Source of the DNA: Candidatus Peribacteria bacterium RIFOXYB1_FULL_54_35
Lineage (GTDB): Bacteria > Patescibacteriota > Gracilibacteria > Peribacterales > Peribacteraceae
Length of the DNA stretch: 64,000 nucleotides
Direction of reading: 5' to 3'
NCBI GenBank assembly: GCA_001787755.1
Contig: MFYJ01000007.1
Location: 210,585-274,584 of the forward strand
Shown piece by piece: positions 1 through 64,000 of this stretch (within the stretch, counting starts at the first letter, position 1; each line of letters begins with the position of its first letter). Both the position numbers and the translations under genes were made by a program. Below the pieces are notes generated by a model. The model made no database searches and was not told where the DNA came from. It saw nothing but the letters and a program-made list of their open reading frames with translations.

Positions 1-947
1 AGTCCCCGGCCCGAGACCTGTTCCACACTGGCGCACACAGCACCACCGGCACCGAGGTCTTTGCAGCTTACTTTGCCGAGGTGGCCTTCTGCGGCGAGCC
101 AGTCGAACAGGGCGTAGGTGGAGGCGAGCAGGTGCCTCTCCAAAAAGGGGTTGGGTTCCTGCACAGCTCCGGTATTTTGGTCGCGCTTCTCTTCCTCCAT
201 GGATGCGCTGGCGAACGACGCTCCGCCAAAGCCGCTCCGGTCTGTGGGCTTGCCGACGAGGATGATGTCATATCCCAGCTTTCCGGCTTCTTCCGGGGTT
301 TCACTGTGGATGATTTCGTCTTCACGCACGATACCGAGGGCGATGGCATTCACGAGGCAGTTGCTGTTGTAAGCGGAGTCAAACACGGTGTCGCCTCCGA
401 GGTTCGGGACACCGAGAGGGTTGCCGTACCCTCCTATGCCACGCACGATTTCGCGCGCGATGGTTCTGCTCTCCTCCGACTTCAGGTCGCCGAGCCGCAG
501 CATGTCCATGCACCCGATGACGCGTGCTCCCATGCACACGACATCACGCACCGTTCCGCCCACACCGGTTGCAGCACCTTCGTACGGGACGATCTGTGAG
601 GGGTGATTGTGCGATTCGTGCGTGATGACAAATCCCCAGCGCTTTCCCTTCGGGCTGTCGGTAATGGCGACGATGCCGCTGTCTTCCACCGGGCCGAGGA
701 TGATGTGCTTCCCCTCCGTCACGAATAGCCTGAGGAAGCGCTTGGAAGATTTGTAGCTGCAGTGCTCCGATCCCTGGATGCCCCAGATCACCGCTTCGGT
801 GAGCGTAGGATCGCGCCCAAGCAGTTTGCTGATTTTCCTCGCTTCTTCGACAGTGAGACTGATTTGGTGCTCCGAAAGGAGCCGGGAAATTTCGGCATCG
901 TCGGAGCGGGAGAAGGGGAGCGTTGGTGTATCTACTGCTGTGCTCAT
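1..947 (-). CDS. purL: Phosphoribosylformylglycinamidine synthase subunit PurL, partial (runs off left edge)
   Basis: Reverse strand reads MSTAVDTPTLPFSRSDDAEISRLL..WGIQGSEHCSYKSSKRFL..FVITHESHNHPSQIVPYEGAATGVGGTVRDVVCMGARVIG..; typical PurL motifs. Absent from the ORF track because no stop lies inside the window. Confidence 0.93.
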   Translation of the reverse strand, partial: MSTAVDTPTLPFSRSDDAEISRLLSEHQISLTVEEARKISKLLGRDPTLTEAVIWGIQGSEHCSYKSSKRFLRLFVTEGKHIILGPVEDSGIVAITDSPKGKRWGFVITHESHNHPSQIVPYEGAATGVGGTVRDVVCMGARVIGCMDMLRLGDLKSEESRTIAREIVRGIGGYGNPLGVPNLGGDTVFDSAYNSNCLVNAIALGIVREDEIIHSETPEEAGKLGYDIILVGKPTDRSGFGGASFASASMEEEKRDQNTGAVQEPNPFLERHLLASTYALFDWLAAEGHLGKVSCKDLGAGGAVCASVEQVSGRG

Positions 948-1004
948 CACTGTAGCCCAAGCATAAATGGTCCGGGTTCTCACGTCTAATAATCTGCTTC
1001 ATGA

Positions 1005-1102
1005 GTTTGTTAGGTTTATAGCTTCATTAGCTTCACTGGGAAAGTAATAAAATATCAGATCCAAAGTCCAAATCCCTAATGAAGCTAATGCAGCTATATC
1101 CT
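1005..1102. repeat. Intergenic inverted repeat E1 (arms GGTTTATAGCTTCATTAGCTTCA / TGAAGCTAATGCAGCTATATCC; core ATCCAAAGTCCAAATCC)
   Basis: Arms pair by eye; lies in the divergent purL/murJ intergenic region. Confidence 0.75.
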
Positions 1103-1118
1103 TATATCTATTCTTGGT

Positions 1119-2468
1119 ATGCTCAGCGCCGTGCACAAGCGGGTTTCCTCTCTTCTCTCGCAGCAGCGTATCCTCGGCGGTGCTGCTGTGCTGGCTCTCA
1201 CACAATTGGGCGCGTCTCTCGCCGGGCTCCTGCGTGACCGCGTGCTCGCGCAGACATTCCCGGGTCTCGACACAGTAGATGTGTACATCGCGGCATTCCG
1301 CCCGAGTGACCTCCTCTTTCAGATGTGCATCATGGCAGGATTCTCCGTGGCTCTCGTCCCCTTCCTCGCGCAGTACAAGGCGCAGGACGATCAGCAGCAG
1401 ATGAACCGTCTCCTCAGTTCCGTGGTAGCGGTGGCTGCACTCGTTTTCGGAGTGCTCGCCCTGGTGTTTGCTGCCTTTTTCCCGCAGATCGCTCCCGCCC
1501 TGACGCGGTTTACAGGGGACTCGCTGCAGCTCTATATCCAGTTTGGGCGCATAGCACTCCTCACGAATTTTCTCTTCGTATTCGGGAATGCTTTTGGGCA
1601 ATACCTCATCACCGTGCAGCGGTACTGGGTGTATGGCATCACGCCCATCCTCTACACGCTCGGTACTATTCTCGGGACGCTCTACCTCACACCGCTCTAC
1701 GGGCAGTTCGGGCCTATCTACGGCACACTCTGCGGTGCGATCGCCTATGTGCTTCTGCGTTTCCTCGGCGTGCTGGCCACGGGTTTCCGCCCGCGGAGCA
1801 TTCTCTGGCATCCCGATCTCCCCACGATGGGCAGGCTCATGCTCCCGCGCATGGTTGCGCTGGGCGCACTGCAACTGGAGCTCCTGCTCTTTGATACCGT
1901 TGCCTCCGGTCTCGAAGCGGGATCTGTGACGGTGAACGCCTATGCGCGGAATTTCCAGTCGGTGGTTGTCGGCATTGCAGGTATTGCACTTGCGCAATCA
2001 GCGTTCTCTCTCTTAAGCCAGGCGGCCTCGCAGAAGGAGTTCCACCGGTTCTGGATTTATCTGCGGAAGGGGGTGCTCATTCTCCTCATCCTCACCATTC
2101 CCGGTGCGGCATGCCTCGCTGCACTTGCCCCTGTCGCTGCGTGGCTTGTTCACCTGCAGCACGTGCTCCCTGTGTTCACAGTCTGTCTTGCTCTGTATGC
2201 ACTCAGCATTCCGTTTGAGAGCATTAACCATTTGCTCCTTCGGTCGTTCTACGCGCTCAAGCATACTGTGACTCCCGCCTTCTTCAGCATCTTCAACGGC
2301 GTGGCAGCGATAGCGATTGCAGCGCTCCTTGCCCCGCACTACGGTGTCTACAGCCTGGCTCTCGGGTTCACGGCGGGGCAGATCGTTGAACTCATTGGGC
2401 TCTCCGTTTTTCTGCCAGGGAGGGTGAGAAAATTGGAATGCGATGAGCGTGTAGCGAGTAGCGCTTAG
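1119..2468 (+). CDS. murJ: Lipid II flippase MurJ/MviN family
   Basis: Polytopic protein, AALTQLGASLAGLLRDRVLAQTFPGLDTVDVYIAAFRPSDLLFQM, MurJ-like. Confidence 0.88.
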   Translation: MLSAVHKRVSSLLSQQRILGGAAVLALTQLGASLAGLLRDRVLAQTFPGLDTVDVYIAAFRPSDLLFQMCIMAGFSVALVPFLAQYKAQDDQQQMNRLLSSVVAVAALVFGVLALVFAAFFPQIAPALTRFTGDSLQLYIQFGRIALLTNFLFVFGNAFGQYLITVQRYWVYGITPILYTLGTILGTLYLTPLYGQFGPIYGTLCGAIAYVLLRFLGVLATGFRPRSILWHPDLPTMGRLMLPRMVALGALQLELLLFDTVASGLEAGSVTVNAYARNFQSVVVGIAGIALAQSAFSLLSQAASQKEFHRFWIYLRKGVLILLILTIPGAACLAALAPVAAWLVHLQHVLPVFTVCLALYALSIPFESINHLLLRSFYALKHTVTPAFFSIFNGVAAIAIAALLAPHYGVYSLALGFTAGQIVELIGLSVFLPGRVRKLECDERVASSA

Positions 2469-2510
2469 CGGTGAGTACTACACGCTAACCGCTATTCGCT
2501 CATTGCTCAC
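2443..2510. repeat. Inverted repeat E2 with TAGCG-type words
   Basis: GAGCGTGTAGCGAGTAGCGCTTAGCGGTGAG / CTACACGCTAACCGCTATTCGCTCATTGCTCAC; overlaps the 3' ends of murJ and acyP. Confidence 0.8.
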
Positions 2511-2776
2511 AGCACAATATTGAACTCCGGGAAATGCTGTTCCTCCACCTTCTGCACGGTCACCGAGTCCACTGTTGCGGACGTCGGACCGTGGCGGCAC
2601 CATTCCTCCAGTGCGTGGAGATCTTCTATATCTCCCTCTGCGTGAATTTCCACGCCCCCCTGCCTGGTGTTCCTCACCCAGCCGGTGAGCCTGAGAGCTC
2701 TCGCTTTCTCCTGAGTGGTTGAGCGGAAGAACACTCCTTGTACCTGGCCGGTGACGTGAATGGAGAAAGCCGGCAT
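2507..2776 (-). CDS. acyP: Acylphosphatase
   Basis: VTGQVQGVFFRSTTQEKARALRLTGWVRNTRQGGVEIHAEG, canonical acylphosphatase signature. Confidence 0.93.
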   Translation of the reverse strand: MPAFSIHVTGQVQGVFFRSTTQEKARALRLTGWVRNTRQGGVEIHAEGDIEDLHALEEWCRHGPTSATVDSVTVQKVEEQHFPEFNIVL

Positions 2777-2828
2777 GCAGGATGAGTATACGCCTAGTCT
2801 TCTCGTATACTTGGTGTCATGGAGGCGG

Positions 2829-2910
2829 CGGTGAGTGGTCAGCGTGTAGCGCGTAGCGATTAGTAGCGGCTAGCTATTCGCTGCTAACCGCTAATTGCTT
2901 ATCGCTCACT
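2829..2910. repeat. Inverted repeat E3 with TAGCG-type words
   Basis: GTGAGTGGTCAGCGTGTAGCGCGTAGCGATTAGTAGCGGCTAGC / TATTCGCTGCTAACCGCTAATTGCTTATCGCTCAC between acyP and nusG. Confidence 0.8.
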
Positions 2911-3451
2911 TTTTCTGTGCCTGTGTGAAGTCGAGTTCCACCGGGGTTTCCCGGTCGAAGATGAGCACCATGACGGTGATCTTGCCTTTGTTCACGTCCA
3001 CGCTGTCCACCGTTCCTTCGTAGTTCTTGAATGGTCCATCGATGATGACGACGAGATCGCCAACCTGGAAGTCACTTTTGAACTTCGCCTCCTGCTCACC
3101 TACGCGGCGCTCGATCACACCGTACTCCTCCGGAGTGACAGGGACAGGGATGTTCCCTGATCCGACAAATCCCGTGACATTGGGGGTGTTCCTCACGAGG
3201 TACCAGCTCTCGTCGGTGACGATCATGTACACGAGCACATACCCCGGGAAGAGTTTCTTTTCCTCCTCCACCGGTTCACCCTTGCGGAAGGTGAGTTGTT
3301 TCTCCTTGGGGACTTGTATGTCGAAGATATAGTCCTGCATGCCCATGGATTCCACGCGTTGCACCAGTGCCTGCTTCACAGCATCTTCGTACCCTGCATA
3401 CGTGTGCACAACATACCAGTTCTGTCCGGCATTGGGGTCCTGCTTTACCAT
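2906..3451 (-). CDS. nusG: Transcription termination/antitermination protein NusG
   Basis: NWYVVHTYAGYEDAVKQAL..LFPGYVLVYM..TPNVTGFVGSGN..VGDLVVIIDGPFKNYEGTV, NGN plus KOW. Confidence 0.96.
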   Translation of the reverse strand: MVKQDPNAGQNWYVVHTYAGYEDAVKQALVQRVESMGMQDYIFDIQVPKEKQLTFRKGEPVEEEKKLFPGYVLVYMIVTDESWYLVRNTPNVTGFVGSGNIPVPVTPEEYGVIERRVGEQEAKFKSDFQVGDLVVIIDGPFKNYEGTVDSVDVNKGKITVMVLIFDRETPVELDFTQAQKK

Positions 3452-3453
3452 GG

Positions 3454-3642
3454 CTAGGTGAGGGAGAGGAGGAGTGTAACGGCTTGGGAGAGGCCGAAGT
3501 CCACAGCGCCGAATACGGCTGTACTGGCTGCGACGAATCCCACCACGATTCCGGACAGCCGGACTGCCTGGTGGCGGGTCGGCCAGCGGACGTGATGCAG
3601 CTCCTGCAGTGCGTCAGTGATGTAGTTACGGATCTTATCCAT
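3454..3642 (-). CDS. secE: Preprotein translocase subunit SecE (start trimmed to MDKIRNYITDAL)
   Basis: Small single-TM protein, ELHHVRWPTRHQAVRLSGIVVG, immediately upstream of nusG. Confidence 0.9.
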   Translation of the reverse strand: MDKIRNYITDALQELHHVRWPTRHQAVRLSGIVVGFVAASTAVFGAVDFGLSQAVTLLLSLT

Positions 3643-3726
3643 GTGCTTCTCTAAAAAGCCTCTGGAAGAGGCAGGGAGTATCTTACTGGAGCGAGTGTGG
3701 GAGTGCAAGGAAAAGTGGCATTAAAT

Positions 3727-3840
3727 AGGATTGGGGTTAGGGTTTGGGTTGGGGAAATCCAAATACCAAGTGGCAAAGCACGAAGCAACCATTCGAAATT
3801 CCTCGTCCGAACCCAAACCCTAACCCTAACCCCATTCCCT
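3727..3840. repeat. Inverted repeat E4 with telomere-like GGGTTA/GGGTTT words
   Basis: GGATTGGGGTTAGGGTTTGGGTTGGGG / CGAACCCAAACCCTAACCCTAACCCCATTCC; core GAAATCCAAATACCAAGTGGCAAAG. Confidence 0.85.
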
Positions 3841-4462
3841 AGAGCCCGTACTCCGGCGCCTCCAGTGCATGAATCTTTGTCACAGGGAGTGCAATGAACC
3901 AGACGAGGCCTTTAATGTCTTTTTGATCGACGAACGGGGAGGGATCTCCACCTTCGTCGGTGAAGCTGCGTGAATCCAGGCTGCCCTGCCGGTTGTCTCC
4001 GAGGAGGAAGTACTCGCCCTCAGGGATGCGGAACGAGATATCGTTCATGTCTCCGCTGGTTGGGGGGTGCTGGTACGTTTTGCCCGCGTTTCGCTCGCTC
4101 AGGTACGACTCGCGGAGCTTGGCTTTCTCTCCTTCGCCGCTCTCCTGCAGAAAGACGTAGCCGCCCTCCAGTGTGACGGTGTCGCCTGGCAGGCCGATGA
4201 TGCGCTTCACGTAGTGTTTTTTCCTGTCGTTCGGGGGGCGGAAGACGACAACGTCCCCGCGCTTGGGGTCGCCGATGTGGTAGGCGAGCTTATTGATGAT
4301 GATGTACTGCTTGTGCTCCAGCGTGTCGGACATGGAGCTCCCTTCCACCTGGAACGGCGAGACCAGGAAGGTACGGATGACCACCACAATTGCCACGATA
4401 ATGACGATATTGAGGATGACATCGAACAGGTGGAACCAGAGGCTGTGCTTTTTTGGCTGCAT
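3839..4462 (-). CDS. lepB: Signal peptidase I (start trimmed to MQPKKHSLW)
   Basis: SPFQVEGSSMSDTL (Ser), KRGDVVVFRPPNDRKKHYVKRIIGLPGD (Lys), EGEYFLLGDNRQGSLDSRSF. Confidence 0.94.
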   Translation of the reverse strand: MQPKKHSLWFHLFDVILNIVIIVAIVVVIRTFLVSPFQVEGSSMSDTLEHKQYIIINKLAYHIGDPKRGDVVVFRPPNDRKKHYVKRIIGLPGDTVTLEGGYVFLQESGEGEKAKLRESYLSERNAGKTYQHPPTSGDMNDISFRIPEGEYFLLGDNRQGSLDSRSFTDEGGDPSPFVDQKDIKGLVWFIALPVTKIHALEAPEYGL

Positions 4463-4517
4463 CTTTCCCAGTATAGGGGAGGCGCGCGGGGCTGTATAGC
4501 GTGTACCCAAGCTTTCC

Positions 4518-5147
4518 ATGCTGTACACTGCATGTGTGCTGAATCTGAACCGACGCCTGTTTGCCCGGCATCTTGAGGACGATGAGATACTGCATCTGGT
4601 CGTACACAAACACTGGCTGCTGGGGCTGAAGTTCCTCTTCTGGCCCTCTGCTTCTTTTTTGGCGTGCTGGGTGCTCCTGTACCAGGCGCCGTTCAAGACG
4701 GTATTCTATGCCATCTCCGTGTGGAGTGTGATCTCTCTCATCTGGTGGCTCCGTAACTTCTTCGACTACTACCTTGATGCGTGGATCATCACGGACATGG
4801 GGATTATCGATGTGGCGTGGCACGGGTGGTTCCACCGGCAGTCCTCCCGGGTGCTCTACAGCGACATCCAGGGTGTGAGCTATGAGATTCAGGGGATTAC
4901 CAATACGTTGCTTCGCTACGGTACGATCAGTGTGGAGAAGATATCGACGGGCAGCGTCATTTCTCTGGACAACGTTTCCAAACCGCGCAGGATCGAGGGG
5001 ATTATTCTCAAGAACATGGAGGCCTACCTGCACTCGAAGAATCTGAAAGATGCGAAGCACGTGCAGGACATTCTCAGCACTCTCATTGCGAGGGAGGTGC
5101 AGCTTGGGGGTTTTGAGGAGGAGGAAGATTCTTCCGGAAGAGGGTGA
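4518..5147 (+). CDS. Bacterial PH-domain (bPH/DUF304-like) membrane protein
   Basis: Two TM segments then YYLDAWIITDMGIIDVAWHGWFHRQSSRVLYSDIQGVSYEIQG. Confidence 0.6.
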   Translation: MLYTACVLNLNRRLFARHLEDDEILHLVVHKHWLLGLKFLFWPSASFLACWVLLYQAPFKTVFYAISVWSVISLIWWLRNFFDYYLDAWIITDMGIIDVAWHGWFHRQSSRVLYSDIQGVSYEIQGITNTLLRYGTISVEKISTGSVISLDNVSKPRRIEGIILKNMEAYLHSKNLKDAKHVQDILSTLIAREVQLGGFEEEEDSSGRG

Positions 5148-5542
5148 TGGAACTGCCTTTCCTCATCCTCATCGCCCTCGTCATTCTCGCCGTGTTCTTT
5201 GCCGGTCTCACCATGAAGCTCCACAGGCGCAGGAAGCTTTCGCGGATGCAGAAGAAGATGTTTTTAGACCAGTGGAATGCGCTCGCAAGGATCGGTGACA
5301 CTGCGCGGCGCGTTCTCGAGGCAGACAGCATTCTGGATAAGGCGCTGGCTCTGCTTGGGTACGAGGGGTCCCTTGGTGAGAAGCTGAAAGTCGCGGGGCC
5401 GCGCTTCACCAATGTCGATGCTGTCTGGGCGGCCCATAAGCTCCGGAATCACATAGCACACGAGCCGGGAGCACAGGTTTCCGAGGAGGAGAGCAGGCAG
5501 GCCGTGGAGCGTCTGCGCCGCGCGTTTGATGACTTGTGTTAA
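5144..5542 (+). CDS. Hypothetical membrane-anchored protein with WAAHKLRNHIAHE motif
   Basis: N-terminal TM then helical domain; overlaps the preceding gene by 4 nt. Confidence 0.55.
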   Translation: MMELPFLILIALVILAVFFAGLTMKLHRRRKLSRMQKKMFLDQWNALARIGDTARRVLEADSILDKALALLGYEGSLGEKLKVAGPRFTNVDAVWAAHKLRNHIAHEPGAQVSEEESRQAVERLRRAFDDLC

Positions 5543-5561
5543 GCGGGTACACTACGGGTGC

Positions 5562-6131
5562 GTGAAACCCACTCTCGTCATCATCGGGCTCGGGAATCCT
5601 GGCAGGCAGTACGAACACACGCGGCACAATGTGGGGTTTCAGGCGGTGGATGCTCTCTCGGAGGCGTTCGGAGAAGGGGAGTGGCAGGAGAAGCAGAAGT
5701 ATCTTTCCTTTGTGCAGGAGGCACGGATTGTCACGGTGCCGGCGCTTCTCGTCAAACCTCAGACGTACATGAATCTCTCCGGGAATGCCGTGGAGAAGCT
5801 TATGAAGTTCTTCGAGCTTGATTCGAGCAGTCAGATGCTTGTGCTCTGTGACGACGTCGATCTCCCGCTCGGGGAGGTCCGTCTGCGCGGGAAAGGGGGG
5901 CCGGGCACGCATAACGGGCTCAAGTCTCTCGATGAGAAATTTGGTGAACACTACGCGCGCCTGCGCATCGGGCTCGGCGCGCAGCCTCCGGAGACAGACC
6001 TCGCTACATGGGTGCTCAGCGTACCGACCGAGGAGGAGAAAAAAGCGCTACAGGAAGCCATAAAAAGGATTCCGGAACTCGTGAAGGAGTATGTAGTGGG
6101 GGAAGGTGCAGACATGAGCGGAAGCATCTGA
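5562..6131 (+). CDS. pth: Peptidyl-tRNA hydrolase (GTG start likely; ATG alternative at 5526)
   Basis: VIIGLGNPGRQYEHTRHNVGFQAVD..KPQTYMNLSGNAV..LCDDVDLPLGEVRLRGKGGPGTHNGLKSL. Confidence 0.96.
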   Translation: MKPTLVIIGLGNPGRQYEHTRHNVGFQAVDALSEAFGEGEWQEKQKYLSFVQEARIVTVPALLVKPQTYMNLSGNAVEKLMKFFELDSSSQMLVLCDDVDLPLGEVRLRGKGGPGTHNGLKSLDEKFGEHYARLRIGLGAQPPETDLATWVLSVPTEEEKKALQEAIKRIPELVKEYVVGEGADMSGSI

Positions 6132-6166
6132 TCAAGAGTTGCGCTTACGGTAAGGTGGTTCTTCCC

Positions 6167-7435
6167 CTAATAAGATGACCATTCTTTGCCTCTATCAGCA
6201 GAGGGAATATCAAGCAAGTGTTCGATATCAGGATCAAATTCGAGTGAGTCCATAAATTTTATGTATTCCTCTGTAGCTTGAGAGCGATCGTTGGCATCAT
6301 TCGCAATGGTAAAAATAATGGCAAACAACCAAGGTCCTGCCTGTCGGTATTCTACACTTGTGGTTGTTGAGGCATTTTTGTGTTGTTTGCTGCATGGCGA
6401 TTGTGTACATCCCTGAAAAGGATATTCTTCCAACAGCCACTTACTTTTTTGAATCTGCTGTTCAAATTCACTTTTAGCAAATTGTTTTTCTTCAGCTTTT
6501 GCACGAGCGATAGCTATTTGTGCTGTACCGTTACCATTTTGAACAATTTCGGCGATGGTAAATGCTCCTAATGTGGATATCCAGCTAAAGTGATATTGCC
6601 AGTATTGCGATGTTGCTAGATTGGATCTGTACCCAAAAATGCAGTTGTCGACACAGTTGAAAGCAATAGGAGAATATATATCGATAGTCGGAAGTATCCG
6701 TTGCAGGACTTTCGATGTTTCTTCGTACGAACTTTTTTCGTCCTCAAGCTCAACAGCAAACATCTGCCAAGGGTTTGCTGTCCAGACAAGTTTGTACATC
6801 ATTTCTGCAGGTTTCCCGTATTTGTCAGTGTATCTCTGGTCTGTTTTAAGGTACTCAAGTGAGAATGCTTTTCTCTCATCAATGGTTAATTGATTGGAAT
6901 CTAAAAATCGAATATCGACCTTATCAAGCCCTTCAAATTTTCTAATTTCTTGCCCCTGTGGTGTTTGCGCTTCCGGAAAGCCGTAAGGCCAGATATTTCT
7001 TTTCATTTCTAATACAGCTTCATCTTTCTCGGGGATTCTTGCACCGAATTTTGCCCTAAGACTGGAATCGAAGTATGGATTGTCGTTTATTCGGATTGTG
7101 GCAGAGTTGTTCCAAATTTTGTCAACAGAACCTCCCCAGAGTTGAAACTGCCAGTTTTTTGGAGCTCGATATGTTGCGCCTAGTACTTGGTGTTCTAGCC
7201 ATCCTTCATAACCATCGGTATCACTATTTTCCTTCTTGGGCACATACTTCACATCACAAACAAATCCAAAGCGGCCCTGGATACGCCTGTTCACTCTATT
7301 GAGCAGTATTTCGTTGTCGAAGAAGCTTCTTTCGACTCGAGAACAAAGCCTGTTTCTAACATTTTGAGATACGCTTTCGGTGGCAAACGCAACTGTAGGG
7401 AGAAGAAGTAGTGCGAAAATGATGAAACGAATCAT
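6167..7435 (-). CDS. Hypothetical secreted protein
   Basis: Signal peptide MIRFIIFALLLLPTVAFATES; AT-rich versus its neighbours; TATAAT 6 nt upstream of the ATG. Confidence 0.55.
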   Translation of the reverse strand: MIRFIIFALLLLPTVAFATESVSQNVRNRLCSRVERSFFDNEILLNRVNRRIQGRFGFVCDVKYVPKKENSDTDGYEGWLEHQVLGATYRAPKNWQFQLWGGSVDKIWNNSATIRINDNPYFDSSLRAKFGARIPEKDEAVLEMKRNIWPYGFPEAQTPQGQEIRKFEGLDKVDIRFLDSNQLTIDERKAFSLEYLKTDQRYTDKYGKPAEMMYKLVWTANPWQMFAVELEDEKSSYEETSKVLQRILPTIDIYSPIAFNCVDNCIFGYRSNLATSQYWQYHFSWISTLGAFTIAEIVQNGNGTAQIAIARAKAEEKQFAKSEFEQQIQKSKWLLEEYPFQGCTQSPCSKQHKNASTTTSVEYRQAGPWLFAIIFTIANDANDRSQATEEYIKFMDSLEFDPDIEHLLDIPSADRGKEWSSY

Positions 7436-7515
7436 GCATAAATTATACTAAAATGTCTTCTTGATGAAAATAAAGAAAACAAACTATCCTTATAAGGAAA
7501 TACAATACCGGCTCA

Positions 7516-7552
7516 CAATAAAAAGCCCCGCTTCCTGTCCTCCGCGGGGCTC
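7516..7552 (-). terminator. Rho-independent terminator of the giant surface protein gene
   Basis: Minus strand GCCCCGCGGAGGACAGGAAGCGGGGCTTTTTATT, 25 nt after the stop at 7575. Confidence 0.85.
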
Positions 7553-7574
7553 CCATGGAGTATTCGTTGTTGTT

Positions 7575-10500
7575 CTAGAAGAACATGCGTCTCCCGGCGA
7601 AGCTTCCTCCGAGAATGCCGATGGAGATGATGCTCGTCCACAGGATGAATTGCATGGCTGCTGAGGTGTCCGTAGTGTTCAGGATGACCTTGGTGGGCCT
7701 GAGATTCTGCGTCGTGCTCTCGAAGGAGTCCCCGAAGCCGCTCATACCTGTCTGTGGCAGCTCGGTGAGAATGCGTACCTCCTCCATGTCTGTCGGGGAG
7801 CGGTCGAAGTCGGAGCTCTTTGCGATGACACTGTTGCTGATGATCTGGCCGTGGCGCATGTCCGGTCCTATGCGGACGTGGTACGTGAAGATGCGTGTGT
7901 CATTCGCTCCGAGCGTTGGGAGTGTCCAATCGATTCCGTTGCCGACCACCTTGCCGCCTCCGGCATCCTGGATGGAGATGGAGCCTGCGTTGAATCTGTC
8001 CTCAATAGTCACGTTCTTCGCTTCGCGGTTGGTGAGGTTCCGGAGGGTGACAGTGTAGGTCACGGTATCTCCGGGTTTGGCTTCCTGGCGGCTTGCGCGC
8101 TTGTCGATGCTCGCCTGTATCTTGCCGTCGCTTGGCTCGCCTTCACCTTCGAGGCGCGTGTTCTCGTACTCCTCATCGTCCTCGCACTGCACACGGATGC
8201 GTACGCGTTCGTCTCTGGCGGTGTCCTTCACACGGACGGTGAGGCTCACGGAGTCGCTCTCGCCGCGGCGGAGGCGAATGTCCTGCCATTCCACTTCACG
8301 GCCGTTATCGTCGTCTCCTCCGTCGCTCGCCGAGAGGAACTCTACGTCGTTGTCCAGGAAGGCGACGATATCAAACAGCGTGGATGTTCCATTGGTGGAT
8401 GTGCTGCCGGAGCGGCCATTCCGCACGCGGATGCTGTAACTGATTTCCTCGCCCGGTGCCACTGGATCCGGAGAGTCGGAAATGCTCTGGACTTCACAGT
8501 CTGTGTCGCCGTCGACAAAGTCTCCTACGCGCGTGGTCTCGGTGTCGCTCTTGCTGCTGATGAAGGCCTGGGAACTCAGAATGTCCTTATCCGTGTCATC
8601 GTCCACGCTGACGCAGGAGTTCATGGTCACTGTTCCGTTGGCGGGGAGTGTGATGCTATTCCACGTGATGATGTTGCTGGAGTGCGATCCACCCTGCGAG
8701 GAGGACTGGTACTCGGTGTCGCCATCCAGGGTCTGTGTGACGGTCTGGTTGGTGAGCTGCGAGGAGTTCAGGTTCGTGACTCGGACGGTGTAGCAGAAGG
8801 ATTCGCCTGCATCCACAGGATCGCGGTCATCTGTGAGGTCGATGGTGACGTTGTTCGGATCCGGTGTGCCGCCCTGCACTGTCGTGGTATCCGTTGCACT
8901 CATACCGCCGGCGATCTGGGTGACGTTCGTGAGCACGGTGCCGTTCGGTGTGCTGGAGTTCACCGTTGCCTGCAGCGTGAGCGTGAGGCTGGAACTCGCA
9001 TTCACAGTGAGGTTGTTCCAGGTCACCACCTGTCCGTTGAGCGTTCCTCCGTTCGAAGCGGAGACGAAGGTCGTGTTCCCCGGGAGCTGGTCACCCACAC
9101 TCACATTCGTTGCGGTGGTCGTCGAGGTGTTCTGTACGGTGATGATGTATGTGAGCGACTCACCCGGCGTGACAGTGGTGCGGTTGTCCGTCTTGCTGAT
9201 CGTCAGCGTCGGCTGGGTGCTCGAGACGGTTGTGGTGTCCACTGCGGACGGTCCGTTCTGAATCTGTGCGGTGTTCGTGAGCACCGTGCCGTTCGCTGTA
9301 CCGCTGTTCACTGTTCCCTGTATGGTGAGCTGCTTCTGTCCGCCGGCTGCGATGGAGACTCCTGTCCAGGTAACAACCTGCCCGTTCACGGTGCCGCTAT
9401 CAGAGGAGGAGACGTAGGTCACCTGGCTTGGCAATGTGTCGGTGACAGTGACATTGGAGGCAGCGAATGCCGAGGTGTTGTTGATCGTGATGGTGTAGGT
9501 CAGCGTCTGACCGGGCGTGGCGGTTGTGAGGTTATCCGTCTTGCTGATGGTGAAGGTCGGCTGCTGCGAGGAGACAGTCGTCGTGTCCACCGCGGAAGTC
9601 TTGTTCGGGATGCTCGCGTTGTTGGTGAGCACCGTGCCTTCCGCCGTTCCCGTATTCACCGTTGCCGTGATGGTAAGAGTGATCGTGCTGTTCGCATTCA
9701 CGGTGAGATTGTTCCATGTCACGGTGCCGCTGCTGTGCGTGCCGCCGTTACTGGCGCTCACGAATGTGGTGTTCGCAGGGAGCGTATCCAGAACAGTGAC
9801 GCCGGTAGCGTTCTTCGCGGAGGTGTTCTCCACTGTGATGGTGTAGGTCAGCGTCTCTCCCGTTGTCACAGTGGTGCGGTTATCCGTCTTGCTCATGACG
9901 AAGTCGATGCCGTTGAGCTGCTGCTTGTTCTTGAAGAGCACAGTGGAGCAGGTGGTGCTTTCGCTCACCGTAATGAGGCCGTTTGGCGGTGTTACAGAGA
10001 GCAGCTGCCAGCTTGGAGGCACTATTTCACTGACTGTGTGCGTGCCTGTCGGCACGTTCAGGAACTGTGCGCGTCCGAGCGAGTTGTTCGCTGTTGTCTG
10101 CGTGCCTCCATCCAGCTTGAAGGTGAACTGCGCCACCGGTGTGATGGGCTGGCTGTTCGTGTCGAACGTCTCCTTCACAATGTCGATGCAACCTATGTGC
10201 TCGATGATAGTCACTGTCGTGTAGTCAATGGCGGTGAGGCCGTGGTGGATCTGCGCCATGTTCACGATCTGCTCGCCGTTCTGTGCATTCGGTTTCACCT
10301 GCACGGTGAGCGTGAGCTCCTTCTCTCCGCCTGCCGGGACGGTGAGACCGTACCAGATGATGAGCGGATCCTGGTACACGCCTCCGTCGGAGGAAGAGAT
10401 GTATGTGGTCTGCATCGGGAGCAGGTCACCCACGCTCACATCGATGGCGTCGACATTGGAGGAGTTCCGCACTGTGACGGTGTAGACCAGGGTTTCTCCC

Positions 10501-13500
10501 GGAGACACGGTGGTCCGGTTGTCCGTCTTCTCTATCGTGAGGAACGGAGGATCGGGCTGCTTGCGGTTCTTGAAGGTGATGGTGGAGCAGTTCGGGCCCG
10601 GCTGTACCTGCACGTAGCCGTTGGCGGGACTCTTTTCAAAGAGCAGCCATCCGAACGGAATGATTTCGGCAACGTTGTGCGATGCCACGGGGACATTCGT
10701 GAACCGTCCATGGCCGCTCCCATCCGTCATGAAGCTGTCCACGCCGCCGTCGAGCAGGAAAGTGAATTCCTGTGGAACGGGTGTCATGGGAGAGCCATCG
10801 ACGTTGAAGACTTCCTTCACCACATCGATGCATCCGTACTGGCTTCCGCCGTTCACGATGGTGGTATCGGTTGCGCTCGGACCTCCGACAATCTGGACGG
10901 TGTTCGTGAGCGTCGTGCCGCCCGGTGCGGCTGCGTTGATGGTCACCGTGAGGTGGAGCGTGAGTGTCTGGCCCGCCGGAATGGAGAGTCCTGTCCACTG
11001 TGCCACCCCACTGCTGTGTGTGCCGCCGTTGTCACTGCTCACGTACGTGACGTTTGCGGGCAGCGTATCTCTCACTGTCACACTGTTTGCGTCCGTGCTG
11101 GAGGTGTTTTCCACTGTGATGGTGTAGATGAGCGTCTCGCCTGCGTTTGCGCCTGTTCTCCCGTCGCTCTTACTGATTGCAAACGTGAGCTCACCGACAA
11201 CTGTCGTCTGGTCCAAAGCAGTGGGTCCGTTCACCACGGAAGCCGTGTTCGTGATCAGCGTTCCTTCCTGTGCTCCTGAATTCACAGAGACGGTGAGTGA
11301 GAGCACTTTCGTGTCTCCTGCGCCGATGCTGAGGTTATCCCAGGTCACTCTGGTTCCGTCGAATGTGCCGCTGTCTGATGCCGCGACGTACGTGACGTTC
11401 GAAGGCAGTGTGTCAATCACTTCCACGTTGGTTGCGTCCACGGCGGATGTGTTCGTCACACTGACTTGGTAGGTGATGGTCTCTCCCGGAGCCACGGTGG
11501 TCAGGTTGTCCGTCTTCTCGATGGTGAAGGTCACCGCAGGGCACTGGATGTGCGTGAGCACCTCATTACTCCAGTTCGGATCGGCATTGTCTGACCATAC
11601 GTCGGCGATGTTGCTGATGACGCCGCCGCAGGAAGCCGTCTGTTCAACCTGGAAGACGAGTGTCACCTGCCTCTGCTGTCCCTGTGTCAGATTTGCCGGG
11701 GAACAGAAGACAACCGGTGGGTTCGCTGTGCCGACGTAGGAGCAATCCTGGGAACTCTCCGCCGGGATGTATGTCAGATTCGGCGGCACTGTGTCGAAGA
11801 TGCTCGCATTCAGCACGGTGAATGAGCCGCTGTTCGTCACGGTGATGTCGTAGGTGATCTTCTCACCCCGGACCACGGAGGAAGAGCCCGTCTTCTCTAT
11901 GAGCACCTGGTCTGCCGGGCACTCTACGAAGGTCTGCACGGACAGGCTGGCGTTGTTTGCTGCGTTCGGGTCCTGCGTGGTGGAGGAGACAGTGGCTGTA
12001 TTCGTAATGAAGGATCCGCAGGCAACGCTCGAGCCGATATCGAAGGCGATGGTGACGGACTGCTGCATGCCGTCAGAGAGTGCCAGCTTCGTGCAGACAA
12101 TGTTGTTCCCGACCTGCTGGCAGCTGCTGTCCGACTGGCCGGCATTGAAGGTGAGTCCGGTGGGGATGGGGTCCGTGTAAGTTACGTCCGCAGCGCTCTC
12201 CGGCCCGTAGTTGAAGACCTGCAGCGTGTAGAGGAGAGTCTCTCCGCGTGGAATCCGGTCGCGGCCCATCTTGACGATGCCGAGGTCGGCTTCCAGCACC
12301 GGGCAGTACACTCTCGCCGTCACGGTGTTGCTGGTGTTGTTGGCCGGGTTCGGGTCGGTGGAGGAGCCGGAGACTGTCGCCTGGTTGCTGATGGAAGCAT
12401 CGCACCGTGCTTCTGCCGGGACGGTGAAGGAGACGGTCATGGTCTTGCTTTGGCCGCTTGTCAGGCTGAAGTTGTTGCAGAGGATGTTTCCTCCGTTCAC
12501 CACGCATCCCGGGTCTGAGGCTGCGGGATCGAACGTGAGTGGCACGGGCTGGCCGAGGGAATTCAGTACCGTGGGGATGGGGTCAGCCATCGTCACATTC
12601 GTTGCCGTACTCGGTCCGAGGTTCGTTGCCGTGAGGTCAAAGCTCACACGGTGGCCGGGTTCCACAATCGGCTGGCCGGTCTTGCTGATGGTGAGGTCCG
12701 CATCTGTCACCGGGCATTCCACGGTTGTCTGTACCTGCTGGCTCGCGTTGTCCAGCGGGTTTGGATCTGTGGAGGAAGCGGAGACAGTCGCCTGGTTGTT
12801 GATGATAGAGGAGCATTCGCCGGTGTCCGGGATGGTGAAGGAAATCAGCACCGTCCTGTCGTCGCCCGCATCCAGCGTGAAGTTGTCACAGAGGACGTTG
12901 GGTCCGTTCACGACGCACGCGGGGTCGGACTGTGCCGGGTTGAAGACCAGCGGGACCATCACTGCCAGTGTCTCATGCGGGATGCTGGGGATGGTGTCTG
13001 CGATCACCACGTTCGTTGCGGTATCCGGTCCGGCATTCGTTGCAGTCACGGTGTACGTGACGGTGCTGCCGCGCATGGCGGTTTGCGGGCCGGTCTTCGT
13101 GATGGAGAGATCTGCGGTCTGTGCCGGGCAGTTCACCGTAGTGGAGACAATCTGGCTGAGATTATTCTGCGGATTCGGATCACCCTGTGGCGTGCTCTGC
13201 ACGCGTGCCTGGTTGTGGACAGAGGAGCCGCAGGAAATGGCACTGCTCGTAGAGAAGGCGAGTGTGAGGTCCACGCTGTCTCCGCTCACGAGGTTGATGC
13301 CGCTGCAGACAACTTCTGCTCCGTTCACCTGGCATCCGGCGGAGCTGCCACCGGCATTGAAGGTGAGTCCGGCGGGGATAGGATCGGCGATCTCCACTCC
13401 TGTGGCGTCACCCGGTCCGCTGTTTGTGACTGTGAGTACGTAGGTGAGGAGATTCCCGCGGGTCACCGTGGCGGGGCCGGTCTTGCTGATGCCGATATCC

Positions 13501-16500
13501 GTGTCCGTCGCGGAGCAGATGACCTGCGTGAGCACTTCGTTGCTCCAGGTGGTGCTCGCGTTATCTGCCCAGGCGTCTGCGATGTTGCTGATGAAGCTGT
13601 CGCATGGGGCGGTGTCGCCGACTTCGAATGTGAGGACAATGTCGCGCGTGTCACCCACAGGAATGTTCTCTGCCGGGCAGAACACGTCGGGGAAGTTCTG
13701 CGGGACATAGCAGCCCGGTGTGCTGTCTGCCGGCACGAACGTTGAATGTGCCGGTGTCTGGTCGAAGACGAGGGAATTCAGGATCTGCGTTGTCGCCGAG
13801 TTATTGGTGACAGTGATGTTGTATGTCACCTTCTCGCCGCGCAGCACAGTGGAGGGGCCGGTCTTGCTGATGCTCATTTCGCCACCCGGGCACTCCACAA
13901 CCGTGCCGACGACTGCGCTTGTGTTATTCGAGCTCACCGGATCCTGGGTGGTGCTTGCGACCGTGGCCTGGTTCTCGATGATCGCAGCGCACTGCACGCT
14001 CTGGTTGATGTCAAACGCAATGTTGACGCTCCACTGCAGGCTTGCAGGCAGTGCGGGACCGGTACAGACAATATCCGTTCCCACCTGCGCGCAGGTGCTA
14101 TCCGACTGGCCGGCATTGAAGGTAAGTCCTGCAGGAATAGCATCGGTCACGATGACATCCTGTGCGGTGTCCGGTCCGCGGTTGAGCACCTGCACCATGT
14201 AGATGAGTGTCTCATCGCGCGGAATCTGGGTGCGGCCGGTCTTCACAATGTCGAGGTCTGCCTCAAGCACGGGGCAGTCCACCGCGGTCTGCACCTGTGC
14301 GCTCGTGTTGTTGGCTGAGTTCGGATCTGTCGTGGAAGTCGAGACTGTTGCTCTGTTGGTGAACACGGTGCCGCACTGTGCACCCTGCGGAACATTGAAG
14401 GCCACGGTCACCGTGCGCTGCTGGCCGTTACTCAGTGCAATGTTGTTGCAGAGGATGTTCACTCCGTTCTGCACGCAGGAAGGATCCGATGCGGTGGGAT
14501 TGAACGTGAGGCCTGCGGGCACAGGATCGTTGATCGTCACTCCCTGTGCGGTGGCGGGGCCGTTATTCGTCACGGTCACGCTGTAACTGATGGTACCGCC
14601 CTGGAGCACGGTGCTCGGGCCGATCTTCTCTATCCCCACATCGGTGTACTCATGGGAACAGTCCACTGTGGTAGAGACAGTCTGGCTAATATTATTGGCT
14701 GGATTCGGGTCGGTTGCGGAAGTGGAGACCGTTGCTTCGTTCTCTATGACTCCGCCGCAGGTGAAGCTGCTCGGGATATCGAATGTCACGGTGAAGTTCT
14801 GGCTCTGCCCGCTTGTGAGCGTGAGGTTATTGCACAGCACGTTGTTGCCGTTGAGCACACAACCTGCACTGGAAGCGCCCGGGTTGAAGGTGAGCCCTGC
14901 TGGCACCGGATCTTCCACTACGACGTTCGTCGCCGTATCCGGTCCGTTATTCGTCGCCCTGAGGGTGTAGCTGATGCTCGCGCCGCGCGGAGTGGTGGAA
15001 GCTCCTGACTTGGTCACGGAAACGTCTGCCTGGGCTACCTGGCACTGCACGGTGGTGGAGACGCTCTGGTGAGTATTGTTGGCGTCGTTCGGGTCCTCCG
15101 TACTGGAGACCGCGCTTGCGCTGTTCACGAGCGGCATGTTGCAGGTTGCGGTCTGTGAGATGTTCACGGTGATACTGAAGCTCTCCGTATCTCCTGCCGC
15201 GAGCGAGGAGAGCGTGCACTCCACGATGCTCGGTGTTGCCGGAACGGCTGCGCAGCGGTTGTCTGACTGTGCCGCGTTGAAGCTCATAAATGCGGGCAGT
15301 ACGTCTGTCACTTCGATGTTTGCTGCGGCATCCGGTCCCGCGTTCGTGAGGGTGAGCGTGTAGACATCTGTCCCTCCGGGGTTCGCTGTGGAAGGTCCGG
15401 TCTTCTCAAGCTGCAGGTCTGCCTGCGGGAGCGTGCACTGCACGGTGGTAGAGATGGTCTGGCTCTGGTTATTCGCCGGATTCGGATCGGTTGCGGAGGT
15501 GGAAATGGAGGCGGCGTTCTGGATCATGCCGTTGCATGTGTACGTTGCCGGCACGTTGAAGGCCACGGTGAAGTTCTGGCTCTGTCCGCTTGTAAGCGTG
15601 AGGTTATTGCAGAGAATGTTTGCTCCGTTCTGCACGCAGCCCGCGCTCGAGGCGCTCTGGTTGAAGGTCAGTCCGCTTGGAATTGGATCTTCCACCACCA
15701 CGTTCGTTGCCGTATCCGGCCCATTATTCAGGGCGGTGAGCGTGTAGCTCACGGTGTTTCCGCGGACCACGGTCCCCGGACCGTTCTTGCTCACGGTGAC
15801 ATCCGCCTGAGCCACCGGGCACTGCACGGTGGTGCTCACGGTCTGGCTCTGGTTGTTGCCCGGGTTCGGGTCCGTTGTTGCTGCGGAGACGCTTGCTATG
15901 TTCTGCACTACTCCGTTGCACGTGTACGTTGTTGGGACATTGAAGGCGACCGTGAAGTTGCGGCTCTGTCCGTCTGTGAGCGTGAAGTTATTGCAGAGTA
16001 CGTTCCCGCCGTTGAGGATGCAGGAGGTGCTCGATGCATTGGAGTTGAAGGTGAGTCCTGCCGGGACGGAATCTGTTACCACCACATTCGTCGCCGTATC
16101 CGGTCCGTTATTCAGGGCGGTGAGCGTGTAACTTATGATGTTCCCGCGTGCCACGGTGCTCGGTCCGGTCTTGGTGACGGAGAGATCAGCTTCCTCCACC
16201 GGGCATTGCACGGTGGTAGAGATGGTCTGGCTCTGGTTGTTACTCAGGTTCGGATCTGTGACGGAGGAGGAGATGGAGGCGTCATTCTGTACTACCCCGT
16301 TGCAGGTGTACGTTGCGGGCACATTGAACACCAGCACGAAACTCCTGCTCTGGCTGTCTGTCAGGGTCAGGTTGTCACAACGCACGATGTTGCTGCTGAG
16401 GACACAGCCTGCAGTCGAACTGTTCGGGTCAAAGGTGAGTCCCGCTGGCACCGGGTCTTCCACCACCACACTCGTTGCCGTATCCGGCCCGTTATTCAGG

Positions 16501-19500
16501 GCGGTGAGCGTGTAGCTCACGGTATTCCCGCGCACGACGGTGCTCGGGCCGGTTTTGGTGAGGGAGAGATCAGCTTCCTCCACCGGGCACAGCACAGTGG
16601 TGGAGATCGTCTGGCTCTGGTTGTTCACCAGGTAGGGGTCTGTCGTCGAGCTTGAGACAGAAGCGGCATTCTGGATCGTACCGTTGCAGGTGTACGTCGC
16701 CGGGACGTTGAAGGCGACGGTGAAGTTGTGGCTCTGTCCGTTGCTCAGCGTCAGATTATCACACAGAACGGAGTTTCCGCTCTGCAGACAGTCTGCACTC
16801 GAGGCGCCAGCGTTGAAGGTGAGTCCTGCAGGGATCGGATCTTCCACCAATACGTTCATGGCGGAATCCGGTCCGTCGTTCGTTGCCCTGAGCGTGTAGC
16901 TCACGGTGGTGCCGCGCGTTACTGTCAGCGGGCCGCTCTTCGTCACGGAGACGTCTGCTCCCTGTATCCTCTGCTTGTCTTTGAAGAGGACGGTGGAGCA
17001 TGTCGGGCCGCTGCCGACGCTCACGATGCCGTTTGCGGGAGTGATGGAGAACAGTATCCAGCTCGAAGGCACTATTTCACTCACCGTGTGCGAACCGATT
17101 GCCACGTTCTGGAATCGTGCGAGACCGAGGGAATTATTCACCGTGGTCTGTACTCCTCCGTCGAGCTCAAATGTGAACTGCGGCACGGAAGGAATCGGCT
17201 GGTTACTCGCATCGTATGCTTCCTTCACGATGTCGATGCATCCGAACACCGGGGAGTCCACGACCGTCGTCTGGTCAATGGCTGTCTGTCCGTGGTGGAT
17301 CTGTACCATGTTCACGATGTTGTCTCCCGGTTGCACGGTACTCTTCACCTGGACCGTGAGGGTGAGCTGCAGTTGGCCGCCTGCCGGGATGGTGAGGTTG
17401 TTCCAGATGATGAGCGGGTCCTGGTACACGCCTCCGTTGGAGGAGGAGACGTACGTCGTCTGGTAGGGGAGCAGGTCTCCCACGGCGACATCCAGGGCGT
17501 CCACGTTCGAGGAGTTGTGCACGGTAATGGTGTAGACCAGTGTCTCGCCCTTCGAGACGGTGGTGCGGTTATCCGTCTTCTCTATGGTGAGGAACGGAAG
17601 AACGGGCTGCTCGCGGTTCTTGAACGTCACGCTCGCGCAGGTGGATCCCGCCTGCACGGAGACATTGCCGCTCGGCGGGTTCTTGGAGAAGAGCAGCCAT
17701 CCGGCCGGGATAATCTCGCTCACGTTGTGTGACCCCACCGGGACATTCGTAAATCTTCCATGGCCGCCGGAGTCTGTCATGAGACCATCCACTCCTCCGT
17801 CCAGGAGCATGGTGAATTCCTGCGGAACGGGTGACAGGAGCTGCCCGTTTTCGTCATATGCTTCCTTCGTCACGTCGATGCAGCCCGATGTGGGGCACTG
17901 CACGGTGGTGCTCACGGTCTGGCTCTGGTTGTTTCCTGGGTTCGGATCGGTTGCGGAGGTGGAGACGGAGGCGGTGTTCTGGATCATGCCGTTGCACGTG
18001 TACGTTGTCGGCACATTGAACGTCACCGTGAAGTTCTGGCTCTGTCCGTTTGTGAGCGTGAGGTTATTGCAGAGGATGTTTGCTCCGTTCTGCACGCAGC
18101 CCGCGCTTGAGGCGCTCTGGTTGAAGGTCAGTCCGCTTGGGATGGGATCTTCTACCACAACGTTCGTTGCCGTATCCGGCCCGTTATTCAGGGCGGTGAG
18201 CGTGTAGCTCACGGCGTTCCCGCGGGTCACGGTGCTCGGTCCGGTCTTGCTCACCGTGACATCTGCCTGGGCCACAGGGCACTGCACGGTGGAGGAGACG
18301 CTCCGGTTGGTGTTATTGGAACTGTTCGGGTCCTGTGTGGCGGAGGTCGCGCTTGCACTGTTCACGAGCGGCATGTTGCAGGTTGCGGCCTGTGCGATAT
18401 CCACGGTGATGCTGAAGCTCTCTGTGCTTCCCGCCGGGAGGGAGGCGAGTGTGCATGCCACAATGTTCGGCGTAAGTGGATTGGGGACTGTGCAGCGGCT
18501 GTCCGACTGTGCCGCGTTGAAGCTCATGTAGGAGGGGAGCGCATCGGTGACAGAGACGGTTGCCGCTGCAGCCGGTCCGGCGTTCGTGAGGGTGAGTGTG
18601 TAGACGGCTGTCTGTCCCGGGTTCACTGTGGCGGGTCCGGTCTTCGCGAGCTGCAGGTCTGCCTGGTCCGCCTGGCACTGCACCGTGGTCGAGACAGTCT
18701 GGCTCTGGTTGTTGGCCGGATTCGGATCAGTTGCGGAGGTGGAGACGGAGGCGGTGTTCTGGATGACGCTGTTACACACAGCGGTCGAAGGCACATTGAA
18801 GGCGACCGTGAAGTTCTGGCTCTGTCCGTTTACGAGTGTGAGGTTATTGCAGAGGATGTTCGTGCCGTTCTGCACGCAGCCTGCGCTTGAGGCGCTCTGG
18901 TTGAAAGTAAGGCCTGCGGGGATCGGATCCTGCACCGCAACATTCGTCGCCGTATCCGGCCCGTTATTCAGGGCGGTGAGCGTGTAACTCACGGTGTTGC
19001 CGCGGGTCACGGTGCTCGGTCCTGTCTTGCTCACGGTGACATCCGCCTGGGCCGCCGGGCACTGCACGGTAGTAGAGATGGTCTGGCTCTGATTATTGGC
19101 CGGGTTCGGGTCGGTGGTTGCCGCAGAGACGCTCGAGGTGTTCTGGATGACGCTGTTACACACAGCGGTCGAAGGCACGTTGAAGGCAACGGTGAAGTTC
19201 TGGCTCTGCCCGCTTACAAGAGTGAAGTTGTTGCAGAGAATGTTCGTGCCGTTCTGCACGCAGGAGGAGCTGGATGCTCCCTGGTTGAAGGTGAGGCCTG
19301 CGGGGATCGGATCCTGCACTATGACATTCGTTGCCGTGTCCGGTCCGCTGTTCAGGGCGGTGAGCGTGTAACTCACAGTGTTCCCGCGTGCCACGGTGCT
19401 CGGTCCGGTCTTGCTCACGGAAACGTCTGCACCTGTCTGGCACGTTCCGCCTCCTGTGACTGTAACGACGTTGCTCTGCACGTTACTGCAGTTATTCCCA

Positions 19501-22500
19501 TGGCAGAGGTAGACATCCAGGCCGGGCACCAGATCCTGCGTGAACTGGTTGATGCTCACGGTCACTGGTCCCTGGTTTGCGCACAGGGAATTGGTCGTGT
19601 TCAGCATGGAACCCGGAGGATCCGCCATCCGCATGTGTGCGCAGGTCGTGAAATTCTTCTCGTAGTCGATGGTGACGTTGCAGCCGTCGATGTGCACGCT
19701 GTCGAGCGTGATCCACTCTCCGAGGGTGCAGTCCACCCGCGTGTTAATGTTGGCGCTCTGGTTGTTCCCCGTGTTCGGGTCGGTAGTGGAGGAAGTGATG
19801 GAGGCTGTGTTCAGGATCATGGAATCGCATGCCGCCGTCACCGGGACAATGAAGGCAACGGTGAGGTTCTTGCTCTGCCCGCTTGTCAGGTTGAAGCCGG
19901 AGCAGCGGATGCTCGCACCGACCTGTGCACATTCCGGGCTGGAGGCAGAGGCGTTGAAGGTGAGTCCTGTGGGGATGGGGTCGGTGACCACCACGCTCTG
20001 CGCGGTTTGCGGTCCGTTATTCACCGCAATGATGGTGTAACTCACTGTCTGGTTGCGTCCCACTGTGAGAGGGCCATCCTTTATAATGGTGAGATCAGCA
20101 TTATACACCGGGCACTGCACGGTGGTGCTGACCGTCTGGCTCTGGTTATTTGCCGGATTCGGGTCGGTTGCCGAGGCGGAGACGGAAGCACTGTTCTGGA
20201 TTGTACCGTTGCATGTGTACGTCGCGGGCACATCGAATGCGACAGTGAAGTTCTGGCTCTGTCCGTTTACGAGTGTGAGGTTATTGCAGAGGATGTTTCC
20301 TCCGTTCTGCACGCAGGAGGAGCTGGATGCTCCCTGGTTGAAGACGAGTCCGCTTGGGATAGGATCCTGCACTGCCACATTCGTCGCGGTATCCGGCCCG
20401 TCATTCGTTGCGGTGAGCGTGTAACTCACGGTGCCGCCGCGGACGACGGTGCTCGGGCCGGTCTTCGCGACGCGCAGGTCTGCCTGCGGCGGGGGACAGG
20501 TGACCGAAGTGCTCACAGTCTGGCTCTGGTTATTCCCTGAGTTCGGGTCGGTGGTGGAGGAAGCAACGGAGGCACTGTTCTGGATCGTGCCGTTGCAGGT
20601 GTACGTCGAAGGCACGCTGAAAGCGACCGTGAAGTTCTGGCTCTGTCCGTTTACGAGTGTGAGGTTATTGCACAGCACGTTGCTGCCATTCTGCACACAG
20701 CTCGTGCTTGAGGCGCTCGGATTAAAGGTGAGGCCGGAAGGAATGGGATCCTGCACCGTCACGTTCGTTGCGGTATCCGGTCCTCCGTTCGTTGCGGTGA
20801 GCGTGTAACTCACGGTGTTCCCCCGCACGACAGTGCTCGGTCCGGTCTTCGCAATGCGTAAGTCCGCCTGCGGCGGGGGACAGGTGACCGAAGTGCTCAC
20901 AGTCTGGCTCTGGTTATTCCCTGAGTTCGGGTCGGTGGTGGAGGAAGCAACGGAGGCACTGTTCTGGATCGTGCCGTTGCAGGTGTACGTCGAAGGAACG
21001 TTGAAAACAACGGTGAAGGTCCGGCTCTGGCTGCTTGTGAGGCTGAAGTTGTTGCAGATGATATTCGTGCCATTCTGCACGCAGCTGCTGCTTGAAGCGC
21101 TCTGGTTGAAGGTGAGGCTGGAAGGAATGGGATCCTGCACTGCGACATTCGTCGCGGTATCCGGACCGTCATTCGTGGCAGTGAGCGTGTAACTCACAGT
21201 GTTTCCCCGCACGACGGTGCTCGGTCCGGTCTTTGCGATGCGCAGGTCCGCCTGCGGCGGGGGGCAGTTCACCGTGGTACTCACAGTCTGGCTCTGGTTA
21301 TTTGCCGGGTTCGTGTCGGTAGTGGAGGCGGAGACAGAGGCGACATTCTGGATGGTGGAGTTGCATGCGACAGTGGTTGGCACCGTGAAGGCGATGTTCA
21401 CCGTTTCGCTCTGTCCGCTACTGAGCGTGATATTGTTGCAGCGCACAGTGTTCGCAACGAGTGCGCAGTTGCTGTCACTCTGGGCTGCATTGAACTGGAG
21501 GCCGCTTGGAACGTTATCTCCTATGGTCACGTTCTGTGCCGTGTGCGGTCCGTTATTTGTCGCGGTTATCGTGTAGATGACTGTGCTCCCACGCATCACG
21601 CTCACGGGGCCGCTCTTTGTAATAGAGAGATCTGCCTGCAGGATGCCTCCCTGCTCCACGTTATCCTGCTGCGAGCTGCACCCCGGATCGTTTGGGAAGT
21701 CTATGAGTCCGTTCCCGTCGTTATCCAGCCCATCCTGGCACTGTGCCTTCGGGTTCGTCTCGTCGTTATCGGTTGCCGAACTGCAGCTAAAGTCTCCTCC
21801 GGAGAAATCCGTCGCTCCGTCTCCGTCGTTATCCAGCCCGTCGTTGCACTGCGGGTCAAAGCCGTCCTCGTCGTTATCCTGCTTGGAGCTGCATCCCGGA
21901 TCATTCGGGAAATCGATGAGCCCGTTCCCGTCATTATCCAACCCGTCCTGACATTCAGACTTCGGATTTGTCTCATCGTCGTCCGTATCAGAGCTGCAGC
22001 TGAAGTCATCCGGGTAGTCCGTTGCTCCGTCCCCGTCATTGTCTTCTCCGTCGCTGCACTGGTCGCATTCCATGCGCGTAGTGACGATGTTACTCGTCAC
22101 CTCGGGGACGTACTGTGCGCCGGCAATCGCGATATTGTTGATCGCTTCTCCGCAGTTGATGTTCTGCGTCCTGAAGGCGAGAGTCAGTGTCACTGTCTGG
22201 TTTGGGCCCAGGGAAGGAAGATAGCAAATAGCCCCGCCCTGTCCGACACACTGCGATGAACTCTGCGACGGCTGGAATACCGTCTGACCGTTGGTGCCAT
22301 GCGCAGGATCCACCACTTCGACTTGTGATGCGGGGATGCTGGACGTGTTTTGCACCACGACCGAATAAATGAGGGTATCACCTGGTATTGCAGTTGCGGG
22401 GCCGGATTTGCTCACGGTCAGCGTTGCAACGTTCTGCGGTGATTCAACATTATCCTGTTTGCTGCTGCACCCGGGGTCGTTCGGGAAGTCGATGAGGCCG

Positions 22501-24521
22501 TCACTGTCGTTATCCAGTCCGTCCTGGCACTGTGCCTTCGGGTTCGTCTCGTCGTTATCGGAACTGGAACTGCAACTAAAGTCTCCTCCGGAGAAGTCCG
22601 TGGCGCCGTCGCCGTCATTATCCAGCCCGTCGCTGCACTGCGGGTCAAAGCCGTCCTCGTCGTTATCCTGCTTAGAGCTGCATCCCGGATCATTCGGGAA
22701 GTCTATGATCCCGTTCCCGTCATTATCCAACCCGTCCTGACATTCGGACTTCGGATTTGTCTCATCAGTATCTGTGGCTGAACTGCAACTAAAGTCTCCT
22801 CCGGAGAAATCCATCGCGCCGTCCCCGTCGTTATCCAGCCCGTCGCTGCACTGCGGGGCGGGTGTGACCTGGATGGATTTGGTGCACGTTTCGCCGAACC
22901 ACTCTGTGCCGTCCTGCACCATTTTCCAGTCGAAGCTGTAGGTGCCGGGTGTGCTCGGAGCGGTGGCGGGGTACGTGGACACGGTGGACTGCCCCGGGGC
23001 AACCGTCGAAGGGGAGATTGCCGCTCTGTTATTGGCTCCCCATCTGGTGTTGTCCTGCGGGTTTTGGGTACCGATCCTGTAGAGGCTGCTGCTTGTCCAT
23101 GTGCTGGTGCCGGTGTTGCGCATGGTGATGGTTCCATTGAATGTGCTCCCGGCGATCACCGAAGACGGAGCGGAGATGCCTACGCAGTCCGCATCGTTCA
23201 CCGGCGCGTTGTATTCGTCGTTGTCCTGCTTAGAGCTGCATCCCGGATCATTCGGGAAGTCCGTGAGGCCATCTCCGTCGTTATCCAGTCCGTCCTGGCA
23301 GAGTGCTTTCGGGTTCGTCTCGTCGTTATCGGAACCGGAACTGCAGCTAAAGTCTCCTCCGGAGAAATCTGTCGCTCCGTCTCCATCGTTATCGAGCCCA
23401 TCACTGCACTGTGCGTCGTACCCGTCTTCATCGTTGTCCTGCTTGGTACTGCATCCCGGATCATTCGGGAAGTCGATGAGCCCGTTCCCGTCGTTATCCA
23501 TCCCGTCGCCGCACTCTGCCTTCGGGTTCGTCTCGTCGTTATCTGTGCTTGAGCTGCAGCTGAAATCATTGGGGTAATCCGTGGCGCCGTCGCCGTCGTT
23601 GTCCACTCCGTCGCCGCACTGCTGGTCGAAGCCGTCTTCGTCATTGTCCTGCTTTGAGCTGCACCCCGGATCATTCGGGTAGTCCGTGAGCCCGTTGCTG
23701 TCATTATCCAACCCATCCTGGCACTCGGACTTCGGATTTGTCTCGTCGTCGTCGGTGCCTGAGCTGCAGCTGTAATCATTCAAGTCTGTCGCACCATCTC
23801 CGTCGTTATCCAGACCGTCGTTGCACTGTGCCACTCTCTCAGTGTTGTCATTTGGGTCCGTACAATCGGGATCGTGCGCCCTCTCGTTGTCATCGCGGGA
23901 AGTGGCGCATCCACTATCATTTGAGTCTATGCTTCCGTCCCCGTCGTTATCCACGCCGTCGCTGCAGGCGGGGAGCCGGTGGCGGCAGGTGAGGGAAGCG
24001 AGCCACGTGGTGCCGCAGGCGCAGGTGATCTGGATGTTGTTCATGGAGGAATTCCATTTCCCCATGGTGTTGTCGCCGCAGGAAGTGAAGTTGCACCGGC
24101 CTCCCGCTCCCGGTCCGAATTCGTAACAATCTCTCAGTTCCACGGTGGAAAAACCTGCCCACTCACAGACTTTTGCCGCGGTGGTACTGTCGTTGTTCAC
24201 CATTCCCTGGCCATGCCAATCCGTGGAGATCTGGGTGTATCCCCGCTGTGCCGCTATGCCGTTTACGAAAGAGCGGATGCCCGCCGTGTCTCCTGTCCAG
24301 GACCGCGTTTCGCCGTTGTATGCATCGAGCTCGATAAGAGCATCTACTTTCCCGTCTCCGTCATTGTCGATGTTGTCACTGCACTCCGTGCCGGATGCCT
24401 CCGCTTTCGGAACCGAGAGAAGTGGCTCCGGTATGGCAAGCGCGCTGATCCACTCGCAGTGAATCGCAATGATCCCCAGAAGACACAGCGATGCGAGTGC
24501 ACGTTTTTTCCCCGTGACCAT
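7575..24521 (-). CDS. Giant (5648 aa) repeat-containing secreted surface protein/putative adhesin: DGxDNDGDG repeats, NBR1-like Ig domain, many DUF11-like repeats, prealbumin/SpaA-like repeats, C-terminal LPQTG + TM
   Basis: N-terminal signal-like sequence; dozens of ADLSITKTGPSTVVRGNTVSYTLTATNNGPDTATNV..PIPAGLTFN units; GCIDVVKEAYD..F.LDGG units; C-term LPQTG..FILWTSIISIGILGGSFAGRRMFF. Confidence 0.92.
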   Translation of the reverse strand: MVTGKKRALASLCLLGIIAIHCEWISALAIPEPLLSVPKAEASGTECSDNIDNDGDGKVDALIELDAYNGETRSWTGDTAGIRSFVNGIAAQRGYTQISTDWHGQGMVNNDSTTAAKVCEWAGFSTVELRDCYEFGPGAGGRCNFTSCGDNTMGKWNSSMNNIQITCACGTTWLASLTCRHRLPACSDGVDNDGDGSIDSNDSGCATSRDDNERAHDPDCTDPNDNTERVAQCNDGLDNDGDGATDLNDYSCSSGTDDDETNPKSECQDGLDNDSNGLTDYPNDPGCSSKQDNDEDGFDQQCGDGVDNDGDGATDYPNDFSCSSSTDNDETNPKAECGDGMDNDGNGLIDFPNDPGCSTKQDNDEDGYDAQCSDGLDNDGDGATDFSGGDFSCSSGSDNDETNPKALCQDGLDNDGDGLTDFPNDPGCSSKQDNDEYNAPVNDADCVGISAPSSVIAGSTFNGTITMRNTGTSTWTSSSLYRIGTQNPQDNTRWGANNRAAISPSTVAPGQSTVSTYPATAPSTPGTYSFDWKMVQDGTEWFGETCTKSIQVTPAPQCSDGLDNDGDGAMDFSGGDFSCSSATDTDETNPKSECQDGLDNDGNGIIDFPNDPGCSSKQDNDEDGFDPQCSDGLDNDGDGATDFSGGDFSCSSSSDNDETNPKAQCQDGLDNDSDGLIDFPNDPGCSSKQDNVESPQNVATLTVSKSGPATAIPGDTLIYSVVVQNTSSIPASQVEVVDPAHGTNGQTVFQPSQSSSQCVGQGGAICYLPSLGPNQTVTLTLAFRTQNINCGEAINNIAIAGAQYVPEVTSNIVTTRMECDQCSDGEDNDGDGATDYPDDFSCSSDTDDDETNPKSECQDGLDNDGNGLIDFPNDPGCSSKQDNDEDGFDPQCNDGLDNDGDGATDFSGGDFSCSSATDNDETNPKAQCQDGLDNDGNGLIDFPNDPGCSSQQDNVEQGGILQADLSITKSGPVSVMRGSTVIYTITATNNGPHTAQNVTIGDNVPSGLQFNAAQSDSNCALVANTVRCNNITLSSGQSETVNIAFTVPTTVACNSTIQNVASVSASTTDTNPANNQSQTVSTTVNCPPPQADLRIAKTGPSTVVRGNTVSYTLTATNDGPDTATNVAVQDPIPSSLTFNQSASSSSCVQNGTNIICNNFSLTSSQSRTFTVVFNVPSTYTCNGTIQNSASVASSTTDPNSGNNQSQTVSTSVTCPPPQADLRIAKTGPSTVVRGNTVSYTLTATNGGPDTATNVTVQDPIPSGLTFNPSASSTSCVQNGSNVLCNNLTLVNGQSQNFTVAFSVPSTYTCNGTIQNSASVASSTTDPNSGNNQSQTVSTSVTCPPPQADLRVAKTGPSTVVRGGTVSYTLTATNDGPDTATNVAVQDPIPSGLVFNQGASSSSCVQNGGNILCNNLTLVNGQSQNFTVAFDVPATYTCNGTIQNSASVSASATDPNPANNQSQTVSTTVQCPVYNADLTIIKDGPLTVGRNQTVSYTIIAVNNGPQTAQSVVVTDPIPTGLTFNASASSPECAQVGASIRCSGFNLTSGQSKNLTVAFIVPVTAACDSMILNTASITSSTTDPNTGNNQSANINTRVDCTLGEWITLDSVHIDGCNVTIDYEKNFTTCAHMRMADPPGSMLNTTNSLCANQGPVTVSINQFTQDLVPGLDVYLCHGNNCSNVQSNVVTVTGGGTCQTGADVSVSKTGPSTVARGNTVSYTLTALNSGPDTATNVIVQDPIPAGLTFNQGASSSSCVQNGTNILCNNFTLVSGQSQNFTVAFNVPSTAVCNSVIQNTSSVSAATTDPNPANNQSQTISTTVQCPAAQADVTVSKTGPSTVTRGNTVSYTLTALNNGPDTATNVAVQDPIPAGLTFNQSASSAGCVQNGTNILCNNLTLVNGQSQNFTVAFNVPSTAVCNSVIQNTASVSTSATDPNPANNQSQTVSTTVQCQADQADLQLAKTGPATVNPGQTAVYTLTLTNAGPAAAATVSVTDALPSYMSFNAAQSDSRCTVPNPLTPNIVACTLASLPAGSTESFSITVDIAQAATCNMPLVNSASATSATQDPNSSNNTNRSVSSTVQCPVAQADVTVSKTGPSTVTRGNAVSYTLTALNNGPDTATNVVVEDPIPSGLTFNQSASSAGCVQNGANILCNNLTLTNGQSQNFTVTFNVPTTYTCNGMIQNTASVSTSATDPNPGNNQSQTVSTTVQCPTSGCIDVTKEAYDENGQLLSPVPQEFTMLLDGGVDGLMTDSGGHGRFTNVPVGSHNVSEIIPAGWLLFSKNPPSGNVSVQAGSTCASVTFKNREQPVLPFLTIEKTDNRTTVSKGETLVYTITVHNSSNVDALDVAVGDLLPYQTTYVSSSNGGVYQDPLIIWNNLTIPAGGQLQLTLTVQVKSTVQPGDNIVNMVQIHHGQTAIDQTTVVDSPVFGCIDIVKEAYDASNQPIPSVPQFTFELDGGVQTTVNNSLGLARFQNVAIGSHTVSEIVPSSWILFSITPANGIVSVGSGPTCSTVLFKDKQRIQGADVSVTKSGPLTVTRGTTVSYTLRATNDGPDSAMNVLVEDPIPAGLTFNAGASSADCLQSGNSVLCDNLTLSNGQSHNFTVAFNVPATYTCNGTIQNAASVSSSTTDPYLVNNQSQTISTTVLCPVEEADLSLTKTGPSTVVRGNTVSYTLTALNNGPDTATSVVVEDPVPAGLTFDPNSSTAGCVLSSNIVRCDNLTLTDSQSRSFVLVFNVPATYTCNGVVQNDASISSSVTDPNLSNNQSQTISTTVQCPVEEADLSVTKTGPSTVARGNIISYTLTALNNGPDTATNVVVTDSVPAGLTFNSNASSTSCILNGGNVLCNNFTLTDGQSRNFTVAFNVPTTYTCNGVVQNIASVSAATTDPNPGNNQSQTVSTTVQCPVAQADVTVSKNGPGTVVRGNTVSYTLTALNNGPDTATNVVVEDPIPSGLTFNQSASSAGCVQNGANILCNNLTLTSGQSQNFTVAFNVPATYTCNGMIQNAASISTSATDPNPANNQSQTISTTVQCTLPQADLQLEKTGPSTANPGGTDVYTLTLTNAGPDAAANIEVTDVLPAFMSFNAAQSDNRCAAVPATPSIVECTLSSLAAGDTESFSITVNISQTATCNMPLVNSASAVSSTEDPNDANNTHQSVSTTVQCQVAQADVSVTKSGASTTPRGASISYTLRATNNGPDTATNVVVEDPVPAGLTFNPGASSAGCVLNGNNVLCNNLTLTSGQSQNFTVTFDIPSSFTCGGVIENEATVSTSATDPNPANNISQTVSTTVDCSHEYTDVGIEKIGPSTVLQGGTISYSVTVTNNGPATAQGVTINDPVPAGLTFNPTASDPSCVQNGVNILCNNIALSNGQQRTVTVAFNVPQGAQCGTVFTNRATVSTSTTDPNSANNTSAQVQTAVDCPVLEADLDIVKTGRTQIPRDETLIYMVQVLNRGPDTAQDVIVTDAIPAGLTFNAGQSDSTCAQVGTDIVCTGPALPASLQWSVNIAFDINQSVQCAAIIENQATVASTTQDPVSSNNTSAVVGTVVECPGGEMSISKTGPSTVLRGEKVTYNITVTNNSATTQILNSLVFDQTPAHSTFVPADSTPGCYVPQNFPDVFCPAENIPVGDTRDIVLTFEVGDTAPCDSFISNIADAWADNASTTWSNEVLTQVICSATDTDIGISKTGPATVTRGNLLTYVLTVTNSGPGDATGVEIADPIPAGLTFNAGGSSAGCQVNGAEVVCSGINLVSGDSVDLTLAFSTSSAISCGSSVHNQARVQSTPQGDPNPQNNLSQIVSTTVNCPAQTADLSITKTGPQTAMRGSTVTYTVTATNAGPDTATNVVIADTIPSIPHETLAVMVPLVFNPAQSDPACVVNGPNVLCDNFTLDAGDDRTVLISFTIPDTGECSSIINNQATVSASSTDPNPLDNASQQVQTTVECPVTDADLTISKTGQPIVEPGHRVSFDLTATNLGPSTATNVTMADPIPTVLNSLGQPVPLTFDPAASDPGCVVNGGNILCNNFSLTSGQSKTMTVSFTVPAEARCDASISNQATVSGSSTDPNPANNTSNTVTARVYCPVLEADLGIVKMGRDRIPRGETLLYTLQVFNYGPESAADVTYTDPIPTGLTFNAGQSDSSCQQVGNNIVCTKLALSDGMQQSVTIAFDIGSSVACGSFITNTATVSSTTQDPNAANNASLSVQTFVECPADQVLIEKTGSSSVVRGEKITYDITVTNSGSFTVLNASIFDTVPPNLTYIPAESSQDCSYVGTANPPVVFCSPANLTQGQQRQVTLVFQVEQTASCGGVISNIADVWSDNADPNWSNEVLTHIQCPAVTFTIEKTDNLTTVAPGETITYQVSVTNTSAVDATNVEVIDTLPSNVTYVAASDSGTFDGTRVTWDNLSIGAGDTKVLSLTVSVNSGAQEGTLITNTASVVNGPTALDQTTVVGELTFAISKSDGRTGANAGETLIYTITVENTSSTDANSVTVRDTLPANVTYVSSDNGGTHSSGVAQWTGLSIPAGQTLTLHLTVTINAAAPGGTTLTNTVQIVGGPSATDTTIVNGGSQYGCIDVVKEVFNVDGSPMTPVPQEFTFLLDGGVDSFMTDGSGHGRFTNVPVASHNVAEIIPFGWLLFEKSPANGYVQVQPGPNCSTITFKNRKQPDPPFLTIEKTDNRTTVSPGETLVYTVTVRNSSNVDAIDVSVGDLLPMQTTYISSSDGGVYQDPLIIWYGLTVPAGGEKELTLTVQVKPNAQNGEQIVNMAQIHHGLTAIDYTTVTIIEHIGCIDIVKETFDTNSQPITPVAQFTFKLDGGTQTTANNSLGRAQFLNVPTGTHTVSEIVPPSWQLLSVTPPNGLITVSESTTCSTVLFKNKQQLNGIDFVMSKTDNRTTVTTGETLTYTITVENTSAKNATGVTVLDTLPANTTFVSASNGGTHSSGTVTWNNLTVNANSTITLTITATVNTGTAEGTVLTNNASIPNKTSAVDTTTVSSQQPTFTISKTDNLTTATPGQTLTYTITINNTSAFAASNVTVTDTLPSQVTYVSSSDSGTVNGQVVTWTGVSIAAGGQKQLTIQGTVNSGTANGTVLTNTAQIQNGPSAVDTTTVSSTQPTLTISKTDNRTTVTPGESLTYIITVQNTSTTTATNVSVGDQLPGNTTFVSASNGGTLNGQVVTWNNLTVNASSSLTLTLQATVNSSTPNGTVLTNVTQIAGGMSATDTTTVQGGTPDPNNVTIDLTDDRDPVDAGESFCYTVRVTNLNSSQLTNQTVTQTLDGDTEYQSSSQGGSHSSNIITWNSITLPANGTVTMNSCVSVDDDTDKDILSSQAFISSKSDTETTRVGDFVDGDTDCEVQSISDSPDPVAPGEEISYSIRVRNGRSGSTSTNGTSTLFDIVAFLDNDVEFLSASDGGDDDNGREVEWQDIRLRRGESDSVSLTVRVKDTARDERVRIRVQCEDDEEYENTRLEGEGEPSDGKIQASIDKRASRQEAKPGDTVTYTVTLRNLTNREAKNVTIEDRFNAGSISIQDAGGGKVVGNGIDWTLPTLGANDTRIFTYHVRIGPDMRHGQIISNSVIAKSSDFDRSPTDMEEVRILTELPQTGMSGFGDSFESTTQNLRPTKVILNTTDTSAAMQFILWTSIISIGILGGSFAGRRMFF
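7746..7760 (-). other. LPQTG sortase-like motif near the C-terminus of the giant protein
   Basis: acctgtctgtggcag = LPQTG on the minus strand, about 56 codons before the stop and followed by a TM and RR. Confidence 0.6.
20482..20996 (-). repeat. Tandem 384-bp unit inside the giant gene with a 131-bp block repeated exactly
   Basis: 20482-20612 is identical by eye to 20866-20996 (offset 384 nt = 128 codons). Confidence 0.85.
21650..23970 (-). repeat. C.DGLDNDGDG..D...DPGCSS..DNDE cysteine/aspartate-rich repeat block of the giant protein
   Basis: Repeated ECQDGLDNDGNGLIDFPNDPGCSSKQDNDEDGFDPQCSDGLDNDGDGATDFSGGDFSCSS units. Confidence 0.85.
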
Positions 24522-24552
24522 GAAAAGGGGTGGACAGGAATAAAAGGGCGTA

Positions 24553-24580
24553 ATAATAGATATTTAATGACGAATGTCAA
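24553..24580 (-). promoter_or_regulatory. Sigma70-type promoter of the giant gene
   Basis: Minus strand TTGACA-N16-TATTAT, about 31 nt upstream of the ATG. Confidence 0.7.
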
Positions 24581-24756
24581 GTTTTCCTCTTAAATATACT
24601 TTCAAAAGGTCGGGGATTTTTTTGCAGGGTGATTTCGGCTGGAAAAGGGGAAAAAAGAGGACACTTTTTACCCCCTTTCTCAGCTAAATTTCGCTGTAAA
24701 TGCTCTTTCTATGCAAAAATAGTGGATTCTACATTTTCCTGAAGCTGCATGGTCGG

Positions 24757-24987
24757 CTAATACACCCAGAATCCAATCTTACGAAGGAAAAATCCAACAA
24801 ACCAATAGGCAAAGGCTTGCGTGATATAGAACCAAATTTCGGTAAACATTTTAGTTCCCCAAATCTGATAAGGAACGTATGTAACTAGAAGAAATACGAT
24901 CGAATGCAAGGTGCTTCCTACAAATCTATTTGTAGACGGCGAAAAGCCATTTTTGGAAATATAATTCGATCGTCTGCGTCGAGACAT
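24757..24987 (-). CDS. Small hypothetical membrane protein
   Basis: MSRRRRSNYISKNGFSPSTNRFVGSTLHSIVFLLVTYVPY..YITQAFAYWFVGFFLRKIG; two hydrophobic stretches. Confidence 0.4.
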   Translation of the reverse strand: MSRRRRSNYISKNGFSPSTNRFVGSTLHSIVFLLVTYVPYQIWGTKMFTEIWFYITQAFAYWFVGFFLRKIGFWVY

Positions 24988-25159
24988 GAAAATGATTATA
25001 CACATAATGCGGCCAGTAGATTCTCCATTGATATCCTGCCACCTTTTGAGGGAAATTCTGAGGTTCTATGCAGCTATGCTCAGCGATCTCTCGGCATATG
25101 TATGCCAAAACCGTACTACTTGCGTCAATATTAAATATATGTAATAATCCCACTATTAT

Positions 25160-26218
25160 ATGCCAAGGAACATTTTGATTGGTCTACCGACCGGCAGCGT
25201 TGAAGGAATGGCTCAGGATCTCTGTAATGAGAATGGAGCCGGCTTTTTTCAAGGAACGCTAGCGCACAATGCAGATTGTGTTGTGTCATCAAAGTTCCCT
25301 GAAGTCAGTTTTACTCTTGAAGAGAGAATAGATGCTGCACGGTATCTCGGTCTTGAGATTGATGCAGTGATCATGGGCACAGATTACCTAATAAACTATT
25401 TCCGGGACCTATTAGCTGAACTCCATGTAGTCTGCCTCTTGCCATTTGGAAAAAAAACTGTGGGGAGGGAGATGGAACATAAGTTGGCAGTTCCCCAAGA
25501 GAGTGACGTTCATACTCTTCAAGGCTTGTTCCCTGAACAGATGCATCCGACAATTGCAACAGAGTGTCCTGAACTCCTGAGGATATATTTTGCTAAAAAA
25601 GGGTATCCGGATGATGCATACAGAGTTCTGCTGAGCCATGGGCAAACGGAACGGTGTGTAAGGAGCAAGAGGAAAGGTATCCCTCCTCTCGCAGATGCGA
25701 TGGTTGATGTTTCAGAAACTGGTACAGCGATAATGGCGCGCAGACTCCGTGAGATCGGTACGGTGGCACGAGCTGTTCCTGCACTCGTTACGACTCGGCA
25801 GATCGCAGAGACGGAGAAGGATGTTTTATCGAGAATACAGGATGTTGGGATTCTTTTGCACGCTGCGATTGAACACCGTGCTAATGGCATGACATTGCTT
25901 TCGTTCAACCTTCCTTTTCGACATGTTTCAAATGCTCAATCAATCTTGGAACGATATCAGCAAAGGCCAGGGCAAAGTACCGCAAATATATTTGGCACTC
26001 ATCAATCCGATGTTGATTCTACTGATCCTGATCGAATCATGTCCATTCATGTCGAGGTTCCGGATTGTGCTGTAGCGGAATTGAAAATTGAACTCGGGAG
26101 ACAGTGTCTGGCTGACCTTACTAACGAAGATAAGCCGAGAATGGTGACACGTCAGGATTCATTTGATGCAGTTATCAATCGTCGGGGAGTAAACGAGCAT
26201 ATGAGCCAATGGGCTTGA
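25160..26218 (+). CDS. HisG-like (ATP phosphoribosyltransferase-type, periplasmic-binding fold) protein
   Basis: DAVIMGTDYLINY and LADAMVDVSETGTAIMARRLREIG resemble HisG G(T)D and ADAIVDxxxTGxTLxxNxLxE motifs. Confidence 0.5.
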   Translation: MPRNILIGLPTGSVEGMAQDLCNENGAGFFQGTLAHNADCVVSSKFPEVSFTLEERIDAARYLGLEIDAVIMGTDYLINYFRDLLAELHVVCLLPFGKKTVGREMEHKLAVPQESDVHTLQGLFPEQMHPTIATECPELLRIYFAKKGYPDDAYRVLLSHGQTERCVRSKRKGIPPLADAMVDVSETGTAIMARRLREIGTVARAVPALVTTRQIAETEKDVLSRIQDVGILLHAAIEHRANGMTLLSFNLPFRHVSNAQSILERYQQRPGQSTANIFGTHQSDVDSTDPDRIMSIHVEVPDCAVAELKIELGRQCLADLTNEDKPRMVTRQDSFDAVINRRGVNEHMSQWA

Positions 26219-26236
26219 TTATCGCTTCCACAAGCC

Positions 26237-26257
26237 GTGGCTGGGGCGGAGGGATTC
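26237..26257. repeat. 21-bp copy of the tRNA-Gln 3' end (possible att remnant)
   Basis: gtggctggggcggagggattc identical to 27371-27391. Confidence 0.8.
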
Positions 26258-26263
26258 CCGTTC

Positions 26264-26320
26264 GGCTCGTCCGCCCTTCGACATGCTCAGGACGGACTCG
26301 CTCAGGGTAAACTTCTCATC
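26264..26320. repeat. Dispersed palindromic repeat, CTTCGACATGCTCAGGAC type
   Basis: GTCCGCCCTTCGACATGCTCAGGACGGAC hairpin; related short repeats at 43.3, 45.1 and 45.8 kb. Confidence 0.55.
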
Positions 26321-26482
26321 CCTCCGTCTGGAGACATGCGACTTTGGTTGGGCTGTTTGATGTCATTGTATTCTGGCTGTGTAGTCGGGTCTGGCAGCAA
26401 GTTTTAAGAGGAATTTTGAGGCTCTTTGAGAGTCCTTTCATAAGGTAGCAGAAGGCACGTGGGTCTGTGCTATCATTGCAAC

Positions 26483-26914
26483 ATGCAAAGATATTTAAGT
26501 GTATTATTTGTGGCTCTGATTGCAATGACTGGATGTACGCCCAACATTCAGAACAACGAAGAAGTAATTGAAACGGAGCCAACAATCAATGGCTTATCTG
26601 AAAATGAAAGAATGACTATCTGGGATGAATATATCCGCGCACAGGATAGGGCGCGTCTCGAAATTACTCGGAGTTTAAAAATACTTGATCCTAATGATCC
26701 GAAGTACGCAGATATGCGTAACGAATTTGACCATGATCTTTATTCAAGGCAATTCGGGGAACGGGAGACTTTAATCAAACTTAAACAAGATGAATATGAA
26801 AGAGAAGTAGCAGAGAAATTTGGTTTAACTCACGAGCAATTAACTGAAATTGGCAACGAGGGCACGAGAAAGGAGTGGCCATTCCCACCAGAGCCAGAAG
26901 GTCTATGGAATTGA
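26483..26914 (+). CDS. Hypothetical lipoprotein
   Basis: MQRYLSVLFVALIAMTGCTPN lipobox. Confidence 0.6.
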   Translation: MQRYLSVLFVALIAMTGCTPNIQNNEEVIETEPTINGLSENERMTIWDEYIRAQDRARLEITRSLKILDPNDPKYADMRNEFDHDLYSRQFGERETLIKLKQDEYEREVAEKFGLTHEQLTEIGNEGTRKEWPFPPEPEGLWN

Positions 26915-26942
26915 GGGCAAGTGGGTCGCTTTACACGCACAA

Positions 26943-27209
26943 CTACATTTTACTCTCCAGGCTACCCCGTAGCATCTGCCGCAGTGTAGTTCTGCCCTTT
27001 GTCGTCTTGAAATATTTTTCACGTCGTAGTGCATCATCTTTGGAACGGTGTCCCTCAAAGAACATGAGTTCAACAGGCAGTCGTTTTGCTGTGGAAATGT
27101 TCTCTCCCCGCTGATGCTGCTGCATCCGGCGCTTCAGATTATTGGTAGACCCTACATAGAAATCGTGATCTTTTGAACTGCGCAGAACGTAGACGTACCA
27201 GAAAGACAT
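26943..27209 (-). CDS. GIY-YIG endonuclease domain protein
   Basis: WYVYVLRSSKDHDFYVGSTNNLKRRMQQHQRGE, GIY-YIG signature. Confidence 0.92.
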   Translation of the reverse strand: MSFWYVYVLRSSKDHDFYVGSTNNLKRRMQQHQRGENISTAKRLPVELMFFEGHRSKDDALRREKYFKTTKGRTTLRQMLRGSLESKM

Positions 27210-27371
27210 AGGCAGCGGATTGTACGCCCCTCATTTGCCCAGCACCACTCCCGGGAACCACTCACTCCGTTCGGGTACCCGGTCGGGTTCTGGACACTCA
27301 CCACTCGCTATGGAATTTGTGTGTTTCCTGATGGCGCCGCCACGAACCCGAGCCCGAAGGCGAGTGGTTCG

Positions 27372-27446
27372 TGGCTGGGGCGGAGGGATTCGAACCCCCG
27401 TATGGCGGGACCAAAACCCGCTGCCTTACCGCTTGGCTACGCCCCA
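27372..27446 (-). tRNA. tRNA-Gln (anticodon UUG), CCA encoded
   Basis: Minus strand TGGGGCGTAGCCAAGCGGTAAGGCAGCGGGTTTTGGTCCCGCCATACGGGGGTTCGAATCCCTCCGCCCCAGCCA folds as a cloverleaf. Confidence 0.95.
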
Positions 27447-27558
27447 ATGAAACCGCTTGCAGAACGCAAAATACAGTGAAAGAGAGCAAAAATCTACTCT
27501 CTGCGCAAAGGCTGCCGAAGAATTGACAATATCCTTAAGAATTGTATTTTATTTTTCT

Positions 27559-28113
27559 ATGGGAAAGCAGCACCAGACAGTTCGCTACGAAGCGGATGTC
27601 CAAAAAATCGGGGACCGGTGGCCCTCGGTCATCATCGGTGCGCCGTATGATCTCATGGAGACGCTCATGACATGGCACGAGTGCCGGTCACTCCTGCTTG
27701 CCTCGCGGCGGGCGACTCCGCGCACTGCTCCCGTGCGGGTACGCCGTACGGACTGTGCAGAAGCTCTGTGGAGTCTCATTGAAAATGAGTACGGTATGCG
27801 CACGCGCATGCTCCGGCTCTTTGAAGGGAGGGACGGACAGGAACCGCACATCTTCACGCCACGTCTGCAGCGCGTAGGGGGGGAAGCCCCGGCAGTGTTG
27901 GAAGAACCGGAGTCCGGTCTCTCCTGGACGCTGCGCAGCTGGGTGGAAGCAACCGCGCTGGAGATAGCGGCGGAGCGCGCAACGCCGGAGAATGTTCCCG
28001 TCCGCACGACCAGAGCAGACTGCACGGCGGCACTCAGGCGCCTGCTCATAGAAAATCCCGATGACATTCAGGGCACCATGACCGCGATATTTTTAGGTCA
28101 GACGCAGGAGTAG
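27559..28113 (+). CDS. Hypothetical protein with two internal repeat domains
   Basis: SRRATPRTAPVRVRRTDCAEALWSLIENEYGMRTRMLRLFEG versus AERATPENVPVRTTRADCTAALRRLLIENPDDIQGTMTAIFLG. Confidence 0.6.
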   Translation: MGKQHQTVRYEADVQKIGDRWPSVIIGAPYDLMETLMTWHECRSLLLASRRATPRTAPVRVRRTDCAEALWSLIENEYGMRTRMLRLFEGRDGQEPHIFTPRLQRVGGEAPAVLEEPESGLSWTLRSWVEATALEIAAERATPENVPVRTTRADCTAALRRLLIENPDDIQGTMTAIFLGQTQE

Positions 28114-28116
28114 GAG

Positions 28117-29130
28117 CTACTGCACCACTATCTGTCCGGTTCCGAGGTTTTGCATCTGGAGGCGTTGCACTTCCCATTGGATGGCTGTCTGCAAAGCCTC
28201 CACTGTCACGGACTGCGGGAGGAGCATGGCGGGTGCTTCTTTGGGGGGGATCACGCTGCACTCCTGGTATCCGTGCGGTTCGAAGACGAAGAGGCGGCAG
28301 TCTCCGAGGTACTGTTCCAGCGGCGCCTGCGAGACTTCCTGCGGGCGGGGCTGGTGGCCGAACGCGGTGTGAACGCCTCCGTACCCTATGGCGACTGTAT
28401 GCACTTCCGGGGGACAGCTCTGCACCTGCTCCCGGACGAACTCGTGGTCCAGCTGGTGGTCTTCGAGCACGATGGTGTGTGCCTGCTCAGCGAGGGAAGC
28501 GAGGTCTGCGTCCTGCAGCGTTCCTCCAAGTGCCTTTTGCACGAGCTTCTGCAGTTCTGCGTTCAGGTAGGGGATGGCGCCCTTCCTCTTGGGGGAGTGC
28601 CCGGGGAGGATGAAGTGGGGGAGCCGCTCGAAGCAGAGAGCGGAGAATCTCTGCGCTGCATTCAGCGCCTGCAGGTCGTCGCGTGCACGCGGGTGGCGCG
28701 CCAATATGCGCTGCCGCGCTTCTTCCAGTACGGTCGTATTTCCCCGGGACCGGCTGCTCTGCAGGGCCGCTGCCTGTCGCAGAGCATGCTGACAGTCTTC
28801 CGGGAGTTCCCGCAGGGGTGTTGCGTATCGCTCCATCACGAAGCGCCCGGACTTGCCGGCGCTGAGATTGATAGCTTTGAATGCATCGAATGCGGCGTCC
28901 TGGTGTGCGATATAGCGGTCGAGCATCTCGGGGTATCTCGCGAAGGTTTCGATGTCTTCGGGAATGCCGTGGTAGAGCTTGACGATGATGACGTTCCGTC
29001 CCGGTTTCATGGGTTCCGCATGCACGAACGTCCCATGGGGAGCGAGTCTCTTCAGGAAGACTTGCGCATTGTTATCGTCGGGAAAGTCGCTCCCGCTTTC
29101 GAGATGCACCCCTGTTGTTTCCGGTGGCAT
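28117..29130 (-). CDS. Hypothetical protein (start trimmed to MPPETTG)
   Basis: Long ORF with an internal ATG after an AT-rich region; no family recognised. Confidence 0.6.
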   Translation of the reverse strand: MPPETTGVHLESGSDFPDDNNAQVFLKRLAPHGTFVHAEPMKPGRNVIIVKLYHGIPEDIETFARYPEMLDRYIAHQDAAFDAFKAINLSAGKSGRFVMERYATPLRELPEDCQHALRQAAALQSSRSRGNTTVLEEARQRILARHPRARDDLQALNAAQRFSALCFERLPHFILPGHSPKRKGAIPYLNAELQKLVQKALGGTLQDADLASLAEQAHTIVLEDHQLDHEFVREQVQSCPPEVHTVAIGYGGVHTAFGHQPRPQEVSQAPLEQYLGDCRLFVFEPHGYQECSVIPPKEAPAMLLPQSVTVEALQTAIQWEVQRLQMQNLGTGQIVVQ

Positions 29131-29314
29131 AGTACTATAAAACTTTATTATTGTTTTAAAGTCAATTATTCGGACGATGGCTTGGGTATGCCAGGGGGAT
29201 GATGATCTCCTCGGGAAGATTCCAGGGGAGAGTGCTGGACTTGCGCGTGTGCCCGCACCAAGATTCTGCTTAGTCAATGGTCACTACTGATCCTTCTGTA
29301 TAAGGAGTTCTGCC

Positions 29315-29467
29315 ATGAAATGGTCCGATCTACTGGTGCTGCTCATAGTCCTTGGCATGTTTGCAGTGGACTACTGGCGGCGCAGGCGCGCACGCCGTCT
29401 CCGGCGCGGAGAGGATGTGCCTTCCGATGGGGATCCGCTCGCCGGCGGCCCGTGGTCGCCGGTGTAG
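29315..29467 (+). CDS. Small (50 aa) membrane protein with basic stretch
   Basis: AAGGAG upstream; MKWSDLLVLLIVLGMFAVDYWRRRRARRLRRGEDVPSDGDPLAGGPWSPV; terminator follows. Below ORF-track length. Confidence 0.6.
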   Translation: MKWSDLLVLLIVLGMFAVDYWRRRRARRLRRGEDVPSDGDPLAGGPWSPV

Positions 29468-29489
29468 AGGGCAGAAACCGTGGCTTGCG

Positions 29490-29521
29490 ACGGGGGGGCT
29501 CGCTTGGGCCCCCGTTTTTTT
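29490..29521 (+). terminator. Rho-independent terminator
   Basis: CGGGGGGGCTCGCTTGGGCCCCCGTTTTTTT. Confidence 0.85.
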
Positions 29522-29632
29522 GCGCAAAGCAACTCTCTGCACCGTTCCGAAGAGCAGTGCAGAGAGTGTTCCCTTTTCGTGGAATGTCCTTGAGTCCGTT
29601 CTTGAAGTGTTGAGAGTCAGATCAGTTTGCGA

Positions 29633-30016
29633 TCACGTGAGTTCCGGGCAGTATTCGGCGAAGAGCGTGTTCATGTCCGCCTCGGAGAGGAGGACCCGGC
29701 ACGCGCCTTCCAGCGCGAGCTGCCCTCCCTGCCAGGAGACCTGGCTCGTGAGGAGCCGACGGCCGTCCAGCCGGTAGGCGTCCACGACGCTGCTCGGGAG
29801 TCCGAAGCGCTGGATGCACATTCCCCCGTTTTGCCACGGGGACTTCTTGATCTCCAGCCGGTGCCTGGCAAGCTCGCCGGCCAACCGCCTCAGGTTCCCT
29901 GAGGTGATTAGCCAGTTCGCCAGTTCCTGCTCCGGCGTGAGCCCCGTCCGTTGCGGAGCGGGGGGTGGTGCCATCGTCGCTGTTCCTGTCGCTGCGGTTG
30001 CAGTTCTTCTTCTCAT
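29633..30016 (-). CDS. Hypothetical protein
   Basis: 127-aa ORF with plausible composition; no family recognised. Confidence 0.45.
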   Translation of the reverse strand: MRRRTATAATGTATMAPPPAPQRTGLTPEQELANWLITSGNLRRLAGELARHRLEIKKSPWQNGGMCIQRFGLPSSVVDAYRLDGRRLLTSQVSWQGGQLALEGACRVLLSEADMNTLFAEYCPELT

Positions 30017-30290
30017 GGTTTAAATTCCTTTCTTGACCACAAGAGACATTCCACGTTCGAAGGGGGACTACAGGTACGGCATACCTCCAGTCCGCCTGCG
30101 AAAATGTAAGGGCGACGATGTCAAAAAGATCAGTTGATATTCAACAATAAACCTTATGATTTGTCAATTACTGAGCACTCCTCCCAGTTCAAAAATTTGC
30201 GGCACGTTAGCATTGCTGACGGGAGGAATGCAAATAGTTGGGTGAGTGAAAGTGCATGCGTTCTTCCTCCGCCTCTTCTACACTTGGTGC

Positions 30291-30545
30291 ATGTCGAAAC
30301 TTGTTCTCGATCTCCACGATATCTTCCAGAACGGGAAGGCGATTTCTGAAGAACTGGGGAGAGTGATGCGCGATGCGTGCGAGAAGCGTATCCCGCTTGT
30401 GGAGATCATTCCCGGCAAGGGCTCGGGGCAGCTCAAGAGGCGTGTTCTCCGGTTCTTAAACCAGCCGCATATTAAGGAGCTCTACCATCGGCTGGAGAAA
30501 GATGACAAGAACCACGGGAGGATCTTTGTGCATTTTCGCCACTAA
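30291..30545 (+). CDS. Smr-domain protein
   Basis: MSKLVLDLHDIF..IPLVEIIPGKGSGQLKRRVLRFL, Smr HGKGxGxL-like motif. Confidence 0.7.
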   Translation: MSKLVLDLHDIFQNGKAISEELGRVMRDACEKRIPLVEIIPGKGSGQLKRRVLRFLNQPHIKELYHRLEKDDKNHGRIFVHFRH

Positions 30546-30617
30546 GAAGTACTAAATTTCCTTGCCTCTCGTCGTCTTTGTTCCGTACACTGCCGCGGTC
30601 ATTCAAGATACAGTTCC

Positions 30618-30980
30618 ATGTTCGCCGTTGTCGACATCGCAGGCTTTCAGGAGAAGGTTTCCGAAGGGGACAAGCTCCGCGTACCCTCTCTCCCAGCAGA
30701 GGAGGGGAAGTCCCTGTCTTTCGACAAGGTGCTGCTGCTTGTCAAAGGCGAAGGCGACATGAAGGTCGGCACGCCGTACGTTGCAGGTGCCGCTGTGGAG
30801 GTGAAGGTGCTCCGTCACGCGAAAGGAGACAAGATCCGTGTCTACAAAATGCGCCGCCGCAAGCGCTACCGCCGCACGCACGGACATCGCCAGGGGTTCA
30901 CGGAGATCGAAGTGACGAAAATCAAGGCGATCGGTGGAGCGACGGTTTCCGGTGCAAAGAAAGAAGCACCGAAACTTTGA
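30618..30980 (+). CDS. rplU: Large ribosomal subunit protein bL21
   Basis: MFAVVDIAGFQEKVSEGDKLRV..VLLLVKGEGDMKVGTPYVAGAAVEVKVL..KRYRRTHGHRQGFTEIEV. Confidence 0.94.
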   Translation: MFAVVDIAGFQEKVSEGDKLRVPSLPAEEGKSLSFDKVLLLVKGEGDMKVGTPYVAGAAVEVKVLRHAKGDKIRVYKMRRRKRYRRTHGHRQGFTEIEVTKIKAIGGATVSGAKKEAPKL

Positions 30981-31046
30981 ATGTGGAATATCGTATGTCG
31001 TATGTGGGGATTCCCACATATGATATTCAATGCTCGATATTCATTC
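30979..31046. repeat. Inverted repeat E5 with CGTATG words
   Basis: GAATGTGGAATATCGTATGTCGTATGTGGGG / CCCACATATGATATTCAATGCTCGATATTC between rplU and tgt ends. Confidence 0.75.
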
Positions 31047-32109
31047 CATCCATCTCGCTGCGCAGCTCCTGCATGGCTTTGAGTGTCACGCCGAGATTCT
31101 GCATGCATGCGATGGTTTCCGCCAGCCGCTCTCCTGCTTTGAAGAGGTGGTGCAGGTAGCTCCTCAGGTGCGTGCGGCTGAGGGGGGAGGGGGAGTCTGC
31201 ATCTATGGGAATATGCGCTTCCCTGTACTCGCTCCGGGTGATGCGGAGATCGGAGCCGTCTGAGAGCAGGATGTGCCCGTGCCGTGCGAGGCGCATGGGG
31301 AGGACACAGTCGAACATGTCCATGCCTTTGGATACGCTCATCCGGAGTTGGTCGATCATGCCCACGCCCATGAGGTAGCGCGGTTTTTCTTCCGGGAGGA
31401 GCGGGCTCACAGAATCAATGATGCCGAACATCTCATCCGGCTGCTCGCCCACGGCCAGCCCGCCGATGGCGTATCCGTCGAACTCCATGGCGATGAGCTC
31501 CTCTGTGCACTTCTCACGCAGGTTCCGCTCCACTCCCCCCTGCACGATGCCGAAGAGGAGGGGGGGATGCGGGGATTTCCTGCTGAGTTCCTCGTGCCAC
31601 TTCTTGCACTCCTTTGCCCAGCGCAGCGTGCGTTCCACCGCCTGTTCAATTTCTTTGCGGCTGGATTTGGACGGCGGGCAGTGATCGAAGCACATGATGA
31701 TGTCCGCGCCGAGAGCGTGCTGGATGCGCATGGCGCTCTCGGGTCCGAGGAAGAGTGCGTCGCCGTTCACGTGGGAACGGAAGTGCACACCGTCTTTCAC
31801 GATCTTGTTCAGGTGCCGCATGGAGAACACCTGGTACCCGCCGGAGTCGGTGAGGATGGGTTTCCCCCAGTGTACGAATTTGTGCAGTCCGCCGGCCTGC
31901 TCTATCACATTCTCTCCGGGTTGGATGTGGAGGTGGTAGGTGTTGCAGAGGAGGATCTGTGCACCGAGTTCCAGGAGGTCTCTGTGCGTGATGCCGCGCA
32001 TGGCGCCGGCTGTTCCCACGGGCATGAAGAACGGCGTCTGGATCTCCCCGTGGTTGGTGCGGAGGATTCCCCTGCGGCCGAGCGGTGTCTGGCGAATTTG
32101 CGTCAGCAT
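31027..32109 (-). CDS. tgt: tRNA-guanine transglycosylase
   Basis: TPFFMPVGTAGAMRGITHRDL..ILLCNTYHL..ILTDSGGYQVFSM..GIVQGGVERNLRE..YAIGGLAVGE. Confidence 0.96.
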   Translation of the reverse strand: MLTQIRQTPLGRRGILRTNHGEIQTPFFMPVGTAGAMRGITHRDLLELGAQILLCNTYHLHIQPGENVIEQAGGLHKFVHWGKPILTDSGGYQVFSMRHLNKIVKDGVHFRSHVNGDALFLGPESAMRIQHALGADIIMCFDHCPPSKSSRKEIEQAVERTLRWAKECKKWHEELSRKSPHPPLLFGIVQGGVERNLREKCTEELIAMEFDGYAIGGLAVGEQPDEMFGIIDSVSPLLPEEKPRYLMGVGMIDQLRMSVSKGMDMFDCVLPMRLARHGHILLSDGSDLRITRSEYREAHIPIDADSPSPLSRTHLRSYLHHLFKAGERLAETIACMQNLGVTLKAMQELRSEMDGMNIEH

Positions 32110-32239
32110 TTTGCCGTAGGATACGCGATTTGTTTTATATTGGACAGAAGGCGTTCTTGTGATTCAAATCACTTGTGCCCTGCCGTAGGCTTCTCCACAA
32201 TACATTCCTGCAATTCCCTGTACCCTTTCCCCGATTCCT

Positions 32240-32665
32240 ATGATGATCTGTTGTCCCAAAACTGCCAGAGGGGCAGCGGCATTCTGTGTCCGCGTGTCCT
32301 TCGGCGTTTCCTTACTCCTCATCGGTCTTTCGCACTTCATGACATTCACTGCCTTCAAAGGCATGGTGATGGAGGGCCTTGGACCTCTGGAGCCACTCGG
32401 CGCTCTCTGGGCGTTCATTCTTCCCGCACTCATGATCGTGGGCGGAGCACTGCTTGCCGTCGGCATGTACCCGGAGATCGGGGCATGGGCAGCCGGTGTC
32501 GCCATCGGTTCCATCCCCGTCGGTATGCTCCTCAAGCCGATCCTCGGCGGAGTTGCTCTGCCGGATGTGATGGGCGCAGCCATCAATGCGTTTGTGTGGC
32601 TGATTCTCTACGTGCTTGTTGTGAAGATGACCAGCTGCTGCGGCAGCTGCGAGAAGAAGGAGTAG
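32240..32665 (+). CDS. DoxX-like membrane protein with C-terminal CCGSC motif
   Basis: Four TM segments and C-terminal TSCCGSCEKKE. Confidence 0.6.
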   Translation: MMICCPKTARGAAAFCVRVSFGVSLLLIGLSHFMTFTAFKGMVMEGLGPLEPLGALWAFILPALMIVGGALLAVGMYPEIGAWAAGVAIGSIPVGMLLKPILGGVALPDVMGAAINAFVWLILYVLVVKMTSCCGSCEKKE

Positions 32666-32683
32666 GTGGATTCGTACATAATA

Positions 32684-32720
32684 AAAAAGAGAGTTCCTTT
32701 CCGGAGGGGCTCTCTTTTTG
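32684..32720 (+). terminator. Terminator after the DoxX-like gene
   Basis: AAAAAAGAGAGTTCC..GGGGCTCTCTTTTTG. Confidence 0.7.
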
Positions 32721-32721
32721 T

Positions 32722-32780
32722 TGACTCGTTTGCTCGTTGGCTCGTTCGAACGAGCAACGAGTGAACGAGAGCACGAGCAA
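32722..32780. repeat. Inverted repeat E6 with CTCGTT words
   Basis: GACTCGTTTGCTCGTTGGCTCGTTCG/AACGAGCAACGAGTGAACGAGAGCACGAGCAA. Confidence 0.8.
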
Positions 32781-32783
32781 ATG

Positions 32784-33461
32784 TTACTTCTTCACTTCCT
32801 CGTGCTTCTTCACGATCCTGTCGATGAGGCCGTACTTCAGTGCGTCCTCGGCCTTCATGAACTTGTCGCGCTCGGTGTCGATCTTCACCTTCTCGAGCTT
32901 CTGGCCCGAGTGCTTGGCGATGAGCTGGTTTAAGAGGTCTTTCGTCTGGATGATGTGGTCGGCATGGATGGCGATATCCGTTGCCTGTCCCTCCGTACCG
33001 CCGAGCGGCTGGTGAATCATGATTTCCGAGTGCTCGAGTGCGAAGCGTTTCCCTTTCTGGCCTCCCATGAGGATGATTGCTCCGCCGCTCGCTGCCATGC
33101 CCAGGCAGACCGTGGAAATGTCCGGCTGCACGTACTGCATGGTGTCGTACATGGCGAGAGTGGAAGTCACCTGCCCGCCGGGGGAGTTTACATAGAGGGT
33201 GATGTCTTTCTTGGGGTTCTCCTTCTCCAGGAAGAGGAGCTGCGCGATCACGGAGTTGGCGATGTCGTCGTTGATCGGGGTGCCGAGGAATATGATGCGC
33301 TCCTCGAGCAGGCGGGAGTAGATGTCGTACACGCGTTCCCCGAACTGCGTCTTCTCTATGACGGTCGGGATCACGAAATTCTGCGGCGTGAGCCTGCCGC
33401 GGGAGATGTCACTGGCTATCGACTGGATTTTGGGGTGCATGGAGGGGAGGGGAGTGTTCAT
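32784..33461 (-). CDS. clpP: ATP-dependent Clp protease proteolytic subunit
   Basis: [53 protein letters not shown]. Confidence 0.95.
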
Positions 33462-33583
33462 AGTATAATACAGGTTTTCCCTGCCTCACGGCAGTATGCA
33501 TGATTCTGAGAATATGGTCGGGTGGATGTGTAATGTATTGTTTACATTCCCGATTGGTCAGCAAACCGATACAGTATTTCCTG

Positions 33584-34549
33584 ATGACTTCAGACTGGAA
33601 GCGCGACGTCACCGGCCTCCTCGCTACCGCAGAGCATCCGCTCATCGTCGTGCTCGGTCCCACCGCCAGCGGCAAGACGGCGTTCTCCATTGCACTCGCG
33701 AAGTCCATTGTGTCCACGGGGAGAGAGGCGGAGATCATCAATGCCGATTCGCGGCAGCTCTACTGCTACTTAAACATCGGGACGGCGAAGGTGACTCCAA
33801 AGGAAATGCAGGGGATTCCCCATCACCTCATCGACGTGCTCGATCCCAAGGAAGAGGCGGCTGCCGGGTGGTACCAGGGGGAAGCGCGCAGGGTGATCCA
33901 AAACATGCAGAAGCGGGGAGCGGTTCCTGTGCTCGTCGGGGGATCCATGCTTTACGTGAGCAGTGTGATCGATGCGCTGACGTTAGCGCCGGTACCGGAT
34001 CCCGTTCTGCGGGCACGGCTGATAGAGGAGTACGACCAGGACGGGGGAGCGGCGCTCTTCGCACGACTGCAGGAGATAGATCCCGAGACCGCGGATTCCA
34101 TCCACCGCAATAACAAGCCGCACCTCGTGCGGGCAGTGGAGATCTACGAGCTGCTCAAAGCACCGAAGTCGGAAGCAGTGCCGCAGAGGGAACTGCGGTC
34201 CGATGAGAACGTGAGTGAGTATGATCTGCTCATCTTCGGCATGCAGTGGGACCGGGAGGAGCTCTGCGTGCGCATCGATGAGCGGACGAAGAAGATGTTT
34301 GAGGAGGGGTGGCTGGAGGAAGTGGAGGATCTCCTCAAGAAGGGGTACTCCGCAGACAACCCCGGCATGAAGAGCCACGGGTACCGGGAGATCATGACGT
34401 ACATGGAGGGATCCTGCGATGATCTTAAAGCCCTCCGGGAACTCATTGCAGCCAAAACGCGCCAGTATGCCAAGCGGCAGATGTCGTGGTGGAGGGGAGA
34501 CTCACGCATCCGGTGGATTTGTCCGGCATTACAAACTATCAGGTCATAG
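33584..34549 (+). CDS. miaA: tRNA dimethylallyltransferase
   Basis: VVLGPTASGKTAFSIALAK..INADSRQLYCYLNIGTAKVT..HHLIDVLDP. Confidence 0.95.
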   Translation: MTSDWKRDVTGLLATAEHPLIVVLGPTASGKTAFSIALAKSIVSTGREAEIINADSRQLYCYLNIGTAKVTPKEMQGIPHHLIDVLDPKEEAAAGWYQGEARRVIQNMQKRGAVPVLVGGSMLYVSSVIDALTLAPVPDPVLRARLIEEYDQDGGAALFARLQEIDPETADSIHRNNKPHLVRAVEIYELLKAPKSEAVPQRELRSDENVSEYDLLIFGMQWDREELCVRIDERTKKMFEEGWLEEVEDLLKKGYSADNPGMKSHGYREIMTYMEGSCDDLKALRELIAAKTRQYAKRQMSWWRGDSRIRWICPALQTIRS

Positions 34550-34650
34550 CTGGTAGGTTGTAGATGGTAGTTTGTAGGTTGTAAGAAATCCAAAATCTAA
34601 AGAGGCAAAGGCAGTTGCACTACAAGCTACAACCTACAAACTACATACTA
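34546..34650. repeat. Inverted repeat E7 with GTAGTT/GTAGGT words
   Basis: AGCTGGTAGGTTGTAGATGGTAGTTTGTAGGTTGTAAG / CTACAAGCTACAACCTACAAACTACATACTACC; core GAAATCCAAAATCTAAAGAGGCAAAG. Confidence 0.88.
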
Positions 34651-34980
34651 CCCGAGGGCTTCCTTGCTGAGCTCCAGCCTGGTGCGAAGTGCCGCATACT
34701 CCGTGGGGTCCGCGCCGAGTGCCGCTCCTTCCGCGCGGATTTCCTGCGTGTACGCCACCATGAACGGTTCCCCGTTCTTCTTCGCTTCCCGCTGTGCCGC
34801 TGTCACTTCTTTCATGCGTTCCAGCAGCTCTTCGGGCGCTTTCTTCTCCAGTGCTGCAAGTCGCTTCAGTGCTTCTGCACGGCTCACTGCGTCGCTCGCT
34901 TCCCTGAGTTTGTCCGCTGTCTTTTCGATCTGCTCAACACGGTTGTCTATGTGCTCGTGGAGGATTTCCGGGGTAGGCAT
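34648..34980 (-). CDS. Hypothetical coiled-coil protein
   Basis: 110 aa, helical and charged. Confidence 0.55.
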   Translation of the reverse strand: MPTPEILHEHIDNRVEQIEKTADKLREASDAVSRAEALKRLAALEKKAPEELLERMKEVTAAQREAKKNGEPFMVAYTQEIRAEGAALGADPTEYAALRTRLELSKEALG

Positions 34981-34997
34981 GGGGAGGAGAGGGAGGG

Positions 34998-35390
34998 CTA
35001 GAACTTAAAGACATCATGCTCTTTTTCTATACTCTGCTTCATCTGCCAGAGCTGCGCCACCATCGTCTGCAGTTGCGGGCATGCATTGGGTGTGTTCTTG
35101 TCTCTGTAAAATTCATCGATGAGCCTGATCTGATCTGCAATATTCACGAGGGTGAGGTCTGTTCTATCTCTCCACTCCTCGTCGAGCTTGTTGTAGACCT
35201 CCTGATTGAGGAAGGATTCCGGATTTTTCACGTCGATCTCTCCCTTGTCGATGAGCTCGGAGAGCTTGGTGAGGAAACTGCGGTGTTCTTCCTCCATTGC
35301 GCCTTCCACGGGCTTGCCTGCGCTCCGTTCCTCCTCCTCCGTCAGTTGGCCTTGTTTCTGTATTTTCTGGATGAAATCGTCATCAGACAT
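34998..35390 (-). CDS. Hypothetical acidic helical protein
   Basis: 130-aa ORF immediately upstream of and co-directional with 34648-34980. Confidence 0.6.
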   Translation of the reverse strand: MSDDDFIQKIQKQGQLTEEEERSAGKPVEGAMEEEHRSFLTKLSELIDKGEIDVKNPESFLNQEVYNKLDEEWRDRTDLTLVNIADQIRLIDEFYRDKNTPNACPQLQTMVAQLWQMKQSIEKEHDVFKF

Positions 35391-35518
35391 GGTTCTATTG
35401 TATCAGAATTCCCGGTTTAAAGCCATGAGTGAGGTGCAGGGGAGGGCGCATCTCAAAACGCATGCAGCCTTGTCTTTGGGAGAGACATCGAGCACCTGTA
35501 CTTCCGGCGATCGGTTGT

Positions 35519-35656
35519 TTACATTTCCTCGTCGGTGCCATGTTCTTCTTCGTCACCGTCGGTATCGTCCATACCGCAACTACACTTGTTGCCTATACAA
35601 CCGCAGCCGCCGCACATTTCGCAGACTTCCTGGCCGCACGTGTCGCACTGGTCCAT
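35519..35656 (-). CDS. Small (45 aa) cysteine-rich, acidic-tailed protein
   Basis: MDQCDTCGQEVCEMCGGCGCIGNKCSCGMDDTDGDEEEHGTDEEM*; 8 Cys within 24 residues. Not in the ORF track; no clear Shine-Dalgarno. Confidence 0.5.
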   Translation of the reverse strand: MDQCDTCGQEVCEMCGGCGCIGNKCSCGMDDTDGDEEEHGTDEEM

Positions 35657-35785
35657 ACAGGAATGAGGGGAAAGGAGGATAGGAGGCTGCTATTTTCCTT
35701 GGAGGAATCGGCAAATGCAATAGGATGGGGAGCCCAAAATGCCGAGTTTTCGGCTTTCTGCTGCGGGATTCCTGTCCAGGAAGCA

Positions 35786-35814
35786 TTGTTAAATAGGGCA
35801 AATTATTGTATAAT
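35786..35814 (+). promoter_or_regulatory. Sigma70-type promoter
   Basis: TTGTTA-N17-TATAAT, 15 nt upstream of ATG 35830. Confidence 0.75.
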
Positions 35815-35829
35815 ATAACATGTATATAC

Positions 35830-36417
35830 ATGTCCAAACCTCTCTCTTCCGTGCGGCATTTCGCGCATGTGCATGATGATCTCCCTGCTTTCCATGCAGG
35901 GTATCTTGTCCTGACAATCCTCGTCGCTTCACTGCTGAATCTTGGTGTCTTTGGGCTGCTCATCATCGCGCACATGGCGTTGGATTATGTGAAGTACCGC
36001 GAGCATCACGGGTTCTCGTGGAGGCGGACAATGGAGGGGATGGTGCGTGAGAGTCTGGTAGATATTGCGCTCCTTGGCGTTGGTGTGGTCTTTGCCGTGT
36101 ACTTCCACCATACGGTCGGTCTTGCGAGTTTGAGCGGGCTTCTCCGCGCGGAGATGACAGTGGTGCGGGCTGCGGGGTTGCTCGTTCCCAAAGCGAAGAT
36201 CCTCCATGATTTCCTCAAGGTCATTTCGCATGTCCGCCACTACATCGACCAGGTGCATCCGCGGCATACACTGGGGTGGAGCAGACTGGACCGCTTCTGC
36301 TTCCTCACTCTTGCACTCTCCGTTCTCCTCGTTGTTGCCACGCCTGCGCTGATGGGGGTGGAGGCGAGTACGGTGATTCGCATTCTGCAGTACGAGCTCA
36401 TTCCGTTCAGGTTTTAG
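35830..36417 (+). CDS. Hypothetical membrane protein
   Basis: MSKPLSSVRHFAHVHDD with several hydrophobic segments; promoter upstream. Confidence 0.6.
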   Translation: MSKPLSSVRHFAHVHDDLPAFHAGYLVLTILVASLLNLGVFGLLIIAHMALDYVKYREHHGFSWRRTMEGMVRESLVDIALLGVGVVFAVYFHHTVGLASLSGLLRAEMTVVRAAGLLVPKAKILHDFLKVISHVRHYIDQVHPRHTLGWSRLDRFCFLTLALSVLLVVATPALMGVEASTVIRILQYELIPFRF

Positions 36418-36509
36418 GATTTGAACTTTTCGTTCTTCCTACAAGCTACCAGCTACAAGCTACTAGTTTGTAGTTTGTAGGTTGTAGTTTGTAGGGTGGA
36501 ATAATCCTA
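36415..36509. repeat. Inverted repeat E8 with GTAGTT words
   Basis: CCTACAAGCTACCAGCTACAAGCTACTA / GTTTGTAGTTTGTAGGTTGTAGTTTGTAGG. Confidence 0.85.
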
Positions 36510-37526
36510 GAGAGGAGGGTTTCCTCCAAACAGTTCCTCCTCCAGCTCTTTCGCCTGCGTGTACCAGATGTCTGCGTCTTTGGAGAAGCGGCTCCCGTTG
36601 TAGCGCTTGGAGAAATCTTCAAACCGCTCGTCCAGCGTGACCACCTGGTCGAGGTTCACCCGCTTGTCCGCGTAGTAGAGCAGTTTCTGCTCAACCGTTC
36701 TCCGTTCTTTGGGCGGGAGCTGCAGGCCGTGCACTTCCACGATCTCCGCGAGTGCGCTAAAACCTCTGGTGCGGAGGAACGAAGCACAGGCTGGCTCGTG
36801 GCGTTTCCCCGAGTGCAACTGACGGATTTCCTGCCAGACTGCAGGTTCATTTGGAATATCGCCTGCATGGGATGCTCCGGGGGTGAAGTCGATGAAGCGC
36901 AGGAGGTCGTGAATTTTACCTGCTTTCTCCAGGGCTTCGAGGCGGACGATATCGCCGCGCTGCATGAGGGACGTTCCCATCTGCACCGCGAAGCACGCCA
37001 CGGTATCGCAGTGTGCGGCGATGTGTTCTGGCAGCGCCATTTCTCTGCGCCACTGCAGGATCTCTGCGTCTCCCGGGAGGGGCATGTCGCGGAAGGCGCA
37101 GGTGAGCTCATGTCCTCTGTGCCTGTTTCTGTCCAGAATCTGGATGGAGATGTACGGGTCTTCCAGGGGTTTTTGGAGGTGCTGCGCCCACTCGATACAG
37201 CGGAAGCCGAGAAAATCGGCAGTCTGCTCTATAAAGGCGTCCGCCTGAGGGCCGGAGAGCCGGTAGAGATCGATGTGCAGAAATGGTTTCCCGTCAGCGG
37301 TTTTGTGCAGATGTTCAAGAGCGAACGTCGGGCTGGGGAGATGTCCCTGTATGCCCAGTGCTTCTGAGAAGCCGTTGAGAAACGTCGTTTTGCCAGATCC
37401 GAGGTCCCCGGAGAGCAGAATACTGATCGGTTGCACGTAGAGCGTGCTTGCAAGAGAGCGCCCGCAGGAATGCGTGATTCCCGCATCTTTAAGCCAAATA
37501 ATGGGGTTTAGATCGATTGTTTTCAA
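36507..37526 (-). CDS. tsaE: TsaE-like tRNA t6A biosynthesis ATPase fused to a C-terminal HD-type domain
   Basis: N-term SGDLGSGKTTFLNGFSEALG..SPTFALEH..LHIDLYRLSG; C-term EHIAAHCDTVACFA..KIHDLLRF..EIVEVHG..LLYYADKRV. Confidence 0.8.
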   Translation of the reverse strand: MKTIDLNPIIWLKDAGITHSCGRSLASTLYVQPISILLSGDLGSGKTTFLNGFSEALGIQGHLPSPTFALEHLHKTADGKPFLHIDLYRLSGPQADAFIEQTADFLGFRCIEWAQHLQKPLEDPYISIQILDRNRHRGHELTCAFRDMPLPGDAEILQWRREMALPEHIAAHCDTVACFAVQMGTSLMQRGDIVRLEALEKAGKIHDLLRFIDFTPGASHAGDIPNEPAVWQEIRQLHSGKRHEPACASFLRTRGFSALAEIVEVHGLQLPPKERRTVEQKLLYYADKRVNLDQVVTLDERFEDFSKRYNGSRFSKDADIWYTQAKELEEELFGGNPPL

Positions 37527-37545
37527 ATCTAAAAAATGTTATAAT
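37517..37545 (+). promoter_or_regulatory. Sigma70-type promoter of the M23 peptidase gene
   Basis: TTGTTT-N17-TATAAT, 21 nt upstream of ATG 37567. Confidence 0.65.
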
Positions 37546-37566
37546 ATAGTAAAACGAATATCAAAC

Positions 37567-39168
37567 ATGACATCCCTTGTCCCACGCCGTAAGCACGGGT
37601 TTTCCTCTGCGCCGCTGCACCCGAAGCGGGAGCCACATCCTATATTCTTCTTAAAGCAGCGAAGCTCGTTCTGGATTGCCACACTTTCGGTGGGGGCGTT
37701 CCTCATAGGAAATATGATAGGACAGAACGGATGGTACCTCTTCCTGGCATCGGTCCTTGGCAAGGAAGATGATAGCCTCATCGTCTATACGGGGACAGTC
37801 ACTCCGCTTGAGAAGGTGCCGGATTACAGCCGTTGGACGTCGTACGGAGGCAATGCCGAGGAGCACACGTACCGGCAGGTGCCGCAGGATCTCCTTGTTG
37901 TTCTTCCTGTGTATGATCGGTCTGCACAGCTTCGTACGGAGAATGCCTCCACTTCCGCGGGGTTCTACTCCGTGGGGAACCGCGGTTCGTACTCGACCGG
38001 TGCAGAGAACTCCGGCAGCCATCCCGGTGTGGATATTCGCGCGCCGATGGGATCGCCGGTGCGTGCGGTGGCAAACGGTATTGTGGAGGAAGTGAAGCAG
38101 GGTGGGGGATTCGGGCTCGTTATCGTCATCCGCCACCCGAACGTGCCCGATCCGGACCGTCCAAACAGAACCACCACGCTCTACAGTGCCTACGCGCACT
38201 TGCAGGCTGCGCTCGTGACGGTGGGTACAGTGGTGGAGAAGGGCGAGCACATTGCCTACTCAGGACAGTCCGGGTACGCCTCTGGTCCGCACCTCCACTT
38301 CCAGATCGACCGGGAGAGTGCGCCGTTCCATCCGTACTGGCCGTTCACCGATGCAGAGGCGAACGAAGCCGGGCTGACACTCGCGGAAGCTGTCGATGCG
38401 GGGTTCCACAGTGAACGTCTCAAGCAGTACACCGTGCACCCCATGCTCTACGTGCAGTCGAACTTCCTGCCTGTGCCTGTGACTCCGGGCACCACGGAAG
38501 TGGTGGAGAAGCCGAAGCCTGTCGTGCTCAACCTTTCGCAGCGCATTGCTCTGCGGATTCAGTCGAGGAAGGAGAAGCAGGTGCAGGAGGGAGAGGTGGA
38601 GGCAGCACAGAAGGAAACTCCGCCGGTGCTTGCACCGGCAGCTCCTGAGCAGGTCGTGTATCAGCGTGAGCCGGAAGCGGAAGAAGTAGTGCCTGCTGTC
38701 CGGATGTCCCGGTCGCAGCGTGCCGCACAGGATCGCCAGAAGCGCGTGGAGGATCGCGTCACGCGCGCGCGCTTCTCCAGCCGCCAGGTGTCACGCACAC
38801 AGGAGACTGTTGTGCGGCGTGAGGAGGTTGCGACGCAGGGGGATATTTCCGCTGTGATCGGGGGGCCGCAGCAAGTGCAGGACATCAGCATTCAGCACGA
38901 CGGTTCGTACTCGGGCCGTGGATGGGAACAGATGGTCGTGCAACTCACCGATGAGGAGGGGGCACTCATTACGAATCCTGCTCTGAACCGTGACATCTAT
39001 CTCCGTGCCATCTACGGAGATGCGGAGTTCCGGCCGAGCGTGCTCACCGCTCTCGATTTCAGCGGAGGCGAAGCGACGGTGTACATGCTCCCGCGCGGGC
39101 GAACTACCATCGTCATCCAGGCACAGCCGTACCCTGCGATGAGCAGCCCGATGGCCTACGGGCAGTAG
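37567..39168 (+). CDS. M23-family metallopeptidase, membrane-anchored
   Basis: TM near N-term; HPGVDIRAPMGSPVRAVANGIV..SAYAHLQ..GPHLHFQID. Confidence 0.88.
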   Translation: MTSLVPRRKHGFSSAPLHPKREPHPIFFLKQRSSFWIATLSVGAFLIGNMIGQNGWYLFLASVLGKEDDSLIVYTGTVTPLEKVPDYSRWTSYGGNAEEHTYRQVPQDLLVVLPVYDRSAQLRTENASTSAGFYSVGNRGSYSTGAENSGSHPGVDIRAPMGSPVRAVANGIVEEVKQGGGFGLVIVIRHPNVPDPDRPNRTTTLYSAYAHLQAALVTVGTVVEKGEHIAYSGQSGYASGPHLHFQIDRESAPFHPYWPFTDAEANEAGLTLAEAVDAGFHSERLKQYTVHPMLYVQSNFLPVPVTPGTTEVVEKPKPVVLNLSQRIALRIQSRKEKQVQEGEVEAAQKETPPVLAPAAPEQVVYQREPEAEEVVPAVRMSRSQRAAQDRQKRVEDRVTRARFSSRQVSRTQETVVRREEVATQGDISAVIGGPQQVQDISIQHDGSYSGRGWEQMVVQLTDEEGALITNPALNRDIYLRAIYGDAEFRPSVLTALDFSGGEATVYMLPRGRTTIVIQAQPYPAMSSPMAYGQ

Positions 39169-39315
39169 GGCTAGGGATAGGGTTAGGACGTTGTGTTTTG
39201 GATTTGAGCTTACAGCTTTCAGCTTTGAAGAGTTTGAAGCTTTGGAAGACACAAAGCCAAAGGGAAAAATCCCAGCCCTAACCCTAGCCCTAGCCCTAAC
39301 CCTAGCCCTAACCCT
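39165..39315. repeat. Inverted repeat E9 with TAGGGN words
   Basis: GTAGGGCTAGGGATAGGGTTAGG / CCTAACCCTAGCCCTAGCCCTAACCCTAGCCCTAACCCT; core TTTTGGATTTGAGC. Confidence 0.88.
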
Positions 39316-39730
39316 CTTTCGTAGTTTTCAACACAATCACCGTTCCCCCTCCGCCGGGCAGTGCTTCGAAGGTGACAGAGAGTTCGCGGTCTTTCTTGGT
39401 GGCGCGGAGGGTGCCTCCGGCGTCCTCCGTATCCTGCACGATCTTCCAGCCGTTCTGCTCAATACCGCGGTAGTACGTGATGGGACTCAGGGGACCGTTG
39501 ATTGTTTCCATTGTCAGGACGATGTCCGTGTCAGTCACTGAGTAGTCTACTTTCTTGGCGTCGGAATCTTCCAGGTACAGCGGGACGTCATCCGGTACGC
39601 CCCGTGCCGGTCTGGGGGGAGGGGGCGGTCCGTCGTCGGGTGTCTGTCCTCCTTCCTTCCCGCAGGCAGTGAGCAGGAGGTAGAAGCAGAAGAGGAGGGT
39701 TGCGGTGCGAAGCAGAGGTGCGTGTTTCAT
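39308..39730 (-). CDS. Hypothetical lipoprotein
   Basis: MKHAPLLRTATLLFCFYLLLTACGKEGG lipobox, proline-rich linker. Confidence 0.7.
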   Translation of the reverse strand: MKHAPLLRTATLLFCFYLLLTACGKEGGQTPDDGPPPPPRPARGVPDDVPLYLEDSDAKKVDYSVTDTDIVLTMETINGPLSPITYYRGIEQNGWKIVQDTEDAGGTLRATKKDRELSVTFEALPGGGGTVIVLKTTKEG

Positions 39731-39750
39731 AGTGCGCATATGGTACGGCA

Positions 39751-40086
39751 TCAGAGCAGGTCGTGGTAGTCCAGCATGGGGAGGACATGGATGGCTGGTT
39801 CCTCGTACGGGTGTGCCTTGATGACGGCGTGCAGCACTTCCTTGAGCGTCGCTTTGGGAACGACGACTTCGATGCGTTCTTCTTTCACCTCTGTCAGCTG
39901 GCAGGCTGCCCCGATGGCAGGGTCTGCATCCTTGTCGGGGCGGAAACGCCCGGTGCCCGGGGTGGAGAAGGAGCAGCTGTCGTAGTGTCCTATGTTCCCG
40001 GCGCCCGCCTCAGCAAGCGCTGAGCGGATGGCGTCTGCATCCTTGTGTGGTACGTAGACGATGAGGTGGTAGAGGGGGGTGTCCAT
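39751..40086 (-). CDS. NIF3/YqfO-type CutA-like domain protein
   Basis: GAGNIGHYDSCSFSTPGTGRFRPDKDADPAIG..AHPYEEPAIHVLPM. Confidence 0.8.
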   Translation of the reverse strand: MDTPLYHLIVYVPHKDADAIRSALAEAGAGNIGHYDSCSFSTPGTGRFRPDKDADPAIGAACQLTEVKEERIEVVVPKATLKEVLHAVIKAHPYEEPAIHVLPMLDYHDLL

Positions 40087-40106
40087 GGAGCTTCCAGTAT
40101 AGCATT

Positions 40107-40275
40107 TGGGTGGGGGATAGGGTTGGGGTTGGGGTTAGGGATAGGGTTAGGGATAGGACATCCTTTTGCTTTTGGATTTGCGTATTCAAGACTTTGATCC
40201 TTCCGAAAGCTGAAAGCTCCAAGCTCAAAGTTCAACGCAAAATATCCTAAACCCTAACCCTATCCCTAACCCTAC
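40107..40275. repeat. Inverted repeat E10 with TAGGGN/TTGGGG words
   Basis: GGGGGATAGGGTTGGGGTTGGGGTTAGGGATAGGGTTAGGGATAGG / CCTAAACCCTAACCCTATCCCTAACCCTA; core TTTTGGATTTGCG. Confidence 0.88.
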
Positions 40276-41336
40276 GTCCTCGAATAGCGCGAGAGCCCCA
40301 CCATGATGAGGAAGAGCACGAGTGCGGCAAGGAATTTTTCTACGGTGGTGAGGAAAAGTGCCGTAATGCCGAATACCGATCCCAGCACTGCCGTGAGGAG
40401 TATCACCTGGCGTTCCGACCATCCTCTCGAGAGGAGACGGTGGTGGAGGTGTTCGTTCTTTCCGCCGCCGCGCATCACGGGTGTGCGTTTTATGATCCTC
40501 CGGAAGATGACGATCAGAAAATCGATGAGCGGAACGCCGAGCACCAGGAATGCCGTGGCCACTTTGCCGCCCGCGTAGATGGTGAGCACGCCGAGCAGCA
40601 GTCCGTAGAACATGGCGCCGCTGTCTCCCATGAGTACCTTCGCCGGAGGGAAATCGAAGAGGAGTCCGCCCGCGGCGATGCCTGCGAGCAGAAAGCTCAT
40701 GAGAGCGAGTTCCGGCTGGCCGACGCGCGGGGAGAGCGAGAGCCCTCCGATGGTGAGGAATCCGATGACGGCGAGCACGCTCACCTGTCCCGGGATGCCA
40801 TCGAACCAGTTGAGTGCGTTGATGGTGAGTCCCAGCCACAGCACGGTGAAGAGCGCTCCTACGACGGAGGGATCGGAGAGGAGGGGGGAGGGGATGACGA
40901 GCGTGTCGAGCTGGATGCGTTCAAACCCCAGGAATTCCAGGGGGTTGGTGAGCGAGTAGATGCGCGTGCCGGTGCCGAAGATGATGAGTGCGCAGAGCAC
41001 CTGCACCTGCAGCCGCACTTTTGCAGAGAGCTGCCTCCGGTCATCGAGCAGGGTTGCGAGCGCGAGCAGCACCGTGCTCACCACCAGTCCCGTGTGTTGC
41101 GTGGACCATGGGTCTGCGAGGAGCGGCTGAATGGCGAAGAAGAAGAGGAGGAAGAGCACGACTGCAACGAGACCGGTAGGGTAGGGGATGGCCTTCCGCC
41201 AGAGGCCGTAGCGCTGCGGGAAATCCAGGAGCCCGAGTTCCGGGAAGAGTTTGAGTGCGCAGGCATGCAGAAACACCGATGCAGCGAGTGCGGCGCAGGG
41301 GAGGAGGATGAGCTGGTTCACGGTAATCACCTCCAT
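40272..41336 (-). CDS. MraY/WecA-family phospho-sugar transferase (start trimmed to MEVITVNQ)
   Basis: NALNWFDGIPGQVSVLAVIG..LMGDSGAMFYGLLLG..GGGKNEHLHHRLLSRG. Confidence 0.9.
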   Translation of the reverse strand: MEVITVNQLILLPCAALAASVFLHACALKLFPELGLLDFPQRYGLWRKAIPYPTGLVAVVLFLLFFFAIQPLLADPWSTQHTGLVVSTVLLALATLLDDRRQLSAKVRLQVQVLCALIIFGTGTRIYSLTNPLEFLGFERIQLDTLVIPSPLLSDPSVVGALFTVLWLGLTINALNWFDGIPGQVSVLAVIGFLTIGGLSLSPRVGQPELALMSFLLAGIAAGGLLFDFPPAKVLMGDSGAMFYGLLLGVLTIYAGGKVATAFLVLGVPLIDFLIVIFRRIIKRTPVMRGGGKNEHLHHRLLSRGWSERQVILLTAVLGSVFGITALFLTTVEKFLAALVLFLIMVGLSRYSRT

Positions 41337-41375
41337 AGCATAACGTGGTCGGGGATCTTTGAGTACATTGGTGGT

Positions 41376-41485
41376 CCGTATGTCGTATGTGGTATGTCGT
41401 ATGTAGGTGCTTGCCTTCGTTCCTTGGGTTTCTATTTCTTCGTGATTCCCGATATACGATATACCACATACGAAATACGATACAC
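41376..41485. repeat. Inverted repeat E11 with CGTATG words
   Basis: CCGTATGTCGTATGTGGTATGTCGTATGTAGG / CCCGATATACGATATACCACATACGAAATACGATAC in a divergent intergenic region. Confidence 0.85.
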
Positions 41486-41495
41486 TCAGTTTCCC

Positions 41496-41864
41496 ATGTC
41501 CAAACCCCGCACCTCCACCGCCCGCGAACTCTTCGGCGTCCTCGGGGCGCACCCCCGCGCTTCCGCGCTGCAGCGGGAATGGAATGCATACTTTGCGAGG
41601 GAAGGGATCGACGCGTTCATGGGCCGGTATCCCGCTTCCATCAAGCTGCTCCCCGGGCGCCTGAGCGAGATGTTTCACTTCGACCGCCGGGCTTACATTG
41701 TGGGTTTACGGCTTCAGAAAGCCATTCTACCGCTATTGGATGCTCTGGATGCTTCCACGGCGGGGGAGGGGAGAGCGGATGTTGTGGTGAACAGGGGAGG
41801 GGAGTGCATGGGATATTTCCTGGAAGATACCTCGCCGGATAGCGTGATGGCTTTGTTGAGGTGA
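41496..41864 (+). CDS. Hypothetical protein
   Basis: MSKPRTSTARELFGVLGAHPRASALQREWNAYFAREGIDAFMGRYPASIKLLPGRLSEMFHFDRRAYIVGLRL; start chosen downstream of E11. Confidence 0.6.
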   Translation: MSKPRTSTARELFGVLGAHPRASALQREWNAYFAREGIDAFMGRYPASIKLLPGRLSEMFHFDRRAYIVGLRLQKAILPLLDALDASTAGEGRADVVVNRGGECMGYFLEDTSPDSVMALLR

Positions 41865-41869
41865 TGGTG

Positions 41870-41977
41870 TGAATATGGAATATCGTATGTCGTATGTGGG
41901 GTGTGTATTTTCGTTTTTTGGATTTGTATTTCTTGAGATTTCCCGACATACGACATACCACATTCCACATACGGTAT
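41870..41977. repeat. Inverted repeat E12 with CGTATG words
   Basis: GAATATGGAATATCGTATGTCGTATGTGGGG / CCCGACATACGACATACCACATTCCACATACGG; core TTTTTTGGATTTGTATTTC. Confidence 0.88.
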
Positions 41978-42031
41978 TCTGTCTACTCTTCTCGCAAGCA
42001 TGATCATTCCTTCTTCACTTACAATGCACTC

Positions 42032-43237
42032 ATGCCAAAGTATCCTCTCCTCAAAGACGCTCCTCTCAAGAACAAAAAAGTTCTGCTCCGTGCCGGATTT
42101 GACGTACCCATGGAAAATGGGAAAGTAGTCGATACGAGCCGAATCGAGGCCATGGTTCCCACCATGAAGTACATTCTGGAGAAAGGAGCTGCGCTCATCA
42201 TCATGGCGCACCAGGGCCGCCCGAAAGGCAAAGCGGATCCTGTGCTCAGCCAGAAGCCGCTCGTCCCCATCCTCAAGAAGCTCCTGAAAACGGAGGTGGA
42301 CTTTGCTGCACCGTGCGCAGGGGAGGAGGCGAAGAAGAAGGCGGCGGCGCTCAAGCCGGGGCAGGTGCTCCTGCTGGAAAACCTCCGCTTCGAACCCGGG
42401 GAGAAGGAGAAGAAAGATCCGGCGTTTGCCAAGAAGCTCGCTGCCCTCGCCGATCTCTACGTGAACGATGCGTTCACGAACTGCCACCGCGACCACGCGA
42501 GCATGACCGGAGTCCCCGAGCTCCTCCCCGCCTACCTGGGGTTCCAGGCGCAGAAGGAGGTGGAGAACTTAAGCAAAGTGTTTCTGCATCCCCGCCACCC
42601 CGTCACGCTCATTGTGAGCGGCGCGAAGATGGAGACGAAGGTTCCTGTCATTGAACACTTCCTGGACAAAGCAGACAGCATCCTCGTCGGCGGATGCATC
42701 GCCAACACGTTCATTGCTGCCCGCGGGTTCGATGTCGGCAAGTCCAAATACGAGGAGCAGTGGATAGAGAAGGCGCAGGAGATCATGCTCGAGAGCGAGA
42801 AGGATGGAATGGCGGATGTGCTTGTCCCGCGTGATGCTGTGGTGGCGACGGAGGCGACGGAAAAAGCACAGAAGCTGGATCTTCCGGTGGAGAACATCGC
42901 CGGAGACATGGCTATCTTCGACATCGGCACGGTGACGGTGAAGCGCTACGTGGAGATCATCGAGAAGTCGCGCACTATCGTGTGGAACGGGCCGCTCGGC
43001 ATGCACGAGCTCAACCGGTTCTCCCACGCCACCAAGCGCATTGCCGAAGCCATCGCCAGAGCGACGAAGAAGAACAAGGCGGTTTCCATCATCGGCGGGG
43101 GCGACACCCTCGATTTCCACGAGCGGTACGGCTACTCCCTGAAAACCTACACGTTCGTGAGCACGGCGGGCGGGGCGATGATGGATCTCATTTCCGGGAA
43201 GGTGCTGCCGGCACTGAAGGCGCTGGAGAAGAAGTAG
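42032..43237 (+). CDS. pgk: Phosphoglycerate kinase
   Basis: KVLLRAGFDVPMENGKVVDTSRIEAMVPT..MAHQGRPKG..VLLLENLRF..NDAFTNCHRDHASMTGVPE..IIGGGDT. Confidence 0.95.
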   Translation: MPKYPLLKDAPLKNKKVLLRAGFDVPMENGKVVDTSRIEAMVPTMKYILEKGAALIIMAHQGRPKGKADPVLSQKPLVPILKKLLKTEVDFAAPCAGEEAKKKAAALKPGQVLLLENLRFEPGEKEKKDPAFAKKLAALADLYVNDAFTNCHRDHASMTGVPELLPAYLGFQAQKEVENLSKVFLHPRHPVTLIVSGAKMETKVPVIEHFLDKADSILVGGCIANTFIAARGFDVGKSKYEEQWIEKAQEIMLESEKDGMADVLVPRDAVVATEATEKAQKLDLPVENIAGDMAIFDIGTVTVKRYVEIIEKSRTIVWNGPLGMHELNRFSHATKRIAEAIARATKKNKAVSIIGGGDTLDFHERYGYSLKTYTFVSTAGGAMMDLISGKVLPALKALEKK

Positions 43238-43267
43238 TTCTACTTCCAGCATGTTTTTCTGGGCGTT

Positions 43268-43345
43268 GCGGAGCACGTCATCCCGAGCGGAGCCGAGGGA
43301 CGACGTGTGTGGAGGGTACGCCATGGTTCGGCTCCGCTCACCATG
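43268..43345. repeat. Pair of dispersed palindromes containing GAGCGGAGCCGA
   Basis: CGTCATCCCGAGCGGAGCCGAGGGACGACG and CCATGGTTCGGCTCCGCTCACCATG. Confidence 0.6.
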
Positions 43346-43367
43346 ACGTTCTGCTATTCTTCCTCCT

Positions 43368-44972
43368 ATGCCGAAGTCTCCGCCCCTCACCGATCTCACC
43401 ATTCTCTTTCCGGAGGAGGGGGAGTCGTGGGAGGCATTCGCTGCGCGTATAGAGGGGGAGAAGGGGAGCCTTGTTATCATCCTCACCGGACCGGATGCCG
43501 TGCTCGCGCGCGATGAGAAGATGCGCGTGCAGTTCCTCGATGCCATGCAGCGCATGAGCGCCAGGGTGCACCTGGCCACCCGCCAGCGCGTGCTCATGGC
43601 TGCGGCCCGCTCCAAGGGCATCCGCGTGATCGACAGTATCTCGGATTTAAAGCACCTCCTGCGGGGGAACCCCAAGGCAGACGAGGCGGTCCGCATGTTC
43701 TCGCCGAACATCTGGCAGCAGAAGCTGCGTAGCAATCTGCAGTCCATGGGGCTCCTCAGCCTCCCGAAGCTCCGTGTGTGGGTGCTCATTCTGACGAGTG
43801 TCGTTGTCTTCCTCTTCGTGCTCTTCCGCCTGCTCCCGAACTGCGAAATACGCGTCTGGCCGCGGGAGGACGCCATCTCGCAGACGGTGAATGTCTTCCT
43901 CGTGCTCTCGGGAGCGGTGATAGAGGGAATTCCCTCCCGCGTGCGGACCATGGAACTCATCCCCATCGAAGTGTCTGTGAGCCAGGCCGTCACGTTCGAC
44001 CAGATCTCCAAGGAGTTCATTGGCAAGAGTGCAGAGGCAGCCATGACGGTGATCAATACGTCCGACAGCGAGTATGCCCTGCGCACGGGAACGCGCGTCA
44101 TGAACCAGGCAGGCATGGTCTTCCGCCTCCAGGAACCGGTGGTGGTGGCTCCCGGGGAAGAAGTGACGGCGCGCGCGACCGCCGATGATCTGGATCTCTA
44201 TGGAGAAGTGATCGGAGACCGCGGCAATGTTCCTGCGGGCCTGCGCTGGGATTTCCCCGGCCTCGCGCCATCGGAGCAGCAGCTCGTGTACGCCGAGAAC
44301 CGCAGCCCTGCTTCGGGGGGGCAGACGGATTTCCGCACGGTGCTGCATAAGGAAGACCTGGAGGTTGGCCGCCTGAAGCTGGAGCAGGATTTGCTCGCTT
44401 CGGCCAAGCAGCTCGTGGACGAGCAGCGGGATCTCTTCAATGCGGAGCACGCGGAGGAGCACATGGAGATTCTGTACTACGAAGAACTCACAAAATCCAT
44501 CTTCTACAATTTCAAGCTTTCTGAGCAGTTCCTCGGCCAGCCGGTGAAATCCGTGCCGATGGAGGGCGATGTTGTCTACACCGCCTATGCCTACGATTCC
44601 CTGCACGTCCTCGCGCTCCTCAGCCAGGAACTGCGGCAGCACGTGGAGGACGGCAAGCGCCTTCTGGAGGAGACGCTCACCTTAGACCGCCTTGTCGCGC
44701 ATGTCATCGACTACGCCGATGACCTCGCGTGGATCAAGCTCACGGTGGACCTCTCCGGCACGGAGCAGTACATCCTCGACCCCTTAAGCCCCACGGGAGC
44801 CAGGTTCGGCAAGAAAGTGCGTGATCTCGTCACCGGGAAGGACAAGGACACCGCGCAGCGCATCATCAAGAACCTCCCGGAGGTGGAGAACGTGGAGGTG
44901 CACGTCTGGCCGCCCTGGAACCGCCTGGTCCCGCATATTCCTTCCAGTATTTCCATCGAAGTCATCCGATGA
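43368..44972 (+). CDS. Membrane-anchored protein with baseplate-J-like region
   Basis: One TM then VINTSDSEYALRTGTRVMNQAGMVFRLQEPVVVAPGEEVTARATADDLDLYGEVIGDRGNVPAG, baseplate-J-like pattern. Confidence 0.6.
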   Translation: MPKSPPLTDLTILFPEEGESWEAFAARIEGEKGSLVIILTGPDAVLARDEKMRVQFLDAMQRMSARVHLATRQRVLMAAARSKGIRVIDSISDLKHLLRGNPKADEAVRMFSPNIWQQKLRSNLQSMGLLSLPKLRVWVLILTSVVVFLFVLFRLLPNCEIRVWPREDAISQTVNVFLVLSGAVIEGIPSRVRTMELIPIEVSVSQAVTFDQISKEFIGKSAEAAMTVINTSDSEYALRTGTRVMNQAGMVFRLQEPVVVAPGEEVTARATADDLDLYGEVIGDRGNVPAGLRWDFPGLAPSEQQLVYAENRSPASGGQTDFRTVLHKEDLEVGRLKLEQDLLASAKQLVDEQRDLFNAEHAEEHMEILYYEELTKSIFYNFKLSEQFLGQPVKSVPMEGDVVYTAYAYDSLHVLALLSQELRQHVEDGKRLLEETLTLDRLVAHVIDYADDLAWIKLTVDLSGTEQYILDPLSPTGARFGKKVRDLVTGKDKDTAQRIIKNLPEVENVEVHVWPPWNRLVPHIPSSISIEVIR

Positions 44973-45640
44973 TTCCCGGGAAATCCCACATCCGCTGGCT
45001 CATCCGCTCGGTGCTGCGCCTCCTCGGCGTCAGTGGGGGAGTGTTCCTCCTCATCGTGCTCCACGTCGTCTCCCAGTTCCTGGGGGATGCTGACAGCGCC
45101 ACCCTTCGACAAGCTCAGGGCGGCACAATTTGTGCCGTCGTCTTCGGCGCCGCCGTGCGCGGAGGCTCGGAGGCGGGCCCCGGCATTACGCGCCGGGTGC
45201 AGGCTGCCGCCGACCTCTACCACCAGGGGAGTATCCAGACCATTATTCTCACCGGAGGTAAAGGGTCACAGATCCAGGAGAGCGAGGCTGCCGTCATGAA
45301 GAAAGTGGCCATGAGGCTCGGTATCGACTCAGAAGACCTGATTTTGGAGGATAAGGCCACCTCGACCTGGGAGAATCTGGCCTTCACCAAGGAGCTAGTC
45401 GGGGATTGCTCCTCTATTATTGCCATCTCCGACCGTTACCACCTCGCCCGCATCGAGTACCTCGCGGAGCTCCAGGAGTGGGGGAACCTTCGTACACTGC
45501 CGGCGGGCAGGGTACCGCTTCTGTCATTCGAAGTCCGCGCAGTCGTGCGCGAAGCACTCGGACACATCTACTACACGCTGCGTGAGTACTTCGACATAGA
45601 GAAGTACCTCTCCTCCCAGTCGGACTTCCAGGTCCTCTAG
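44969..45640 (+). CDS. YdcF/DUF218 family protein
   Basis: AVVFGAAVRGGSEAGPGITRRVQAAADLYHQGSIQTIILTGGKG..SEAAVMKKVAMRLGIDSEDLILEDKATSTWENLAFTKEL. Confidence 0.85.
   Translation: MIPGKSHIRWLIRSVLRLLGVSGGVFLLIVLHVVSQFLGDADSATLRQAQGGTICAVVFGAAVRGGSEAGPGITRRVQAAADLYHQGSIQTIILTGGKGSQIQESEAAVMKKVAMRLGIDSEDLILEDKATSTWENLAFTKELVGDCSSIIAISDRYHLARIEYLAELQEWGNLRTLPAGRVPLLSFEVRAVVREALGHIYYTLREYFDIEKYLSSQSDFQVL
45104..45124. repeat. Dispersed CTTCGACAAGCTCAGG repeat inside the YdcF-like CDS
   Basis: ccacccttcgacaagctcagg read in frame as ATLRQAQG. Confidence 0.7.
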
Positions 45641-45657
45641 CCCATCTTAGAAGGCCA

Positions 45658-45730
45658 GAGTTTTCCACATGTCAATTCCTTCTTAACATAAAATGCATTA
45701 TGTTAAGTATAGGAAGGATGTGGAAAACTC
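45658..45730. repeat. 73-bp palindrome with 13-bp outer arms and a nested dif-like core
   Basis: GAGTTTTCCACAT ... ATGTGGAAAACTC. Confidence 0.9.
45681..45708. other. dif: Putative dif/Xer recombination site
   Basis: TCTTAACATAA-AATGCA-TTATGTTAAGT: 11-6-11 layout and TTATGTTAA half-site like known dif sites; about 180 bp from xer. Confidence 0.7.
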
Positions 45731-45784
45731 CTCTTTTCTTTCTCCCCTGCCAAATTTCTTGTTCATTCAGCTTTTTAGAAAATA

Positions 45785-45872
45785 TGTCACACTGAGCACT
45801 GTCGAAGTGCGACATATTTTCTGCCCTCCTCTGTCATCCTTCGTCAGAGCTCAGGATGACAGGAATCCCCTC
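45785..45872. repeat. Two dispersed palindromes (GTCACACTGAGCACTGTCGAAGTGCGAC; GTCATCCTTCGTCAGAGCTCAGGATGAC)
   Basis: Self-complementary ends, related to CTTCGACAAGCTCAG repeats. Confidence 0.6.
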
Positions 45873-45890
45873 TCTCACCAGTCCCCTAGT

Positions 45891-46814
45891 ATGGAAAACG
45901 CACTCTCACAGGCCATGGACCGCTACATCGTCTATCTCCAGGCGGAAGAGAACAAATCTCCGCTCACCGTGGCCAATTACCGGCGCTCTTTGAACCTCCT
46001 TTTAGACCTTTTAGGCGTCTCCGATGCCAAAAACATCGATAAAACTGTGATTCGGACCCTTAAATCCAAACTGCACGGCGCCAAGGCGCGCAGCGGCAAG
46101 CCCCTGAGCATTACCACCAAGAACTATCACCTCACCGTCCTGCGGGCTTTCCTCCGGTATTTGCTGCAGGATGAGGAAATGGACGGCATTTACGCGCCCG
46201 ACCGCATCCAGAGGTTCAAGCAGGAGGAGCGGCAGGTGAAAGTCCTCCGGCGCGAGGAGCTCTCCCGTCTCCTCGAGTCCCCTGACGTTTCCACCCGGAC
46301 CGGCAAGCGCGACAAAGCGATTATGGAATTATTTTTTTCGACGGGGTTACGTCTTGCAGAACTCCGGAGTCTGAATGTGCGGGATCTGAACTTTGACACA
46401 AGAGAGATTTCAGTTCGCGGTAAAAGGGGAAAGATCCGGGTGGTCTTCCTCTCGGATCGGGCGGTGGATTCCCTCCGGGCATACCTGGAGGCGCGGACAG
46501 ATGATCTCACTCCCCTCTTCATTCGTAATATGGAGAAAGCGCAGGAGACTATGCCCCCCGGAGAAGAATTCAGACTTTCGCGCATCTCTATCTATAACGT
46601 AGTGAAGAAATACGCGCTCATTGCGGGAGTGGTCTCTGATCCTTCTCCGCACACGCTGCGGCATTCCTTCGCGACGGATCTTCTGAGGAATGGAGCGGAT
46701 TTAAGGAGTGTGCAGGAGTTACTGGGGCATGCGGATTTGAGTACGACGCAGATTTACACGCATGTGACTAACCCCCAATTGAAGGAAGTTCATGAGAAAT
46801 ATCACGGGAAGTAA
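45891..46814 (+). CDS. xer: Xer-type tyrosine recombinase (start trimmed to MENALSQAM)
   Basis: FFSTGLRLAELRSLNVRD..SPHTLRHSFATDLLRNGADLRSVQELLGHADLSTTQIYTHV, R..HxxR..H..Y. Confidence 0.95.
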   Translation: MENALSQAMDRYIVYLQAEENKSPLTVANYRRSLNLLLDLLGVSDAKNIDKTVIRTLKSKLHGAKARSGKPLSITTKNYHLTVLRAFLRYLLQDEEMDGIYAPDRIQRFKQEERQVKVLRREELSRLLESPDVSTRTGKRDKAIMELFFSTGLRLAELRSLNVRDLNFDTREISVRGKRGKIRVVFLSDRAVDSLRAYLEARTDDLTPLFIRNMEKAQETMPPGEEFRLSRISIYNVVKKYALIAGVVSDPSPHTLRHSFATDLLRNGADLRSVQELLGHADLSTTQIYTHVTNPQLKEVHEKYHGK

Positions 46815-46905
46815 AATATTCCCTTTGCTTTTGATGCGAGAAATACTCGTTCGGAGGCTTACAAAATCAATTGCAGAGAATGGCTATTGATTGCAGGTTT
46901 GAAAG

Positions 46906-46935
46906 TTGACATATGTAAACATTGGGATTCATACT
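46906..46935 (+). promoter_or_regulatory. Sigma70-type promoter
   Basis: TTGACA-N18-CATACT, -10 ends 6 nt before ATG 46942. Confidence 0.6.
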
Positions 46936-46941
46936 TTCTTT

Positions 46942-47649
46942 ATGCAGGAATTGGTTAATTTATTTGGGCTTTTGCTTCCTCCGAATGAAATAAGGCCAAT
47001 TTTTTCAGAGATAAAATATGGGATGACTGATAAATTGCTCCGTAAGTTTTTTAGTGGCTGGAAGGAGGGGGCTGATCAAACTGCCTTGATTAATAGAAAA
47101 ATGAGTACAACTTTAGCATTGGATAAGGGAGGTTTCACTTTTGTATTAGAAGATCCTAAGTATTTAAAGGATTTTTTAAAGCAATCAGAGCAAATATATA
47201 CTCTTTATACTCAGATGCTTGAAACACAGCTTATTAGGAAGATAGGGTTTGAAAGGATTGGAGTTGTTGGATTGGATGTGTCTTTTGAAGATGCGGTCTG
47301 CAAACTTAGAGAAAAGTTTTTTCTGAAAAAACCCGAGGTAACGTTTCTTTCGAGTAAGTTTAGCGATTTCCTTTTTTCTGTGAATCTCATTAAGAATGAT
47401 TTTTTGTGTGAATATAACGCAGGTGTGGCGAGAAGGGGGGAAGTTTGTTCAATGTTGGAAGATCGTACAGAATTTTTGCGTGCTGAGGATTTACCCGAGA
47501 CTAGTTTGTTTTTCGACTTAAATGTAAGCAAGAAAAATTCGACGTCAGAAATGGGGAGAAAGATTTTAAAAGATGCTGAGTCGTTAAGTAAAAACTTGTT
47601 TAATGAATTTTTTGAATTTTCCTTAACAGATGTCAACAAAGACAAGTAG
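46942..47649 (+). CDS. Hypothetical AT-rich accessory protein (possibly TIGR04255-like)
   Basis: Start trimmed to MQELVNLFGLLLPP; C-term SLFFDLNVSKKN..LFNEFFEFSLTD resembles TIGR04255 tails; tentative. Confidence 0.5.
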   Translation: MQELVNLFGLLLPPNEIRPIFSEIKYGMTDKLLRKFFSGWKEGADQTALINRKMSTTLALDKGGFTFVLEDPKYLKDFLKQSEQIYTLYTQMLETQLIRKIGFERIGVVGLDVSFEDAVCKLREKFFLKKPEVTFLSSKFSDFLFSVNLIKNDFLCEYNAGVARRGEVCSMLEDRTEFLRAEDLPETSLFFDLNVSKKNSTSEMGRKILKDAESLSKNLFNEFFEFSLTDVNKDK

Positions 47650-48379
47650 TTACGATTCGGCATTTACTGATTTTTCCGACGAGGCATTGTCTGCTTTGGG
47701 AGGGTTAGGAGATATTAATGACAGATTCAGGAAGAAGAGTATGTGGGTTTCGAGAGAAAGATTGCCGGTGGGTGATTTTTCGGGCACAAATGGTTGTGTT
47801 CCATTTGATACAGTGAATGCATTAATAGGAGAGAAACTTCCAAGAAGGGACAAAATGATTCAAGTTCATCAAGATCGTGGGTATCCGAAAGTTATGTATA
47901 TGTCTTTTGCGACAGATGCTAACGATGTTATCCACAAATTTGATTTCGCTTTATCGCGGAGTGAAATGTTAAGTTCAGTATTAGCTTTTTTTCTTCTTCC
48001 TCTTACTAGTCTAGATATAACTTTTGTCCTTTTTGGATGCTCTCTGGTTTTTTATTCCCTTATTAAGGGATCAATAGCTGTCAAATCAGATACGCCTTTC
48101 AAGTTTTTAGTTTCACTCGCAAAAAATATTGCCATATGCATTGCGATATTGTATGGCTCCGGTTTTATGGAGTTATACTTTATCAGTATTGGTCATGGTG
48201 TATATGGGGGAGGTGTAGTTAGGGAAATAGTATTGTATGCGGTAACTGCTTATTTGCTTAGTGTTGTTGCAATTAATCTTTTTGTATGGTTCTGTCATTT
48301 GGTTACTGAAGATAAATTTTACACAGCTGTGAAGGATATTATTGCTTATGCAAAAAAGAGATTTTGTGAAAAAGAATAA
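47630..48379 (+). CDS. Hypothetical protein with C-terminal TM segments
   Basis: Start overlaps the upstream stop by 20 nt; soluble N-term followed by about four hydrophobic segments. Confidence 0.6.
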   Translation: MSTKTSSYDSAFTDFSDEALSALGGLGDINDRFRKKSMWVSRERLPVGDFSGTNGCVPFDTVNALIGEKLPRRDKMIQVHQDRGYPKVMYMSFATDANDVIHKFDFALSRSEMLSSVLAFFLLPLTSLDITFVLFGCSLVFYSLIKGSIAVKSDTPFKFLVSLAKNIAICIAILYGSGFMELYFISIGHGVYGGGVVREIVLYAVTAYLLSVVAINLFVWFCHLVTEDKFYTAVKDIIAYAKKRFCEKE

Positions 48380-48427
48380 TTTATTCATCTGGAGCCGAAC
48401 TCTCCCCTTGCGTAAAGCTCGCAGAAT

Positions 48428-48667
48428 CTATTTCTTATAGAGTCTTTCGATTTCTCTTGCCAAAAAGACAATAAGATAAGTCCAACCTAAAATTACGACG
48501 ATGCTGTATATGTTATACCAAGTTGGGCCTAGAGTTTTGGCATTCTCATGAACAATAGTTACAACTTCCATTGTTAGGGCAGCTACGATAAAGCCAGTAA
48601 CAACAAGGAGGTGTTCGAATGCGCTAAGTTTCAATCTTGGTGCCTTACGTCTTTTCCTGAACCACAT
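48428..48667 (-). CDS. Small hypothetical membrane protein
   Basis: MWFRKRRKAPRLKLSAFEHLLVVTGFIVAALTMEVV..IYSIVVILGWTYLIVFLAREIERLYKK. Confidence 0.5.
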   Translation of the reverse strand: MWFRKRRKAPRLKLSAFEHLLVVTGFIVAALTMEVVTIVHENAKTLGPTWYNIYSIVVILGWTYLIVFLAREIERLYKK

Positions 48668-48772
48668 GAAGCAATCTTACCACACATATGCAAAGGGAGA
48701 TATTGATGTGGAGATTGTGGTGGGGAGGAAGGGGTAGACAATCTAATCCAGTGAGAGCTACCATTCCTTTTA

Positions 48773-49720
48773 ATGGTGAATAGGGTTTTATTGTTATTGG
48801 TAGTATTAATGCTTGCTGGGTGCAACGCAGTGGATCTTTCTTGCATTGAAGGGTTCGAGAAAAATGAGAGATCAGAGGGGGTAATATTTTTTCTCTGTGA
48901 GAATCCTGAGTTTGAAATTACCTGTGATGTCAAAACATATGTGTACGTGGACGGTAGGCACTCGTGTATTTCCTTTAATGGCGACAAATACTTAATTTTA
49001 GAAACCGAAGATGTTACGAATCAGCCGGAAGAGCAAATGAGCTCTGTTTCAAGTGCGGAAGAAGAAAGGGAAGTTCGAGTGCAAGCAACTCCTATAGTCC
49101 AACCGGAGAAAGCGGTAGAATCTGCTTCAGAGATCGAAAAGATCGGAGAAATAGTATGCAAAGATGGTGATTGGAATTGTGAATCTTGGGGGTCCTGTAC
49201 TGCAGGCACTCAGTCTAGGGAGTGCGTTTTAAGTTCTGATTGTATTGTTAAAGATTTTTCTCCTGAAATTGTGAGAACATGCACGGTGACAAGAGTGTGC
49301 GGTGGGTCTGATTGGGATTGTTCAGGATGGACCCACTGCATAAATGGTAAACGTACGCGAGTTTGCGATTTACAGTCAAAGGATTGCCGAATTGTTTCCC
49401 CAGTTAGTACAGAGGAGGCCTGCTCAAATCTTGAATCTCGCCTTTTAGAAATGTCTACTGACATCGATGCAAGGGAGGTCTGGCTGAATAAATGGGATGG
49501 GGTTGCAAAGGAGCTTGCTTCTAATTCTGCGAATGAAATATATTCCATAACCAATAAGTATCGAAAAGACCTTATGGAGTATATGGGTATTTATAATGAT
49601 CTTGTTTCTGGTAAGGCTACTGTTGCGCTTGTCGGGTACCGTATTTCGAACCTTATGCTTGAGATGGATAGTCTGCAGGAGAGCATAAAAAAAATTACGT
49701 TAGTGTATCCTGCTAAATGA
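48773..49720 (+). CDS. Lipoprotein with thrombospondin-type-1-like W/C motifs
   Basis: LMLAGCNAVDLS lipobox; DWNCESWGSCTAGTQSRECV and DWDCSGWTHCINGKRTRVCD. Confidence 0.65.
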   Translation: MVNRVLLLLVVLMLAGCNAVDLSCIEGFEKNERSEGVIFFLCENPEFEITCDVKTYVYVDGRHSCISFNGDKYLILETEDVTNQPEEQMSSVSSAEEEREVRVQATPIVQPEKAVESASEIEKIGEIVCKDGDWNCESWGSCTAGTQSRECVLSSDCIVKDFSPEIVRTCTVTRVCGGSDWDCSGWTHCINGKRTRVCDLQSKDCRIVSPVSTEEACSNLESRLLEMSTDIDAREVWLNKWDGVAKELASNSANEIYSITNKYRKDLMEYMGIYNDLVSGKATVALVGYRISNLMLEMDSLQESIKKITLVYPAK

Positions 49721-49724
49721 TATT

Positions 49725-49795
49725 GGTTCTTCGGGCGGGAGAATCCTAAGAAGGATCTCGCAATTCTCTGCAAGAGGCATCATCCGAAGGGCTGG
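49725..49795 (+). pseudogene. Truncated 3' fragment of an HNH endonuclease gene
   Basis: Encodes FGRENPKKDLAILCKRHHPKG, matching FGRENPKKDLAILCEKHHPKG of 49991-50356. Confidence 0.75.
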
Positions 49796-49864
49796 TGCTC
49801 CCTGCTGGGGATTCGTGTTTGAAGGCTTTTCTACAAACTATTTCATTTTTGAAGAGTAGATTGC

Positions 49865-49930
49865 CTAGTTCTGCCGCCTTCCGCAGCAGTTTTTGTATTT
49901 TTGCCGCTATTGTAGAAGGGGCAGAGATGT
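49865..49930 (-). pseudogene. Degenerate SEC-C motif gene-end fragment
   Basis: Minus strand TGCCCCTTCTACAATAGCGGCAAAAATACAAAAACTGCTGCGGAAGGCGGCAGAACTAG aligns to the SEC-C tail coding sequence at 51108-51170. Confidence 0.6.
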
Positions 49931-49990
49931 CCATGGGCTGGATGGAGATAACGACGGGGAGGCGTGTGAGTCGTTGGAGTGAGCGCTATC

Positions 49991-50356
49991 ATGTCTGCTA
50001 TGGATAAGAGCTTCATCCCCATTCTTCTTGTCTTCTTTGTACTTTATGGGCTTCAGGAGCTTTTGCGAACTCGTGTCTCTAAGAAGGATATGTGGGAGCA
50101 CTACCGCTCTCCTCTCTGGGAACAGAAGAGAGAAGAAGCGTTTCGGATACATGGCAGAAAGTGTGCCGTGTGTGATACAGAGGAGCACCTGCAGGTGCAT
50201 CATCTGCACTACCGCAAATGGTTTGTTCCTATTTTTGGGCGGGAGAATCCTAAAAAAGATCTGGCAATTTTGTGCGAGAAGCACCATCCGAAAGGGCGAT
50301 ACTCAAGGGTGGAAATTCTCGTTCGCAGGCTATTCTATAAGCTCTTTCGTGTTTGA
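49991..50356 (+). CDS. HNH endonuclease domain protein with N-terminal TM
   Basis: HGRKCAVCDTEEHLQVHHLHYRKWF..NPKKDLAILCEKHH. Confidence 0.85.
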   Translation: MSAMDKSFIPILLVFFVLYGLQELLRTRVSKKDMWEHYRSPLWEQKREEAFRIHGRKCAVCDTEEHLQVHHLHYRKWFVPIFGRENPKKDLAILCEKHHPKGRYSRVEILVRRLFYKLFRV

Positions 50357-50373
50357 GCGGGAAAAGAAACTTC

Positions 50374-50405
50374 TCTAGTTCTGCCGCCTCTCGCAGCAGT
50401 GTTTG
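50374..50405 (-). pseudogene. Short SEC-C gene-end fragment
   Basis: Minus strand AAACACTGCTGCGAGAGGCGGCAGAACTAG = KHCCERRQN*, compare KNCCGRPQN* of the intact gene. Confidence 0.55.
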
Positions 50406-50457
50406 ATCAGGAGTAAAGGGTGGTGAGTTATGAAGGAAAGGAGTACAATACTGAGAT

Positions 50458-50955
50458 ATGGGTTCCAAAGGAAACAACTACGCATTCATAGACAGTCAGA
50501 ACGTCAATCTCGCCATCCGTGACTCCGGCTGGCAGCTTGATTTCGCGCGCTTCAGAAAATACCTCAAGGATAAATTCCGCATCACGAAGGCATTCCTCTT
50601 CATCGGGTTTGTCGCGGAGAACGAATCTCTCTACACCTCCCTGCAGGAGGCCGGGTACATCCTCGTCTTCAAGCCGACTCTTCTCCTGCCTTCCGGCAAG
50701 GCGAAGGGGAACGTGGATGCGGAGCTTGTGCTCTATGCGATGATTGAATTCCGGAATTACAGTCAGGCGCTGGTTGTCTCCGGCGACGGCGATTTCTTCT
50801 GCCTCGTCGATTATCTGAAAGGAAAACAGAAGCTCCTCAAGCTGGTGATCCCCAACCGGAGGAAGTACTCTTCTCTCTACCGCAAATTCATGTCCGATAT
50901 CGTGTTTATGAACGATCTGAAGCCGAAATTGGCGTACAGCAAAAAGAAGAGATAA
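50458..50955 (+). CDS. NYN domain (LabA/DUF88-like) protein
   Basis: NYAFIDSQNVNLAIRDSGWQLDFARFRKYL..KGNVDAELVLYAMIEFRNYSQALVVSGDGDFFCLVDYL. Confidence 0.88.
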   Translation: MGSKGNNYAFIDSQNVNLAIRDSGWQLDFARFRKYLKDKFRITKAFLFIGFVAENESLYTSLQEAGYILVFKPTLLLPSGKAKGNVDAELVLYAMIEFRNYSQALVVSGDGDFFCLVDYLKGKQKLLKLVIPNRRKYSSLYRKFMSDIVFMNDLKPKLAYSKKKR

Positions 50956-51107
50956 AGAAAAGAGGCATTACCTCGGGACGGGACCCTTTGGATAGCCTCT
51001 CATCGTGATAGATACAGTATACCGCGCAGGAAGGGCTCCTGTAAATACGGGAAATGCGGTTTATTTTGGGCATCGGACGCGTTTCCTGCTCTCCGTGTTT
51101 TTCTTCG

Positions 51108-51980
51108 TTAATTCTGCGGCCTCCCGCAGCAATTTTTGTGTTTTTTGCCGCTTTTGCAGGGGCAGGGATCATTGCGTCCTACTCTTTCGCCCGCGTTCCG
51201 GATCGTCCCGCCGCTGTACCGGAAAACGGGTGCTTCAGGGTGTTCCGGCGGTATCCTGTAGGTGACGGTGGGGGCGATGCCGAGATGGAGCAGTGCTCTG
51301 CGCATGGCATGTTCCATCTGTATGGCCATGTCTACGACGGTGTCTGCTGCGATCAGATCTTCCACATCGAATGCTTTCACCACCATGTCATTTGCCTGCT
51401 TCAGTACGCCGGCAAGCTGCCCGCTCTCCTGCAGAACTTTCGGCGATGCTATCTGGACGTGCCCTACGGTCATGAGTCCCAGATCTTCCGCGGTTCGCGT
51501 AATGACGTGCCCGATGACAGCGCGCGTGTGACTGGCGGCGAGGTACTCTTTCTCCTGGTCCCCGAGCAGTGGCTGCAGGTCGATGTGGCGCTCTGCCTCA
51601 TTATGGACAGTGCGTATGGAATCTTTGTCTATAGCGAGATCCGTGCCGTGCTTCCTGTGCGCTCTCCGGCAGAGTTCCACTTCCAGTTTCTGCACTTGCG
51701 TGAGATGTGTGGGTGTGGGGAAGCGCAGTTTATTTGTGCGGGCAATCACATTCCAGTTGTTCGCGAGTACTTCGTCATCAGGCGTGTGCATCAGATTCAT
51801 GACCTGCTCGGAGACGGCGGCATCCATCACAGTGGCAGTGTCTTCACAGAGCCCCCCGAGATGTCTTGCGGCCTGGCGGACGCTCACCGATCTTGCGATA
51901 TCGAGGAAGCGCGCAGTTCTGCCGATTGCTCCCTGTGCAAGGGTATCCGGGAGCGTTGGGTCGTCGAGGGCGGGCGGCAT
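51108..51980 (-). CDS. SEC-C motif-containing protein
   Basis: C-term GRNDPCPCKSGKKHKNCCGRPQN. Confidence 0.8.
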   Translation of the reverse strand: MPPALDDPTLPDTLAQGAIGRTARFLDIARSVSVRQAARHLGGLCEDTATVMDAAVSEQVMNLMHTPDDEVLANNWNVIARTNKLRFPTPTHLTQVQKLEVELCRRAHRKHGTDLAIDKDSIRTVHNEAERHIDLQPLLGDQEKEYLAASHTRAVIGHVITRTAEDLGLMTVGHVQIASPKVLQESGQLAGVLKQANDMVVKAFDVEDLIAADTVVDMAIQMEHAMRRALLHLGIAPTVTYRIPPEHPEAPVFRYSGGTIRNAGERVGRNDPCPCKSGKKHKNCCGRPQN

Positions 51981-52050
51981 GAGTGCGGCATTTTAGTACA
52001 GGGAGTGCCCTTCTCAAGTGAAAACTCCCCTGTTTGGTGATGGTAGGTGC

Positions 52051-52085
52051 TTGCTCTTGGGTGGGGTGTACGTTATAATGTACAC
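52051..52085 (+). promoter_or_regulatory. Toxin-antitoxin promoter with overlapping palindromic operator
   Basis: TTGCTC-N17-TATAAT; GTGTAC-GTTATAAT-GTACAC palindrome covers the -10. Confidence 0.75.
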
Positions 52086-52088
52086 ATC

Positions 52089-52355
52089 ATGAAAAGTATG
52101 TCAGCTACCGACGCGCGCAAGCAGCTTTTCAAGCTCATTGAACAAGCCGGAAAGCCGGGTGCATGCATTGAAATCACACACGGCGGTGTTTCGAAAGTTG
52201 TTGTGATGCCGACCGAGGATTTTGAAGGTTGGGTAGAAACCCTGGAGGTCATGGCAAGCCCGGGACTTCTGGAGGACATCCAGGAAGGGTTAAAAGAAGT
52301 GCGCTCAGGGAAGACCACAAGCTTGGAAACGGTGAAAAAGCAGCTTAAGCTCTAG
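52089..52355 (+). CDS. Phd/YefM-family antitoxin
   Basis: MKSMSATDARKQLFKLIEQAGKPGACIEITHGGVSKVVVMPTEDFEGWVETLEVM. Confidence 0.85.
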   Translation: MKSMSATDARKQLFKLIEQAGKPGACIEITHGGVSKVVVMPTEDFEGWVETLEVMASPGLLEDIQEGLKEVRSGKTTSLETVKKQLKL

Positions 52356-52357
52356 GC

Positions 52358-52615
52358 ATGTATACGATTGAACTGACGAAGAAAGCTGAGAAGTCTCTTG
52401 AGTCTTTGCGGAAGAGGGATCAGCAGAGAGTGATGGCCGGTATAGAGAGCCTGCGGGAGGATCCTTTCATTGGGAAGAAGCTGCAGGGGCCGCTCGAGGG
52501 ATTGCGGTCTTTACGGGTCTGGCCGTTCCGTATCATCTACTCTGTCAATAAGAAGGTTGTGATGGTAACGGTTGTTGCGATTGGGAACAGGAAGGATGTG
52601 TATAAGAAATCCTGA
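52358..52615 (+). CDS. RelE/ParE-family toxin
   Basis: MYTIELTKKAEKSLESLRKRDQQRV..LQGPLEGLRSLRVWPFRIIYSVNKKVVMVTVVAIGNRKDVY. Confidence 0.88.
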   Translation: MYTIELTKKAEKSLESLRKRDQQRVMAGIESLREDPFIGKKLQGPLEGLRSLRVWPFRIIYSVNKKVVMVTVVAIGNRKDVYKKS

Positions 52616-52623
52616 TACGTTTG

Positions 52624-52857
52624 ATGAAGAAATTCTGTTCATCTGTGGCCAGGATCCTCAAGATTCTCTTCACCGGAGGGAAGTACGGGTCTTCCGTTCC
52701 CGGCAAACACTCACACAACTACTCAAAATCCCAGGAACAGAAGAGGAAGGATTTCGAGAAGTTCGGAGGCCGGCCCTGCAAAATCTGCGGTGCGAGGGTC
52801 CCGGGGAATAAGCACTACTGCGGGCCGTGCTATTACAAGTATGTGAAGCAGCCATAG
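52624..52857 (+). CDS. Small zinc-ribbon-like protein
   Basis: PCKICGARVPGNKHYCGPCYYKYV (CxxC..CxxC). Confidence 0.6.
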   Translation: MKKFCSSVARILKILFTGGKYGSSVPGKHSHNYSKSQEQKRKDFEKFGGRPCKICGARVPGNKHYCGPCYYKYVKQP

Positions 52858-52887
52858 TGATGAAGATGGTGATCGGCGGAGTATCCC

Positions 52888-53934
52888 CTACTCCTCTCTC
52901 CCCGATACCAGTGCGACAGAGATGGTGTGTTTGTGCGGGATTTCCTCGTGCGAATGATCCCAGTGTGCCCGGTCGATTTCCCGCATGGAGACTCCTTCGG
53001 GGAGTCCGGATTTGAGCCTCTTCATCCGGACGCGGTCGAAGGCCTCCAGCCCCGTGTAGGTGACGGTATCATCCGCGGAGAGGAAGATGTCCGGCGTGCT
53101 GCCGTCGATCTCTTCGTTTGCGTGCAGCGCATCATCGATGAATTCCTTCCCTACCTTCTCGTTGAGCACGAGGATGAGCTCGTGCCAGGCGGTAAGGCAG
53201 TCGATGAATTTCTCCTCTGTCATCTGCCGGGGGAATTGCTTCCGGAGCCGGTCGAGCTTCCGGCGGAAGTCCATCTCTGTGACGGCGAACATACCGGAGA
53301 TGAGCAGATTTGCCACGATGAGCCGGAGGGGACGCTGCTCATGCAGGATTTTGTCGAAGTGCAGCCCCTGCTGGGTGTCCGGTTTCGCGACGAGGCGCGG
53401 ATCGATACGGCCGTGGTCCTCCGGGAGCTGCTGCCGGGAGATTTCCTGCACGCCAATCTCATTTCTGATGTATGCAATGAATGCATCCATGTCGTGGACG
53501 GTCCGGATGTTCCGGATGCGTTCTCCCACGAGCGCGTCGAACCGTGCAGAGAAGTTCCTGCGGGAGAAGTCACGGATTACAAGGTGTGAGCGGGAGGCGA
53601 CTGTGCTGCTGATGTCCTCCACCGTCCTGCCGCTCCGCACGAGCATGTCCTGGGAGAAATCTGAGAAGATGAGTTCGCTGTGGTCTGTGAGGTGGCCGCC
53701 GACGAGTGTGGAATCCAGGTCCCTGTTCAGTGCAATGCGGGGGCCCGTGCCGCAGAACGCAATCACGCCGTCGGTGGGGGTCTGCTTGAGGACTCTGCAG
53801 AGCGCGATGCGTATATCCCGGTGCTCGTCGTGGCCGAGGTGCAACTCGTCGTCTCCCCAGTAGTGGAAGTACCGCTGGCCGAGCCCGGCGAACTTTGTGC
53901 TGTCGACGGAACGGTGAATATCCGGGGTGTTCAT
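52888..53934 (-). CDS. Hypothetical protein (start trimmed to MNTPDIHR)
   Basis: 348-aa ORF; GVIAFCGTGPRIALNRDLDSTLVGG and SELIFSDFSQDML suggest a Rossmann-like fold; no confident family. Confidence 0.6.
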   Translation of the reverse strand: MNTPDIHRSVDSTKFAGLGQRYFHYWGDDELHLGHDEHRDIRIALCRVLKQTPTDGVIAFCGTGPRIALNRDLDSTLVGGHLTDHSELIFSDFSQDMLVRSGRTVEDISSTVASRSHLVIRDFSRRNFSARFDALVGERIRNIRTVHDMDAFIAYIRNEIGVQEISRQQLPEDHGRIDPRLVAKPDTQQGLHFDKILHEQRPLRLIVANLLISGMFAVTEMDFRRKLDRLRKQFPRQMTEEKFIDCLTAWHELILVLNEKVGKEFIDDALHANEEIDGSTPDIFLSADDTVTYTGLEAFDRVRMKRLKSGLPEGVSMREIDRAHWDHSHEEIPHKHTISVALVSGREE

Positions 53935-53989
53935 AAGTGGTTGAATGTAGCAGAGATTGGACAAATCTCAATTATTTATGTTCGTATAC

Positions 53990-54034
53990 TTTAAAAAGCC
54001 CCGCATCCACACATCCTGTGTGTCTGTGGGGCGA
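53990..54034 (-). terminator. Terminator-like hairpin on the minus strand with no adjacent upstream minus-strand gene
   Basis: Minus strand GCCCCACAGACACACAGGATGTGTGGATGCGGGGCTTTTTAAAG. Confidence 0.6.
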
Positions 54035-54171
54035 GCCTGAGCGGGATTACATCGGGAATCGCTGAGGGGGTTTTCCTCTCCCATAAGCCGAGTAATTGCT
54101 TTTCTCACCAATCGGGAAAGGGTATACCGTGCCTACCGTTCATTTGCATCGCAAACTGCAGGAAGGAGGAA

Positions 54172-54681
54172 ATGGCCATGGGACGTTTACGTGCCTTGGT
54201 CAACCAGGACTACTCCGCGAGGAGTCGGTCCCGTGCAGCAGGGCTCACCCACGGTGCACAGGCAGATGTGCTCGTGACGGTGGGCGTGACGCCGGAAGGC
54301 GTGGGGGATGGAGGCGAAGTGGCAATGCCGAGGGTGCTTGTTGCCCACTTCTGCTCCTCCCGGCTCGCTGTGAGGCGTCTGATTGTCCCGGGTGACGGTC
54401 AGAATCTCTCGGACTGCACCCCTGTCATGCTTCCGCATGGACTGCCGAGGATCACGAGCGCGGCGATCGTGCGCTTGCCGATGCGGTTTCGGTCCAACGG
54501 GAGCATCTCGTTCCAGCGGCTTCCTGGCCGCATGATCTTCGTCCCCGTTCCGCGCGAACTTGCGGAAGACGCCGCTCCCTGGTGCTACGAGGGCGGTGCA
54601 GAGGACGTTGCCGAGTACCTGGTCGGGGAGCGTGACCTCGACCTGATGTTCCGGAGGTACGGTCAGCTCGTCGAATGCTGA
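54172..54681 (+). CDS. Hypothetical protein
   Basis: Strong Shine-Dalgarno (GGAAGGAGGAA) and downstream terminator. Confidence 0.7.
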   Translation: MAMGRLRALVNQDYSARSRSRAAGLTHGAQADVLVTVGVTPEGVGDGGEVAMPRVLVAHFCSSRLAVRRLIVPGDGQNLSDCTPVMLPHGLPRITSAAIVRLPMRFRSNGSISFQRLPGRMIFVPVPRELAEDAAPWCYEGGAEDVAEYLVGERDLDLMFRRYGQLVEC

Positions 54682-54740
54682 TCAGCCTCGCCAAGAAGTG
54701 ACCTGAGCAGAGGTCTTCTCTGATGTAAATGAACGCCCCG

Positions 54741-54776
54741 CCTTCAGCCGCTGCTCCCGGCTGAAGGCACTTTTTG
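54741..54776 (+). terminator. Rho-independent terminator
   Basis: CCTTCAGCCGCTGCTCCCGGCTGAAGGCACTTTTTG. Confidence 0.8.
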
Positions 54777-54778
54777 TA

Positions 54779-56077
54779 TTATTCGTGTGTGGCGGCCGAA
54801 TATTGCGATGCCAGCTTCTGGAGCTCCGGTTCCCCCTCCACAACCCGCCGAATTTTGCCGATCCACTGTTTTGCTCTCTCCCGTGGGATACCAAGGATTT
54901 TTGCAACAGCTTTCGCGGTCCTCCGTTCGCCATCCTGCAGGCCGCTCGCCCAGAGGTATGCCTCCACTTCGGCTTCCCGGATGTTCTTTCTGCCGGGCAG
55001 TGCTCGTACGAATGTTTCCACGCATTGGAGTGCTGCTGCTGCATCTTTTCTGTGGAGATTGTGGTCCGCAGACTGTGCGGACCTGTCTTCCAGCAGTTGT
55101 CCCAGTGTGGAGCCGTCTTCGTCGGTTCCGACGATCTGGTCGAGGTGTGCGGGATGCTTGCGTATGTGCCGGAGTTGCTCCACCTCATGCACGGTGAGGT
55201 TCATTTCCTGCGCCACATGTGTGAGCGGAGGTTTCTTTCCTTTCACAATCTCATACTGTTGTTCAATGCGCCGCATTCTGTAGAGGACTTCTATGATGTG
55301 CACGGGGAGCCTTATGGTGCGGGAGGTATCCGAGAGCGCGCGTGAGATTGACTGCCGTATCCACCACGTGGCGTATGTAATGAACTTGAATCCCCTCTCA
55401 TGCTCAAACTTGTCCACCGCACGTATGAGCCCGGCGTTTCCCTCGTTTATAAGATCGAGGAAGTCCAGGCCGAGTCCGCGGTACCGCTTCGCAATGGAGA
55501 CGACGAGCCGCTGGTTCTTCATGACCATTTCGTCCCGCAGTCTTCTGTATTCTCTCAGAATATCTCTCGCGGCTTTCCGGCGGGTGACAGCGAGTTCATA
55601 CCGCTCTCCGAGTTGCTCCTCTGCAGCGAGCTGCGCGTCGTCACCGTCCCTTATCTGATCGAGAAGCCATTTGAGATCCTCGTAGCACTGGAATGCGGGG
55701 TATGGGTTCGCACGCTCGCCTATGTTCTGCTTGTAGCAAGCACCGAATGCCGCTCCCTGCAGTGTTTCTACGAACGCGATCCTCTTCTTCTGAATGTGCT
55801 CCGCAAGCGCTTTTTCTTTCCCGCGGGAGAGGAGCGGATGCTCGCAGAGCGCGCTGAGCGTTTCGCGGACGTCATCTGTTTTTCCCTCTTTCCCGAGCCC
55901 GGTAAGCAGGCGTTCTTTCTCCTTGAGTTCCTGCTCGTCCACCCCCCTCCCCTCCCGCATGAGTGCTTCGTCGGAGGGGTCTGTCCACTCGAGTGCTGCC
56001 TGTGGGTTTTCTGCTATGGCTTCCACTGAGGATGGCCACTCTAGGTGATGCCGTGTACCCGTCAAAGCGATTCCCAT
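54779..56077 (-). CDS. Sigma-70 family RNA polymerase sigma factor (RpoD-like, divergent region 4)
   Basis: NQRLVVSIAKRYRGLGLDFLDLINEGNAGLIRAVDKFEHERGFKFITYATWWIRQSISRALSDTSRTIRLPVHIIE; region 4 TAKAVAKILGIPRERAKQWIGKIRRVV. Confidence 0.92.
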   Translation of the reverse strand: MGIALTGTRHHLEWPSSVEAIAENPQAALEWTDPSDEALMREGRGVDEQELKEKERLLTGLGKEGKTDDVRETLSALCEHPLLSRGKEKALAEHIQKKRIAFVETLQGAAFGACYKQNIGERANPYPAFQCYEDLKWLLDQIRDGDDAQLAAEEQLGERYELAVTRRKAARDILREYRRLRDEMVMKNQRLVVSIAKRYRGLGLDFLDLINEGNAGLIRAVDKFEHERGFKFITYATWWIRQSISRALSDTSRTIRLPVHIIEVLYRMRRIEQQYEIVKGKKPPLTHVAQEMNLTVHEVEQLRHIRKHPAHLDQIVGTDEDGSTLGQLLEDRSAQSADHNLHRKDAAAALQCVETFVRALPGRKNIREAEVEAYLWASGLQDGERRTAKAVAKILGIPRERAKQWIGKIRRVVEGEPELQKLASQYSAATHE

Positions 56078-56187
56078 GCATTCTCCCTGCGGCGGTGGAT
56101 GCAGTAAACCCTATGAAAAAGAAAATCATCCGCTCCGCCTCTTTCTGCGATCCAGATCACAGCCTTTTGTCGTTCGTTCTCTGTACA

Positions 56188-57717
56188 ATGCACGCAATGC
56201 GTGCCGCTCCCCTTCTCTGTACCGCTCTCCTCCTCGGTTCCTGCACTTCTCCGGTTGTTCCCCCGTTGGAAGCGCCGGAAATGCCGGTAGTGCGGCAGGA
56301 ATCTTCTGCGCCGCAGGCGCTGGAGCAGGCGCCTTCGGAGCTCTCGCTCGGGCACTTTGCACAGATGCGTCTGGAAGGATCGGATCTCACGCTCGTTTCC
56401 GTGCTGGAGGAGAACGCCGCGTACACGCGCTACAACATTTCCTACCGCAGCAACGGGCTCCTCATCAGCGGCATCCTGAACATCCCGGAGGGAGAGGGTC
56501 CGTTTCCGCTCGTAATGCTGAACCACGGCCATATCGATCCGGACGAGTACACGAACGGCCGGGGCTTAAAGCGTGAGCAGGACTACCTGGCGCGGCAGGG
56601 ATTTGCCGTGCTCCATACGGACTACCGCGGGCACGCGGAGTCAGACCCAAGTCCCCTGCTAGATGAAGAGTCCCCGTACGATGCAGGGCTGGAGTACAGC
56701 ATGGACAGCGCGAATGCGATTCTCGCGGTGCGTGCAGCGGCTCTCCCGCAGATTGATGCGGAACATGTTGGTATGCTTGGGCACTCCCTCGGCGGCGGGG
56801 TCACGCTCAACATCGCCGTGGCGCGGCCGGGCCTCGTGGATGCGGTGGTGCTCTACGCGCCGGTGAGCAGCAGAGCCTGGGACAACTTCACGAAGTGGCG
56901 CAGCCGGAGGCTGGAGGGCGAACGGACGCAGGAAGTGCTGGGGACGCGCGAGACGCACCCGGAAGTGTGGGACCGCCTCTCCTCCCGCACGTACCTCAAG
57001 GACATGGAAGATCCTGTTCTTCTCTTCCATGGCACGGAGGATGAGAGCGTGCCGATCGAATGGTCGGAGGAGCTTCATGCGGAACTCCTAAGACTGGGGA
57101 AGGATGTCACCTTCGTCACCTATGAAGGCGAGAAGCATGAGTTCGTTGCGCAGTGGGAGGATTTCATGCGTCAGACGACTGCATTCTTCGCGGAGCACCT
57201 CCGTCTTGTGCGGGAGGGCTGGATGCCTCCGCTGGAGCATGCTTTGCAACGCGTCACCAGGAAGCCGTTCGGCATTCGAATAGAGAAAGAGACTTCTCCG
57301 GTGCAACCCGAACGGTTCGCCGGTTACCACACGGGCACCGATTTTGAACTTCTGGAGGGTGAGCAGCCGCATGAGGTCACCGTGCGCGCCGCGTGCAACG
57401 GCTCAGTCGTCTTCCGTGATTGGGTGAGCGGCTACGGCGGGGTTCTCGTGCAGCGCTGCTCGCTCGCGGGAGAACCCGTCACCGTGCTCTACGGGCACCT
57501 CTCCCTCACATCCATTGCCGTGAATGTGTCGGATGCGCTGCGCGCCGGCGACCGTCTCGGTGTGCTCGGGGAGGGGTATTCGGAAGAGACGGACGGCGAG
57601 CGCCCGCACCTGCACTTCGCCGTCCATCGCGGTGAAGCAGTGGAACTGAAGGGTTACGTGCAGCGTCCGGAGGAGCTCCCGGACTGGCAGGATCCGATGC
57701 AGGCTATTTCGCTGTGA
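56188..57717 (+). CDS. Lipoprotein fusing an alpha/beta-hydrolase domain with a C-terminal M23 peptidase domain
   Basis: LLCTALLLGSCTSP lipobox; GMLGHSLGGGVTLNIAVARP; YHTGTDFE..GHLSL..RPHLHFAVHRG. Confidence 0.82.
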   Translation: MHAMRAAPLLCTALLLGSCTSPVVPPLEAPEMPVVRQESSAPQALEQAPSELSLGHFAQMRLEGSDLTLVSVLEENAAYTRYNISYRSNGLLISGILNIPEGEGPFPLVMLNHGHIDPDEYTNGRGLKREQDYLARQGFAVLHTDYRGHAESDPSPLLDEESPYDAGLEYSMDSANAILAVRAAALPQIDAEHVGMLGHSLGGGVTLNIAVARPGLVDAVVLYAPVSSRAWDNFTKWRSRRLEGERTQEVLGTRETHPEVWDRLSSRTYLKDMEDPVLLFHGTEDESVPIEWSEELHAELLRLGKDVTFVTYEGEKHEFVAQWEDFMRQTTAFFAEHLRLVREGWMPPLEHALQRVTRKPFGIRIEKETSPVQPERFAGYHTGTDFELLEGEQPHEVTVRAACNGSVVFRDWVSGYGGVLVQRCSLAGEPVTVLYGHLSLTSIAVNVSDALRAGDRLGVLGEGYSEETDGERPHLHFAVHRGEAVELKGYVQRPEELPDWQDPMQAISL

Positions 57718-57762
57718 TCGTTCCTTGCCCTCCCCTCCCTCCGCGCGTACATTTCCCCTCCT

Positions 57763-58218
57763 ATGTCCGGGGAAATACCAGAGGAACAGCAGTGGACTGA
57801 GCAGCAGGCTGCGACCATGCGCATGGCGGCAGGCATGCCGAAGGAGCAGCGGGAGGGTGTTTTAGAAACGCGTAAAATTTCTCCGGGGACGTTCGCTGCG
57901 TTCTGTGAAGCAGAGCATATTGTCCTGGAGGGGAAAGGCGAAGATGATCCGCTGAAGCAGCCGCTTCAGGTGCGCATGCAGATAGACATTGGGAGGTTCC
58001 GGACGCGTTTTGATAAGAGGCTCGTCTCGGGATTAGACAGGCTCCTGCAGGCCGAGGAGTGGAGTACCCTCGCGGAACTTCAGGGATGTCCCGACTGTGC
58101 GATAACGGCGAAGTCCGGGGTGGGAGCAGTATCTGTGGAGGCGATCAATAGGATCTGTGAGTTGCTTGGCTTCGTGCGCAACGGGGAGACGGGGCAGATT
58201 ACCGAGAAGAAGAAGTAA
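57763..58218 (+). CDS. Hypothetical protein
   Basis: 151-aa ORF; no family recognised. Confidence 0.55.
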   Translation: MSGEIPEEQQWTEQQAATMRMAAGMPKEQREGVLETRKISPGTFAAFCEAEHIVLEGKGEDDPLKQPLQVRMQIDIGRFRTRFDKRLVSGLDRLLQAEEWSTLAELQGCPDCAITAKSGVGAVSVEAINRICELLGFVRNGETGQITEKKK

Positions 58219-58238
58219 ATTTTTCCTCCTTCATTCCT

Positions 58239-58544
58239 ATGAGTTTACGACCGGGCGAATCCGTTCCCATCCCAAGGAACCGCTGTGGCAGGTGCCCGCG
58301 GGTGCAGTGTGGTGAGCAGCTTGAGGGAAAAGTGTCGGGTTCGGCGCACCATGCGAGGCAGTACACCGTGAAGGTTGCCTGTGAGTTTGTGCTGCGCTTG
58401 AGCCAGGTTCTCTGCACCAGGGAGGGAGGGCCGGGTACCTGCACTGTGCACGGGCTGAGGCGTATTTCCCATGGGGAGAACACGGTGGATGTACTCGTGA
58501 AAAAGCCGCAGGAAGGTCCACCTCCAGGACAGTGGCAGTGGTGA
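58239..58544 (+). CDS. Hypothetical protein
   Basis: 101-aa ORF following the previous gene; overlapping antisense ORF also open. Confidence 0.4.
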   Translation: MSLRPGESVPIPRNRCGRCPRVQCGEQLEGKVSGSAHHARQYTVKVACEFVLRLSQVLCTREGGPGTCTVHGLRRISHGENTVDVLVKKPQEGPPPGQWQW

Positions 58545-58630
58545 ACAAGGGTATGAGACGCGGGGGATGACAAGTTTTTCTGCTCTTCTCTGCTTACAGG
58601 AAGTGTGTGCGGTGTTAAACTCCCTCCCTT

Positions 58631-59437
58631 ATGCACAAGAGAGACTGGCTCGAAGGCAGTTGCGTCATCGTCACCGGCAGCACGCGCGGCATCGGCCGGG
58701 AGCTTGCGGAGCAGTCAGCGGAGCGCGGAGCGCACACAGTGGTGAATGGCAGGAACAGAGATACCGTGCAGGCAACGGTGGATACACTGCGCGGCAGGCA
58801 GCGCAGCGCGTTCGGTGTCGTCATGGATGTTACTGATCCCCTGCAGGCGGAGCAGCTTGTGCGGTACTCAATGCAGAAGTATGGCCGGCTTGATGCTCTC
58901 TTCAATACTGTCGGCTCCTCCGGGATTCGGGGCTCTCTGCTGGACTGTTCTCCGGAAGGTATCAAAGCGCTCATAGATCAGAACATTTCCAGCCTGATGA
59001 ATGTCACGCGGGCGGCACTCCCCTACCTTCGGCAAACGCACGGACGGGTGGTGAACATGGGGTCACTCGCTTCGCTTATCGCTCCGCCGAACTACGGTGG
59101 CTACGCGGTGGCGAAGTACGGTGTGCGCGCAGCGACGGAGCAGCTCCGGCTGGAGCACCCGGATGTGAGCTTCACGCTGGCATGCCCCGGACCCATCCGT
59201 GATGATGCGAAGGAGCGTGTGGCAGGCGGGACTGATTGCGAGGGGCTCGATCCGCAGCAGTTGGCAGCGGACATTCTGGATGCGGCGGGCAGAAGAAAAC
59301 GGATGATCGTGCGCCCGCGGAGTGCGCATGCACTCGCTCTCCTCCTGCAGGTATGGCCTTCCCTCGGCGAGAGGATCCTCCGGCGCTTCTCGCAGGTGCC
59401 GACTGCCCGGGGGGAGGAAGACACGGTGGTGTTCTAG
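58631..59437 (+). CDS. Short-chain dehydrogenase/reductase
   Basis: VIVTGSTRGIGRELAEQSAERGAHTVVNGRN..YGGYAVAKYGVRAATEQLR (TGxxxGIG, YxxxK). Confidence 0.92.
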   Translation: MHKRDWLEGSCVIVTGSTRGIGRELAEQSAERGAHTVVNGRNRDTVQATVDTLRGRQRSAFGVVMDVTDPLQAEQLVRYSMQKYGRLDALFNTVGSSGIRGSLLDCSPEGIKALIDQNISSLMNVTRAALPYLRQTHGRVVNMGSLASLIAPPNYGGYAVAKYGVRAATEQLRLEHPDVSFTLACPGPIRDDAKERVAGGTDCEGLDPQQLAADILDAAGRRKRMIVRPRSAHALALLLQVWPSLGERILRRFSQVPTARGEEDTVVF

Positions 59438-59613
59438 TGATGAGTGTGTTCGGTAAGAAATCTACGCTCGTTTTTAGCGTGTCCGGTCCCCGCAGTGCTT
59501 TTGGCACCGCAGGGACCGGACGACACAGTTGAGAAATCATCGTAACGGTTCGATCAGTCGTTCAGTTGGTCAGCAAGGCACAAGCGCTTAGTGCCCTGCG
59601 ACTTCTTGGACAT

Positions 59614-61041
59614 TCAGTTCGCCAGCCGCCACTTCGGCTCGATGTGCGTGCTCCCGACGCCCTCGCAGCAGCGCTGCAGGGCACTCGTGAGCAGGTATCG
59701 GTGGCTCTCGATGTGGCTGCTCGGGATGTCTGTTCCGAGCTGAGGCTGGTGGGCGTACGCGGCTTCGCAGATGGCCTCGGGGGCCATGCTGCCGTCCGCA
59801 ATCCCGCGTCCCAGATCCGAGAGCCAGGGAGCGTACCGCTCCGCGATCACGGCTTCAAGCCTTCCTTCCTGCTGGAGCAGGGCTGCGGCACGGAGGCCGT
59901 AGGCCAGCGTATCCATGCCGGCCGTGTGTGTGCGGAAGAGGTCTTCCGGCATGAAGCTCTCCCGCCGGGGCTTGGCGTCCCAGTTGACCACTCCGCGCCT
60001 GAGTCCGCCGTTCTTCAGCACGACGATCATGATGCGCAGCGCGATCATCGGGTCGGCGAGGAAATCGTCCGTGTCCCAGCCGTCCCCGAATGTCCCTTGG
60101 TTGCCGTCGATGCCGCCGAGCATCCCGAGATCGGCGGCCACGGTGAGTTCGTGCTCCACGGGCAGGTCCACAAGCTGCGCATGGTTCACTTCGATGTTGC
60201 CCTTGAAGTGGGACGCGAGGCCGAACCGCCGCAGGAACCCGTAGACGACCATCATGCACATGTCGTACTGGGAGACCGTGGGCTCTTTGGGCTTCGGTTC
60301 GATGAGAAACTGCACCGTCGCCCCGATCTGCTTCCTGTACTGCACGGCCATCTGGAGGAACCTCGCGAGGTTCTTCTGTTCCAGGCCGAGCAGCAGGAGG
60401 AGCAGCTCGTTGTACCCTTCTCTGCCGCCCCAGAAGACGTGGTTACGGGCACCGATCTTCTTGCCCACTTCCAGCATCTTCCTCGTCTGCGCGAAGGCGT
60501 GCGCCCACACGATGGGATGCGTGCCGGTGGCGGCGCCCTTGCAGTACATGGGATGGCTGAAGAGGTTCTGCGTCACCCACCCGCAGCGGATGCCGGTGAG
60601 CTTCTGCAGTTCCAGGATCAGTGGGACGATCCGGTCGATGTTGGCGTGGAATTCCTTCAGGTCTTTCCCGTAGGGGACGATGTCGGTGTCGTGGAAACAC
60701 CAGAACTGGATCCCCTGCATCCACATGAAGTAGAACGCCACGCGGAGACGATTTTCCGCATTCTCCATGGTGTCCTGGCCTTCCCACGGGCGGACGGCTG
60801 TGCCCGGGCCGAACATGTCCGCGAGCAGGCCGCGCATGGTGTGCCAGAAGGCCATGGCCATGGGCAGCCAGATGTTCATCGCCTTCCCCAGGATCTTCTC
60901 ACCCGGGTTGTAGCAGGAGAAGGCGAGCGGTTCACCACAGCCGATTCCCCGGAAGGTGATCGGTTGCCCCTTCAGAAACGGGAAGGGGTCTTCTTTGAGA
61001 CCGAAGTCTCGGTAGCTCAGCACTCGTGGTGTTTGAACCAT
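59614..61041 (-). CDS. xylA: Xylose isomerase
   Basis: WCFHDTDIVPYG..HVFWGGREGY..FLIEPKPKEPT..GWDTDDF..VVNWDAKPRRESF. Confidence 0.94.
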   Translation of the reverse strand: MVQTPRVLSYRDFGLKEDPFPFLKGQPITFRGIGCGEPLAFSCYNPGEKILGKAMNIWLPMAMAFWHTMRGLLADMFGPGTAVRPWEGQDTMENAENRLRVAFYFMWMQGIQFWCFHDTDIVPYGKDLKEFHANIDRIVPLILELQKLTGIRCGWVTQNLFSHPMYCKGAATGTHPIVWAHAFAQTRKMLEVGKKIGARNHVFWGGREGYNELLLLLLGLEQKNLARFLQMAVQYRKQIGATVQFLIEPKPKEPTVSQYDMCMMVVYGFLRRFGLASHFKGNIEVNHAQLVDLPVEHELTVAADLGMLGGIDGNQGTFGDGWDTDDFLADPMIALRIMIVVLKNGGLRRGVVNWDAKPRRESFMPEDLFRTHTAGMDTLAYGLRAAALLQQEGRLEAVIAERYAPWLSDLGRGIADGSMAPEAICEAAYAHQPQLGTDIPSSHIESHRYLLTSALQRCCEGVGSTHIEPKWRLAN

Positions 61042-61393
61042 GAGTCACCAAATCCTTTCACTGAGGAGCATATGCTCCGGTTTTTGAACAGAACCCGCAC
61101 CGAGAGGAGCGGGCACCTGCGAACGCAGGAATTTTCTTCACGATTTCTCAACTGTTGTTTCTGCTTCTGCATCCTTGTGGGACACAAGAGCAGATTTCTT
61201 ACAGAACCGGTGGTGTGAAAGAGCATTCCACATACCAAATACAGGGTTTCGTACTGGCATGTGTAAGTGGGTCAGAGTACTCCATTTTTCTGGGGGTTTT
61301 CCAGGATGAGTCCTGTTTTTTCGCATGAGGAATCGGAGGGCAGAGACAAGCTCTGCCCCCCTCTCCCCTCCTTCGTCACCCCCATTCGAAGGA

Positions 61394-61807
61394 TTATTCT
61401 CCGCTTTCCGGTCCGCAGTAGTCGCCTTCGGCGAAGCCGTAGTACCGGCCGATGTCCTCCTCGGTCCAGGTACTCGGCCAGTGCATCAGCACGTCCGCCG
61501 GTGAGCTGGTTTTCGCGTGGCACAGGTACCACGCGATCACCGAGCCGTCGGCGAGCGTGATCGTCCGCAGCGCCTCGAAGGGCTCCGCATCCTTCTTCAG
61601 GAATTGCTCGACCCATTTCTCCCCGGCTTTCTGCCAGGCTTCCTGGATCGCCTCGAGTGTCGTGCCACCCTGGCACGCCATCTCGATGGTCATGTTGCCC
61701 TGGGGCTTTCGGATCCGGAAGTTGCCGAAGACGGCCCCTTCGTCCGCGACGAGCGTCAGGATGTGAGGCGAGTCTGCCTGCTGGAGAACGAGCGATTGCA
61801 GTGGCAT
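61394..61807 (-). CDS. Hypothetical protein
   Basis: Start MPLQSLVLQQ preceded by GGAGGAAGAT. Confidence 0.65.
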   Translation of the reverse strand: MPLQSLVLQQADSPHILTLVADEGAVFGNFRIRKPQGNMTIEMACQGGTTLEAIQEAWQKAGEKWVEQFLKKDAEPFEALRTITLADGSVIAWYLCHAKTSSPADVLMHWPSTWTEEDIGRYYGFAEGDYCGPESGE

Positions 61808-62043
61808 GGGAGATCTTCCTCCTTCGTAAGATGGTGTAGGGAGGGGAACTGGCTTCCCCTTCCGGGAAAAAGCGACGTCTTCCGCTCTGGAAAGAGAGTG
61901 TCTCTCCTTGCAGAGCGGGAGGGTGCTCTCCCAAAAGAAGAAAGTCAGGTGACTCCCTACGTTTGCGTTGCTGAGCAAAGAGCAAGGGAGGGAGTATCTG
62001 CGTGTGCCCGGGGACTGTCAAACAATCTTCACTTTCCCCTGTG

Positions 62044-62108
62044 AGGAAGTCAGAAGGCAGAAGGCAGTATGAAAAAACTACCTGCTGCCTTCTGATTTCT
62101 GTCTTCTC
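62044..62108. repeat. Inverted repeat E13 with CAGAAGG words
   Basis: GAAGTCAGAAGGCAGAAGGCAGTAT GAAAAAA CTACCTGCTGCCTTCTGATTTCTGTCTTC. Confidence 0.8.
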
Positions 62109-62113
62109 ATCCG

Positions 62114-63862
62114 TCACCTCTTCACAAATGCTTCCAGCTGCGGAACCAGACGGTCTTTCACATACGTGATGAAGCGTCCCTTTGCCTCCTGCGCATCGGG
62201 AATATTGGGCGGATCGTACCTCACGACGATCTCCGGGATCAGGCGCGCCCCTTCTTTCCGGACTGCCGTCTTCCCGCCGCGGATCTTCCCCGGGATGTGC
62301 ATGGCGCTCACGGTGCTGCCGATGAGGTTCTCAAGCTTGCCACATACGGCTTCCACCGCTCCTGCGTAATCTTCCTGGTCCACCTCAATGCCGAAGGCGT
62401 CCCGGGCGAACCGGCAGAAGCGCCGTTGCCTCTTCCCTTCTTCAATTTCTTCTGCTGAGGGTTCCCGTGCGGGTGGTTCAGGATCGGGATCATCCGGAGG
62501 ATCTTGCTCCGCATCTTCAGGCGGATCTTCCGGTGTGTCCTGCTCCATATCTTCGGGTGGGTCTTCCGATGTTCTCTGCACACTAGGATCGGTTTCGGCG
62601 GAGGGGGCATCCCCCGGAGCATCGAAGGAAGGCACATGAGATGCTAACTGTGCTGTATCTGTGCCGGCAGTTGCCCAGTCATCTCTGCTTGAATCTGCTG
62701 GCAGTGGAGGAGCTGCACCGGCTGTTCCCGGAACATCGTGCGGAGATCCGGTGTGTGCTGTTGCATCGTCCGCAGGGGGCGGAGTGTCGGGATGGTGTTC
62801 TGTTGCATTGGCAAGTGTGTTTGCGAGCAGACCCGCGAGGAATTCCCCATCGGGCTTCTCGGGGATCACCATGTTCCCTGCCTCGTTGCAGCGCTGCATG
62901 GCTGCGCGCACGTAGGGTTCCGCCCATGTCCAGAAGTCTTCGCCGTGCTCCAGAGGATCGAAGAGGACGGCGAGCCCTTTGAGCGATCTGTACCCCGCTG
63001 TCTGCAGGTCTTCGTTCTCCAGCGTTCCCACGGTACCAGACATGCCTGCGGCAATACCCCTCATCTTTTCGGTGTGTGTGTTGATGATGGCGCCCTGGCG
63101 ATGGAACGTGCTCTGGCCCCAGAGCCCGTGACGGCGTGTCCACTGTGCGAGTCTCGCGTTCCTTTCCAGTCTCTCAGGATCCGCAGGGCGCGCCCTTAGC
63201 GCGGTGGGCTGGGTCTTCGGCAGCGCAGCTTCTGCGAGGAGTGCCTGGAGCTCATCCCCGCATATTCTGTCGGGGATGACGCAGTGTCCGGATGCGAGGC
63301 AGTGCCGCGCGGCGCCCCGCAGGTAGGGTTCGGCGTACACGCGGAAGACTGTGCCATGGTCCTGCGGGTCGAACGCCCTCGCGAGTCCCTTGAGCACCCT
63401 GTACGCGGTGTTGTTCCTCGTCTCCCTCGTCAGCCTGTCATGGCCCTGTGATTGTTCCGCAACTTCTGCGTCTATCACATCCTCCGCCCACGTGCGGTTG
63501 TTGCTGATCATTCTCCCCTGCACGTCAAACGGGATGGATGCATCGTACTGTGTGCCCTTCGCCCATGCGAGGAGCCGGCAGTCGCGTCCGTCGGGTTTCT
63601 GCGCATCCTGCTCAGGAGGATCCATCTGCCTCTCCGGTACGTCCGTGAGAGCTTTCCCCACGGCACCGCGGAGTCCCTCTGCATGGAACCGGATGTTCCC
63701 TGCCTTGGTCTCCTCCGCGAGTTGTGTGATTTCGGGCATCATGCCATCGAGCTTGCGGAGTGCCTGAATTGCAGACTCGTCAGTGGTTTCGGGAGTTGCG
63801 GCGGGAGAGTCCGTTTGCCGCCCGTGTGGCTCGCCTGTTTCATCTGTCGCTGTTTCAATCAT
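62114..63862 (-). CDS. Hypothetical protein with two similar domains and an acidic/proline-rich linker
   Basis: Repeated YR(V/S)LKGLA..FDP..HG..F..(Y/W)AEPY(L/V)R.A..(H/R)C...G..VIP segments; EDPPEDMEQDTPEDPPEDAEQDPPDD linker. Confidence 0.65.
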   Translation of the reverse strand: MIETATDETGEPHGRQTDSPAATPETTDESAIQALRKLDGMMPEITQLAEETKAGNIRFHAEGLRGAVGKALTDVPERQMDPPEQDAQKPDGRDCRLLAWAKGTQYDASIPFDVQGRMISNNRTWAEDVIDAEVAEQSQGHDRLTRETRNNTAYRVLKGLARAFDPQDHGTVFRVYAEPYLRGAARHCLASGHCVIPDRICGDELQALLAEAALPKTQPTALRARPADPERLERNARLAQWTRRHGLWGQSTFHRQGAIINTHTEKMRGIAAGMSGTVGTLENEDLQTAGYRSLKGLAVLFDPLEHGEDFWTWAEPYVRAAMQRCNEAGNMVIPEKPDGEFLAGLLANTLANATEHHPDTPPPADDATAHTGSPHDVPGTAGAAPPLPADSSRDDWATAGTDTAQLASHVPSFDAPGDAPSAETDPSVQRTSEDPPEDMEQDTPEDPPEDAEQDPPDDPDPEPPAREPSAEEIEEGKRQRRFCRFARDAFGIEVDQEDYAGAVEAVCGKLENLIGSTVSAMHIPGKIRGGKTAVRKEGARLIPEIVVRYDPPNIPDAQEAKGRFITYVKDRLVPQLEAFVKR

Positions 63863-64000
63863 TGGAGTGCTCGTGGATACTGTGAATGGTGCGCGGGCGT
63901 CTTGTGCGCAAGGGGCGGATTCTTCTCTTCTACCTGCGGGGAGTCAAGGGAGAAGGACGGGGAGTGTCCCTGCCATTCTTCATTTCGGGGAGTGTGCGCT

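Follow-up and report, generated by a model that had tools for sequence, protein, structure and literature searches.

Linkage between a dif site and the gene for its recombinase, combined with reliance on a lone recombinase, is common to the XerS/difSL, XerH/difH and some archaeal XerA/dif systems (PMC5357621, PMC2958812). With regard to how such enzymes read their targets, a contact between residue Q221 of E. coli XerD and dif position 24 has been predicted, and XerD specificity is governed by positions 23-24 (PMC2731167), whereas in XerH a helix (aa 285-299) enters the outer arm by its major groove (PMC5241119). Among the Peribacteria, the authors of the complete Candidatus Peribacter riflensis genomes set origin and terminus by GC skew, with dif and Xer unmentioned (PMC4736985), and a literature search brought up no report of a dif site from Peregrinibacteria or from CPR bacteria at large. 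The locus considered here lies in a stretch of 64,000 nucleotides (the window) from a Candidatus Peribacteria genome, and contains a 28-bp palindrome that is very probably the chromosomal dimer-resolution site (dif) of this Peribacteria species, bound as two near-identical half-sites by one XerD-like recombinase encoded adjacent to it. This assignment follows from the position of the site at the skew maximum marking the terminus in relatives, from a switch in the polarity of the motif AGGGGA together with an FtsK gamma domain, and from a match between half-site sequence and Xer residues.

Inverted half-sites in an 11-6-11 arrangement of about 28 bp, a single copy per chromosome, an intergenic position and a low GC content are features of a dif site, and each is found at this locus. 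Specifically, the 28-mer TCTTAACATAA-AATGCA-TTATGTTAAGT (45681-45708, + strand) has exactly the letters first quoted, and consists of a left half-site (45681-45691), an asymmetric central spacer of 6 bp (45692-45697) and a right half-site (45698-45708), with each half-site predicted to bind one of two Xer subunits. The layout and the near-perfect inversion of the half-sites were correctly anticipated, as 10 of the 11 positions of the 11-nucleotide arms are complementary. When the pattern TTAACATAA-N6-TTATGTTAA was searched with up to 3 mismatches, one match was found in the 64-kb window (0 in 100 dinucleotide shuffles; 0.00 expected) and one across the whole 1.56-Mb assembly, and the 28-mer is thus unique. 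Its GC content is 21% (6/28), compared with about 55-60% in the surroundings, and the palindrome region folds into a strong hairpin (z = -6.2). The site is flanked by a DUF218 gene (44969-45640) on one side and xer (45891-46814) on the other; the claim that it lies immediately upstream of xer holds as to its upstream, intergenic position, the distance to the conserved xer start (45891) being 182 bp. An open reading frame runs from an ATG within the dif site (45693), an extension that is not common to relatives. Between dif and xer, a second inverted repeat is observed at 45777-45822 (17-nt arms, 94%; AGAAAATATGTCACACT / AGTGCGACATATTTTCT), and across the dif site no sigma-70 promoter was found on the strand of xer.

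The gene xer (45891-46814, + strand) encodes a XerD-like tyrosine recombinase of 307 aa. Profile searches of the genome found no other Phage_integrase protein, and the product of xer carries the usual catalytic residues in the segments GLRLAELR (from residue 152), VRGKRGKIR (from 175), HTLRHSF (from 254) and LLGHADLSTTQIYTH (from 277). Its nearest named homologues come from Candidatus Peregrinibacteria genomes. Of the NCBIfam models, XerD (TIGR02225) gives the best match at 238 bits, which is below its cut-off of 329.6 and thus short of the XerD equivalog; the scores for XerA (209.4 bits, cut-off 220), XerS (112 bits, cut-off 267) and XerC are likewise under their own cut-offs. The nearest solved structure is XerD (E = 1e-37), followed by XerA, with XerH far removed (E = 2e-17). 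Since XerD is nearest in both models and structures, and a single Phage_integrase protein is present, the recombinase is taken to be a XerD-like Xer, apparently acting without a partner. Identity with XerH was rejected on the grounds of length (354-362 aa for XerH) and the closer match to XerD, and identity with XerS on the grounds of its model score and of the 28-bp site, as compared with the 31-bp difSL. The original prediction of a one-Xer system like XerH/difH therefore stands as to the single recombinase and the linkage of site and gene, but not as to the protein, which is XerD/XerA-like rather than XerH or XerS. The assembly of the window's genome (1.56 Mb) consists of 16 contigs at 97.85% completeness, and may therefore lack a second xer; bearing on such a missing copy is the finding that two single-contig relatives, G030 and G032, likewise have one Phage_integrase protein, and one xer, each.

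Of 57 genomes from the Peribacteria family, 38 contain the 14-bp core ATAAAATGCATTAT without mismatch, nearly always in one copy, and in 39 genomes of the family an 11-6-11 palindrome that shares this inner core lies upstream of the orthologous xer, as was to be expected of relatives if the pairing of palindrome and gene was real. Among these 39, hardly any variation is seen in the inner bases or in the spacer AATGCA, the 6-bp spacer and 11-bp arms are fixed, and the distance from site to xer start ranges from about 2 to 220 bp. In one relative (G033) the spacer runs the opposite way with respect to xer (TGCATT), and the core occurs a second time, again without mismatch, on another contig (C2:32774-32787, C9:14495-14508). 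Some family members are without this xer and site. Eight family members (G006, G021, G023, G027, G028, G066, G071 and G074) have a Xer of a separate lineage, with about 44% identity to that of the window; a palindrome was looked for beside this other xer in these eight and none was found, and the xer-dif unit has apparently been replaced in them. Outside of the family but within the class, the core pattern occurs at about the frequency of a control pattern, and inspection of 9 such matches found neither palindromic arms nor an adjacent xer in any. A WWE3 contig (L007) carries a dif-like sequence, TCCTAACATACCTATTATTACGTTAAGT, at 3631-3658, about 2.4 kb downstream of its xer.

The position of the palindrome between the DUF218 gene and xer, its strong hairpin, and the DnaA-box-like and GTCAATTG flanks found between palindrome and genes could also be accounted for if the palindrome were an operator or attenuator of xer, or the end of the DUF218 transcript, with only an incidental likeness to dif. 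Such an element is very improbable given the variable distance to xer, the spacer and arm lengths fixed in 39 genomes, the covariation of the arms with a helix of the recombinase, and the exact coincidence of the site with the replication terminus and the AGGGGA polarity switch. A regulatory role of the palindrome may nevertheless exist on top of its function as dif.

Right past the xer stop begins a low-GC block (46830-50400; GC 0.35-0.46) composed of genes without Pfam matches, the ends of which may be marked by a weak 20-bp near-repeat (46840 and 50312, E = 0.05), and which is possibly an inserted element. In a relative of the same genus, a small contig (L024) contains three copies of the xer 3' end (87-376, 1209-1334 and 1371-1420) around a RelB/YafQ-type toxin-antitoxin pair, an arrangement that points to more than one insertion or duplication event at this end of the gene. 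The block and these copies speak for the view that palindrome and xer belong to a mobile element, as its attachment site and its integrase, but orthologous xer and site are found at the terminus throughout the family, the palindrome is without a match in phage records, and the island adjoins xer on a single side and leaves out the site; we consider this view exceedingly improbable. The dif assignment is preferred, and draws further weight from comparison of the enzymes with their sites.

The best evidence that Xer may act on the 28-mer, and indirect support for binding and recombination, is provided by covariation between half-site and recombinase in 38 full-length Xer orthologues, whose sites fall into three symmetric half-site types (A, B and C). 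In all 38 proteins the half-site type can be told from residues 231 and 232: type A is accompanied by R231 and I/V232 (n=26), type B, with arms CAAGATAA, by a residue other than R followed by N (n=10), and type C by P and R (n=2). Residue 236 tracks type in most, being N in A and C and K/R in B. In the window, the codons for residues 231-236 (R231, I232, N236), the predicted half-site-reading helix, occupy 46581-46598 (+ strand). On the Xer tree, 6 changes of half-site type are counted (8 with the helix columns left out), and three genera each include type A and type B species that differ in both site and residues, the proteins of these pairs being 84, 74 and 67% identical. When confined to well-supported branches, the comparison retains three independent pairs, all of them concordant and too few for significance (p = 0.25). 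Residues 231-232 align with R220-Q221 of E. coli XerD, such that 232 corresponds to the Q221 discussed above, in an alignment whose XerD numbering we take to be anchored on the catalytic His244. The half-site types differ at positions 22 and 25 (A/B) or 22-24 (A/C), and the XerH helix of aa 285-299 is taken as the equivalent of the Xer 231-236 helix.

The replication terminus was located by means of GC skew in G030 (1,248,026 bp) and G032 (1,239,242 bp), each read in 60 stretches and fitted with two arcs in 2.5-kb bins. The best skew break lies at 490,901 in G030, where the core occupies 490,425-490,438, and at 709,737 in G032, where the core occupies 709,966-709,979; both breaks are thus less than 2.5 kb from the core, with that of G032 being less certain because GC skew is weak on one of its arms. 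Cumulative skew falls past the site in both genomes, meaning that the site coincides with the skew maximum and hence with the terminus, and the switch lies at the site in these complete relatives rather than elsewhere. The terminus of the window's own genome is placed via the polarized motif only. Within the 64-kb window, GC skew, which is uninformative by itself, shows no visible sign change at the predicted 45.69 kb, one reason for which is the AT-rich island directly after xer. The broader proposal of a dif at the replication terminus holds, by the skew maximum at the core in G030 and G032 and by the AGGGGA switch in the window's genome.

The 28-mer is embedded in a 73-bp interrupted palindrome (45658-45730), revealed by inverted-repeat and folding analysis and comprising dif and both outer arms. 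These arms, GAGTTTTCCACAT (45658-45670) and ATGTGGAAAACTC (45718-45730), are complementary at 13 of 13 positions and contain an inverted pair of DnaA-box-like 9-mers of sequence TTTTCCACA. On the left, the outer arm with its box (45662-45670, + strand; 9-mer 45661-45669) is kept in only 7 of 39 relatives, the 9-mer being TTATCCACA in some relatives, and on the right, the 9-mer (45719-45727, - strand) reads TGTGGAAAA on the + strand, and 21 of 39 genomes have a counterpart, TGTGGA(A/T)AA, 8-10 bp past the 28-mer. The 73-bp palindrome described at the outset is therefore present, but with its left arm so rarely kept it is not conserved as a whole. The alternation of TTTTCCACA and TTATCCACA agrees with what we take to be the DnaA-box consensus. 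A further conserved flank, GTCAATT (45671-45677, + strand), appears in the alignment of 39 relatives as GTCAATTG, which is observed 10-11 bp ahead of the 28-mer in 20 of them.

The window's genome contains 24 9-mers of the TTTTCCACA/TTATCCACA type, 2 of which flank dif, and no DnaA-like box was found at the dif site of G032. In G030 and G032 the same 9-mers cluster at the presumed origins, near the opposite skew break (1,075,678-1,076,740 in G030 and 10,506-10,781 in G032). An inverted pair of such boxes around an AT-rich core, with dnaA only 75-126 kb away, is what might be sought in a replication origin, yet that the region is an origin and not the terminus has a practically negligible probability, as it is already contradicted by the maximum of cumulative GC skew at the site, by the minimum near other DnaA-box clusters in G030 and G032, and by the G032 site with no box. 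The distance from dnaA to dif was observed in five genomes (G000, the window's genome, C7:175846; G030 C1:616815; G032 C1:807855; G031 C3:433392; G013 C8:280125), and in G030 and G032 dnaA is far from the presumed origin. It is unlikely, though conceivable, that the pair flanking dif is functional, in that DnaA binds there and links the replication cycle to either the expression of xer or the assembly of the dif complex; if so, the terminus would be a third place of action for one initiator, besides the origin and dnaA itself.

Polarized motifs also converge on the site. AGGGGA is the top strand-biased hexamer of 4032 in both G030 (598:217) and G032 (437:110), with a bias far above that of other hexamers of equal composition, and its density and polarity increase toward the site: in G032 density rises from 0.22 to 0.53 per kb, and within 50 kb of the site 53 leading copies are found against 2 lagging. 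In the window's genome, AGGGGAKT on contig C7 is oriented forward before the site (19:2) and reverse after it (15:1; Fisher p = 2e-7), and its switch falls in a 632-bp gap between 255,816 and 256,448, within which lies the 28-mer (256,265-256,292). Similarly, AGGGGA in the window is forward 31:4 before and reverse 21:6 after, with the best split between 45,225 and 45,743; the last forward copy (45225-45230) and the first reverse-strand copy past dif (45743-45748, - strand) bracket the switch. The FtsK proteins of the window's genome and of G030 possess alpha, motor and gamma domains. AGGGGA thus fits a KOPS-like guide, and would presumably act on FtsK by binding its gamma domain.

A dimer-resolution pathway consistent with these data can be proposed. 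FtsK would carry the chromosome terminus to the division septum, reading AGGGGA-type polarized motifs that converge on dif from both arms, and its gamma domain would activate a Xer homotetramer bound to, and able to cleave, both of the dif sites that a dimeric chromosome carries. Exchange of strands over the asymmetric AATGCA spacer, which would set direction, would then convert the dimer to two monomers; near-perfect arm symmetry suits the action of one enzyme on both halves. The dif site offers an exact terminus marker for uncultured genomes, and the family offers a natural series in which recombinase and symmetric target change together, with three switches inside single genera. The evolution of tyrosine recombinase specificity is thereby testable with defined enzyme-site pairs, which are also candidate orthogonal Xer/dif pairs.

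Compared with known systems, the Peribacteria locus resembles XerCD/dif of E. coli and other Proteobacteria (PMC2731167) in its 28-bp 11-6-11 site with a TTATGTTAA right half, intergenic and low in GC, as well as in the GC-skew maximum, the convergence of polarized motifs, the FtsK gamma domain and a recombinase closest to XerD; it differs in having one recombinase rather than two, arms that are near-perfect inverted copies, and a site beside the gene. With XerH/difH of Helicobacter and Campylobacter (PMC5357621, PMC5241119) it shares a lone recombinase and a site near the gene, but XerH is longer (354-362 aa versus 307) and only distantly similar (2e-17 versus 1e-37 for XerD), and the difH sequence differs. 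XerS/difSL of streptococci and lactococci also links a lone recombinase to its site, but XerS has 356 aa and an atypical 31-bp site, and the Peribacteria Xer scores 112 bits against the XerS cut-off of 267. Archaeal XerA/dif (PMC2958812) is alike in its lone recombinase of about 307 aa and in polarized motifs converging on dif, and the dif of Sulfolobales, close to xerA, likewise has a short conserved flank (PMC2958812); archaea, in contrast, are without FtsK, whereas Peribacteria have an FtsK with gamma domain and a Xer that, at 209 bits, falls below the XerA cut-off of 220.
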